The notes beneath the pieces are model-generated. The model was not told the origin of the DNA and did no database searches. It saw only the letters and a list, made by a program, of their open reading frames with translations. A program made the translations under genes and the position numbers. Below, piece after piece: positions 1 to 43,684 of a DNA stretch of 43,684 nucleotides (position 1 is its first letter; each line of letters opens with the position of its first letter). The DNA is from Bacillota bacterium (lineage in GTDB: Bacteria; Bacillota; Clostridia; Christensenellales; WQRI01), in assembly GCA_009786825.1 (NCBI GenBank), contig WQRI01000006.1, forward strand, positions 1-43,684, read 5' to 3'.

Positions 1-299
1 AGGGTTATCTCATTAGACAATGTTTCAAAAACAGTTGAAGCTTGATTTTCTGGTGTGTGCAAACTGCGTGCTTCAAAATTATCTTTTAACTCTAGCCCTA
101 AGTGCCCTTTCCAAGTTGTATCTACAAACTCTACCCCGCCCTTATATTTTGAAAGTATATTTTCTGCCATAAACTTTACAAATGGTGGTATGCCGTCGAT
201 GTCATTTGTAACAAAAAGCGTAGCGTCGTATATATACTTTCTAAGCCCAAACTTTCTAACTTCCATTCTTTAGAAAAACTTATCTAGCGAATACCTTTT
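1..299 (-). pseudogene. Truncated second copy of the phage-tail-like gene, running off the left edge
   Basis: Bases 1-259 match 1646-1904 of the intact gene at 1153-3342 with only a few substitutions. Bases 255-294 then match 2390-2430. About 490 bp between these parts is missing, and the junction has 5-bp microhomology (TCTAA). A further 2-bp loss in an A-run near 272-277 shifts the frame and creates a TAA at 272-270, just after residues corresponding to KFF. Homology stops near 295, so no N-terminal half exists. Left of the stop the frame is open again from an ATG at 266 ([11 protein letters not shown]...) to the window edge, so a C-terminal fragment could still be translated. Whether it is expressed cannot be seen. 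Confidence 0.8.
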
Positions 300-367
300 A
301 AAATTAAGATAATTTAATCATAATTTGTATTTCCTTTTTTGATTTTGTTGTTTTTTAAAAATATTTA

Positions 368-376
368 TGCTATACT
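368..376 (+). promoter_or_regulatory. Extended -10 promoter for the collagen-like lipoprotein gene
   Basis: TGCTATACT is an extended -10 element (TGN plus TATACT). The -35 region is weak (TTGTTG at 345-350, 20 bp away). It would give a leader of about 57 nt to the ATG at 440, which has AGGAG nine bases upstream. Confidence 0.45.
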
Positions 377-439
377 GTAAGTATAGAAAAATTAATATTT
401 AGTGGTTTGAATTTTCTGCCACAATAGGAGTAAAAAACA

Positions 440-1156
440 ATGAAAAACAAATTTAAAAAGTTATTAATAATTTTACTTGCAACTAGCCTTGCATTATTTG
501 CATTCGTTGGTTGCGGCAATGATATTTCTGAGTTAGAGCGAGAACTATATCTGCTTAGAAACCAAGTCAACTACTTGCAGAATGCTACTACTGGACCGCA
601 AGGGCCTGCTGGTAATGATGGCGCTCAAGGACCAACTGGACCACAAGGACCGCAGGGTGAGCAAGGCAATCAAGGACCACAGGGTCCTACTGGCCCACAA
701 GGACCTGCTGGCAATGATGGTGCTCAAGGGCCACAGGGCGAAACTGGGGCAACTGGACCGCAAGGACCTGCAGGTAACGATGGAGCAGATGGTCAAGACT
801 GGCAACAAGTAGAGCGTATCTACCAACTAGGTGAGACTTTTACCAAGTGGAATGGTAATTTGAGATTATTTAGCGTTAGAGTGGAGTTCCATGAAGATGC
901 ACCTGCTAACATAGTTGTTTTCGTAGCAAATCACAATATGCCAGGCCTACAAATTAGTGAGTTTATTAGGGCTCGCTCACAAACTGGTGAAACCACATGG
1001 ATTACTGGTAGTTTATCAAATACTATTTTACCTATAAATACTACTAGTACAAGAATACCTGTAACTACATTGACTGGTACGTATATTTGGTTCGGAACTC
1101 CTAACTCAATTAGCATAAACTCCATGACACCATTTGCTCTATTTAGGGTCCGTTAA
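440..1156 (+). CDS. Collagen-like-repeat lipoprotein
   Basis: This is a 238-aa predicted surface lipoprotein. Residues 1-24 are a lysine-rich, hydrophobic signal ending in the lipobox FVGC, with Cys25 as the lipidation site. Residues 29-48 look like a short heptad coiled coil ([19 protein letters not shown]). Residues 52-120 are 23 uninterrupted Gly-X-Y triplets rich in GPQ, GPA and GND. Residues 121-238 form a beta-rich, Thr/Asn-rich domain with no Cys. The order coiled coil, collagen stalk, globular head is that of bacterial collagen-like trimers such as BclA-type proteins, but a lipid anchor replaces an exosporium or LPXTG signal. It is one of only two plus-strand genes here. Its stop overlaps the stop of the convergent tail-like gene (TTAA at 1153-1156). 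It lies between two copies of that gene, which suggests acquisition with the accessory region. Ligand and role are unknown. Confidence 0.8.
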
Positions 1157-3342
1157 GACAAGTTTATTTGGATAGTGAACTCATCAAAAACCCCGCTTGC
1201 ATCGAACTCCAGCTCTAAGCTGTTTGCTGTGTCTGAAACTACTCGCAAAAATCTAACCTTGTCTAATTTCTCACAAACAATATGTACACTCTCTATCCTA
1301 TCGTAAACCTTTTCTAGCTTAACTACTACTGTAAACTTATTAGGGTCTGTCGTGTCAAAACGGCAGTCCCTTTTTTTAATTGTGATGCGGTCTTTATTTG
1401 GGTCTGTGCATTTTTCTAGCACATAATACTGAATATTTACTTGGTTAACCACCACCCTATTATTGACAGGTAAGTTAAAACTAAAGGCATTGTCCGGGTC
1501 TATTTTATGCTTTACGCTAGGTGTTGTTTGACTTGTTGCGTACGCCCCTTCACCCGCATATATTTGACCACTATGCGCTGCGTGTGATTTCTTTTTTATG
1601 TTTTCTGTTGCCCTGCCCTTAGTTATTTGGCGTAAGCCATTGGCTAGGGTTATCTCATTAGACAATGTTTCAAAAACAGTTGAAGCTTGATTTTCTGGTG
1701 TGTGCAAACTGCGTGCTTCAAAATTATCTTTTAACTCTAGCCCTAAATGCCCTTTCCAAGTTGTATCTACAAACTCTACCCCGCCCTTATATTTTGAAAG
1801 TATATTTTCTGCCATAAACTTTACAAATGGTGGTATGCCGTCAATGTCGTTTGTAACAAAAAGCGTAGCGTCGTATGTATACTTTCTAAGCCCAAACTTT
1901 CTAATACTTGCTTTGTTTTCTATTGTGTAGGTTTGTTTAACTAGTTTATAACCTTTAAAAGCGGATTGGGTTGGCTCTTCTTCTTGCACAAAATGGCTTT
2001 CTAAAAACTCATCCCATTTTATTACTATCTCGCCATCTCTGTTTGCGTACACATAAGCACAAATTAAATTAGCAATATCTTGCAACACTTCCCACGCAGA
2101 TTTCTTAGCAATAAGAACATACGGAAGCCTTGCATTAGCAATATCTTGCCTTATATCAAGTTGGTGAGTTATTATATCAAACAATCCGTTATCCAGCCTG
2201 ACACTTTCTATTAGTGAGAATATTTTATTTACAACTTGCTGTATGGTATGGTTTTTAAAGGGTCTTATGTCTATTTGGCGGTTTGCATCTGGCACGGCGC
2301 TTCTAATATCTAGCCCGTAGTTTATAATAACTGTTTGTAAACTGTATAAAATGTCGTATGCTTTTACACTCATAAAGGCGCTGTTATCATCTAACTTCCA
2401 TTCTTCAGAAAAAAACTTGCCTAGCGAATATCTTTCTTTTCCACACTTAATTAAAGTTTTGACTTTTCTATTTGGAACAAGCATAGCAAAGTTTGCAGGG
2501 CGATAAAATTTACGTCCTCTATTTAAAAAACTTGCTTTTAAATAATTAGAACTTATACCATAGGATAATGCATTTACACTTCCTGTTTTCTCTTCCAAAA
2601 CTTCTATACTTTGAAGTTCGTTTCCGCTAAATGTCTCGTGCATTTCACCACTAAAAAAAGCAATACGTGGTAAAACTCCTGCTACACTCCAGCCTAATAT
2701 TTCAAGTTTTACTGAGTTAATTGTATCATCATCATATCTTGCTTCTTTTGTAAAATCAAAATGAAGTTCTACTGTGCCTACTACACTTGGGGTTATAAGT
2801 CTAGAAAATGTAACATTGTCGATTGTCTCTAGATGTTCATTTCTAACTCTATAAACAGTAGCACCAGCAACAACACAATTAACTATTAAATTAAAGCAAG
2901 TTGGGAAACTTATATCGTCTACGCTTCTTATTAATAAGCGCGGCAGTCTGCGTGTAATTTCATATTCTACACTTATTGTTTGTGGATTGCTTGGGTCAAA
3001 TTTGCCACTCTTGTCACTTACTGCATTGCCCAGCCAGCCTGTAATGGTCTGGCGGGCTACTAGATTAGCAACACCTAATGGTATGCCTTCTACAACCTTA
3101 ATATTGCCGTCTGGTTGCTTGATATGCTTAGCATCAAATGTTGATAGTATTGTTTGCATAGGTAAGTCGTCTTGTAAAATTTGAGCGGCTTGCAATTTTG
3201 TGATGCCTCTATTTGTTGTACTACTTCTAGAAACTTCAACACCATCATCAGTTTGCCCAGCAAAAAAGTTAATGTTTAATTTGGCATCTACTTTTCTAAC
3301 TGTGCTAGCAAAATTCATTCGGGGTTTTAACTTTTTACTCAT
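1153..3342 (-). CDS. Phage tail/baseplate-like structural protein (probable)
   Basis: This 729-aa protein has no signal peptide. AAGAGGA lies eight bases before the ATG. The middle has the layout I associate with siphophage tail-associated proteins of Firmicutes. A beta-rich segment with a distant LEILGW...[10 protein letters not shown] stretch leads to '[13 protein letters not shown]', then '[10 protein letters not shown]', then '[11 protein letters not shown]'. Later comes '[26 protein letters not shown]', the sort of motif where a phage tail hub is followed by 'DREGKL'. These resemblances are from memory, not an alignment. The C-terminus is variable and beta-rich. No other tail, capsid or lysis genes are visible, so this is either a prophage remnant or a domesticated tail-like protein. 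A broken paralogue lies at the left edge. Confidence 0.6.
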
Positions 3343-3387
3343 AATTTATCCTCTTAAATGTGCAATATCTTTTAGTTTATATAGCAC

Positions 3388-3993
3388 CTAATTACACACA
3401 TTATCATTTTCAAATTCTAGATAAACCTTGTACAATTCTTGCACTTTGCCGCTTAGATAGTCTACATTTATGTACTCGCGCAGAATTTCTTTAAACCTGC
3501 TTTGCTTGCTGTCTGAGTTTACTGCACTTAATACATTTGCAAGGTCTATATCAATTACGCTTACGATGCCTAGTTTTTGTAACCAACTAGATTTGCTATA
3601 GCCCGCATAGTTGCCTGTAAGTAGTTCGTTAATGTGCCTGAACTTTTCGTTGTTTAATATTCGCACGTTTGCGCTATACTCTTTGCTGAACAACACCTTT
3701 GGCAAGTTTTCGAGTAACATTGCTAAGCCCGCAATAGACATACCTTGTATCAGTATTAAATAACTGCTTGCTATAAGGTCGCTAACATTATCCAGCAAAA
3801 GCGCCCGCACAACAACAAGCGCGCCCGCTATACCGACGTGAATACTTATTGTCTTACCAAACACAAGCGGTAAATTCTTAGACCAATTGCGTGGCTTTAG
3901 TTTAGGTACTTTGCTTATGCCAAGTGATATAAGCGCAGTCACAACCGCCGCAGTGCCATAAAAATAAATAACATTCTCTAAAATGTAATACAT
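3388..3993 (-). CDS. Membrane protein of unknown function
   Basis: This 201-aa protein starts at an ATG with AGGAG eight bases upstream. Residues 1-28, about 44-66 and about 72-98 are hydrophobic and predicted to span the membrane. Residues 100-201 are soluble, mixed alpha/beta and charged, ending in FENDNVCN. I recognise no family. It ends 45 bp before the start of the tail-like gene on the same strand, so the two are probably cotranscribed. A phage membrane accessory role is possible from position only. Confidence 0.6.
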   Translation of the reverse strand: MYYILENVIYFYGTAAVVTALISLGISKVPKLKPRNWSKNLPLVFGKTISIHVGIAGALVVVRALLLDNVSDLIASSYLILIQGMSIAGLAMLLENLPKVLFSKEYSANVRILNNEKFRHINELLTGNYAGYSKSSWLQKLGIVSVIDIDLANVLSAVNSDSKQSRFKEILREYINVDYLSGKVQELYKVYLEFENDNVCN

Positions 3994-4048
3994 AGTTTCT
4001 CCTATTTCTTATTGTTTTGAAGTTTGTAAATATTTTATCTACATAAAT

Positions 4049-4054
4049 ATCATA
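4049..4054 (-). promoter_or_regulatory. Candidate -10 for the 3993-1153 transcription unit
   Basis: On the minus strand TATGAT is preceded by TGC (extended -10), about 55 bases before the ATG at 3993. No convincing -35 is visible. Confidence 0.3.
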
Positions 4055-4070
4055 GCATATAAAATTAAAT

Positions 4071-4097
4071 AAAACCGCTGCATTTTGCAGCGGTTTT
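4071..4097 (-). terminator. Rho-independent terminator
   Basis: A 12-bp perfect stem AAAACCGCTGCA/TGCAGCGGTTTT surrounds a 3-base loop, with T-rich sequence on the minus-strand exit side. It lies downstream of the 4612-4148 gene. The plus-strand side also has T's, so it may work both ways. Confidence 0.85.
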
Positions 4098-4147
4098 TCG
4101 CACGACAAAACTAAACAATTTTGTTAGTAATGTGTTATAATATAAGG

Positions 4148-4612
4148 TTATGAGTTAAGACTATTTAAAAATATTTTATATAATCGTATGTGATTGTTGG
4201 TATATTTTCTTATAGAACTTAAACATATCGGCAATTCTCTAGATAATCTGTCTTTCGTTTTATGTTGTTTGATTTTCAACTTTTGCCAAGCGGGGCAACA
4301 TTTTTTATTCTCAAAAGTGAAACTTATACCGATTTCATCTACTTTAATAATAGCGCCAGAATTTTTGATTATATCTTTTGAAGTTATGGCCGTTATTGTG
4401 TCTGTGGGTAAATAAATCTTTGCAAAAAACTCTGCATCTTTAGTTTGATATAGCAAATCTTTATTCTCTAAAAACTGTAAGGTCAATATAATTGCAATAA
4501 TTATCTCCCCTTGTTGCTTCGTTTCTATTTGGCTACCTGCATTTGTCTCGCGCCAAACTTCCCTTATCTGTTTTTCGACCTCTCTTTTTCCGGCTTCTTG
4601 CCCCAAAGACAT
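4148..4612 (-). CDS. Hypothetical protein
   Basis: From the ATG at 4612 (MSLGQEAGKREVEKQIREVW...) this gives 154 aa. A GTG at 4633 would add seven residues. I prefer the ATG because neither has a good Shine-Dalgarno and the ATG is followed by the hydrophilic helix. Residues 1-40 are charged and helical, about 41-55 (GEIIIAIILTLQFL) are hydrophobic, and the C-terminus is Lys/Arg-rich with a CC pair at about residues 104-105 (KKCCPAW). I do not recognise the family. An extended -10 (TGATATAAT) lies upstream at 4673-4678 and a terminator follows, so it is a single-gene unit. Confidence 0.5.
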   Translation of the reverse strand: MSLGQEAGKREVEKQIREVWRETNAGSQIETKQQGEIIIAIILTLQFLENKDLLYQTKDAEFFAKIYLPTDTITAITSKDIIKNSGAIIKVDEIGISFTFENKKCCPAWQKLKIKQHKTKDRLSRELPICLSSIRKYTNNHIRLYKIFLNSLNS

Positions 4613-4672
4613 ATAACCCCACAAAAAAGGCACAATTAAAAATTGCGCCCTTTAAAACAAATTCCACTACAA

Positions 4673-4678
4673 ATTATA
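4673..4678 (-). promoter_or_regulatory. Extended -10 promoter for the 4612-4148 gene
   Basis: TATAAT preceded by TGA lies on the minus strand about 60 bases before the ATG at 4612. The -35 region (TGTCGA) is poor. Confidence 0.45.
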
Positions 4679-4767
4679 TCATAAATTTACAAAAATCGAC
4701 ACCCATTTCTGAATGTCAATTGTAAAATTTTTTTAACCTACTTTTTATTAACTGTTTTGCAACTTGG

Positions 4768-4975
4768 CTCTCGCTTTGTCGCGTATGGGTTGCTTTCTTT
4801 TTAGCACAGGTGCTAGAACCACTCAAACACGGAAGCCTTACAAAATTTTCAAAAACTTTTTCTGATTCACACAAAAGAGTGTGGAAAAACTTTTTGAAAT
4901 TTTTGTATCCGTTGTTTGACAGAACCTCACTACCTGTGCTTTTTTTATTGCAACCCCATACACGACAAGCGAGAG
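4768..4975. repeat. 208-bp imperfect palindrome
   Basis: The two halves, about 100 bp each, are inverted copies of one another centred near 4871. The outer 26 bp are almost identical (CTCTCGCTTTGTCGCGTATG against CTCTCGCTTGTCGTGTATG on the other strand). The inner parts share AGCACAGGT, TCAAACA and TTTTCAAAAA-type blocks. The small loop is flanked by CACAC/GTGTG. Open frames on both strands here are by-products of the symmetry. It could be a MITE or a structured RNA. It sits between two divergently transcribed units. Confidence 0.75.
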
Positions 4976-5141
4976 ACAATCTAAAATTTAATATAATAAC
5001 CCCACCACTCTAAGCTCAAGACAATTTTGATTTAGGCTTGAGTGAATAGCAAAACCTTGTGTAAATTGTATTTGTAAAAAAGCGGGGTAGTAAAATCACT
5101 AAGGCTATACGCAGACTAGCCACCCGCAAGGAACAAAACCT

Positions 5142-5360
5142 ATGGCTGTTAAAATTCTTTTGTGGTACATTTGCCCAAGCACAAGTGTATTCATTCAACA
5201 CACTAAGCATACACGCAAAAAACTATTTGTAGGTACTGTTAGCGAATTTTTATCAGAATGGGCAAAATCATACGAATACTATTGCCAAGTAGAAAGCATT
5301 AGCATTGTAAACGGAACACTAGCAATTAGAGTTTCAGACCCTTTGTATCTATTTGGATAG
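5142..5360 (+). CDS. Small phage-type protein, possibly interrupted by an amber codon
   Basis: The 72-aa product starts at ATG with AAGGA nine bases upstream. A small stem-loop GGCTA/TAGCC (about 5103-5121) precedes the Shine-Dalgarno. The pattern VKILLWYI...FVGTVSEFL...VESISIVNGTLAIRV resembles small orphan proteins in Firmicute phages in which a 'GTVxxFL' strand precedes a final beta strand; this is a weak resemblance. After the TAG at 5358-5360 the same frame stays open for 32 more codons (EAKPARKITKGLSELS...) to a second TAG at 5457-5459, right inside the following terminator hairpin. A nonsense mutation in a once 105-codon gene, or readthrough, would explain this. Confidence 0.5.
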   Translation: MAVKILLWYICPSTSVFIQHTKHTRKKLFVGTVSEFLSEWAKSYEYYCQVESISIVNGTLAIRVSDPLYLFG

Positions 5361-5450
5361 GAAGCAAAACCAGCACGAAAAATCACAAAAGGCTTAAGCG
5401 AATTATCCCATAGCACAGACAAAACAGCAAACCTAGCGCTTGCAAAAAAA

Positions 5451-5521
5451 AGTGGTTAGCATTAAATTTTGCTAGCCACTTTGCTTTTTACACTTATAGT
5501 ATTTGGGGTTGTTTTTTGTTT
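5451..5521. repeat. Direct repeat copy A, containing a bidirectional terminator
   Basis: This 71-bp segment is repeated at 6958-7028 with four differences. It contains the hairpin AGTGGTTAGCA...TGCTAGCCACT. On the minus strand the stem is followed by eight T's, so it terminates the 6839-5520 gene. On the plus strand it follows the small gene at 5142. The remaining 36 bp lie between the hairpin and the stop codon at 5520-5522. Confidence 0.85.
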
Positions 5522-6839
5522 ACTTTTCTACTACTTCCCAATGTCCGCCCCTAGCACCGCCGTGCCTAATTAATAACCCTTCTGACTTAAGCTTATCTAA
5601 GTTATGCCTAATTGCTTTAGTTGTTTCATTTAAGGTTGTTGCTATTTTCCCTATTGAGATTTTAGGGTCTGCAGAAACTAGTCCTAAAATGTTTTTGGAT
5701 AATCCTATAAACCTTTCATGCCCCTTTTCATGCCCCTTTTCATGCCCCTCATTTAATAATGCCAATGCGTGTTCGTTATATGGGAATTTTGCTATCACGA
5801 AGTTTTTAGAAATCTCATAATTGTCTGGATTATATGCTTTTAGAATTTTCTTCATTCCTGAGCCTAATTGCTCGCCCAAGTCTAAGTTTGCAAATATACG
5901 AATTAGTTCCCTATATCGTGGTTGCGACCGACCCTTAAAAAATTCTTCTGTTGATAAATCTCGTGGCAAGCCACCTGTTGATAGAATCTCTATCCTATCA
6001 TCATAAACAGAAAATAATGGGTATGCTCCATTAATATAATCATTATGTATTATTGCATTCAAAGCAGCCTCTCTCAATGCAACTGGGTCTAATAGCCTTG
6101 TATCTATTCTTTTTGGATATGTGAATTCTACTGCTGTCTGATTATAAAAATCTAGCCTATTAAGAACCGAATAAGTTGCCTTAATTAAACAGCAAGTTCC
6201 AAACTCGTCTTTCTCTACTGGAGATGGGTCGTCACCCTTAAACCTTGCAACCTTAATAGAAGTTCCGTTATTGTCTGCCATTAAATACGCAAGATAATTA
6301 AATTTTCCATCAGGCAAATAAAAGTCTAGGTTTTGCAAAAAGTTTTCCCCTATTGTGTAACCTGCTTCCTCGTAATAAATCTTTAATTGCCTAAACGTTA
6401 AAGTTTGTCTAGGAGATATAACATTTGCCAAAGTATTAGGAAGCCGCCTCATATACATCTCATCTATCATATCTTGAGGCATTGGTATATTTTGAACACC
6501 TACACGCATAAAAGTGCCTTTTGGGGTTCTTCCATACTTGTTATAAAAATATGGTTTTTCTGTGCCGCCTGCTATTGTAACAATAAAATATTTATTGCCA
6601 GCATCTTCACGAACGGCTATTGAAAAAAGCCCTAGTGCTGAGGGTGAGATATTGTTTTTTACTCTGTCTGTAAAAGCACGAACAGTGGCATCTATATTAT
6701 CAATACCATAAACTGTGCCATCATCACTAACACCAATATGTATTTGCCCACCACCTGTGTTTAGAAAAGCAATAACACTATTTTCTAACTTATCAGACAA
6801 CTCTCTTTTGTATTCTTTGTTTTCCGTTTCAAAACTCAT
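5520..6839 (-). CDS. AlbA_2/Schlafen-type ATP-binding transcriptional regulator
   Basis: The 439-aa protein has the architecture of 'divergent AAA_4/AlbA_2' DNA-binding proteins. Residues 1-130 are the AlbA_2 domain, with E-Y-K-R near the start and NTGGGQIHIGVSDDGTVYG. Residues 240-330 are a C-terminal ATPase-like domain (REAALNAIIHNDY, then IEILSTGGLP, then LGSGMKKIL). Residues 380-439 are a winged helix (ISIGKIATTLNETTKAIRHNLDKL). The linker contains an in-frame 12-base tandem repeat encoding GHEK twice and GHER once. A strong promoter lies so close to the ATG that the transcript should be leaderless. The gene is bracketed by 71-bp direct repeats, which suggests it moved as a unit. Target genes are unknown; such proteins are often linked to mobile elements and stress. 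Confidence 0.8.
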   Translation of the reverse strand: MSFETENKEYKRELSDKLENSVIAFLNTGGGQIHIGVSDDGTVYGIDNIDATVRAFTDRVKNNISPSALGLFSIAVREDAGNKYFIVTIAGGTEKPYFYNKYGRTPKGTFMRVGVQNIPMPQDMIDEMYMRRLPNTLANVISPRQTLTFRQLKIYYEEAGYTIGENFLQNLDFYLPDGKFNYLAYLMADNNGTSIKVARFKGDDPSPVEKDEFGTCCLIKATYSVLNRLDFYNQTAVEFTYPKRIDTRLLDPVALREAALNAIIHNDYINGAYPLFSVYDDRIEILSTGGLPRDLSTEEFFKGRSQPRYRELIRIFANLDLGEQLGSGMKKILKAYNPDNYEISKNFVIAKFPYNEHALALLNEGHEKGHEKGHERFIGLSKNILGLVSADPKISIGKIATTLNETTKAIRHNLDKLKSEGLLIRHGGARGGHWEVVEK

Positions 6840-6845
6840 AAATCT

Positions 6846-6874
6846 ATTATAACATTTTTAGCAGGCTTTGTCTA
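6846..6874 (-). promoter_or_regulatory. Promoter giving a leaderless mRNA for the AlbA_2 gene
   Basis: The -35 TAGACA (6869-6874) and -10 TATAAT (6846-6851) are separated by 17 bp. The expected start site is at about 6839, which is the A of the ATG. No Shine-Dalgarno is present. Confidence 0.7.
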
Positions 6875-6957
6875 TTTTTTTGAACTCATTGACAAACCCA
6901 TTATCTTACATTTTTTGTCGCTTTATATCACTAATCTAAGCACTTTTAGCAATGAAA

Positions 6958-7028
6958 AGAGGCTAGCATTAGATTTTGCTAGCCTCTTTGCTTTTTACAC
7001 TTATAGTATTTGGGGTTGTTTTTTGTTT
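6958..7028. repeat. Direct repeat copy B, terminator of the cotJ operon
   Basis: This is the second copy of the 71-bp repeat at 5451-5521, 67 of 71 bases identical. The outer stem reads GAGG/CCTC here and GTGG/CCAC in copy A, so the stem is preserved by a paired change. It lies 118 bp downstream of the cotJC remnant stop and about 119 bp upstream of the AlbA_2 start. Confidence 0.85.
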
Positions 7029-7145
7029 TTTGAATTTTGCTTGTCCTAATTTTAAGCATTTGTTTTTTAGATTTTTTAGTTTTTTTGCTAGCCAGCAAGT
7101 TTGATAAAATCTTTGAATTTGTTTTAAAATGTGCCTTTTGTCCAA

Positions 7146-7337
7146 CTATGTACCTACATCGTTTAGGGTGGCGATTGCTTGGGGGGTTACCATATTGAAG
7201 CGTTGGGATAGGTATCTGAGGGATGCGCCTAGTTCGCCGTCTGGTCCGCCGTATTGTGTTATTATTAGCCTTGCTAGTGCTGGGTTCGGTTTTCTGATGT
7301 TAACTGGCACTTGTAATTTTTTTTCGTAAATCCACAT
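7146..7337 (-). pseudogene. cotJC: CotJC N-terminal remnant (manganese-catalase-type spore coat protein)
   Basis: The 63 residues MWIYEKKLQVPVNIRKPNP...QYGGPDGELGASLRYLSQRF...NDVGT are the canonical N-terminus of CotJC, a roughly 190-aa Mn-catalase-like coat protein. The frame ends in TAG exactly where the family continues with EE-x-AHLEM, so most metal ligands are absent. The ~65 bases after the stop encode nothing CotJC-like in the same frame, so the rest seems deleted rather than interrupted by one mutation. GGAG ten bases before the ATG is intact. It is third in the cotJ operon. Confidence 0.85.
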
Positions 7338-7423
7338 AATTAAAATCTCCGATTTTGTACAAACCTTTTTTGCTGGTTTGCACTTTGCTTATTTTTTGGT
7401 TTAAGCGTTTGCACTTAGTTTGC

Positions 7424-7441
7424 GCCATAAATATTTATGGC
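7424..7441. repeat. 18-bp perfect palindrome between cotJB and cotJC
   Basis: GCCATAAATATTTATGGC is fully self-complementary. It lies in the 124-bp gap between cotJB and the cotJC remnant. It could be a protein-binding site or a small RNA hairpin; nothing distinguishes these. Confidence 0.5.
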
Positions 7442-7461
7442 TTTATAAACCTTTGCCTAGC

Positions 7462-7764
7462 CTAAACTTGCCTTTCCCAAGGCCACGGGCGCTCTATCCA
7501 TTTGAAGCAGTTTGGGTCTGAGAGTTGCTTTTGCTGAATTGGTCCGAACATTTTATGGTACTTATCTTTTAGCGCTGTGCTTTGCATAACTAACTCGTTA
7601 TATCTTTTAATTGCGTTGCTGTCGTTTGGGTTTGTATTTAAAAATAGGTTTAACTCTAGTATGCCGAAGTCTACTTCCATTATCTCTTGTTTTAGCGATT
7701 GCTGGTTGTGATGTTGCTGGTGAGCGCTATTCGAATGCTGATTGTGATGTTGTCTGTTATCCAT
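7462..7764 (-). CDS. cotJB: Spore coat protein CotJB
   Basis: This 100-aa protein carries the CotJB signature: EVDFGILELNLFLNTNPNDSNAI...YNEL in the middle and a Trp/Pro-rich end (WIERPWPWERQV). CotJB acts with CotJA and CotJC in assembly of the inner spore coat in Bacillus. Residues 1-25 are an added His/Gln-rich tail (HHNQHSNSAHQQHHNQQ), not usual for the family and possibly metal-binding. The start codon directly follows the cotJA stop, with GGGAGG inside the cotJA end, so the two are translationally coupled. Confidence 0.9.
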   Translation of the reverse strand: MDNRQHHNQHSNSAHQQHHNQQSLKQEIMEVDFGILELNLFLNTNPNDSNAIKRYNELVMQSTALKDKYHKMFGPIQQKQLSDPNCFKWIERPWPWERQV

Positions 7765-8190
7765 TTACCTAGCCCTCCCAAAAGTGTAACCTCTGTTTAT
7801 AATTCTTTTGTTGTACGGCATATCAAGTGCTTCGAAAAGCGTACCCTGAACAAGTGCCGTTTTTAAACTGTATGTATCTGCGTTGTTTTGCATAGGGGTT
7901 GTTGCAAAACTTATTTGTAACTGATTGTTGCAAGGTATTACTGGGCGCGGATATTCGCGTGCCACATCACACCTAGCGTGAGAGTGCATTGGCATTTGTG
8001 AATGATTGCCGTGCATTTGCATCTGTGGCACCTGTTGCATTCCGCCATTCATTTGCGTTGGTGGCATAGTATGCATAGCACGCGCTCTCATACTTGCTAT
8101 TTGCTCTGGCGCAAGCCCGAAATAAGCGCAATTTATATTTCCGCAAAAGTTTAGCCTGTTTTGCATATTGCATATTGTGCAAGTAAACAT
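7765..8190 (-). CDS. cotJA: CotJA-domain protein with an N-terminal zinc-ribbon-like extension
   Basis: The 141-aa protein ends in a CotJA-type block (residues 106-131: YSLKTALVQGTLFEALDMPY). The upstream part is unusual. Cys4, Cys7, Cys16 and Cys21 could form a small zinc ribbon, and residues 41-72 are Met/His-rich (QMQMHGNHSQMPMHSH). AAGGAG lies eleven bases before the ATG. Operon order is cotJA-cotJB-cotJC remnant. A family-2 hairpin lies in the 5' region at 8226-8326. I saw no clear sigma-E promoter. Confidence 0.8.
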   Translation of the reverse strand: MFTCTICNMQNRLNFCGNINCAYFGLAPEQIASMRARAMHTMPPTQMNGGMQQVPQMQMHGNHSQMPMHSHARCDVAREYPRPVIPCNNQLQISFATTPMQNNADTYSLKTALVQGTLFEALDMPYNKRIINRGYTFGRAR

Positions 8191-8225
8191 AATTTGAAAA
8201 TCTCCTTATCTTTATATTTAGTCTC

Positions 8226-8330
8226 ACAAAGTCATATCATAACGAATTTCTATTCCGCTTCGCTTCACAAGGAAATTCTTTTATGATATGATTTGTTAAC
8301 GGGTGCTACACCCGCTTCGCGATAATTATT
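8226..8330 (-). repeat. Family-2 hairpin element, full copy 1 (5' of cotJA)
   Basis: On the minus strand it begins TAATTATCGCGAAGCGGGTG and continues into a long stem. TCATATCATAA pairs with TTATGATATGA and GAATTTC with GAAATTC. The loop is CTTGTG-AGCGAAGCG-like. The loop and inner stem match the copy at 28823-28925, while the outer stem differs and stays paired. Confidence 0.8.
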
Positions 8331-8335
8331 ATAGT

Positions 8336-8381
8336 AAATAAAATAGTAGAGTACAATTTTTTGCACTCTACTATTTTATTT
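8336..8381 (-). terminator. Rho-independent terminator of the RND gene
   Basis: AAATAAAATAGTAGAGT and ACTCTACTATTTTATTT form a perfect 17-bp stem around a 12-base loop. It lies 43 bases past the RND stop codon. Confidence 0.85.
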
Positions 8382-8423
8382 AAATTAAGCCACAATTGTT
8401 ACAGCCCGTGATTTACGATTTAC

Positions 8424-11400
8424 TTATTGCTCTTTATTATCGCTGTCTGCCGAGCCATTCATAAAATTATTCCAGTCACTCTCGTTTCCATTTGCTGTTT
8501 CTACACCGCCTGTAGTATCGCTGTCTATAACACTACCGCCATTATCACACGGCGCAACTAGTACTGCCTCTTGCTCTTCCCTTGTCATATCGCACACACC
8601 TTTCGGGTCGCGGTATACTAACTTATAAAGCGCTGGTATAACTAGAAGCGTCATAAGTGTTGCAAACAATATTCCGCCAACCGCAACTATAGCCATAGGC
8701 GCCATTAGTGGGTCACCGATAATCGCGTTTGGAAGTAGTGCGCCAACGGTGGATAGCGCCGTGATAAATATTGGGCGCGCCCTTACATTTGCCGCGGCTA
8801 CGATTGCGTCCTTAACACTTAGCCCATCTTCCCTGAGTTGATTCGCATAGTCTACCAAAACAATTCCGTTGTTAACAATTAAGCCCGTCAGAACAAGGAA
8901 GCCCATTAGCGCAACAACGCTTATCGGGTTAAAGGTGAATAGTAGTGCCAAAAAGCCCCCAGTAAACGCAAGCGGTATAACCATCATTATAACAAACGGT
9001 GCTAAGAAACTCTTAAATATTGCAACCATTACAAGATATACAAGTAGCATACCAACAATAATTGCCAACACTAGTTGCGGGATTGTGTCGTTTATCATTT
9101 GCTCGAAGCCCGCAGGTGTGCGCTGTACTCGCCCCATAAGGTCTCTAATCTCTGGGTCGTTACTGCCGAACAACTCATCTACTATTGCGTTAACGCTATT
9201 TGTTAGGTCTGCCGCCAAAACACCTTCTCGTGGAACAATCTCTAAGTTAACCATAGTGTTTCCGTTTATCTGAATAATCGTGCGCTCGTCAAAGTTTGTA
9301 GTTATACGTAAAACATCGCCGCGTGCATAAAAACTGCTTGCTTCTATGCGCGCTTGTATAAGTTCTATAGCCTCGAATATCTGATAGTGCGTGATATCAG
9401 GCGTTGTTCCAACTAAAGATACTACTGCCACTTCGCTTGCAAGCATATCCATTTGGCTTGCGCTAAAACTTACATCTGTTGCAAAGTTGCTACCATCTAA
9501 GCCAAACGGCATAGTAACACGCCCTTCTATCCACCTAACAAATTCGCCGCCCTCGCTGTAGCCCGACATTGACACTAGCGTAATATGCATTCCCATAAAA
9601 CTGAATGCTTCTGGGTCTATTGTAACTTCTTGCCCAAAAGGAACGTCCGTTATGGTTGGCACACTAGGCGTTGGGAAAGGAAGCCCTGCCGCTACTGGTG
9701 GTGGCACAGGTAAAACTGTTACGCGGTGAGCGTATGCTTGCCCCTCTGGGTTTAGTATGTCTTCTACTGTTACAGGAATCATACCTATAATTGTGTTAGT
9801 TCCGTCACCGCCAGCCCATATAGGCGCAGGAACACCCCCTACATAACCACTACCAACATTAAGCCTTGGGTCGTTGCCCATAAGCCCTCTGTCTGTAAGA
9901 TAGTTTCTAACAAGCAAGTAGGTTGCTTCTGCCGCTTGCGCTGTTGTTCTAGAGCGGTTGTCTGATAATATTATAGATATGTTTAGCCCACCGCCTCCAA
10001 GCCCCATAATACCGCCACCTAAAGATATTGATATATTTTGTAAGTCTCTGCCTAGAAGCGCTGTAATCTCTGTGTGTAGACCTCTGTTTTGTGGGTCTAT
10101 AATCCATTGGTCGTTGCCTTCTGCATCTTGCACAACATTACCCGCTTCGTCGCGCTTTAAAATTTGTCTACCGCTTGCAACTTCCCTTGCCCTTTCGTTG
10201 AAAATAGAAGTTTGCAGTGCCGGGTCGCCAAGCGTAGCAAGTGATGTGCCGTAGCCCGTGTTGTTTGTAGATACTGTTACGCTAAACTGCCCCTCGTCCG
10301 TTGTTGGCATAAGTGTAAGCCCGTGCGCAAACCACGTTCCGAAAAAACTAACAATAAGCAATACAAATGCGCCACCGATAACCGCGCCCCTTGTCAACTT
10401 ATTTTTTACTGTCCAGTTTAGCGCTGTGTTAAAGCCTGTCCGAACATTTGCCGACACTTTATCTACCCTTTGACCAAATTCGCTCTTCTCTTCCGTTGGC
10501 TTTTTGTCTCGTGGCTTAAACTTAAGCATATTTAAAATGGAAGGTAGTGCCGCAATAGCAACAATAAGTGACGCGCCCAAACTTATTATAACAACCCAAA
10601 CCATATCCATAAACATAGATACGATTAAACCCTCTACAAAGAAAAGCGGGAAGAAAACAGCAATTGTTGTAAGCGTAGCCGCAAGTACCGCACCAAAAAT
10701 TTGTGACGAGCCTTTAATACACGCTTCTAATAAACTCATACCCTTTTGTCTGAGCCTGTAGATGTTTTCGAGTACTATAATACTGTTGTCGGTTAGCATT
10801 CCTACCGCTAGTGCAAAACCACCCATAGAAACCATATTTAAACCGATGCCCATAAAATACATCAGTACGAAAGCGCCTATGATTGATAGCGGTATAGATA
10901 TTGCTATAGCAATTGTTGCCCTTACGTTGCGTAAAAATAATAGTATAATTAAAATTGCAAACACACCACCAAGCACCATATTCAAACCAACTTCGCCTAT
11001 AGTGTCTGATATAAATTGCGCTTGGTTAAAACTAACTGTGTATGTGAAGCCCTCAAACTGAGACTGATTGTTTATTAAATAATCTAGCCTTGCCAAAACC
11101 GCCCTTGCAACATCTGTTGTTGCCGCTTCTGCAGACTTTTGTATGCTTACGCTGAACGCTCTCTCACCATTTAAAAACGCGAATGTATCAGGCTCGCCTA
11201 TTAAAAACGGGAAGTTACGCTCGTCCGGCGTTAGATTATCTGGGAAAGGTATAGATACACTTGCAACACCATTTATTCGCCTAAGTTCTGGCTCTAAAAT
11301 GTTTACAAACCAACTTCTAGTAGCCGCCCAGTTTATGCCACCAACGCGCATATTATCTAGATAGTCTTCGTGCGCTCTTAAAAGCGTAACGTAGCGCTGT

Positions 11401-12221
11401 GCTATATTATAGTTTTCTTGCGCCTCGGCAAGTGTAGCCCTAGCAACTAGCATAGCCGCTTGAGCATCTGCAAAGCCGTCCGGAATAGGTTGCCCCGCTA
11501 TAATATCAAAATATTCGAATTGCTCTACCGCCCACTCGTATATATCGTTTGCGTTTGTTAAGTTTGCCCCCGCTAGAGTAAGCGCTGTCTCTGCTAAGCC
11601 TAGTTCTGCTAGCACACCCGGCAGTATATTGTCTCTTGCGTACGTTATATCTGCTTGCGTATAATTAATTATGTGCGTTGTAGTAAACGCAAGTATAGGC
11701 ATCATATCTAGGTCTATACCCATTACTATTGGGCTTGCAAAACCACGCGCGCCTAAATTAATTCTGTTAATTGCGTTGAATAGGTTTATTTGTGCTAGGT
11801 CTATATCTGTGCCTTGGTTAAATTCTATGGCAAACATTACCATCTCGGCAGATATCAAACTGGTTACTTCGTGTACGCCAATAACGCTTGCTATTGCCGC
11901 TTGAACTTCGCGCGAAAAACTCATACTAGTCTCAACTGTCCACTCGCCGTCTTCCCCTAGCATATCTGCAATAGTTTGTCCATCTGGTATAGCATCAAAG
12001 TCGCGCGTAACAACTACCATTGCAAATGGCAAATCCATATCCGGAAAAAGTTCTGTTCTAAGCATTGTTAAAGAAAACACGCCTAAAACAATTGTTATAA
12101 TTAAAGCAACTATAATGGTGTGGGGGCGGCGCACGCCAAACCTTGATAGTGGGTTCTCTTTTATGTTACCATCTAACTGCTTTTGTTTTACGCTTTCGTA
12201 ATTATCTTGATTGTAAGACAT
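8424..12221 (-). CDS. RND-family efflux permease (SwrC/AcrB-like)
   Basis: This 1265-aa inner-membrane proton-driven exporter has TM1 at about residues 34-56, TM2-6 at about 411-565, TM7 at about 615-635 and TM8-12 near 1075-1220. The first TM4 motif VGMLTDNSIIVLENIYR keeps the first of the two AcrB TM4 aspartates and has Asn for the second. The extracytoplasmic loops are long, with a helical insertion at about 205-292 and a Gly-rich stretch near 730 (LGGGIMGLGGGGLN), making it about 200 residues longer than B. subtilis SwrC. No membrane-fusion or outer-membrane partner is nearby, as expected for Gram-positive RND pumps. AGGAG precedes the ATG. It follows the MarR gene by about 50 bp and is presumably controlled by it. 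The substrate is unknown. Confidence 0.9.
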   Translation of the reverse strand: MSYNQDNYESVKQKQLDGNIKENPLSRFGVRRPHTIIVALIITIVLGVFSLTMLRTELFPDMDLPFAMVVVTRDFDAIPDGQTIADMLGEDGEWTVETSMSFSREVQAAIASVIGVHEVTSLISAEMVMFAIEFNQGTDIDLAQINLFNAINRINLGARGFASPIVMGIDLDMMPILAFTTTHIINYTQADITYARDNILPGVLAELGLAETALTLAGANLTNANDIYEWAVEQFEYFDIIAGQPIPDGFADAQAAMLVARATLAEAQENYNIAQRYVTLLRAHEDYLDNMRVGGINWAATRSWFVNILEPELRRINGVASVSIPFPDNLTPDERNFPFLIGEPDTFAFLNGERAFSVSIQKSAEAATTDVARAVLARLDYLINNQSQFEGFTYTVSFNQAQFISDTIGEVGLNMVLGGVFAILIILLFLRNVRATIAIAISIPLSIIGAFVLMYFMGIGLNMVSMGGFALAVGMLTDNSIIVLENIYRLRQKGMSLLEACIKGSSQIFGAVLAATLTTIAVFFPLFFVEGLIVSMFMDMVWVVIISLGASLIVAIAALPSILNMLKFKPRDKKPTEEKSEFGQRVDKVSANVRTGFNTALNWTVKNKLTRGAVIGGAFVLLIVSFFGTWFAHGLTLMPTTDEGQFSVTVSTNNTGYGTSLATLGDPALQTSIFNERAREVASGRQILKRDEAGNVVQDAEGNDQWIIDPQNRGLHTEITALLGRDLQNISISLGGGIMGLGGGGLNISIILSDNRSRTTAQAAEATYLLVRNYLTDRGLMGNDPRLNVGSGYVGGVPAPIWAGGDGTNTIIGMIPVTVEDILNPEGQAYAHRVTVLPVPPPVAAGLPFPTPSVPTITDVPFGQEVTIDPEAFSFMGMHITLVSMSGYSEGGEFVRWIEGRVTMPFGLDGSNFATDVSFSASQMDMLASEVAVVSLVGTTPDITHYQIFEAIELIQARIEASSFYARGDVLRITTNFDERTIIQINGNTMVNLEIVPREGVLAADLTNSVNAIVDELFGSNDPEIRDLMGRVQRTPAGFEQMINDTIPQLVLAIIVGMLLVYLVMVAIFKSFLAPFVIMMVIPLAFTGGFLALLFTFNPISVVALMGFLVLTGLIVNNGIVLVDYANQLREDGLSVKDAIVAAANVRARPIFITALSTVGALLPNAIIGDPLMAPMAIVAVGGILFATLMTLLVIPALYKLVYRDPKGVCDMTREEQEAVLVAPCDNGGSVIDSDTTGGVETANGNESDWNNFMNGSADSDNKEQ

Positions 12222-12271
12222 TTTTTAAATCTCCTTGTTTACTAATTTTCGCATACTAATTTTTATCAGTA

Positions 12272-12712
12272 TTAATTAGTATAATTAATTTTTTCTAAAT
12301 TATCTAACGCTGATATTTTGCCAATTATTCTGACAAACTCGCTAGCATCTTTTTCGCCAATTAAACTAAACAGTATTTGTATGTTGCCTTTAAAAGACAT
12401 TCTGTTTTTAAGCGCTTCATACCTACCAGATTCTGTAAGTTTTACTAAAATTTGTCGGCGGTCTGCTTTGTCTATCTCTCTTGTTATAAACTGCTTGTCC
12501 TCTAATTCGTTTAGTATGGCGGCAATTCTTGCTGTGGTTAAGCCCGTGATTTCTGAGAGTTCTTTTGGTGTGTGAGATTTTGTCTCGCACTCGTCCAAAT
12601 GCTGTAAAATCAAAACTTCGCCTTGCAAATCTTCAAACAACTTTTTACGCCATCTCTTTTGTATAAGCAACACACTTTCCATATAGCGCTCTGCTAATTT
12701 CTGATAATCCAT
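12272..12712 (-). CDS. MarR-family transcriptional regulator
   Basis: From the ATG at 12712 (MDYQKLAERYMESV...) this is 146 aa. GGAGGTGAG lies just before this codon, which decides it over the upstream in-frame ATG at 12751. The winged helix spans about 30-100: SHTPKELSEITGLTTARIAAILNELEDKQFITRE, then the wing DKADRRQILVKLTESG. It is the first gene of a two-gene operon with the RND pump. A palindrome overlaps its promoter, so local autorepression relieved by a pump substrate is likely. Confidence 0.9.
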   Translation of the reverse strand: MDYQKLAERYMESVLLIQKRWRKKLFEDLQGEVLILQHLDECETKSHTPKELSEITGLTTARIAAILNELEDKQFITREIDKADRRQILVKLTESGRYEALKNRMSFKGNIQILFSLIGEKDASEFVRIIGKISALDNLEKINYTN

Positions 12713-12864
12713 AAACTCACCTCCATTCATTTTAAAAAGCCTATTAAGCACAAAAAAACCTTTTTAAGCCCCAAAATAAGCCTATCTGCAAAATGCCACA
12801 CATTATTAATTATTAGCACCATTTATAACTAACATTAATAATATCTAACACTATTAACTATTAT

Positions 12865-12893
12865 AGTATACAACAAACCAAATGGCTTGTCAA
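12865..12893 (-). promoter_or_regulatory. Promoter of the marR-RND operon
   Basis: The -35 TTGACA (12888-12893) and -10 TATACT (12865-12870) are separated by exactly 17 bp. The leader is about 145 nt and contains tandem TTAATNNTGTTAG-like blocks at about 12827-12858 that may be further operator half-sites. Confidence 0.85.
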
Positions 12894-12900
12894 CCATTTG
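12879..12900. promoter_or_regulatory. Putative MarR operator
   Basis: CAAATGG and CCATTTG form a perfect 7-bp inverted repeat with an 8-base spacer. It covers the -35 hexamer and part of the spacer, so bound repressor would block RNA polymerase. Confidence 0.6.
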
Positions 12901-12959
12901 AACACAAAAAAACCAAAATGTTTAGATAATTTTTACTGGGACATTTACTGGGACATAAA

Positions 12960-12996
12960 AAAAGCCATTGGCTGAATTAATATGCCAATGGCTTTT
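12960..12996 (-). terminator. Terminator of the rpoBC operon
   Basis: AAAAGCCATTGGC and GCCAATGGCTTTT form a perfect 13-bp stem with a T-run on the minus-strand exit side. It lies about 75 bases after the rpoC stop. Confidence 0.85.
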
Positions 12997-12999
12997 ATG

Positions 13000-13069
13000 C
13001 TGAATGCTGTTCCCTTACTCTGCTCGCTGTTCGCTCATCGCTGACCCCTGACCGCTGAATGCTATACGC
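13000..13069 (-). repeat. Degenerate heptamer array after the rpoC stop
   Basis: Read on the minus strand from the TAA of rpoC, about ten 7-base units follow one another, for example GCATTCA, GCGGTCA, GGGGTCA, GCGATGA, GCGAACA and GCGAGCA (consensus GCGNNCA). The sequence differs from the GTGTAAA heptamers elsewhere, but the unit length and stop-codon position are the same. Confidence 0.65.
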
Positions 13070-16000
13070 TTACGCTAGGTTTTCATCATCTGTTTCAAAC
13101 TCGTCGTCTTCTGGGTTTTTAGGGGTTGCTATTAGATTTCTGTACGACTGCACGCCTGTGCCTGCTGGTATAAGTTTACCTATTATAACATTTTCTTTAA
13201 GCCCTAAAAGTGGGTCTATTTTGTTTTTGATTGCGGCATCTGTTAAAACCTTTGCTGTTTCTTGGAATGATGCGGCAGATAAGAAACTATCCGTTGCTAG
13301 CGCGGCTTTTGTTATACCTAGTAGTATGCGCTTTGCAGTTGCCGGCATACCGCCACTTTGTAAAACCTGCTTGTTTGCGCTGTCGAATTTGAAAATATCT
13401 ATAAGCTCGCCACTTAACATCTCGCTGTCGTTCGCTTCCTCTACCTTTACTTTTCTTAGCATCTGCCTTACAATAACTTCTATATGCTTGTCGTTAATCT
13501 CAACACCCTGAAGCCTATAAACAGTCTGAACCTCTTTTATAAGATATTCTTGTACGCCTATAACGCCCTTTGTTTTTAGAATGTCGTTAGGGAAAATGCT
13601 ACCTTCTGTAAGCGGCTCACCTATGCCCACCTTATCGCCCGTAGTAACTTTAAGCCTTGATGCAAACGGAAGCGGGTAAACTCTCTCATCATCTTTATTT
13701 TTTACGGAAATCTCTCTCTTGCCATCTTTCTCGCGTATTGTTACTGTTCCGTTTATCTCTGATATTATAGCAACACCCTTTGGTCTACGGCTTTCAAAAA
13801 GTTCTTCTACACGCGGTAGACCTTGCGTGATATCATCTGCTTGTGCAATACCACCCGTGTGGAATGTTCTCATCGTAAGTTGTGTACCCGGCTCCCCTAT
13901 GCTTTGCGCCGCAATAATACCTACCGCCTCACCAATGCCTACAAGTTCTCTGCTTGCCATATTTTTTCCATAGCACTTAGAGCAAACCCCTTGCGGCGAC
14001 TTACAAGTTAAAACTGTTCTGATATTAACTGCCTTAATGCCCGCCGTAACAATATCCTTTACGTGAGACTCTTCTAGTAGCGTATCATTTTTTGCAAGCA
14101 CAGCCTTAGTTTTTGGGTGTATAACATCGCCAACAGTCACGCGCCCTAAAATTCTGTCTGCCATACTCTGTATAATTTCTTCTTTAAACTCACCAGTCAT
14201 AGAGCCAACCGACACGCCAATAACCTTATCACCCAAAGTCTCGAAACAGTCTACTTCTTTTACTATAACATCGTGAGAAACATCTACTAGCCTACGCGTA
14301 AGATAACCCGAATCTGCTGTTTTAAGCGCCGTATCTGCAAGACCCTTTCTACCACCGTGAGATGATATGAAATACTCTAAAACAGTAAGCCCCTCGCGGA
14401 AACTGTTCCTAACCGGAAGTTCTATAATCTTACCAGACGGGTTTGTCATAAGTCCACGCATTCCGCAAAGTTGCCTTATCTGGTTCATATTACCCCTTGC
14501 GCCTGAACTTGCCATCATTAGTATTGGGTTAAACTTATCTAGCGTCTTTTTAAGTTCTTCCGTAACCTTGTCTGTTGTCTCGTTCCAAATTCTAACTATA
14601 TCTAAATAGCGCTCTTCACTAGACTTAAGTCCCCTAGAATACTGGCGCTCTATACTCACAACCTGCTTTGTTGCTTCCGCTAAAAGCGCAGGCTTTGCTT
14701 TTGGTACGTGCATATCAAAAACCGATGTTGTTATAGCGCCAATTGTAGAATACTTAAACCCTAGCGTTTTTATGTTGTCTAAAACTATTGATGTCTCGGT
14801 AGAGCCTTTTAGTCTAAAGCACGCATCTACAATGTCTGATAGTTGTGGCTTGCCAACTTGGAAGTTAATCTCTAAGTCTAGCCTGCCTTCCGGTGTGCTT
14901 CTGTCTACAAAGCCCAAATCTTGCGGTATTGCTTTGTTAAATATAATTCTGCCAACTGTAGTAGTTACGCGCTTAGAGTAAACCTTAGCGTCTTCGCCCT
15001 CGCCCTCTACGCTAGTCAACCTGATATGAACAATAGACTGAAGCGATAAATCCCCCGCTTCGTATGCCGATATGGCTTCGTCAGCGGAAGCAAATATTTT
15101 ATTATAGCCAACGTTGCCCTCGTCTTTTTCGCCACGCTCCATTGTTAGATAGAACGCCCCCATAACCATATCTTGCGTTGGCGATACTACCGGCTTTCCA
15201 TCTGATAACTTAAGAATGTTGTTGGTTGAAAGCATTAAAAAGCGTGCTTCTACTTGCGCCTCGATTGAAAGCGGAACGTGAACAGGCATTTGGTCACCAT
15301 CGAAGTCTGCGTTAAACGCCGTACAAACAAGCGGTGGTATTTTAAGCGCGCGCCCCTCAACAAGTACCGGCTCAAACGCTTGTATACCTAATCTATGAAG
15401 CGTAGGCGCTCTGTTAAGTAATACAGGGTGGTCTTTAATAACTATCTCTAGCATATCCCAAACAATTGGTCTGCCGCGCTCTACAATACGCTTAGCGGCC
15501 TTAATGTTGTTTGCGTGTCCGCCCTCTACAAGTTTAAACATAACAAACGGGCGGAACAACTCTAGCGCCATTTCTTTTGGCAAACCGCACTGATAAATTT
15601 TTAACTCTGGTCCGACAACAATAACTGAACGACCCGAATAGTCTACACGTTTACCTAAAAGGTTTTGGCGGAAGCGCCCTTGCTTACCCCTTAGCATACC
15701 CGACAAACTTTTAAGTTCGCGCCCACCAGCGCCCGACACGGGCTTTCCGCGCCTACCATTGTCTATAAGCGCGTCAACCGCCTCTTGAAGCATTCGCTTT
15801 TCGTTTCTTATAATTATATCTGGCGCGCCAAGTTCTACCAACTTTTTAAGGCGGTTGTTTCTGTTAATAACACGGCGATAAAGGTCGTTAAGGTCGGAAG
15901 TTGCAAATCTGCCACCATCTAACTGAACCATCGGTCTTAATTCTGGCGGTATAACAGGAAGCACTTCCATAACCATCCACGTTGGGCTGTTGCCCGATTT

Positions 16001-16654
16001 TCTGAAAGCCTCTAAAATCTCTAGCCTTTTTGTTACCCTTAGCCTTTTTTGACCAGTCGCCTTTTTTAGTATTTCTTTAGCCTCGTTGCTCTCTTTTTCT
16101 AAGTCTATGCGGGATAGTAACTCTTTAATTGCTTCCCCGCCCATACCAACTCTGAAAGCACGCGCGCCGTACTGCTCTAAAAACTCTCTATATTCTTTGT
16201 CTGGCAAAATCTGCTTGTAAGCAAGCGACGTCTCACCCGGCTCTAAAACAACGTATGCGTTAAAGTATAAAATCTGCTCTAAGTTTTTCGGACTCATATC
16301 TAAAATAAGACCAATTCTAGATGGCACACCCCTAAAATACCAAATGTGAGATACCGGCGCTGCTAACTCTATATGACCCATTCTGTCACGGCGCACCTTA
16401 GACTTTGTAACTTCTACGCCACACTTATCACACACAACGCCCTTATAGCGAATGCGCTTGTACTTGCCACAATGGCACTCCCAGTCTTTAGTTGGTCCGA
16501 AAATGCGCTCGCAAAAAAGCCCTTCCCTTTCTGGCTTTTGCGTTCTATAGTTTATAGTCTCGGGCTTAGCAACCTCACCATAAGACCACGACCTTATTTT
16601 TTCAGGGCTAGCAAGCCCAATTTTTATACTATCAAAATTATTTAATTCGTACAT
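13070..16654 (-). CDS. rpoC: RNA polymerase beta' subunit
   Basis: The 1194-aa subunit carries the catalytic magnesium motif NADFDGDQM at 448-456 (Asp450, 452, 454). The N-terminal zinc site is C60-H-C62...C75-x2-C78. A C-terminal zinc site is formed by [11 protein letters not shown] and an upstream Cys (EVDCFE). The bridge-helix/trigger-loop region is conserved ([40 protein letters not shown]). Length is normal for Firmicutes. ATAGGT lies nine bases before the ATG. It is cotranscribed with rpoB, but a 247-bp gap with a family-1 element replaces the usual short spacer. Confidence 0.98.
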
Positions 16655-16712
16655 ATATTTTTACCTATTTTGGCTTTAGCACATAAATTGTGCGCTTTAA
16701 ATTTTTAAACTA

Positions 16713-16901
16713 TTTTAAGTGTAAAGTGTAAAATGTAAAGTGTAGAGTGGTTAAACTCATTATTACAATAACTTTTGAACAGTTGTAATTTGTCTATTCT
16801 CAATATTTTGCAAAAAATATTTTTTCCGCGCTAGCGGTGAAAAAACTTTACACTCTACACTTTACACTTTACACTCTACACACTCAACTTTACACTCTAC
16901 A
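16713..16901 (-). repeat. Family-1 heptamer-arm element between rpoB and rpoC
   Basis: On the minus strand it starts at the rpoB stop codon with eight or more heptamers (TGTAGAG/TGTAAAG). The core follows: TTTCACCGCTAGCGCGG, an A/T-rich stretch, CTGTTCAAAAG, and TAATGAGTTTAACCA. It ends in the complementary heptamers (CTTTACA/CTCTACA). The arms pair over more than 30 bp. ATTACAA and TTGTAAT flank the CTGTTC block as an inner 7-bp stem. Confidence 0.85.
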
Positions 16902-19900
16902 CTATTCTTCTTCACCCACATCATCTAGCCCTGTAAATAAATCTTCTAACTCGAAGCCCGCATCTGCTAGTTGCTCTTCTTCATCGAATATTGTGCTGTC
17001 GAATACACCTTTAGTAAACTCGGCTTCTTCTATGCCTTGCTCTAGTTCATCTAACTCTATCTCATCTAAGAAGTCGTCCTTAATTTTTATATCCATAATA
17101 GAGCGGTCTTGCGCGGTTATCTCTTTAAGCGTAATCTCCTCTTTGTCTTCCGTTAACACCCTTACATCAAGCCCTAAAGACTGGAACTCTTTAATTAAAA
17201 CCTTAAACGCTTCTGGTATTCCCGGCTCTGAAATGTTCTGCCCTTTAACAATGCTCTCGTAAGTTTTTACGCGACCTACAACGTCGTCCGATTTTACTGT
17301 TAAAATCTCTTGTAGTATGTTAGCCGCACCATAAGCCTCTAGCGCCCAAACTTCCATCTCACCAAAACGCTGTCCACCAAACTGAGCCTTACCACCAAGT
17401 GGCTGCTGAGTAACAAGTGAATATGGTCCGGTAGACCTTGCGTGAATTTTATCATCTACTAAGTGAACTAACTTTAGCATATACATATGCCCAACAGTCA
17501 CGCGGTTTTCAAACGGCTTACCCGTTCTGCCATCGAACAACTGAAGCTTGCCATCTAGTGGCGAATTTATCTCTTTAAAGAAGTCTTGAATGTCGTCTTC
17601 TCGCGCGCCATCAAATACCGGTGTTGCAAACTTAACGCCCAACTTGCTTGCTACAAGCCCTAAATGCACCTCTAGAAGCTGACCAATGTTCATTCTTGAT
17701 GGAACACCGATTGGAGATAGTACGATATCTAGCGGTGTGCCATCATCTAAAAATGGCATATCCTCAAGCGGAAGTATTCTAGAAATAACACCCTTATTTC
17801 CGTGCCTTCCTGCCATTTTGTCACCTACAGAAATCTTACGTTTTTGCGCAACATAAACCCTTATAAGTTGGTTTACACCCGGCGGAAGCTCGTCTTTGTT
17901 TGCCCTTGTAAATATCTTAACATCAACAACAATACCACCCTCTCCGTGCGGAACTTTCAAACTAGTGTCTCTTACTTCCCTTGCCTTGTCGCCAAAAATT
18001 GCCCTTAGTAAGCGCTCTTCCGGCGTTAGCTCTGTCTCACCCTTTGGTGTAACTTTACCAACTAAAATATCGCCAGAGCGCACTTCCGCACCAACTCTTA
18101 TAACGCCGTCCTTATCTAAATGTGCTAGCGCATCGTCTGATATATTAGGTATATCTCTTGTAATCTCTTCTGCCCCTAACTTAGTGTCGCGCGACTCTAT
18201 CTCGTGTTCTTCTATGTGTATACTCGTGTAAACATCATCTTTAACAAGGCGCTCTGATATTAATATCGCGTCCTCAAAGTTATAACCTTCCCACGACATA
18301 AACCCAACTAATACGTTTTGCCCAAGTGCAAGCTCACCATTTTCTGTGCTTGGTCCGTCCGCTATAATATCGCCCTTTTTAACTTTCTGCCCCTTACTTA
18401 CAAGCGGGCGCTGGTTAATACAAGTGCCTTGGTTAGAGCGCAAAAACTTCTGCAAAGTATACTGCGCCTCTTGCCCCTTTTCGCCCTTTAAAACAATTGT
18501 CTCGGCAGTAGCCACATCAACTGTCGCATCAAAATCTGCTATAAGCATAACACCGCTGTCTCTCGCCGCCGTATGTTCCATACCAGTACCAATTATCGGC
18601 GCTGTTGGCTTTAAAAGCGGAACTGCTTGGCGTTGCATATTAGAACCCATCAGCGCTCTGTTTGTGTCGTCGTTTTCTAAAAACGGAATTAGAGAAGTTG
18701 CTACTGATACTAACTGCTTTGGCGATACGTCCATATAGTCTACTACGTTACAGTCTACTTCTTTTATATCCTCTTTTTGTCTGCACATAACGCGCGCGTT
18801 AACAAACTTGCCCTCTTTAGTAAGCGGCTCGTTTGCTTGCGCTATAATAAATTTGTCTTCCTCATCTGCTGTTAAGTAATGAATATCTTGCGTAACAATG
18901 CCCTCTACCTTGCCGTCCTTGCCCGCAACCTTTTTAACCGCTCTGTACGGGCTTTCTATAAAGCCGTACTCGTTTATTTTTGCATAAGTAGAAAGTGACG
19001 AAATCAGACCGATGTTCTGACCCTCCGGCGTCTCTATCGGACAAATACGCCCGTAGTGAGAGTGGTGAACGTCTCTAACATCAAAACTCGCCCTTTCTCT
19101 GTTAAGTCCCCCCGGACCAAGTGCCGATACCTTACGCTTGTGGGTTAACTCGGCAAGCGGGTTAGACTGGTCCATAAATTGAGATAGTTGGGAAGAGCCG
19201 AAAAACTCTTTTATTGCGCTAGTCACGGGGCGTATATTAATTAAACTTTGCGGCGTAACCTCGTTTATGTCTTGAGTGTTCATACGCTCTTTAATTATAC
19301 GCTCTAGCCTAGACACCCCAATTCTGAATTGATTTTTAAGTAACTCGCCAACAGAGCGCACGCGCCTGTTGCCTAGGTGGTCTATATTGTCTGTTGTGCC
19401 AAGCCCGTACGGAAGACCTATCAAATAGTTTATAATTGCTATAATATCGTCGCGCGTTATATGAGCCGACACTAAAGAAGCGCCCGCCTTTATAATTGCT
19501 TCTTTTTGCGCATCTTTGGTTTTAGCGCCCTTAATAACTTGCATAAGGGTTGGGTAATGAACATTTTCTAAAATGCCATAATCTTTGCCACTAAAGCCCT
19601 TAACAAATGTGTTGATATCTATTGTGTTGTTGCCAATAACTTTATGCTTTTGCCCTGTCTTTGTTTTAATGTAAACTTCGTTGATGCCTGCGTTTTTAAT
19701 CTCGAATGCAATTTCTCTTGTAAATGTCTCGCCCTTTTTAATCAGCGTTTTAGAGCCAATACTTAAGTCGTCAAAACTAACCTGATTTATTATACGCGTT
19801 GCTATACAAAGTTTTTTGTTAAATTTATATCTGCCCGGTCGCCCCAAGTCGTACCTTTTAGGGTCGAAAAACAAGTTTTGTAAGTGCGTCCTAACATTCT

Positions 19901-20708
19901 CTGGCGTTGGTGTCTCGCCCGGTCTTAGCCTTTTGTATAACTCTATAAGCCCCTCGTCCTCTGTGCTAGATACGTCTTTATCTAGGGTTGCTTTTATTAT
20001 AGGCTCGTCCCCAAAAATCTCTAAAATCTGTTTGTCGGAAGCGTAACCTAAAGAGCGTAGCAAAACAGAAGCCGGCGCTTTTCTTGTTCTGTCTACTTGA
20101 ACCCACAAAACGCTTTGCCCATCTTCCTCAAACTCTAGCCACGCGCCACGACTCGGTATTGCGGTCGCCTTATAGTTTGGCTTACCCGTTTTAACATCTT
20201 CTTGCATTCCGCAATAAACGCCCGGGCTTCTTATAAGTTGAGATACTACAACGCGCTCTGCCCCGTTAACAATAAAAGAGCCATTCTGTGTCATAACAGG
20301 AAAGTCGCCTAAAAAAACTTCTTGCTCTACAACCTCACCCGTCTCTTTTTTAATTAACTGAACCTTAACCTTAAGCGGTAAAGAATATGTCGCGTCTCTT
20401 TCTTTACACTCTTTCTCGCTGTATTTAAGTTTGCCTACAACCTTGTCTTTTAGTGGCGCAAGCCAAATAGGCGCGTCCTCGCCCTGCTTAGCACCATCTA
20501 ACTTAAAACCTAAAAAGTTAAGCTCTAAGTTTCCGCTTTGAGATTCTACCGGCGAAAATTCTCCAAAAACTTCGTCGATACCACCCTCTAAAAATTCTTT
20601 GAAAGAATCTTTTTGCACTTCAATTAAATAAGGCGTATCTAAAATATCCTTAATCTTGCTAAAAGATAATCTCTCACTCTGACCGAATTTTGCTTTATGC
20701 GCTCTCAT
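16902..20708 (-). CDS. rpoB: RNA polymerase beta subunit
   Basis: The protein is 1268 aa from the ATG at 20708; another ATG directly upstream (20711) touches the AGAGGA ribosome-binding site and is less likely. All conserved regions are present: [20 protein letters not shown] of the rifampicin pocket, [31 protein letters not shown], and [19 protein letters not shown] near the end. In the rifampicin cluster the E. coli R529 position is Lys (residue 527 when numbered from 20711), while D516, H526 and S531 equivalents are kept. The C-terminal tail is strongly acidic. The upstream neighbour is dinD, not rplL. Confidence 0.98.
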
Positions 20709-21126
20709 CATTCCTCTTTTATCTCACACACTATGTATGAAATGCCCAAACCTGTGCTACCTTAATAGGTTAGGTCGGTTGCTTGAATTTTTTGTTTGAA
20801 ATGTTTCTAGTAATTTTTTACTCAAAATTACTTGCTTTTTAAGCCAAAATGTGTTATAATAAAAAATGTAGATACGGGGAAGTTTAGTTAAACTTCAAAC
20901 AAAATGAAAAAGCAAGCCATAGGAAAAACCCCTAGACTTCTTAAACTAGTTTATAATGCTAAATCATTTTAATTAGAGGCACATCTCACCCTAACATTTT
21001 TTGTAGTCTAAGCTTAACTTTATTTTGGACTTAAATAGACTAAACACACAGCGCACACACTTCCGCTAGCACGGGCTAAAACCGCTTTATATTAAGTGGG
21101 CAGTCCGTATATTTTTCGTAACTTAT
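20709..21126 (-). promoter_or_regulatory. Long rpoB leader (about 410 nt)
   Basis: This stretch between the promoter and rpoB has no credible ORF. On the minus strand it contains hairpins such as GAAGTTTA/TAAACTTC (20879-20896), AGTAATTTT/AAAATTACT (about 20809-20832), GCGGTTTTAGCCCGTGCTAGCGG near 21065-21090, and TAGGGGTTTTTCCTA (about 20919-20935). An attenuation role is plausible, but I could not match it to a known leader family. Confidence 0.5.
20832..20860 (+). promoter_or_regulatory. Candidate antisense promoter inside the rpoB leader
   Basis: TTGCTT (20832-20837), a 17-bp spacer and TATAAT (20855-20860) on the plus strand would drive a transcript antisense to the rpoB leader. No ORF or terminator clearly follows. 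Confidence 0.4.
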
Positions 21127-21155
21127 ATCTTATCAAATTTTCAAAAAGTTGTCAA
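21127..21155 (-). promoter_or_regulatory. rpoBC promoter
   Basis: The -35 TTGACA (21150-21155) and -10 TAAGAT (21127-21132) are separated by 17 bp. This is the only strong promoter between dinD and rpoB. Confidence 0.8.
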
Positions 21156-21216
21156 GCATTTTGCACAACTTTTTTTCTTTTCCCCAAACTTTGTCAAATT
21201 TCTTAATTGCTATTTT

Positions 21217-22041
21217 TTAGTCTTTTTTCTTTTTGCCAATACCCTTCTTAACTTCTTTTTCTAATTCTTTTGTGCTTTTTTCTGGGGTCGGCATATTTTC
21301 TGGCAAAGTTGTACCTAGTCCAATCATTGTTTTTCTAACAGCCTCGCCAACTCTAAAATGTGTTTCGTTAGCCTCGCTAGGAGTAGACACATTATTGTTA
21401 GACATAACTTCCTCTGTTTGAGTTATTCTAAAATAATTTGCTGCCAATTCTGCACTTCCCATATGGTCTAATATATCCTCTCCTTCATTCAATCCTTTGC
21501 GCCTAGCAATTGCTTTTGCTCCCTCGCCCCCATAAAGCCCCCTATAACCAAAATCGTGAAATATAGCAAAATTATGTGCTGATATAATACCCGCTCGCTT
21601 CGCCGCCTCTGATAGAAGCATATTTTTTTGCTTTATGTCTACGCGTAAAAAAAGCCTACGCTCGTCCTCAGTCAGTTTATTAAATGCTTCAAAAATTTCT
21701 TGCTGTCTGGCTTTTGTTGCAAAATAAGTCTGCCCTAGGGCAATAACCTCTTTGCGTGGGTCTCCATTCATTGTAATTAAATAGCAAGCATAGCGCGTAA
21801 GTTTATAGTCTTTAATCTTTTTAGGCTTTGCTCCCGACGGCATACTAACCGTTTTACTGACGTCAGTAAAATGGTCATTAACTTCTTGCTGACTTACTCT
21901 ACAAGAAACCATTGCTTGCTTTATAACTCTTTCAAAGTTCTGCCACTTAGAATATTGCAAAACTTCTTGTAATTCTCTTGCAAGCCAAAACTCGTTACCT
22001 TTTTCATCTAAGTGTTTTATATTATCAAACGATTTTAACAT
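21217..22041 (-). CDS. dinD: DinD-like DNA-damage-inducible protein
   Basis: The 274-aa protein matches DinD in layout. An N-terminal ANT/BRO-like region (WLARELQEVLQYSKWQNFERVI) is followed by the hallmark LTRYACYLITMNGDPRKEVIALGQTYFATKARQQE at about residues 80-115. A helical C-terminus then runs to a Lys-rich tail (KKGIGKKKKD). In E. coli DinD is SOS-induced and interferes with RecA filaments; that role here is inference. GAGGT precedes the ATG. It has its own promoter and lies between the rpoB promoter and a terminator, so it is monocistronic. No Bacillus-type LexA box (CGAACNNNNGTTCG) is visible in its promoter. Confidence 0.85.
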   Translation of the reverse strand: MLKSFDNIKHLDEKGNEFWLARELQEVLQYSKWQNFERVIKQAMVSCRVSQQEVNDHFTDVSKTVSMPSGAKPKKIKDYKLTRYACYLITMNGDPRKEVIALGQTYFATKARQQEIFEAFNKLTEDERRLFLRVDIKQKNMLLSEAAKRAGIISAHNFAIFHDFGYRGLYGGEGAKAIARRKGLNEGEDILDHMGSAELAANYFRITQTEEVMSNNNVSTPSEANETHFRVGEAVRKTMIGLGTTLPENMPTPEKSTKELEKEVKKGIGKKKKD

Positions 22042-22097
22042 CTTACCTCATACCGTTTTATTTCTCTTATCACAATCTAGTTTGCGAAGTCTCTCTT

Positions 22098-22126
22098 ATG
22101 TTATCACAAATTCTACTTTCAGTCAA
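22098..22126 (-). promoter_or_regulatory. dinD promoter
   Basis: The -35 TTGACT (22121-22126), 17-bp spacer and -10 TAACAT (22098-22103) give a leader of about 50 nt. No obvious SOS operator overlaps it. Confidence 0.75.
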
Positions 22127-22200
22127 CACTTTTTAAAAAGTTTAGCAAATTTACAAAAACTTTCGCAACTAAATCTAAAATATAAAATTTCAAAAAAAAT

Positions 22201-22236
22201 TTGCCAATTATAGTTCTTGCAAACTATAATTGGCAA
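22201..22236 (-). terminator. Terminator of the RCC1-repeat gene
   Basis: TTGCCAATTATAGTT and AACTATAATTGGCAA form a perfect 15-bp stem followed on the minus strand by an eight-base T-run. Confidence 0.9.
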
Positions 22237-22253
22237 AATCTTTTTTAAGGAAG

Positions 22254-22292
22254 GCGCTCTAGTTTATTTGTTGTGCGCTCTAGTTTATATGT
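22254..22292. repeat. Tandem 19-21-bp duplication
   Basis: GCGCTCTAGTTTATTTGTT is followed by GCGCTCTAGTTTATATGTT in the 3' untranslated region of the RCC1 gene. The rest of 22042-22347 holds only the terminator and the dinD promoter. Confidence 0.6.
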
Positions 22293-22347
22293 TTTATTAA
22301 GAAGGGCTAGATGAAATATGCATTGGTTGGTCTTGCATTTTTGTTTG

Positions 22348-25300
22348 CTACATACTGGTTGGTCTGATTCGGGTTGGTTGGTTTATTGTTGCTGTGCCGC
22401 CGTGACCACCTTGGGTGTTTGTACCCCACGTGTATACAGAGCCATTAGCATCTATAAGCGCGCCGCCACCGCTACCTTGAGATACCATTGTTGCATTTGG
22501 GAAAATGCCAACAGCACGTGGTCTTGTATTAGTTGTGTTGTTAATGTCGCCCGTTGTGTTACCAGCGTTAGACCCCCACACAAACCTTTGACCATCGCCC
22601 CTTAAAATAACGCTAGAGTCGTACCCCGCACTAACGGATATAACATCAAACAAATTGCCTGATGCCGTTCCAGTACCTGTCGCAGCGCTAAACATCTGCA
22701 TTACACGGCGCGGGTGCGCCACATTACCCGAGTTTACACCAAAGCCCGTACGCCCGTTTGCGTGAGTACCCCAACTCCATACTCTGTTATTATCATCAAG
22801 TGCCAAGTTGTGCCTTGTACCCGCGCTTATTTGCGTGAAATTAACCCTAGCAGAAGGTTCTGTAGCAACTGGTGATGTGCTTTCTTGCCAAACTAGCGCT
22901 ATGCGCCTTGGTCTATTTCTTGTACCCACGTCTATATCTTCCGTTCCTAACCCTAACCTATTGTCTCCAGCCGAAGAAGTACCACCGCCAACATTAGCGC
23001 CCCACGAGTATATACGTCCCCCCGCTATCGCAAGCATATGTATGTCTCCCGCGCTTACCTGCTCCCACCTTGGTGCAGTCGCTTGCGCGGTGCTATGTAC
23101 ATCTGTACTGTCTGAAAAAATGTTAGTAATTAGTCTTGGTCTTTGAGTTGTGCCAGAAGAGAACCCTAAACCCGTTCTACCATCTGCGTTATTACCCCAC
23201 GTCCATATACTGCCATTTACACAAAGCGCACTGCCAAACTCTCGACCCAAACTAACCTGCACAAATGCAGGCACGGCAGTAGAAACATTGCCTTGCGCAT
23301 TTAACACTTGCGTTATGCGCGATGGGCGCAAAATATTATCATTAGGCGCACCCATTATATTACCTTGCCCAATCGCGTGGTTAATATTTCTGCCCCACGT
23401 CCACAGCCTGCCGTCTGTATCTATCGCCGCCGAAGTCAAGTGGTGCGTGCTTACTGCCCTGAAAGCTGGCGCTGGCATAACTGCCCCAGCCCCTTGGTTA
23501 GAAGTTGGCGTACCGCTGTAAACATTCATAATTCTACGCGGAAGTGTCACATTACCTGCACCACCCGTGCCTAAAACGCCACTCTCTGCTACGCCCCAAA
23601 CCCACAAGCCACCATTAGAGTCCAGCGCTAGTGTCGCGTTAAGCCCAACACTTACATAAACAATTGTGCCTACCTTTATTGTTACATCTTTATAAACAGC
23701 CCTAAACCTTGGCGCGCTTCCGCCCGGCACCCACCTTGCTTGTCTGACAATCTCGCCCGATACATTCGGCAAGCGGTGGTTATTTCCATCTGCCCAAGTC
23801 CAGCCACCCCACGAATAAGTCGCGTGTCCCACATTTATAACAGGCGGCAATTCTATCTGCCCTAAAAGCCACTCTCTAACACCCGTGATGTTTGTTTGAA
23901 GTGCCTGCGTAACCGGCACAAGCAACATTACACTTACAGTTAACTGCCTGCGCGTTGGCAAATACAACACAGTATTCTCTGGCGTGTAAGTTGCCCAGAA
24001 CATTCTGTTTGCAGCAGTCGTGCCTAGCGGAGTAGTCGGTGCTTCCCACGCCCAACGCGCCGGAAGCGCAACACTACTAAGCGCGGCTTCTATATAGCCC
24101 ACTAAGTCTGTCGGGCTTTGCGGGTTTGCTTCTACCGGACCAACCCTAACGTATATGCTAACCGCTCGCCTAACACTTACAAAATTTACATAGTCTGCCG
24201 GTGTATACACCGCGTAGTGTAAGCGATTACCCGCCACACCTACCGCCGTTGTAGCATCGCCGTACCAAGCCCAACGCGGCAACAAAGTTATATCCGCAAG
24301 CGTATTCGCCTCTACCCCGACTAAATCTGTAGGAATAATATATTGCGGTGTTGCCCTTGTTATTGTTAGTATAGCCGACACAAAACTAAACGAGTAGTTT
24401 GCCGCGCTTATCGTTCCGCCTGCTAGGGTTATTGTTCTCTCTGCCTCTGGTGCTGCAACACTTGTTGTAGCAGTTGCATTTGTAGATAATACAACAGCCC
24501 CCGTAACTGCGCTCTCTCGCGTATCGCCCGCAACAAAGCCCGTAATCGTATATGTAAACTGTGGGTTTTCTGCGCCAAACTCACGGCTCGCCGCATTTGC
24601 TTCAAACCTTAGAGACGCGCGCGTAATTGTTAGCGTTGCCGCCACAAAATAGAATGTGTAGTTCTGCGCTACAGCCGTGCCTGCACTAACAGTTATAGCC
24701 CTATATTCTGGCGCGGCGCCAACGCCCGTGTTAACAAGCGCGTTTGTGCCTATAGCAAAAGCCCCGCTAATTATATCGTAACTATCCCCCGCAACAAAAC
24801 CCGCAAGCGTATATGTAAACTGTGGGTTTTCCCCGCCAAACACGCGGCTCGCATCAACCGCCGTTACAGTTAACACCGCGCGCTCTACATAAATAGCCAC
24901 TTGCCTTGTAACAGGGTCGTAAGTCGGGTCGGCTGACGTGTACACCGCATAGTGATGCCTTTGCCCCGCGCCACCTACAAGCGTGTCTAAGCCTGCGTAC
25001 CACGCCCAACCACTTGGTAAATCTATCTCGCCTAGTGTATCGCCAAACGTAGCCACTAAGTCTGTTGGAATAGTGTAATCTGGCATCGGCACAACTATAA
25101 ATGTTACCACTTCAGAAAAAGCACTTGTCACATAATTTGTGTAAGCCGTAACTCTGCCTGCCGCCCTAACAGAAATCTCATTCTCGCCAACCGGCAAGTC
25201 TAACAGCGCAAGGTTAATGCTGTTTGTGCTAGTGTCGTACTCGGTCTCATTAACCCTTACGTTAAAAGCACTAGTATTTTCAACTTCGTCCCAAGTTGCT

Positions 25301-25479
25301 ACTAGCGTGTTAGCGTTAACCGCTAAGTTTTGTGGAACACCTAAATTCACTTGCGTTAGTTGAGGTTGGTTGTTATAACCGCCCCCGTTTCCGTTTCCGC
25401 TTCCGCCACAAGCGACTAGGACTAGCGCACTTATAAGCATAAGTGCAAATACTAAACAAATTCTTACTTTGTTTCTCAT
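22348..25479 (-). CDS. Large surface lipoprotein with MBG/YDG-type and RCC1 repeats
   Basis: The start at 25479 (MRNKVRICLVFALML...) is chosen because AAGGAG lies just upstream; an in-frame ATG at 25527 lacks one. The protein is 1043 aa. The signal peptide ends in LVAC, followed by a Gly/Asn linker, so it is a lipoprotein. A fibronectin-like segment comes next, then two MBG-type domains (each FGxENPQFTYTxxGFVAGD ... NYxFxFVxAxLTITRA). Bacterial repeats starting 'TDLVGxxxxxLxxxxLPxxWAW' alternate with them. The C-terminal ~400 residues are at least six RCC1 blades (GxLWTWGxNxxGxxG). RCC1 propellers bind proteins or DNA in eukaryotes; in bacteria they are extracellular and of unknown ligand. 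Adhesion or binding at the cell surface is inference. It is a single-gene unit. Confidence 0.85.
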   Translation of the reverse strand: MRNKVRICLVFALMLISALVLVACGGSGNGNGGGYNNQPQLTQVNLGVPQNLAVNANTLVATWDEVENTSAFNVRVNETEYDTSTNSINLALLDLPVGENEISVRAAGRVTAYTNYVTSAFSEVVTFIVVPMPDYTIPTDLVATFGDTLGEIDLPSGWAWYAGLDTLVGGAGQRHHYAVYTSADPTYDPVTRQVAIYVERAVLTVTAVDASRVFGGENPQFTYTLAGFVAGDSYDIISGAFAIGTNALVNTGVGAAPEYRAITVSAGTAVAQNYTFYFVAATLTITRASLRFEANAASREFGAENPQFTYTITGFVAGDTRESAVTGAVVLSTNATATTSVAAPEAERTITLAGGTISAANYSFSFVSAILTITRATPQYIIPTDLVGVEANTLADITLLPRWAWYGDATTAVGVAGNRLHYAVYTPADYVNFVSVRRAVSIYVRVGPVEANPQSPTDLVGYIEAALSSVALPARWAWEAPTTPLGTTAANRMFWATYTPENTVLYLPTRRQLTVSVMLLVPVTQALQTNITGVREWLLGQIELPPVINVGHATYSWGGWTWADGNNHRLPNVSGEIVRQARWVPGGSAPRFRAVYKDVTIKVGTIVYVSVGLNATLALDSNGGLWVWGVAESGVLGTGGAGNVTLPRRIMNVYSGTPTSNQGAGAVMPAPAFRAVSTHHLTSAAIDTDGRLWTWGRNINHAIGQGNIMGAPNDNILRPSRITQVLNAQGNVSTAVPAFVQVSLGREFGSALCVNGSIWTWGNNADGRTGLGFSSGTTQRPRLITNIFSDSTDVHSTAQATAPRWEQVSAGDIHMLAIAGGRIYSWGANVGGGTSSAGDNRLGLGTEDIDVGTRNRPRRIALVWQESTSPVATEPSARVNFTQISAGTRHNLALDDNNRVWSWGTHANGRTGFGVNSGNVAHPRRVMQMFSAATGTGTASGNLFDVISVSAGYDSSVILRGDGQRFVWGSNAGNTTGDINNTTNTRPRAVGIFPNATMVSQGSGGGALIDANGSVYTWGTNTQGGHGGTATINQPTRIRPTSM

Positions 25480-25552
25480 TGTTGTTTTACTCCTTCTTAA
25501 TTTTGCCTTGTATTTTAAAGGCATCAAACTTAGGGCAAATTTTTACCCTTAC

Positions 25553-25579
25553 ATTATATACAACGATTAACTAAAGCAA
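25553..25579 (-). promoter_or_regulatory. Candidate promoter of the RCC1-repeat gene
   Basis: The minus strand has TATAAT at 25553-25558 and TTGCTT at 25574-25579, with a short 15-bp spacer. The leader would be about 70 nt. Confidence 0.4.
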
Positions 25580-25640
25580 ATTTGTAGTAATTTCCCAAAA
25601 AAAATTATTTTCCCTTAAATTTTTTTTCAACCAAAACACA

Positions 25641-25670
25641 AAACGCGGCTAGTAAAAACTAACCGCGTTT
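25641..25670. terminator. Terminator downstream of the 26404-25811 gene
   Basis: AAACGCGGCTAGT and ACTAACCGCGTTT form a 13-bp stem with one mismatch. T's follow on both sides (seven or more on plus, four on minus). Confidence 0.75.
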
Positions 25671-25719
25671 TTTTAACTCTCTATGAAGGTTCTAAGTTGT
25701 GGTGATACGCAAGCGCGCA

Positions 25720-25819
25720 GACATATAAATTTTTTAGCCTTGTGATTACGCCCGCAACTCTCACGCGCTAAACACTACCTGAAAACTGCGGAAGCACTTA
25801 GATAAAAAATTTATATGTC
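25720..25819 (-). repeat. Inverted repeat that includes the 3' end of the upstream gene
   Basis: GACATATAAATTTTTTA at the gene end (25803-25819, containing the GAC ATA TAA terminal codons) is repeated perfectly in inverted form at 25720-25736. Similarity extends outward through AGCGC. The 66-bp core between the arms has no repeat elsewhere in the window. Confidence 0.8.
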
Positions 25820-26404
25820 AAGCGCTCTGGTCTTTAAAAACTTTTTTATGCCAAACATTAGTGGCGCTAAGCCCAACACTAACATATAAGCTAGAGACCT
25901 AAATCGCTCTGCCCACACAATGCTTCGCATTCCGAAATAGTGCGGATATTGGTCTCTTATATCAGAGTTAGACAAGCCGCCCTCTCTTAAATAATCTTTG
26001 GCTTCACCAACACTAGATAAAATAGTACCCGAAATAGAAAACATATGAATAACATAAAGCAACGTGAATAGCGTTGTTAGTATGCCCGTGCCTATCAACA
26101 CCCACGCAGCAATGCCCTTCATACTAGCGTGCATTGCCATAGCAATTGCCACGCCTTTACCTAAGAAAAATATAAACAAGGCAAAAAGAAGCGCCCTACT
26201 TAAAAAGCCCCCGTGATGCCCCCAACTAGCCCACGCACGATGGTGCCGCCACTCTGTGTGATAGTCGTTACCCACATTCTCTGGTATGTCAAAAACGCTG
26301 CCACTAATTGTCATAAGCCTTATCATTGCTATAAGTGTGATAACTGCACCAATCAAAAACAATACAGCCAACACAAGCCTAGGCCATTCTCTTTTTAAGT
26401 CCAT
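25811..26404 (-). CDS. Four-TM membrane protein of unknown function
   Basis: The 197-aa protein has AGGAGG before its ATG. Hydrophobic segments lie at about 10-32, 68-92, 97-120 and 168-186. The first loop (residues 42-66) is rich in His and Trp (YHTEWRHHRAWASWGHHGG), which could bind metal or haem. The second loop is acidic. I do not recognise the family. A promoter lies upstream and a terminator downstream, so it is monocistronic. Confidence 0.7.
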   Translation of the reverse strand: MDLKREWPRLVLAVLFLIGAVITLIAMIRLMTISGSVFDIPENVGNDYHTEWRHHRAWASWGHHGGFLSRALLFALFIFFLGKGVAIAMAMHASMKGIAAWVLIGTGILTTLFTLLYVIHMFSISGTILSSVGEAKDYLREGGLSNSDIRDQYPHYFGMRSIVWAERFRSLAYMLVLGLAPLMFGIKKFLKTRALDI

Positions 26405-26466
26405 AATAAGTCCTCCTACAAGGGAAAGCTTTGGCTTCCCTTTTAAAAAAAATTAATGCGCTATGT

Positions 26467-26495
26467 ATGTTACATAACACATTAATTGTAGACAA
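26467..26495 (-). promoter_or_regulatory. Promoter of the four-TM membrane protein gene
   Basis: The -35 TTGTCT (26490-26495), 17-bp spacer and -10 TAACAT (26467-26472). A small hairpin AAGGGAAGC/GCTTTCCCTT lies in the leader just before AGGAGG and could mask or expose it. Confidence 0.5.
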
Positions 26496-26642
26496 CTATT
26501 TACGCTTTTATACAATCAAGTCTCTCGCAAAATATTTTGTTGTATATTCTTGTAGATTTTAACTTTTAGTAGTGTTTAACTTTTTAGTAATACTAATTTG
26601 CTTTTAAGTTTGTCTTGGGGGACGGCTGTAATTATTATGAGT

Positions 26643-27581
26643 TTAACTTTTTAAAAGATTTTGAATAACTTCGTTTGCGGCGATTGCGCCGTCTGCGTTG
26701 GCTGTTACTATTTGCCTTAGGGGTGTTACACGGCTATCCCCCGCGGCGTAAATTGTTTTGATGTTGGTTTGTAGAGTTTTGTTTGTTTTGATGTAGCCGT
26801 TTTTGTTTAGTGATATGGTGTGCTTTACAAGGTCGGTTGATGGGTTCTGACCAATTGCTATAAAAAGTGCGTCTGTGTCTAGAGTTTGCGTATCGCCCGA
26901 CTTTTTGTTTTTTACGACTATGCCATTTAAGGCTCTATCCCTTTCAATCAACTCTACTACTTCGCTGTTCCAAATAATTTCTATGTTGTTGTTTTTGAAA
27001 AGGGCGTTTTGAAGCACTTTTTGAGCGTTCAGTCTATCTGTCCAATGTATAAGCCTTACTTTACTTGCAAACTTTGCCCCGTGCAGAGCGTCTTCTACTG
27101 CTGTGTTGCCACCGCCCACAACTGTTATAATCTTACCTTTAAAAAAAGGCGCATCGCATACGGCACAGTAAGCAACCCCCTTGCCCGTAAGCGCGCCTTC
27201 GTTCTGCAACCCCAACTTTTTTGGGCTTGCGCCAAGCGCTAAAATAATATATTTTGCGTAGTAAGTGTTTTTGGCAGTTACAACTTTGCTAGGCTTGTTT
27301 GGCGCGTCTGCCGGGTACAGCGCCGTAACATTTTCGAATACAATTTTTGCGCCCGCACTTTTTGCGTGATTAAAAAATGATGTTGCCAACTGATAGCCCT
27401 TAATACTCTCAAACCCCGGATAGTTTGCAATCTCGGCAGTTAGCGCGGTTTGACCGCCCGGCATATTGCGCTCTAACACCAAGGCATTAACACCGCCCCT
27501 AGCCAAATATATACCCGCCGTTAAGCCAGCCGGACCACCACCTATTACAATACACTCGTATACATCAACATTTTTACTCAT
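26643..27581 (-). CDS. trxB: Thioredoxin reductase
   Basis: This 312-aa FAD/NADPH enzyme reduces thioredoxin in the cytoplasm. The FAD-binding GGGPAG lies at residues 14-19. The redox-active Cys139-Ala-Val-Cys142-Asp matches the low-Mr TrxR family, where CATC is more usual. NADPH binding is by GGGNTAVE at 156-163, and the C-terminal FAD motif is GDSR at 281-284. AGGAG precedes the ATG. It lies downstream of the rplM-rpsI terminator and a decayed family-2 element. No thioredoxin gene is adjacent. Confidence 0.95.
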   Translation of the reverse strand: MSKNVDVYECIVIGGGPAGLTAGIYLARGGVNALVLERNMPGGQTALTAEIANYPGFESIKGYQLATSFFNHAKSAGAKIVFENVTALYPADAPNKPSKVVTAKNTYYAKYIILALGASPKKLGLQNEGALTGKGVAYCAVCDAPFFKGKIITVVGGGNTAVEDALHGAKFASKVRLIHWTDRLNAQKVLQNALFKNNNIEIIWNSEVVELIERDRALNGIVVKNKKSGDTQTLDTDALFIAIGQNPSTDLVKHTISLNKNGYIKTNKTLQTNIKTIYAAGDSRVTPLRQIVTANADGAIAANEVIQNLLKS

Positions 27582-27583
27582 TC

Positions 27584-27685
27584 TTTCTCCTATAGTTGAA
27601 CAAAGTCATATCATAACGAATTTGACGTTCCGCTTCGCGAATAATTCCTATTGCACGAAAAATGAAAATATAAATATTCTGCGAA
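27584..27685 (-). repeat. Family-2 element, decayed copy fused to heptamers (5' of trxB)
   Basis: The 3' half (AAATTCGTTATGATATGAC then TTTG) matches the copy at 8226-8330 almost perfectly. The 5' stem strand is missing, so the long hairpin cannot form. Upstream it joins a heptamer array at GGTTACACCTGCTTCGCAG, a hybrid of family-1 and family-2 boundary sequences. Confidence 0.65.
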
Positions 27686-27747
27686 GCAGGTGTAACCACT
27701 TTACACTTTACACTCTACACTTTACACTTGTGTAAAACACTCTACAT
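27686..27747 (-). repeat. Heptamer array between rpsI and trxB
   Basis: About six GTGTAAA/GTGTAGA units on the minus strand follow the rpsI terminator, including the perfect palindrome TTTACACTTGTGTAAA (27721-27736). The complementary second arm and family-1 core seen elsewhere are absent. Confidence 0.7.
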
Positions 27748-27750
27748 TCA

Positions 27751-27776
27751 AAAAAACTGCACATAGGCAGTTTTTT
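27751..27776 (-). terminator. Terminator of rplM-rpsI
   Basis: AAAAAACTGC and GCAGTTTTTT form a 10-bp stem with a 6-base loop and T-run, seven bases after the rpsI stop. Confidence 0.9.
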
Positions 27777-27782
27777 GGTTCC

Positions 27783-28196
27783 TTATCTCTTTGAGAATTG
27801 AGATGCTTTTCTTGCTTTTTTAAGACCCGGCTTTTTGCGCTCTTTCTTTCTAGAGTCTCTTGTTAAAAAGCCCGCCTTTTTTAAACTTGGGCGTAAGTCT
27901 TCGTTTGCTAAAATCAGCGCACGAGAAATACCGTGCCTTATAGCACCCGCCTGACCCGTATATCCGCCGCCCCTTACGTTTACTTTAATATCAAACTGAC
28001 CTAGGGTCTGAGTAAGTTCTAGCGGCTGCCTTACAATTAACTTCAAAGTGTCTAGCCCGAAGTAGTCGTCCATCGTTCTTTTGTTAATTGTTATTGCTCC
28101 GCTTCCGCCCGGCAACAATCTAACCCTAGCAACCGCACTTTTGCGCCTGCCAGTTCCCCAAAATGCAACTTGTTTTTTTAATGCTAATTTTGTCAT
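27783..28196 (-). CDS. rpsI: Ribosomal protein S9
   Basis: The 137-aa S9 begins after a short lead with [20 protein letters not shown] and carries [17 protein letters not shown] and the basic C-terminus ending SQFSKR, which reaches the P-site tRNA. It follows rplM by 77 bp in the usual L13-S9 operon. No Shine-Dalgarno is visible before the ATG (only A/T). Confidence 0.97.
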
Positions 28197-28273
28197 ATAT
28201 ATTTTTTAGTGAGCCAAGCCTTTACAAAGCCCAGCCACAAACCCTCCGAAAAAAACTCGTAATTTTTTATGCT

Positions 28274-28723
28274 TTACTCTTTGTCGTGCTTGTTGCGTAT
28301 TTTTAAAACTTTAGGCTTTTGTGCGATATGCTCGTGTTGCTCGCCCGAATAAATGCGTAATTTTTTAAGCATTTTTCTGCCTAACTTTGTTTTAGGTAGC
28401 ATACCCCTAACCGCTTCGTAAACAACAAACTCTGGCTTGTCTAGCATAAGATGTTTGTACTGAACGCGCTTAAGCCCGCCAACATATCCCGTGTGATAGA
28501 TATGCTCTTTTTGCTCTAACTTTTTGCCTGTTAGTGCAACCTTATCTGCGTTTATAATAATTACGTGGTCGCCACAGTCCATATTTGGTGTGTAGATAGG
28601 CTTGTGCTTGCCACGCAAAATTGAAGCCACTTGAGACGCTAGCCTACCAAGTACAATACCCTCGGCGTCTACAATGTGCCACTCTTTTTTTATATCTTCT
28701 TTTTTTGGTATAAATGTTTTCAT
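28274..28723 (-). CDS. rplM: Ribosomal protein L13
   Basis: The 149-aa L13 has the typical [38 protein letters not shown] start, then [16 protein letters not shown] and [29 protein letters not shown]. It is the first gene of the rplM-rpsI operon. The leader is about 200 nt and contains a complete family-2 hairpin. GGAG lies about 16 bases before the ATG, farther than usual. Confidence 0.97.
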
Positions 28724-28822
28724 TGCTATTTGTAACTAACTCCATTTAAAAATTTTGTGCTTTAATTGCCTAAACCAAGGGGCTAAACTTAACCTAAACA
28801 ACCAAATGCCGTACCGGACAAA

Positions 28823-28925
28823 ACATATACAACGAATTTCTGTTTCGCTTCGCTACACAAGGAAATTCTTTTGTATAAGGTTTTGTCTGCGGATTGCTAC
28901 ACCCGCTTCGCTATAAGCAGTACTA
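28823..28925 (-). repeat. Family-2 hairpin element, full copy 2 (5'-UTR of rplM)
   Basis: The element begins at the predicted transcription start. On the minus strand GACAAAAC, TATACAA and GAATTTC pair in order with GAAATTC, TTGTATA and GTTTTGTC (22 bp in three blocks). The loop is CTTGTGTAGCGAAGCG-like. The upstream box GCGAAGCGGGTGTAGCA is shared with copy 1. Confidence 0.85.
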
Positions 28926-28928
28926 TAT

Positions 28929-28957
28929 ATTTTACAAAATTTTAAACAATAAGTCAA
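28929..28957 (-). promoter_or_regulatory. rplM-rpsI promoter
   Basis: The -35 TTGACT (28952-28957), 17-bp spacer and -10 TAAAAT (28929-28934). The expected start site is near 28922. Confidence 0.8.
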
Positions 28958-29038
28958 CTGTTTTAACACAACTCAAGAAAAATATTTCAAAGAATTGAAA
29001 CTGCGAATGGCAAGTTGAATTCAACAAATATTTTAATT

Positions 29039-30778
29039 TTAAATTGTTATATCGAAATAGGTGTGGCGGGCATAGGTGAATAATGTGCCGTTAGATAAGC
29101 GAGCGTGAGTATGGTTTGCACTTACTAACCTTATGTGATTTTTGCCTTGTCGTAGGTTTAGGTATTCTAGCCTTATGCTATTCCAAACAACGTCCCAGCC
29201 AAAATAATTATATATTACTCGAGTAAAATTTTGTTCTGTTTCGTGCCTTGTATAAACTCTGAAACTATTACTGTGGTGGGTACTCCACAAAAGTTGTTCG
29301 TATGTTAGCCAAAAGTGGTTTATTGCGGGAATTTCGTTTATATCTCTAACAGTTATAGTAAAATCGGCGTACTCGCTTGTGTAAACTACTAATCTACCGC
29401 CCCCTTGCAAAACTACCCCGCTATCGGCAGACTTAACCCTTACAACAGTTGCGCCCACTTGCAAATCTAAAACACTAAGTGAGATATCAGACCAAGCGTG
29501 ACTTAGCAAACGTGTAAACTCTCTCTCGCCCTCTCTCTTTATATATACTCTGTAATGGTTGACAAAAGGGTGGGTTGTCCAACTAAGCCACCTATCAGCC
29601 AGCACAAAATTTATAGGCGCGCCTAGTGGAATATATTCTATCGCATTTACTCTTATAGTGTAGTATGCAGATTGAGAATCTGAAATAACTGTTAGTATAC
29701 CATTATATAACACCGCCGAGCCTTCCCCCCTTGATGAAGTTATCCTAATAGTATTGTCACCCTTAACTAAACTTAGGTATTCTAATGGTATTTCGCTATC
29801 ATATACTCTCGTTAAAAGCTGAAACTGACCATCTCTTTTAACATAAACTCTCTCTTCAAAAGCCCTTGTGTCTGAGTGCCACGATAAAGCACCAAGCAGC
29901 GTGCAAAAACCCGCTGGTCTACTAAGCACACTAAAATTTACGCCATCTACCCTTATTGTGTGTGTTGTTGGCTCAGAACTCTCAAACAAATGAATTTGCC
30001 TATCCAACAAAAATGGTCCGCCCAAAATTGTTACTCTTACAACGTTTTCGCCGTGTTGTAAGTTTAACTCACTAAGGGATATGTTGCTTCCTACACCTTT
30101 CGCAACATACGAAAAAGCAGACTGCCCCGCGTGCTTAACTTCTACCCTGCTTCTTGAAAAACCTGCATCTGTTTGCCAATATAGGTGCGTGTAGAATGTA
30201 TTAAAATTTATTGGGCTTTGTATTTGTATGGGCTGGCTATCTGCAAACCCTATATCACTATCGTGCTTAAACTGCAAATCTAAATCTATAGTCTGCCCAC
30301 TAACTAGCCACGTAAGAGCCATATTTACGTAGTTGCCCGTGCGCGAAAACCTTACTTGTTTGTCTACGCTATCGGCTGTGTAAAAATTGCCCACACGCGA
30401 AAACTCGAGAGTTGTAACAACTACAGGAAACGCGAACTCGATAGTAAAAGTAAAAACATTGTTATAAACAACTATGTGAAAGTGCTGTTTTAAAAAATCT
30501 AAAAACTCGTAATCTCTTAGTAAATATTCTATATCGGCTTCATCTACTTCTGGGTTGGTAGCACGCGCGTAAGATATTATGCCGTCCAGCGTTATAAAAT
30601 AAGCCCCGTTTTGCATAGTATCAGACACTACACTCGGATTAAAAAAGATATAGTCTGTGTCTTTTCTGTTCTCGCTTTCTCTGCACGCAACCAAAACAAC
30701 GGCAGACAAAACTGCCAAAACAATTACTAACAATAGTCTAAACGACCTTACCGATTTACTTACCCTTTTATTTCTCAT
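29039..30778 (-). CDS. Lipoprotein with tandem fibronectin-like repeats
   Basis: The start at 30778 is preferred over the in-frame ATG at 30790, because the ATAGGA site touches the latter but lies 12 bases before the former, a spacing seen at other genes here. The 579-aa product has a signal peptide with lipobox LVAC (Cys32). After an N-terminal domain of ~160 residues, about four repeats of 85-95 residues follow. Each contains 'xLxWxTxxxxxxFRVYxKxxGxxxFTRL' and 'LxLxxGxNxIRLxSA', a fibronectin/Ig-like pattern. It is the last gene of the operon with the ABC ATPase and two FtsX-like permeases, so it is probably their extracytoplasmic partner or cargo. Family not recognised. Confidence 0.75.
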   Translation of the reverse strand: MRNKRVSKSVRSFRLLLVIVLAVLSAVVLVACRESENRKDTDYIFFNPSVVSDTMQNGAYFITLDGIISYARATNPEVDEADIEYLLRDYEFLDFLKQHFHIVVYNNVFTFTIEFAFPVVVTTLEFSRVGNFYTADSVDKQVRFSRTGNYVNMALTWLVSGQTIDLDLQFKHDSDIGFADSQPIQIQSPINFNTFYTHLYWQTDAGFSRSRVEVKHAGQSAFSYVAKGVGSNISLSELNLQHGENVVRVTILGGPFLLDRQIHLFESSEPTTHTIRVDGVNFSVLSRPAGFCTLLGALSWHSDTRAFEERVYVKRDGQFQLLTRVYDSEIPLEYLSLVKGDNTIRITSSRGEGSAVLYNGILTVISDSQSAYYTIRVNAIEYIPLGAPINFVLADRWLSWTTHPFVNHYRVYIKREGEREFTRLLSHAWSDISLSVLDLQVGATVVRVKSADSGVVLQGGGRLVVYTSEYADFTITVRDINEIPAINHFWLTYEQLLWSTHHSNSFRVYTRHETEQNFTRVIYNYFGWDVVWNSIRLEYLNLRQGKNHIRLVSANHTHARLSNGTLFTYARHTYFDITI

Positions 30779-30835
30779 TTTTTTATCCATTCCTATAATA
30801 GTTTTAAAGATTGCGCCCTTATAAAAATTACCCTA

Positions 30836-32053
30836 CTAAAAATTCCTTTTCAAAAGTTCTGCGGGCGAGCGCCTAAGTGTTGCAACATATATTACTGTAC
30901 TTATAACAACTATAAAGCCAACGGACAGCAAAGCCACAAAAATAAAACTACTTACTACATTTGCAAAACTAAAATTTAAAAGCACTATATCCCCCGCAAA
31001 ACGTGAGACAACATCAGCAATAAGTAAAGACATACCAACAGCCAAAAGTTTTGCTATACTCATAACAAAAAGCAATTCGAAAAACAAAACCGCAAATAGC
31101 GTGCGCCCTTTCATACCCTGCGCTTTTAATATCCCTAAATGGCGCGCGTTTTTCTTAAACAGATAGTGCTTGTTAGATGTTATTATCAGCAGTATCACAA
31201 AAACAATCACGCCTATTACAAGTGTAAGAAAGTCTGAGACAAAAGTCTGCTGGTTTTGAAGCATTATAACTGAGGCTATAACACCCGCTTCTAGCATAGA
31301 GCCTATGCTTATATTCGGAAAAAGCGCGTTAACTTGCATAATCGTATCTTGCGTATATCTAAAATTTACAAGGCTTATATCTTGCACAATATGCCCGCCT
31401 GTAAATAGAGTTCCCCTTGCTATAAACAAAGTGTCTGCATCTTCGTTAAGCATTGCCGCCGCCCTATAATTAAACACGCCAACAACCCGAAGACTATCTG
31501 CCGCGTGCATAATAACCGCTTCTTGCTCTAGCACATCTGCCACGCTTAAATCTAAAATCTCTAGCACAAAACCGCAAATAACAACTTCCCCGCTGTAAAC
31601 TGCCTCGCGCCCTGCTATTATAAAATTTTGGTTGTATCTATCCCTTAGCGCCTTTTTTATTAGCGGGGATATCAAATTTTCTGAACTCTCACAAACTATT
31701 TCTATAGGCAAAGAGACTTGCGGGGCAGGAATCACTTTTGTGCCACCTAAAACCAGCGCCGTGTTTGTCCAAACAAGGTGTCTGCGCTCTCTACTTACTA
31801 CGTCCGATATATTATCTAAACTAAGCAGACTTTCTCTTTGAGCCTCGTTTAAGTTAGAAAGCAAAAACAATCTGTTTTGCTCTGTAAAACCATACAAATA
31901 ACTATTCAAGCGCTCTCTAATACTGTTATAATAAGTTAGCGCGCTAAACACCAGCACAAAAGCAAACAAAAAAGCAAGCCCCACCCGCAAATACGCCAAA
32001 GCCTTTATACGTATGTTATAAACCGCCAATTTTACTATCTCAGTTATTCTCAT
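30836..32053 (-). CDS. ABC transporter permease, FtsX-like (second)
   Basis: The 405-aa protein has the MacB/FtsX layout: one TM near residues 19-42, a large extracytoplasmic domain to about 265, then three TMs at about 270-292, 320-345 and 362-388, ending ATLRRSPAELLKRNF. The last motif (R-x-P-x-E-x-L) is typical of FtsX_like permeases. No Shine-Dalgarno is visible. It pairs with the preceding permease and the ATPase as a heterodimeric exporter or mechanotransmitter. Confidence 0.85.
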   Translation of the reverse strand: MRITEIVKLAVYNIRIKALAYLRVGLAFLFAFVLVFSALTYYNSIRERLNSYLYGFTEQNRLFLLSNLNEAQRESLLSLDNISDVVSRERRHLVWTNTALVLGGTKVIPAPQVSLPIEIVCESSENLISPLIKKALRDRYNQNFIIAGREAVYSGEVVICGFVLEILDLSVADVLEQEAVIMHAADSLRVVGVFNYRAAAMLNEDADTLFIARGTLFTGGHIVQDISLVNFRYTQDTIMQVNALFPNISIGSMLEAGVIASVIMLQNQQTFVSDFLTLVIGVIVFVILLIITSNKHYLFKKNARHLGILKAQGMKGRTLFAVLFFELLFVMSIAKLLAVGMSLLIADVVSRFAGDIVLLNFSFANVVSSFIFVALLSVGFIVVISTVIYVATLRRSPAELLKRNF

Positions 32054-32232
32054 ATTTTTTCGAGCGAATTTTTCTGTATTCCGAGCGCCAAAAACATTCG
32101 GTTGCGTAGCAACCGCTTACACCGCCAAGGGCGGTCGGATTGTTTTAGCCGTAAGCGCGAAGATGTATGGCATTTTTGACCTTTGGATTGCCGTAGGCAA
32201 ACAACCGGCAAAAATTCCATACTCTTCGCGCT
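32054..32232 (-). repeat. Intercistronic hairpin block between the two permease genes
   Basis: Starting at the AG of the TAG stop, AGCGCGAAGAGTATGG (to 32207) pairs with its inverted copy at 32154-32181 over about 26 bp. It is followed by smaller perfect hairpins ACCGCC/GGCGGT and CGGTTGC/GCAACCG. It fills nearly the whole 177-bp gap. Confidence 0.7.
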
Positions 32233-33433
32233 AGTCTTCTTTCATAAGGTCTAGTGGATTAACCTTGCCTATGCGGCGCAAAAACAAAAAGTAAGAGGCA
32301 AATATTAGTACACTACTTGCTACAAACATTGCTAGTATTAGTGGAAAGTTTAGCGTGATTACAAACGGAAAATCGAACAGCGTCTCTGCTACGCTCTCAT
32401 ACCGCGTTAGTGTTAGCGTGCTTAACAAAATAGACAAGCCAAAGGCTAGTAAGAATATTGCGTAAAACACTATATAATATATAAGGGTTATTAAGTAAGA
32501 GCGCGCGCCTAAAAGTTTTAGCCTTGCAATAAATTCTGCCCTTACATTAAGCACAATTTTTAAACTGTTAAACAAAATTAAAAGCGCAACAATTATTACT
32601 AAAAAACTTAGCGTTAGCATTAAAATTTCTACTGCACGCGTTGTGCGCAGGTTTTCAAAAAAATAGTACGAGTCTAAGTTTGTAATGCCTAGCCTTGCCA
32701 ACTGAAAATAAGCATCTACCATTCTTGATGTGTTTGCTACTTCTGCCACAAAATTAAGACTATCAAAATTGCTTGCCGGCACAGCATTTAGAACAAACTG
32801 CGCGGGCATAACAAAAAACGGAATATAGCCAAGCAAACATTCTCTGCTAACCGCGCCCCTATAATAAATGCCCCTTACGATAAATTGCGTGTTGTTATAA
32901 CTATGCGTTATGGTTTTCCCAACAGAAGTTCGCAAATAGTTTGCAACTTCTATAGATATAAAAATGCTGTAAGCGCTTCCTTGCCGCACATTGTCGCCCG
33001 CATTCCAACTTCTGCCCGCTATAAACCTTGCGTTAGAAAAAGCGTAGGGCAATGTCCCCCGAAAGTAGTATGCTATCCCGCCACCAATTGTAGTGTTAGT
33101 AACTATGTCACGCACACCTTGCCCAACCTCTAGAGTTGTGTGCGCAAAACTAAGGCTCATCTCCGTTGTTATGTTATCGCCAAAAACCGATAGTTTGTCT
33201 ACAACACCGCTTGCGCTTCTAAGTGCTGAAGCACTCGGCACGCTTATTAAAAACTCTCTGCCGGCGGGGTGTACTTCATCTAGCATATTGCCGTAGTTGT
33301 ATCTATAACTATACGTAAAACTAAAAACCCCAAGCGCCAAAGAAAAAACCAATGCACTTGTCACCAAAAATAAAATGCATTGTCTGTAAATTTGTTTAAT
33401 CTCGCCTGTAAAAAAATAAAACGCTTTAAACAT
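32231..33433 (-). CDS. ABC transporter permease, FtsX-like (first)
   Basis: The 400-aa protein has a TM at about 17-40, an extracytoplasmic domain (40-260) and three C-terminal TMs (about 265-288, 315-340, 355-382), ending FLRRIGKVNPLDLMKED. The terminal NPLDLM is the FtsX_like family mark. It differs clearly in sequence from the second permease. It lies 165 bp after the ATPase gene, a gap filled by a family-1 element. Only a poor ribosome site (AAAGAAA) precedes its ATG. Confidence 0.85.
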   Translation of the reverse strand: MFKAFYFFTGEIKQIYRQCILFLVTSALVFSLALGVFSFTYSYRYNYGNMLDEVHPAGREFLISVPSASALRSASGVVDKLSVFGDNITTEMSLSFAHTTLEVGQGVRDIVTNTTIGGGIAYYFRGTLPYAFSNARFIAGRSWNAGDNVRQGSAYSIFISIEVANYLRTSVGKTITHSYNNTQFIVRGIYYRGAVSRECLLGYIPFFVMPAQFVLNAVPASNFDSLNFVAEVANTSRMVDAYFQLARLGITNLDSYYFFENLRTTRAVEILMLTLSFLVIIVALLILFNSLKIVLNVRAEFIARLKLLGARSYLITLIYYIVFYAIFLLAFGLSILLSTLTLTRYESVAETLFDFPFVITLNFPLILAMFVASSVLIFASYFLFLRRIGKVNPLDLMKED

Positions 33434-33601
33434 AGTTTCTTTTAATGTTAAATTTTAAATGTTAAATGTTAAATTCCTACACTCAATTACAAAAAGCGTT
33501 TGAACAGTCTGCGGTTTGTATTTGCGAACAACTTGCTAATAATCTTGCCCGCGCTAGCGGGTGAAATCATTTAACATTAAAAATTTACCATTTAAAATTT
33601 A
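33434..33601 (-). repeat. Family-1 element with TTAAATG arms (ATPase-permease gap)
   Basis: The core is the same as in the rpoBC copy (TTTCACCCGCTAGCGCGGG ... CTGTTCAAA). The arms are TTAAATG/TTAAATT units instead of GTGTAAA, again complementary to each other. The first arm includes the ATPase stop codon (CAT TAA ATT), and TTAAATTTTAAATG occurs in both arms. Confidence 0.85.
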
Positions 33602-34252
33602 ATGTTCTACAAGTTTTCCATCTTGCAGCCTTATAATGCGCTCTGCCAAATTTGCGTGTTCCATATTGTGTGTAACAAGTATAAGCGTTTTGCCTTGCTT
33701 ATTTATATCTGCTAAAAGGTTTAGTACAATCTCAGAGTTCGCGCTATCTAAGTTACCGCAAGGCTCGTCCGCTAATATTATTTGCGGGTCGTTTGTTAAT
33801 GCCCGCGCTAGTGCTACGCGTTGCTTCTCACCACCACTTAAAGAGCCAGCCGCGTTTTTAATTTTTTGCGTAAGCCCCACTAACTCTAGTAAATACTCTA
33901 CTCTCTCTCGCCTTGCCCTGCCCTTAACCCCCGCAATAATAAGCGGGATTTCTATATTTTTATATACGCTATAGCGCGGCTCTAGATAAAAAGCCTGAAA
34001 CACATAGCCAAACTTTTTGTTCCTAAGGCTTGCGCGCTCTCTCTCTAAAAGCCCGCTTGTCGCCACCCCACCAACAAAAATCTCACCACTAGTAATATCA
34101 TCTATCTGCCCAATCACATTTAAAAGCGTAGACTTACCAGAACCCGACGGACCAACAACCGCCACATACTGCCCACTAGCAATATCCAAACTAACTCCAT
34201 TAAGCGCATAAAAATCTTTAAACCGCTTCACTACATCTTCGACTTGTATCAT
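33599..34252 (-). CDS. ABC transporter ATPase, MacB/LolD type
   Basis: From the ATG at 34252 (MIQVEDVVKRFKDFYALNGV) this is 217 aa. Walker A GPSGSGKST lies at 34-42, the Q-loop is in YVFQAF, the signature is LSGGEKQRVALARAL, Walker B is IILADEP and the switch His is in VTHN. This is the single-domain ATPase type that energises FtsX-like permeases in export, lipoprotein release or cell-wall signalling. The promoter -10 lies only nine bases before the ATG, so the mRNA should be leaderless. Confidence 0.9.
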   Translation of the reverse strand: MIQVEDVVKRFKDFYALNGVSLDIASGQYVAVVGPSGSGKSTLLNVIGQIDDITSGEIFVGGVATSGLLERERASLRNKKFGYVFQAFYLEPRYSVYKNIEIPLIIAGVKGRARRERVEYLLELVGLTQKIKNAAGSLSGGEKQRVALARALTNDPQIILADEPCGNLDSANSEIVLNLLADINKQGKTLILVTHNMEHANLAERIIRLQDGKLVEH

Positions 34253-34261
34253 ACATAAAAT

Positions 34262-34290
34262 ATTATACCACAAATCTCAACCCTTGTAAA
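34262..34290 (-). promoter_or_regulatory. Promoter of the ABC/FtsX-like operon (leaderless)
   Basis: The -35 TTTACA (34285-34290), 17-bp spacer and -10 TATAAT (34262-34267). Transcription should begin at about 34255-34256, within four bases of the ATG. Confidence 0.75.
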
Positions 34291-34314
34291 GATAAAACAC
34301 AGTCAAAAACAGAA

Positions 34315-34349
34315 AAAATGCTACCGCGAATTTTTTGCGATAGCATTTT
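34315..34349 (-). terminator. Terminator of the str operon
   Basis: AAAATGCTACCGC and GCGATAGCATTTT form a 13-bp stem with one wobble, followed by T's on the minus strand, ten bases after fusA. Confidence 0.9.
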
Positions 34350-34359
34350 ATATATCTAC

Positions 34360-36441
34360 TTACTTTCTGCCGGCTCTGTCTGAGATGATTTTTTCTGAGA
34401 TGTTTTTTGGTACTTCAAAGTAGTGTGAGAATTCCATTGTGAATGTGCCTCTGCCTTGTGTGCGAGAGCGTAGGTCTGTTGAGTAGCCGAACATCTCTGA
34501 TAGCGGAACTTGTGCGTTGATTATTGATGTTCCCATATCTGTTTCTGTGCCTAGTATGTTTCCGCGCTTTGAAGACACTTGCCCCATAATGTCCCCCATA
34601 TTGTCTTCTGGCACAACAACTTCTACTTTCATTATTGGCTCTAGTAAAACAGGGTTTGCTTTTTTAAACGCCTCTTTAAACGCCATAGAACCAGCAATTT
34701 TAAACGCCATTTCCGAACTATCTACATCGTGGTAAGAGCCGTGAACAAGCGTAATTTTATAGTCTACAACCTCATAGCCCGCAAGTATACCGCTTTGCGC
34801 CGCTTCTTTTATTCCGTTGAAAACTGGCTGGATATATTCTTTTGGAATAATACCACCAACAATCTTGTCTACAAACTCTGTACCCTTACCCGGCTCGTTT
34901 GGCTCTAGTTCTATCACAACGTGACCATACTGACCCTTACCGCCCGTTTGCTTTGCGTGCTTATGCTCTTGAGATACTTTAGCCCTAACAGTTTCTCTGA
35001 AACTTACTTGCGGGTTACCTACAGTTGCCTCAACTTTAAACTCGCGCTTCATTCTGTCTACTAAAATCTCTAAGTGTAACTCACCCATACCAGCGATAAT
35101 TGTCTGACCCGTTTCTTTATCTGTGTAAGTTTTAAACGTTGGGTCTTCGCTTGCTAGTTTTATAAGCGCGTTAACCATTTTCTCTTGCATAGCCTTAGAC
35201 GATGGCTCTACCGCAACGCTTATAACTGGGTCTGGGAAATCTATGTTTTCTAGTAAGATTTGTGTCTTTTCGTCGCAAAGCGTGTCGCCTGTTATTGTGT
35301 CTTTTAAACCAACAACCGCACCAATCTCACCCGCATAAAGCCCATCTACTTTCTCGCGCGAGTTTGCGTGCATTTTGAAAACGTGCGATATGCGCTCTTT
35401 TTTAGACTTACTAGAATTATATACGTAAGAACCCGCGCTTAAAACACCCCTATAAACCCTAACAAACGTAACCGCGCCAACGAATGGGTCTGTTGCTAGT
35501 TTAAAGGCAAGGGCTGCTAGCGGCGCTGTGTCATCTGGCAGTATTGTTATAGGCTCGCGCGACTTATAGTCTTCTGCTTGTATGCCTTTTATATCTGTAG
35601 GCGCTGGTAAATAATCTATAACAGCGTCTAACATTTTTTGAACACCTTTGTTTTTGTAAGACGAGCCACATAAAACAGGCGTTACTTTCATTTCTAAAAC
35701 TGCCCCCCTAAGCGCCTTTTTAATCTCATCTACAGTTATAGGCTTTTCTTCTAAAAGTTTTTCCATAATAGCATCGTCGTGCATAGATACAAAGTCTAGA
35801 AGTTTTTCTCTATACTCTTCCGCCTGCTTTTTTAAGTTTTCTGGTATGTCTCTAACTTCAACTTCTTTGCCGATGTCGTCTTTATGATAGTAGGCTTTCA
35901 TCTCTACTAAGTCTACAACGCCCTCAAACTCGTGTTCTTGCCCGATTGGCAGTTGGATAGCAAGCGGGTTGGCTTTAAGCCTCTCGCGCATTTTATCCAT
36001 AACATTTAAAAAGTTAGCGCCCTCTCTGTCCATCTTGTTAACGTACGCAAGGCGCGGAACTTTATATTTGTTTGCTTGGCGCCATACAGTTTCCGATTGT
36101 GGCTGAACCGCACCCCTAGCACAAAAAACCGCAATAGCCCCGTCTAAAACACGTAAAGAGCGCTCTACTTCTACAGTAAAGTCTACGTGACCCGGCGTGT
36201 CTATAATATTAATTGCGTGGTCTAACCACTGAGTTGCTGTTGCCGCAGATGTGATTGTAATACCTCTCTCTTGCTCTTGCGCCATCCAGTCCATAGTAGC
36301 AGCGCCATCGTGAACCTCACCTATCTTGTGGGTTCTGCCCGTAAAGAATAAAATGCGCTCTGTAGTCGTGGTTTTACCCGCATCTATATGCGCCATTATT
36401 CCAATGTTTCTTGTTTTATCTAGTGTAAACTTTCTAGGCAT
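34360..36441 (-). CDS. fusA: Translation elongation factor G
   Basis: The 693-aa GTPase moves tRNA and mRNA through the ribosome. G1 is [10 protein letters not shown] at residues 17-26, the switch II motif is [12 protein letters not shown], and G4 is NKMD at about 135. Domain IV carries the usual [22 protein letters not shown]. Length is normal. GAGAGGT precedes the ATG. It is last in the L7Ae-rpsL-rpsG-fusA operon; tuf does not follow, as a terminator closes the operon here. Confidence 0.98.
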
Positions 36442-36499
36442 AAATGTACCTCTCTTTTTAATTTATACTTTTTTCGTGTGGTCGGCTTTTTGTAAGCCA

Positions 36500-36565
36500 C
36501 CTAAAATAACGAATGCTTCACCCGCTTTTCCGATAATTACTATAGCGCGAACTATAGCGCGAAAA
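36500..36565 (-). repeat. Family-2 element, internally deleted copy (rpsG-fusA gap)
   Basis: On the minus strand CTATAGTAATTATCG-GAAAAGCGGGTGAAGCA matches the upstream box of the full copies and is followed directly by TTCGTTAT, their distal edge. The central hairpin is missing. A tandem CTATAGTTCGCG/CTATAG duplication lies alongside. Confidence 0.55.
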
Positions 36566-36612
36566 ATTTTCAGAATACCAGATTTATTACATTTCTTCCG
36601 ATGTCAGATTTG

Positions 36613-37083
36613 TTACCACCTGTAATGAGCGAAGGCTCTGTTTGCATCTGCCATTTTGTGCATTTCTTCACGGCGCTTTACTGACGCGCCCGAGCCGTTA
36701 AATGCATCCATAATTTCGTTTGCTAGGCGTTGGTCCATAGTTTTTTCGTTACGCTTTCTAGAAAAGTTTGTAAGCCACCTTATCCCTAGGGTTTGGCGGC
36801 GGTCTGCCCTTATATCCATAGGAACTTGATAAGTCTGCCCACCAACACGGCGCGCCTTAACTTCTACGCTTGGCTTGATATTTTCCATTGCTTTTTCGAA
36901 TATTTCTAAAGCCGGCTTGCCCATTTTTGCTTCCATCTTAGCAAAAGCAGAATAAACAATTTTCTGAGCCGTACCGCGCTTTCCATCATACATTATCTGA
37001 TTAATTAATTTTGTTACAACTTTTGTTCCATACATCGGGTCTGGTAAAACATCCCTTTTAGGAACACCTGAACGTCTTGGCAT
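36613..37083 (-). CDS. rpsG: Ribosomal protein S7
   Basis: The 156-aa S7 starts [28 protein letters not shown] and carries [32 protein letters not shown] and the end [18 protein letters not shown]. It organises the 30S head and can act as operon repressor in other bacteria. GGAG ten bases before the ATG remains intact next to the family-1 element. Confidence 0.98.
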
Positions 37084-37097
37084 ATTATATTACTCCA

Positions 37098-37260
37098 TTA
37101 TTGCAAAGTGTAAAGTGTAAAATGTAAAGTTTTTACACACATTATAACCTACACTTTTTAACAGTTTGCAATTTAGTTTTTTACGATTTTTGCAAATTGA
37201 TTTTGCTAGCGCTAGCGGTGAAACCACTTTACACTTTGCACTTTACAATTTACACTTTAA
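37098..37260 (-). repeat. Family-1 element between rpsL and rpsG
   Basis: It starts at the base after the rpsL stop. Arm 1 is five AAAGTGT-like heptamers, the core is GGTTTCACCGCTAGCGCTAGC ... AACTGTTAAAAAG, and arm 2 is the complementary CTTTACA/CTTTGCA series. This core is the most diverged of the four copies. Confidence 0.85.
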
Positions 37261-37632
37261 CTATTTTGGTTTTTTAGTCCCGTACTTACTACGCGACTGT
37301 AATCTCTTAGCAACACCCGCTGTATCAAGCGTGCCTCTTATAACTTTATAACGAACACCCGGCAAGTCTTTAACCTTACCGCCTCGTATTAAAACAACGC
37401 TGTGTTCTTGCAAGTTATGACCCTCGCCCGGTATATACACAGTCGCTTCCATTTTATTTGTAATTCTAACTCTTGCAATTTTTCTCATTGCAGAGTTTGG
37501 CTTTTTTGGCGAAGTAGTTGTAACAGACAAACATACCCCTCTCTTTTGCGGGTTAGACTGAAGCGCTGGCGCTTTTGGTCTTTTTGTTCTGTCTACTCTG
37601 CCTTTTTTGATTAACTGATTAACTGTAGGCAT
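37261..37632 (-). CDS. rpsL: Ribosomal protein S12
   Basis: The 123-aa S12 has the decoding-centre loop [14 protein letters not shown] and the second loop [17 protein letters not shown]. Lysines that determine streptomycin sensitivity in E. coli (K43, K88 equivalents) are present. The ATG has no Shine-Dalgarno; a family-3 element ends within ten bases of it. Confidence 0.98.
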
Positions 37633-37639
37633 ACAATAT

Positions 37640-37827
37640 TTTTTAAGTCTTATGTGCGGCGTTATACTTCGTCAGTTTTTACATTTCGCTCAGTCACGTA
37701 CGCCAAGTACGCTCCTTCGCGAAGCCGCAAAAACGACGACCGAGCCGTAAACCGTAAGGTTTTAGCCTTTTGCGATAGCAAAAGCGTCAAAAGGCGAGGT
37801 GTCTTACTTGCACCTAAAACTTAAAAA
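37640..37827. repeat. Family-3 element, copy a (reverse orientation, expanded)
   Basis: Terminal inverted repeats are TTTTTTAAGTCTTATGTGC and, on the other strand, TTTTTAAGTTTTAGGTGC. It shares GCGTTATACTTCGTCAG and CTTCGCGAAG blocks with copies b and c. About 60 extra bases form nested stems (CCTTTTGC/GCAAAAG, AAACC/GGTTT). The outer end mirrors the A/T-rich start region of rpsL. Confidence 0.8.
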
Positions 37828-37866
37828 TCTCTCCTTAATTATAGATTTTTATACTTTTATTATGCG

Positions 37867-37993
37867 CTTAAAAGTCTAGGTGCAAGTTAGACAAGGAAAG
37901 GTGCGTATTGGCGAAGTGCCGCGTACTTAGCGTACGCAAACAAGCCAAACGTAAACCTTGACGAAGTAATAACGCAGCACATAGGCTTTTAAG
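37867..37993. repeat. Family-3 element, copy b
   Basis: Ends are CTTAAAAGTCTAGGTGC and the complement CTTAAAAGCCTATGTGC. The right end contains the stop codon of the L7Ae-like gene (TCT TAA AAG). Inner arms AAGGT/ACCTT differ from copy c (AGTCT/AGACT) but pair. Together with copy a it forms a head-to-head pair. Confidence 0.8.
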
Positions 37994-38273
37994 ATTTCAG
38001 AATACCACACACACCACACGGACGGTCAATCTCAAGCACCTGACCCAGCCACTCTTTAGAGTTTGCGTACCAGACCTTTATAGCCCTATCTCGCGGGTTT
38101 GTGGTATTGTGTCCTTCTATTGCTGTTATAACCTTGTTAAAAAAAGTGCTGTCCACATTTTTTGCAACAATTACACCGCTAATGTTACCAAAAAATATTT
38201 CTCTAAGCACCTGCTTTTGCCCCATAACTTTTTTAGGGCTAGCCTTTAACAATTCTAAAATTTCTTGTTCCAT
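37989..38273 (-). CDS. L7Ae-like RNA-binding ribosomal protein (YbxF/RplGB type)
   Basis: The 94-aa protein reads KVMGQKQVLREIFFGNISGVIVAKNVDSTFFNKVITAIEGHN ... DRPCGVCGILKS. The G-x-K-Q-V...G.....V.VAKD-like core and a C-G near the C-terminus, and its place as first gene before rpsL, match B. subtilis YbxF. YbxF binds kink-turns, which suggests an RNA target. Similarity is moderate and the last third is unusual. No Shine-Dalgarno is visible at the ATG. Confidence 0.7.
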   Translation of the reverse strand: MEQEILELLKASPKKVMGQKQVLREIFFGNISGVIVAKNVDSTFFNKVITAIEGHNTTNPRDRAIKVWYANSKEWLGQVLEIDRPCGVCGILKS

Positions 38274-38374
38274 TTTTAATTAGTGTAAGGGCATTACCCT
38301 TTTCACCTTTGCATTTAAAAACCTAAAACTTACATCGATTTTTCAGCACGCGACATAAATTTTAAGTACCCTTC

Positions 38375-38403
38375 ATTATACCAAATTAAAAAAAATAAGT
38401 CAA
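38375..38403 (-). promoter_or_regulatory. str operon promoter
   Basis: The -35 TTGACT (38398-38403), 17-bp spacer and -10 TATAAT (38375-38380). The leader is about 95 nt with a small hairpin AAGGGTAATGCCCTT near the L7Ae-like start. Confidence 0.85.
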
Positions 38404-38459
38404 ATGTTTAACAAAACTTTTTTTATTTTCACTTCTGGTCGTGCAAAATTAAAAAACAA

Positions 38460-38481
38460 AAAGGCTTACAATGAAGCCTTT
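38460..38481 (-). terminator. Terminator of the ABC-DUF1854-ABC operon
   Basis: AAAGGCTT and AAGCCTTT form an 8-bp stem followed by a T-rich tail on the minus strand. Confidence 0.75.
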
Positions 38482-38509
38482 GCTCGTGACTACTTGCTCG
38501 TGACTACTT
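38480..38509 (-). repeat. 14-bp tandem duplication across a stop codon
   Basis: AAGTAGTCACGAGC occurs twice in a row. The first unit contains the last sense codon and TAG of the ABC exporter gene (AAG TAG). The unit is twice seven bases. Confidence 0.7.
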
Positions 38510-40762
38510 ATTAAATACTAGCATTTCTTTTTGGGCTTGGACTAAGTTGTAGTAGATTCCTTTGTGGTTTAGGAGTTGTTCGTGGGTGCCGCTTTCGGCG
38601 ATTTTGTTGTCTGCTATTACTACTATTTTTGTTGAATGCCGTAGGGTTGATAGTCTGTGGGCTATTGCAAATGTGGTTCTGTCTTTGGTTAGGGTTTGTA
38701 GTGCGCCTTGAATATCTTTTTCGGTTTCTGTATCTAGGGAGCTTGTCGCCTCATCTAGCACTAGTATTTTTGGGTTGTGCAAAAGCGCCCTTGCAATAGA
38801 TATACGCTGGCGCTCACCCCCTGATAGCGTGTAGCCTTTCTCGCCCACTATTGTGTTGTAGCCATCTTCTAGTTTTATTATAAACTCGTGCGCGTTTGCA
38901 AGCGTTGCCGCCGCGATGATTTCTTCTTCGGTTGCATCTGGCTTAGAATAACTTATATTCTCTAGTATGCTTCCGCTGAACAAATAATTATCTTGCATAA
39001 CCATACCTAACTGAGCGCGCAAACAATCTTCGCTTATATCTTGCAAGTTAACATCATCTAGTAAAATCTCGCCCGAATCTGGCGTGTAAAGGCGCATTAT
39101 AAGCGAGACCAAAGTAGATTTTCCAGCGCCCGTCTTACCAACAATGCCTATCATATCGCCCTTTTTTGCAGACAGCGAAACATCGTTTAGTATGGTTTTA
39201 TACGGCTTGTAGCCAAAGGTTAGGTTGTTGATATCTACTTGCCCTTCAATCTCTAGCGTTTTGTTATCTTTTGGCTTGTAGTCTGGCTCATCTAATATCT
39301 CGAAAATCTTATTAGCGCTTGTCATACTCTCAGCCATCCAGCGCGGTAGGTTTGCCGCGTTAACAAGCGGGTCGAAAAGCATACCCGCAACTATATAGAA
39401 AAACAGCACTTCGCCAATAGTCATATTGCCCGCAAAATATTGCACCCCGCCGTAGTATAGCGCTATAAACTGCCCTATAAAAACAAGCGCCATTAAGTAT
39501 GGGTGAATGTAGTGCCAAATTTTTTCGTTAGATTCTGATATGTCGCGTAAGTTCTCAGACGTCTTTACAAAGCGCTCTACTTCGCGCTGTTCTGTCCCGA
39601 AAACTTTAACGACACGTATGCCCGAGAGTATATCTACAAGCGTATTAGTAGACTTGCTTCCCGCCGCCCATTGCTTGTTATAGCGCTTGCGCATATACTT
39701 AAAATAGCGGTTAAGCGCAAAAATTACGATTAAAAGCGGCACAACAATTATAAGCGCCATAACCCAGTTTAGCCAAAGCAAAAGCGCCAAAATTAAAACT
39801 GCCAAAATAACTTGATTAATTGCGTGAACAAGTTCGAACGTTAGAAAGCGGCTTATGCGCTCTGTGTCTGATACTGTGCGGTTTATAATAGCACCCGTGC
39901 TTCGCTTGCTGAAGTTTTTTATACTAAGCGCTTGCACCTTGTTAAATAAAGATTGCCTCAAGTCGCGCGCAATGTTATGACCCATCAAGCCGTTAACAAG
40001 ATTTCTTATGCCGTGCAAAATAGAGCGTATAAAAATCAGCCCCAGCATAAACCCGATAACCATAAAAAATGCTGTAAGCGTATCACTATGCGACAAAAAC
40101 GGGAAAAGATTTGTTATAACAAGGCTAACATCGCTTTGCTCGTAAATCGGGCTTAAAAAACTATCAATTAGGTGTGTGTTAAAAAACGGTATGCCAACAA
40201 TAATTATGTAGGTTAAAATATTAAGCCCAACAATTGCCGCTACGTGCTTTCTGTACCCGCGCATTAGCCTTACCATTTTGCCGAACGTACCCTTTCTAAT
40301 ACTTGCATCTTTTTTGCGCTCTTCTTCTTTTACATCTTCGTCTTCATCGAACAGTTGTAGCCAACTTTGGTCTATGCCTTCGCTAACCGCACCGCTTGCC
40401 CCGACAACCACATCACTACTACCTACCACATCTGCACCACCACTTGCCGTATCTCTTGCCACACCGCCAACACCTTTTGCTTTCTTTTTTGCGTGGTTAA
40501 AGTATTTTGTGAAAACAGAAAAGTGCGTAGAATATTTGTTAGAAAAATTACAAACTATGTGATACTCACCATTTATTTTAGCAAGCAAACTACAAATCCC
40601 TATGTTCGCTTCTACCTTAAACTTTTCTATATCCAAAACACAGTAAGACTTTACAACTTCACCATTCTCAGCAACATCTATCCGAGTCCCCAAATAGATA
40701 AATCTACCCTGTACAAGAGTCCCATCAACACCTAAATTAAATTGTAATTCTTTCTTAGACAT
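38504..40762 (-). CDS. ABC exporter (fused TM and ATPase) with an N-terminal beta domain
   Basis: The 752-aa half-transporter has an N-terminal 90-residue soluble beta-rich domain (GTLVQGRFIYLGTRIDV...GEYHIVCNFSNKY). A Gly/Ser/Val-rich linker (95-125) and an acidic stretch follow. Six TMs lie at about 170-460. The nucleotide-binding domain carries GKTGAGKST, LSGGERQR and ILVLDEATSSLD. The N-terminal domain is not part of ordinary exporters and probably links to the DUF1854 partner. The operon is ABC (41761), DUF1854, this gene. A family-1 element fills the gap before it and no Shine-Dalgarno is visible. Confidence 0.9.
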   Translation of the reverse strand: MSKKELQFNLGVDGTLVQGRFIYLGTRIDVAENGEVVKSYCVLDIEKFKVEANIGICSLLAKINGEYHIVCNFSNKYSTHFSVFTKYFNHAKKKAKGVGGVARDTASGGADVVGSSDVVVGASGAVSEGIDQSWLQLFDEDEDVKEEERKKDASIRKGTFGKMVRLMRGYRKHVAAIVGLNILTYIIIVGIPFFNTHLIDSFLSPIYEQSDVSLVITNLFPFLSHSDTLTAFFMVIGFMLGLIFIRSILHGIRNLVNGLMGHNIARDLRQSLFNKVQALSIKNFSKRSTGAIINRTVSDTERISRFLTFELVHAINQVILAVLILALLLWLNWVMALIIVVPLLIVIFALNRYFKYMRKRYNKQWAAGSKSTNTLVDILSGIRVVKVFGTEQREVERFVKTSENLRDISESNEKIWHYIHPYLMALVFIGQFIALYYGGVQYFAGNMTIGEVLFFYIVAGMLFDPLVNAANLPRWMAESMTSANKIFEILDEPDYKPKDNKTLEIEGQVDINNLTFGYKPYKTILNDVSLSAKKGDMIGIVGKTGAGKSTLVSLIMRLYTPDSGEILLDDVNLQDISEDCLRAQLGMVMQDNYLFSGSILENISYSKPDATEEEIIAAATLANAHEFIIKLEDGYNTIVGEKGYTLSGGERQRISIARALLHNPKILVLDEATSSLDTETEKDIQGALQTLTKDRTTFAIAHRLSTLRHSTKIVVIADNKIAESGTHEQLLNHKGIYYNLVQAQKEMLVFNK

Positions 40763-40779
40763 AAGTTATTTTGGTTTAA

Positions 40780-40953
40780 AGTGTAGGTTAAAATTGTAAA
40801 GTGTAGAGTGTAAAGTGTAAAGTGGTTAAACTCATTAGTTGCTTTACTTTTGAACAGTCAGAGTTTTGTGTTTTTCGCATTTTGCTTTTTAAAATATTGC
40901 CCGCGCTAGCGGGTGAAATCACTTTACACTTTACACTTTACATTTTACATTAA
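40780..40953 (-). repeat. Family-1 element between the DUF1854 and ABC exporter genes
   Basis: It begins at the base after the TGA of the DUF1854 gene. Arm 1 is TAAAATG/TAAAGTG heptamers. The core is TTTCACCCGCTAGCGCGGG, then GACTGTTCAAAAG, then CTAATGAGTTTAACCA, nearly the rpoBC core. Arm 2 is the complementary CTTTACA/CTCTACA series. Confidence 0.85.
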
Positions 40954-41565
40954 TCAAATGTACATCTCGAGCATTTTTATGCTACCCTTATCCAACTTCG
41001 TGTAGTCTGATATTTCGTATCTGTTTGCGTCTTGGTCTATTATTTTTAGTCTGTTTTTGCCTAGTTTTATTATGTTTCTGTATGTATCTGCAACCGCGAA
41101 ATCTAGTTTGCCTTTGTCTGTTGTTACTTCCCAGTAAGAAAAACCGTAGCGCTCTTTTATTGTGTTTATTTTTGTTATGATGGGCGAGAAGTATACGCGC
41201 TTAAGTTCTGCCCCCAAAAGTTGCCTAGTGGTCTCATCGAAAAGCATTATATCTTTAATAATACCCACTTCATCATCATCTTTAAAAACCGAGATGTACT
41301 CTGTTGGCGTAACAAACGGAAAAGCCCTATGTAATTTTACTACACCCTCTGGCTTGTCGCACTCGTCCTTTGCCTTATCCGCCCCCTTGTCAGACTTTTT
41401 ACTTGCCTTATCTTTAGCAAACTTTTTTTCATCTTCTTTTCGCTTTGCTTTTTGTTGTTCGCTCTCTACCCACTTGCAATATAAAAGCCCGCCTTCAGTT
41501 TTAGAAAACTGCGCATTCTCAGGCGTTAAATAATTAATCTTACTTGTTTTAAAAATACTTTCCAT
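40954..41565 (-). CDS. DUF1854 protein, ABC-exporter partner
   Basis: The 203-aa protein has a conserved C-terminal ~130 residues: LHRAFPFVTPTEYISVFKD...EVGIIKDIMLFDETTRQLL, ITKINTIKERYGFSYWEVTTDKG and ANRYEISDYTKLD. This matches my memory of DUF1854. In Proteobacteria such proteins accompany ABC transporters in cyanophycin-metabolism loci; no cyanophycin gene is here. Residues 38-72 are a Lys/Asp-rich insertion absent from the family core. AAAGGA precedes the ATG. It is soluble, so a cytoplasmic adaptor for the two exporters is the best inference. Confidence 0.8.
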   Translation of the reverse strand: MESIFKTSKINYLTPENAQFSKTEGGLLYCKWVESEQQKAKRKEDEKKFAKDKASKKSDKGADKAKDECDKPEGVVKLHRAFPFVTPTEYISVFKDDDEVGIIKDIMLFDETTRQLLGAELKRVYFSPIITKINTIKERYGFSYWEVTTDKGKLDFAVADTYRNIIKLGKNRLKIIDQDANRYEISDYTKLDKGSIKMLEMYI

Positions 41566-41636
41566 ATATTTATCCTTTAAATTTTACCGAGATGTCTATT
41601 GTTAATTTTTACTATGTTCCCTATTCACAAAGCAAG

Positions 41637-41763
41637 GATTAAAGTTCTAGGTGCAAGTTAGACAAGGAAGTCTGCGGCTTCGCGAAGGCGCGTACTAGGC
41701 GTACGCAACTGAGCGAAACGTAAAGACTGACGAAGTATAACGCAGCACATAGGGCTTTAATCA
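41637..41763. repeat. Family-3 element, copy c
   Basis: Ends GATTAAAGTTCTAGGTGC and, on the other strand, GATTAAAGCCCTATGTGC. The second end includes the GA of the TGA stop at 41761-41763. Inner arms AGTCT/AGACT pair, and CTTCGCGAAG plus GCGTAC/GTACGC hairpins lie inside. Confidence 0.8.
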
Positions 41764-43684
41764 TTCATCTTCCATTAAGTTATCTATATCAAGAATATTC
41801 TCACTCGCTTCCATTTGAAGCCCAAACAACCTTGCGTAGATGCCACCATTTTGCATAAGTTCTTTATGCGTACCTGCTTCGGCTACGCGCCCTTCATCTA
41901 TAACAATTAAACTATCTACATCTTTTAGCGTGCTTAGCCTATGCGCTATTGTTATTGTGGTTTTGTTTTTAGATAGGTTTGCTATTGCGTTTTGAATGTT
42001 TTGCTCTGTTTGCGTATCCATAGCGGCTGTTGCTTCATCTAGTATTAGTATGCTAGGGTTTTTAAGTATCGCGCGCGCTATAGATATCCTTTGCTTCTCA
42101 CCGCCCGAAAACTCTTTGTTGCTTGTTACGTAAGTCTCGTACCCTTCCGCAAGTTTAACAATAAAGTTGTGACAGTCTGCAATTTTAGCGGCTTCTATAA
42201 CCTCTTCGCGAGTCGCGCTTGGTCTGCCATACCTTATGTTTTCTAAAACCGTGCCGTTAAAAAGGTAAATTTCTTGCGAGACAATAGCCATTGCTTTATG
42301 TATGCACTCTAATTTATAGTCTTTAATATTTGTGCCATCTACCAAAACTTCGCCACTTGTTGTGTCGTACAACCTGAATATTAAGTTTACAAGTGTAGAC
42401 TTTCCAACGCCCGACTTGCCCACAATACCTAAGTTTTTGCCCGCTTCTAGTTTAAAATTAATGCCTTTAAGTATGTCTTTATTTTTGTTGTAGTAAAAGC
42501 CAACATCACTAAATTCTACATCCCCCCTAATTTCACGAGCAATCGCATCTGGCTTCTCTTGCACGCTTGGCTCGCTATCTAATATCTCGAACACGCGCTG
42601 TGCAGATGCCAAACAATCAGACCACCACTTACCCACTTCCGACAAAAAGTCTAGCGGACCAAGCGCTAGGGCTAGCAAAAGCGTAAACGTAACAAAACTT
42701 CCAAAACTTATGTTGCCCTCTATTACTTGCCAACCGCCAAGCCCCCACGTTAGTATTGTTGCAAGCCCGATTATAAAAAGCAACACCGGGTAGTAACCCG
42801 CCCCCGCTTTATGAACATCGAAGTTTGCGTTTCTTAAAGAAACATTATTACCCCTAAACTTTTGGTTCTCTTCTTTCTCTTTGCCAAACGCCTTTATAAC
42901 AAGTTTGCCTTCTAAACTGTCGGTTAGTTGTGCGTTAAGGTTATGCTCTTTAGAATATGCCTTTACGTTCATCTTTTCGTAAATTGCGTTTATAACTAAA
43001 AGCGATATAAAGCCCAAAGTAAATACGCCAAACACAACAAGCGCAAGCCACCAACTTATTACAAACATAGCAACACCTATGCCCACCATCATCATACTTG
43101 TAATTATTATCCACGGCAAGCCATCTACAAAAAACCAATATAGTATGTTAGCGTCTTGCGTAACGCGTGTCATAAGCCCGCCCGTTTGGCGCGACACAAA
43201 AAAGCCAAGCGACAAACGCTGCATAGATGTAAACGTAAGCGCCTTTATATCGTGAACCACCCGCGCACCTACAATACTCATAAGTAAGCCTTGTATCATC
43301 ATAAACACAGCGCGGAAAAGCCTTATCACAATTAACAGCAACACAAAAAGCCCGATGTATCTGTAGTGATAAAAGTTGCCGTCCTCACTTAAAACCTGCT
43401 CGAAAATTAAGTTACCAACCAACAGTGGCACTACAATAAGTAAACTTGTTGCAATTGTGCTTGCAAGCACTTGCCAAAATACGTAAGCTTTATAGCGCTT
43501 AAAAAAGAAAAGCAAGCGCCTTGTAATAGTACTGCCCTTCATACACTTTGGGCAAACCTTGCGCTCTATATCTGGATATCTGCTTTTACACTCACGGCAA
43601 TACGCACCCCGCTCATCAATAAAATCTGCTTTTGTTATCGGCTCGCCTGCTAACACTTTGTTACAAACGCGCACAAATACTTCC
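41761..43684 (-). CDS. ABC exporter with N-terminal zinc ribbon (start beyond window)
   Basis: The frame stays open to the right edge (EVFVRVCNKVLAGEP...), and the only internal start is a GTG at 43674 that would cut a cysteine motif, so the gene is probably partial. Visible are a Cys-rich segment (CNKV...YCRECKSRYPDIERKVCPKC), six TMs in the next ~300 residues, and an ATPase domain with GKSGVGKST, FSGGEKQRISIARAIL and ILILDEATAAMD. It heads the three-gene unit with DUF1854 and the second exporter, and the two half-transporters may form a heterodimer. A cytoplasmic zinc ribbon on an exporter is unusual but fits this DUF1854-linked family. Confidence 0.9.
   Translation of the reverse strand, partial: EVFVRVCNKVLAGEPITKADFIDERGAYCRECKSRYPDIERKVCPKCMKGSTITRRLLFFFKRYKAYVFWQVLASTIATSLLIVVPLLVGNLIFEQVLSEDGNFYHYRYIGLFVLLLIVIRLFRAVFMMIQGLLMSIVGARVVHDIKALTFTSMQRLSLGFFVSRQTGGLMTRVTQDANILYWFFVDGLPWIIITSMMMVGIGVAMFVISWWLALVVFGVFTLGFISLLVINAIYEKMNVKAYSKEHNLNAQLTDSLEGKLVIKAFGKEKEENQKFRGNNVSLRNANFDVHKAGAGYYPVLLFIIGLATILTWGLGGWQVIEGNISFGSFVTFTLLLALALGPLDFLSEVGKWWSDCLASAQRVFEILDSEPSVQEKPDAIAREIRGDVEFSDVGFYYNKNKDILKGINFKLEAGKNLGIVGKSGVGKSTLVNLIFRLYDTTSGEVLVDGTNIKDYKLECIHKAMAIVSQEIYLFNGTVLENIRYGRPSATREEVIEAAKIADCHNFIVKLAEGYETYVTSNKEFSGGEKQRISIARAILKNPSILILDEATAAMDTQTEQNIQNAIANLSKNKTTITIAHRLSTLKDVDSLIVIDEGRVAEAGTHKELMQNGGIYARLFGLQMEASENILDIDNLMEDE

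Follow-up and report, generated by a model that had tools for sequence, protein, structure and literature searches.

The window, the whole stretch of 43,684 nt analyzed here, carries two full copies of a hairpin repeat that we term family 2, one in the rplM-rpsI leader and one 5' of cotJA, together with decayed family-2 sequence near trxB and fusA. The gene names assigned by an earlier sequence-only reading agree with Pfam, and the relevant features are as follows:

7765-8190, CotJA (Pfam)
8226-8326, minus strand, family-2 element 5' of cotJA (covariance model 122 bits, E 4e-25)
8226-8296, minus strand, long hairpin of the cotJA copy (folding)
8304-8320, minus strand, left box of the cotJA copy (sequence)
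26643-27581, TrxB-like (Pfam)
27596-27650, minus strand, decayed family-2 copy between rpsI and trxB (BLAST and sequence)
27783-28196, S9 (Pfam)
28274-28723, L13 (Pfam)
28817-28917, minus strand, family-2 copy in the rplM leader (102.5 bits and E 9e-21 by covariance model; identity to the cotJA copy 82%)
28817-28887, minus strand, long hairpin of the rplM copy, with outer stem, AA/G internal loop, inner stem and apical loop (folding)
28895-28911, minus strand, left box GCGAAGCGGGTGTAGCA of the rplM copy, composed of the mini-hairpin GCGAAGC and GGTGTAGC (sequence; kept in most copies)
34360-36441, EF-G (Pfam)
36499-36543, minus strand, left-end remnant ATAGTAATTATCGGAAAAGCGGGTGAAGCATTCGTTA between rpsG and fusA (model, plus the terminus with 2 mismatches at 36531; weak but plausible)

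Both full copies lie where the sequence-only reading had placed them, on the minus strand and with the common elements it described: the same 17-nt box stands in each, as do the inner stem GAATTTC/GAAATTC and the CTTGTGNAGCGAAGCG loop. Its claim of compensatory outer stems is likewise borne out, the stem reading TCATATCATAA/TTATGATATGA in one copy and GACAAAAC..TATACAA/TTGTATA..GTTTTGTC in the other, with complementary arms in each. The location it gave for the rplM copy holds but the start at 28823 does not, as the stem begins at 28817 and six bases had been trimmed. When both strands of both copies are folded, as DNA and as RNA, against 200 dinucleotide shuffles, the folding energies fall 3.6-5.5 SD below those of the shuffles, none of which (0/200) folds as well. 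A promoter-like site, TTGACT-17-TAAAAT, ends at 28929, just 5' of the rplM copy (shuffles average 1.5 such sites), and the rplM start codon follows 90-100 nt downstream of the copy. The rplM copy sits in a leader and may have a local effect on rplM; by its sequence it appears to be an older, more diverged member of family 2. The cotJA copy belongs to the TCATATCATAA-stem subfamily and, along most of its length, is 91-98% identical to ~13 other copies (BLAST).

The two decayed copies proposed earlier fare differently. The trxB-proximal one is supported by BLAST (27600-27638, E 1.9e-7) and has a deletion of the interval between two GCGAAGCG repeats; a second copy elsewhere in the genome (L027) has lost the same interval between the element’s own GCGAAGCG repeats. 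At the fusA-proximal site the left end is plausible at a weaker level (model 14.9 bits, E 0.3), and the hairpin is lost.

In the bacterium’s own genome (G000; 1.70 Mb, 103 contigs, 86% complete), a BLAST search with the cotJA copy as query returns ~30 nearly complete copies and ~10 fragments, and these are confirmed by a covariance model based on 20 copies: the genome holds ~35-40 scattered copies of a ~100-nt hairpin repeat, dispersed in both orientations. About half of all copies belong to the TCATATCATAA-stem subfamily, whose members are for the most part 91-98% identical to each other, an identity which, as the sole guide here to age and activity, suggests recent amplification. Beyond this genome, the element has no BLAST match among 100 relatives, all outside the host’s family, and the covariance model finds nothing credible in 396 genomes of the order, none of them from that family. 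Two weak model matches in the latter set (L077, L078) approximate the number expected by chance and proved on reading to be unrelated sequence. A loose core pattern run against 84,980 species genomes gives nine scattered matches in unrelated taxa, again about the chance number, and the one of the nine that was read, from Eubacterium (L041), proved to be other sequence. Searches for the element in phages, plasmids and viral contigs gave no match. Among the genomes searched, the element is found only in that of this bacterium and is probably lineage-restricted.

Read in the sense direction (consensus ATTATCGCGAAGCGGGTGTAGCAYCCGTTAACAAATCATATCATAAAAGAATTTCCTTGTGNAGCGNAGCGGAAYAGAAATTCGTTATGATATGACTTTGT), the element has, from left to right, a mini-hairpin, the GGTGTAGC box, then a long hairpin whose asymmetric AA/G internal loop and apical part are conserved. 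GTAG is present in most copies, ~20 nt upstream of the long hairpin and partly within a small stem. The element’s ends, ATTATCGCG on the left and TTTGT on the right, are neither inverted repeats nor complementary, and no U-run follows the hairpin. Covariation was counted after aligning 28 copies by fitting to the model: both sides change in 14 of 23 pairs, and 97% of cells are paired, with 0 of 500 shuffles reaching either value and slid versions of the pairing reaching only 26-52%. As the copies were aligned to the structure and close kin among them enter the count more than once, these numbers are upper estimates; the pattern is nonetheless too strong to depend on alignment fitting or on the kinship of the copies. 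All eight outer-stem pairs covary, as do two of the three apical ones (TGT/ACA, TAT/ATA, TGC/GCA, TAC/GTA), and in the outer helix changes between standard pairs are two-sided in 57 cells and one-sided in none. Of the 28 copies, 27-28 retain the AA/G internal loop, an extra C persists at the hairpin foot, and G-T mismatches outnumber A-C ones by 34 to 4 in favor of the sense strand, such that wobble is nearly confined to one strand.

Insertion shows most clearly in a copy within a spore-germination permease gene (Spore_permease, PF03845; C1:87319-87421), where the element lies antisense and in frame. It accounts for ~40 residues of the permease that are absent from nine homologues of relatives, all of which align on both sides of the insertion. 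The empty-site comparison covers this one copy. Gene contexts, taken from a simple codon-usage gene caller that was checked on the window, are co-directional for 11 of 32 copies (+E+), antisense for another 11 (-E-), divergent for five (-E+), convergent for four (+E-) and undetermined for one. A downstream gene starts within 150 nt in the sense direction in 14 of the 32, leaving 18 without one. Replication-strand bias is not apparent, with flank GC skew positive in 16 cases vs. negative in 14. In antisense contexts the element’s right end usually abuts the neighbor’s stop codon, at a median of ~1-2 nt vs. 97 nt in sense contexts (L047-L076; Mann-Whitney p 0.011, post hoc), and several copies adjoin a terminator hairpin. 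Insertion beside terminators was considered as a rule and not adopted: left flanks fold better than right ones on average, with p 0.058.

The sequence-only reading had offered two alternatives, a cis-regulatory RNA or a hairpin element that lands in leaders, and the second comes close to what we find, except that the element lands anywhere between genes, once inside a gene, and in either orientation. A leader RNA controlling rplM-rpsI, cotJA and others via the sense transcript, by r-protein autoregulation or in a riboswitch-like manner, would fit the strong covariation with its sense-strand wobble bias as well as the position of the rplM copy, with a promoter-like site immediately 5' of it and the start codon 90-100 nt downstream. 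The copies, however, lie mostly outside leaders and in random orientation, which is the outcome that the sequence-only reading had itself named as refuting cis-regulation; half of the contexts with same-strand neighbors are antisense, near-identical copies occupy non-leader places, and no Rfam family is matched in the window at the gathering threshold. Moreover, the genes downstream of sense copies are unrelated, encoding a sigma factor, carbonic anhydrase, HlyIII, SecY, a PLP decarboxylase, PTAC, a TyrRS-like protein, L13 and CotJA, and consistent sense placement 5' of a common gene set is not what the 11 co-directional and 11 antisense contexts show. Because the copies occur in both orientations, beside unrelated genes and in one case inside an open reading frame, they do not constitute a shared leader switch; these same observations speak against cis-regulation as a general function and make the leader-RNA account very improbable. 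Selection downstream of genes, for a role at 3' ends or in transcription termination, is an equally poor prospect; the abutted stop codons and adjoining terminator hairpins would speak for it, but the hairpin lacks a U-run, sense and antisense contexts are equal in number, and several copies precede genes or lie within one.

Mobility itself could be of the conventional MITE kind, in which a DDE transposase acts via terminal inverted repeats and leaves a target-site duplication. The element is indeed small, dispersed, non-coding, palindromic and intergenic, but its ends are not inverted repeats, its conserved asymmetric features point to strand-specific recognition, no convincing target-site duplication emerged over 200 boundary combinations (best post-hoc z 3.6), the boundaries being uncertain by a few bases, and no target consensus was detected; we consider a MITE unlikely. 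The compensated arms, in turn, could have arisen without selection, through templated quasi-palindrome correction during replication and with no function for the fold. Because the outer-stem changes are two-sided and lack one-sided intermediates, such correction may contribute to the arms, and it is compatible with mobility. As the full explanation it is distinctly unlikely: it would tend to erase two features that persist, the extra C at the foot and the AA/G internal loop, the apical pairs show G-T intermediates, and dispersal is left unexplained.

Taken as a whole, family 2 is probably a ~100-nt non-autonomous mobile palindromic repeat, amplified in one lineage, whose folded sense strand would be read by a protein acting in trans. 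That it is a mobile repeat is very likely, while the single-strand-recognition step is the weaker part and is put forward tentatively. We infer recognition of a folded single strand in trans, next to the dispersal, structure, in-gene insertion and decay seen in the copies themselves: with the box, the asymmetric internal loop and the apical mini-hairpin as its recognition features, the protein would act on the sense strand, more likely as single-stranded DNA than as RNA, and copy the element to new sites. Selection for the fold in active copies would keep the arms complementary while their sequence drifts, and leader copies such as that of rplM would be incidental passengers that could locally alter translation or mRNA stability. 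Searches of the 86% complete genome for a Y1 transposase (PF01797), the TnpB zinc ribbon and IS110 give no match. Two reverse transcriptases were considered as movers and rejected, as neither locus carries the element or a known intron RNA. One (493 aa; L109 988-2996) lies beside a 207-aa membrane protein, SLATT-like by eye, with which it probably forms a defense pair; the other (472 aa; L110 928-2346) is possibly of the diversity-generating type, judged by eye from its IPLGNVTSQL motif.

Among known systems, the best reading of the general kind is one of the REP or Rickettsia-palindromic-element type, with the features tested matching neither a REP nor a terminal-inverted-repeat MITE. In E. 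coli REPs, TnpA-REP reads one strand, on which it recognizes the GTAG tag and a conserved AA-GC mismatch bulge (PMC8266576); REPs can lie inside genes too (PMC3733652). Family 2 resembles REP/REPIN elements and their RAYT (TnpA-REP) systems in its dispersed intergenic hairpins, GTAG-containing box, conserved AA/G internal loop and one-strand wobble bias, but it measures ~100 nt rather than 20-40, its box stands ~20 nt from the hairpin foot where the REP tag is unpaired at the foot, and the 86% complete genome yields no RAYT. Tag position, length and the missing transposase set the element apart from REPs, and the parallel would serve as a lead only. Rickettsia palindromic elements, of ~100-150 bp, are capable of in-frame insertion into protein genes (PMC10969869); compared with them by size and placement, family 2 is a palindrome of similar size with one in-frame case, in Spore_permease, its other copies being intergenic and the in-gene frequency far lower than in Rickettsia. 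The BOX, RUP and SPRITE elements of Streptococcus pneumoniae are small families of one genome, found clustered and inserted within each other (PMC10969869). Here too several small families share a genome and families 2 and 3 are nested, but terminal inverted repeats and target-site duplication were not found for family 2. Ribosomal protein leaders, such as the L13 leader of Rfam, share the place upstream of rplM-rpsI, with the difference that family 2 also occurs at unrelated genes and in antisense.

The genome carries further repeats. Family 1 measures ~160 nt, its long arms being made of GTGTAAAGTG-type repeats and its box reading CCCGCGCTAGCGG-TGAAA; it occurs in the window at 16717-16878, 33440-33599, 37097-37260 (just upstream of rpsG) and 40766-40954, and elsewhere at L079-L108, with at least 40 copies scored among 241 candidates in the own genome. 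Family 3 is a ~95-nt terminator-like element, GTCGGCTTCGCCGATTCCCTCGCTTGAGGCTCGGCTTTTTTGG (L117-L126, L131-L138, L145-L148), with 28 BLAST matches in the own genome, and several family-2 copies have a left flank matching its end CTAGGAAWTATCGC. Two family-2 copies (L075 and L076) contain family-3 sequence at an internal position equal to the GCGAAGCG-repeat interval. Families 2 and 3 share a CTAGGAATTATCG-like terminus, and families 1 and 2 a mini-hairpin and GGTGWA box. It is improbable, though conceivable, that the three families (~100 small elements) form one system of strand-specific hairpins, whose mover would be a single-strand nuclease or RNA-based mechanism not yet described and unrelated to the known Y1, IS110 and TnpB systems. 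The window also holds an 88-nt inverted repeat pair (37642-37729 and 41673-41760; 89% complementary, 3.9 kb apart), an 80-nt direct repeat (5442-5521 and 6949-7028; 93% identical, a hairpin followed by TTTGGGGTTGTTTTTTG) and, near its start, a 259-nt direct repeat (1-259 and 1646-1904; 98% identical).

Copies of a mobile hairpin can thus present both covariation and a leader position, which is a warning against calling such a pattern a riboswitch. The family-2 copies also form a compact natural record in which the arms change in complementary pairs and three small motifs stay fixed, a set that, given a complete genome, should make the recognition enzyme testable.
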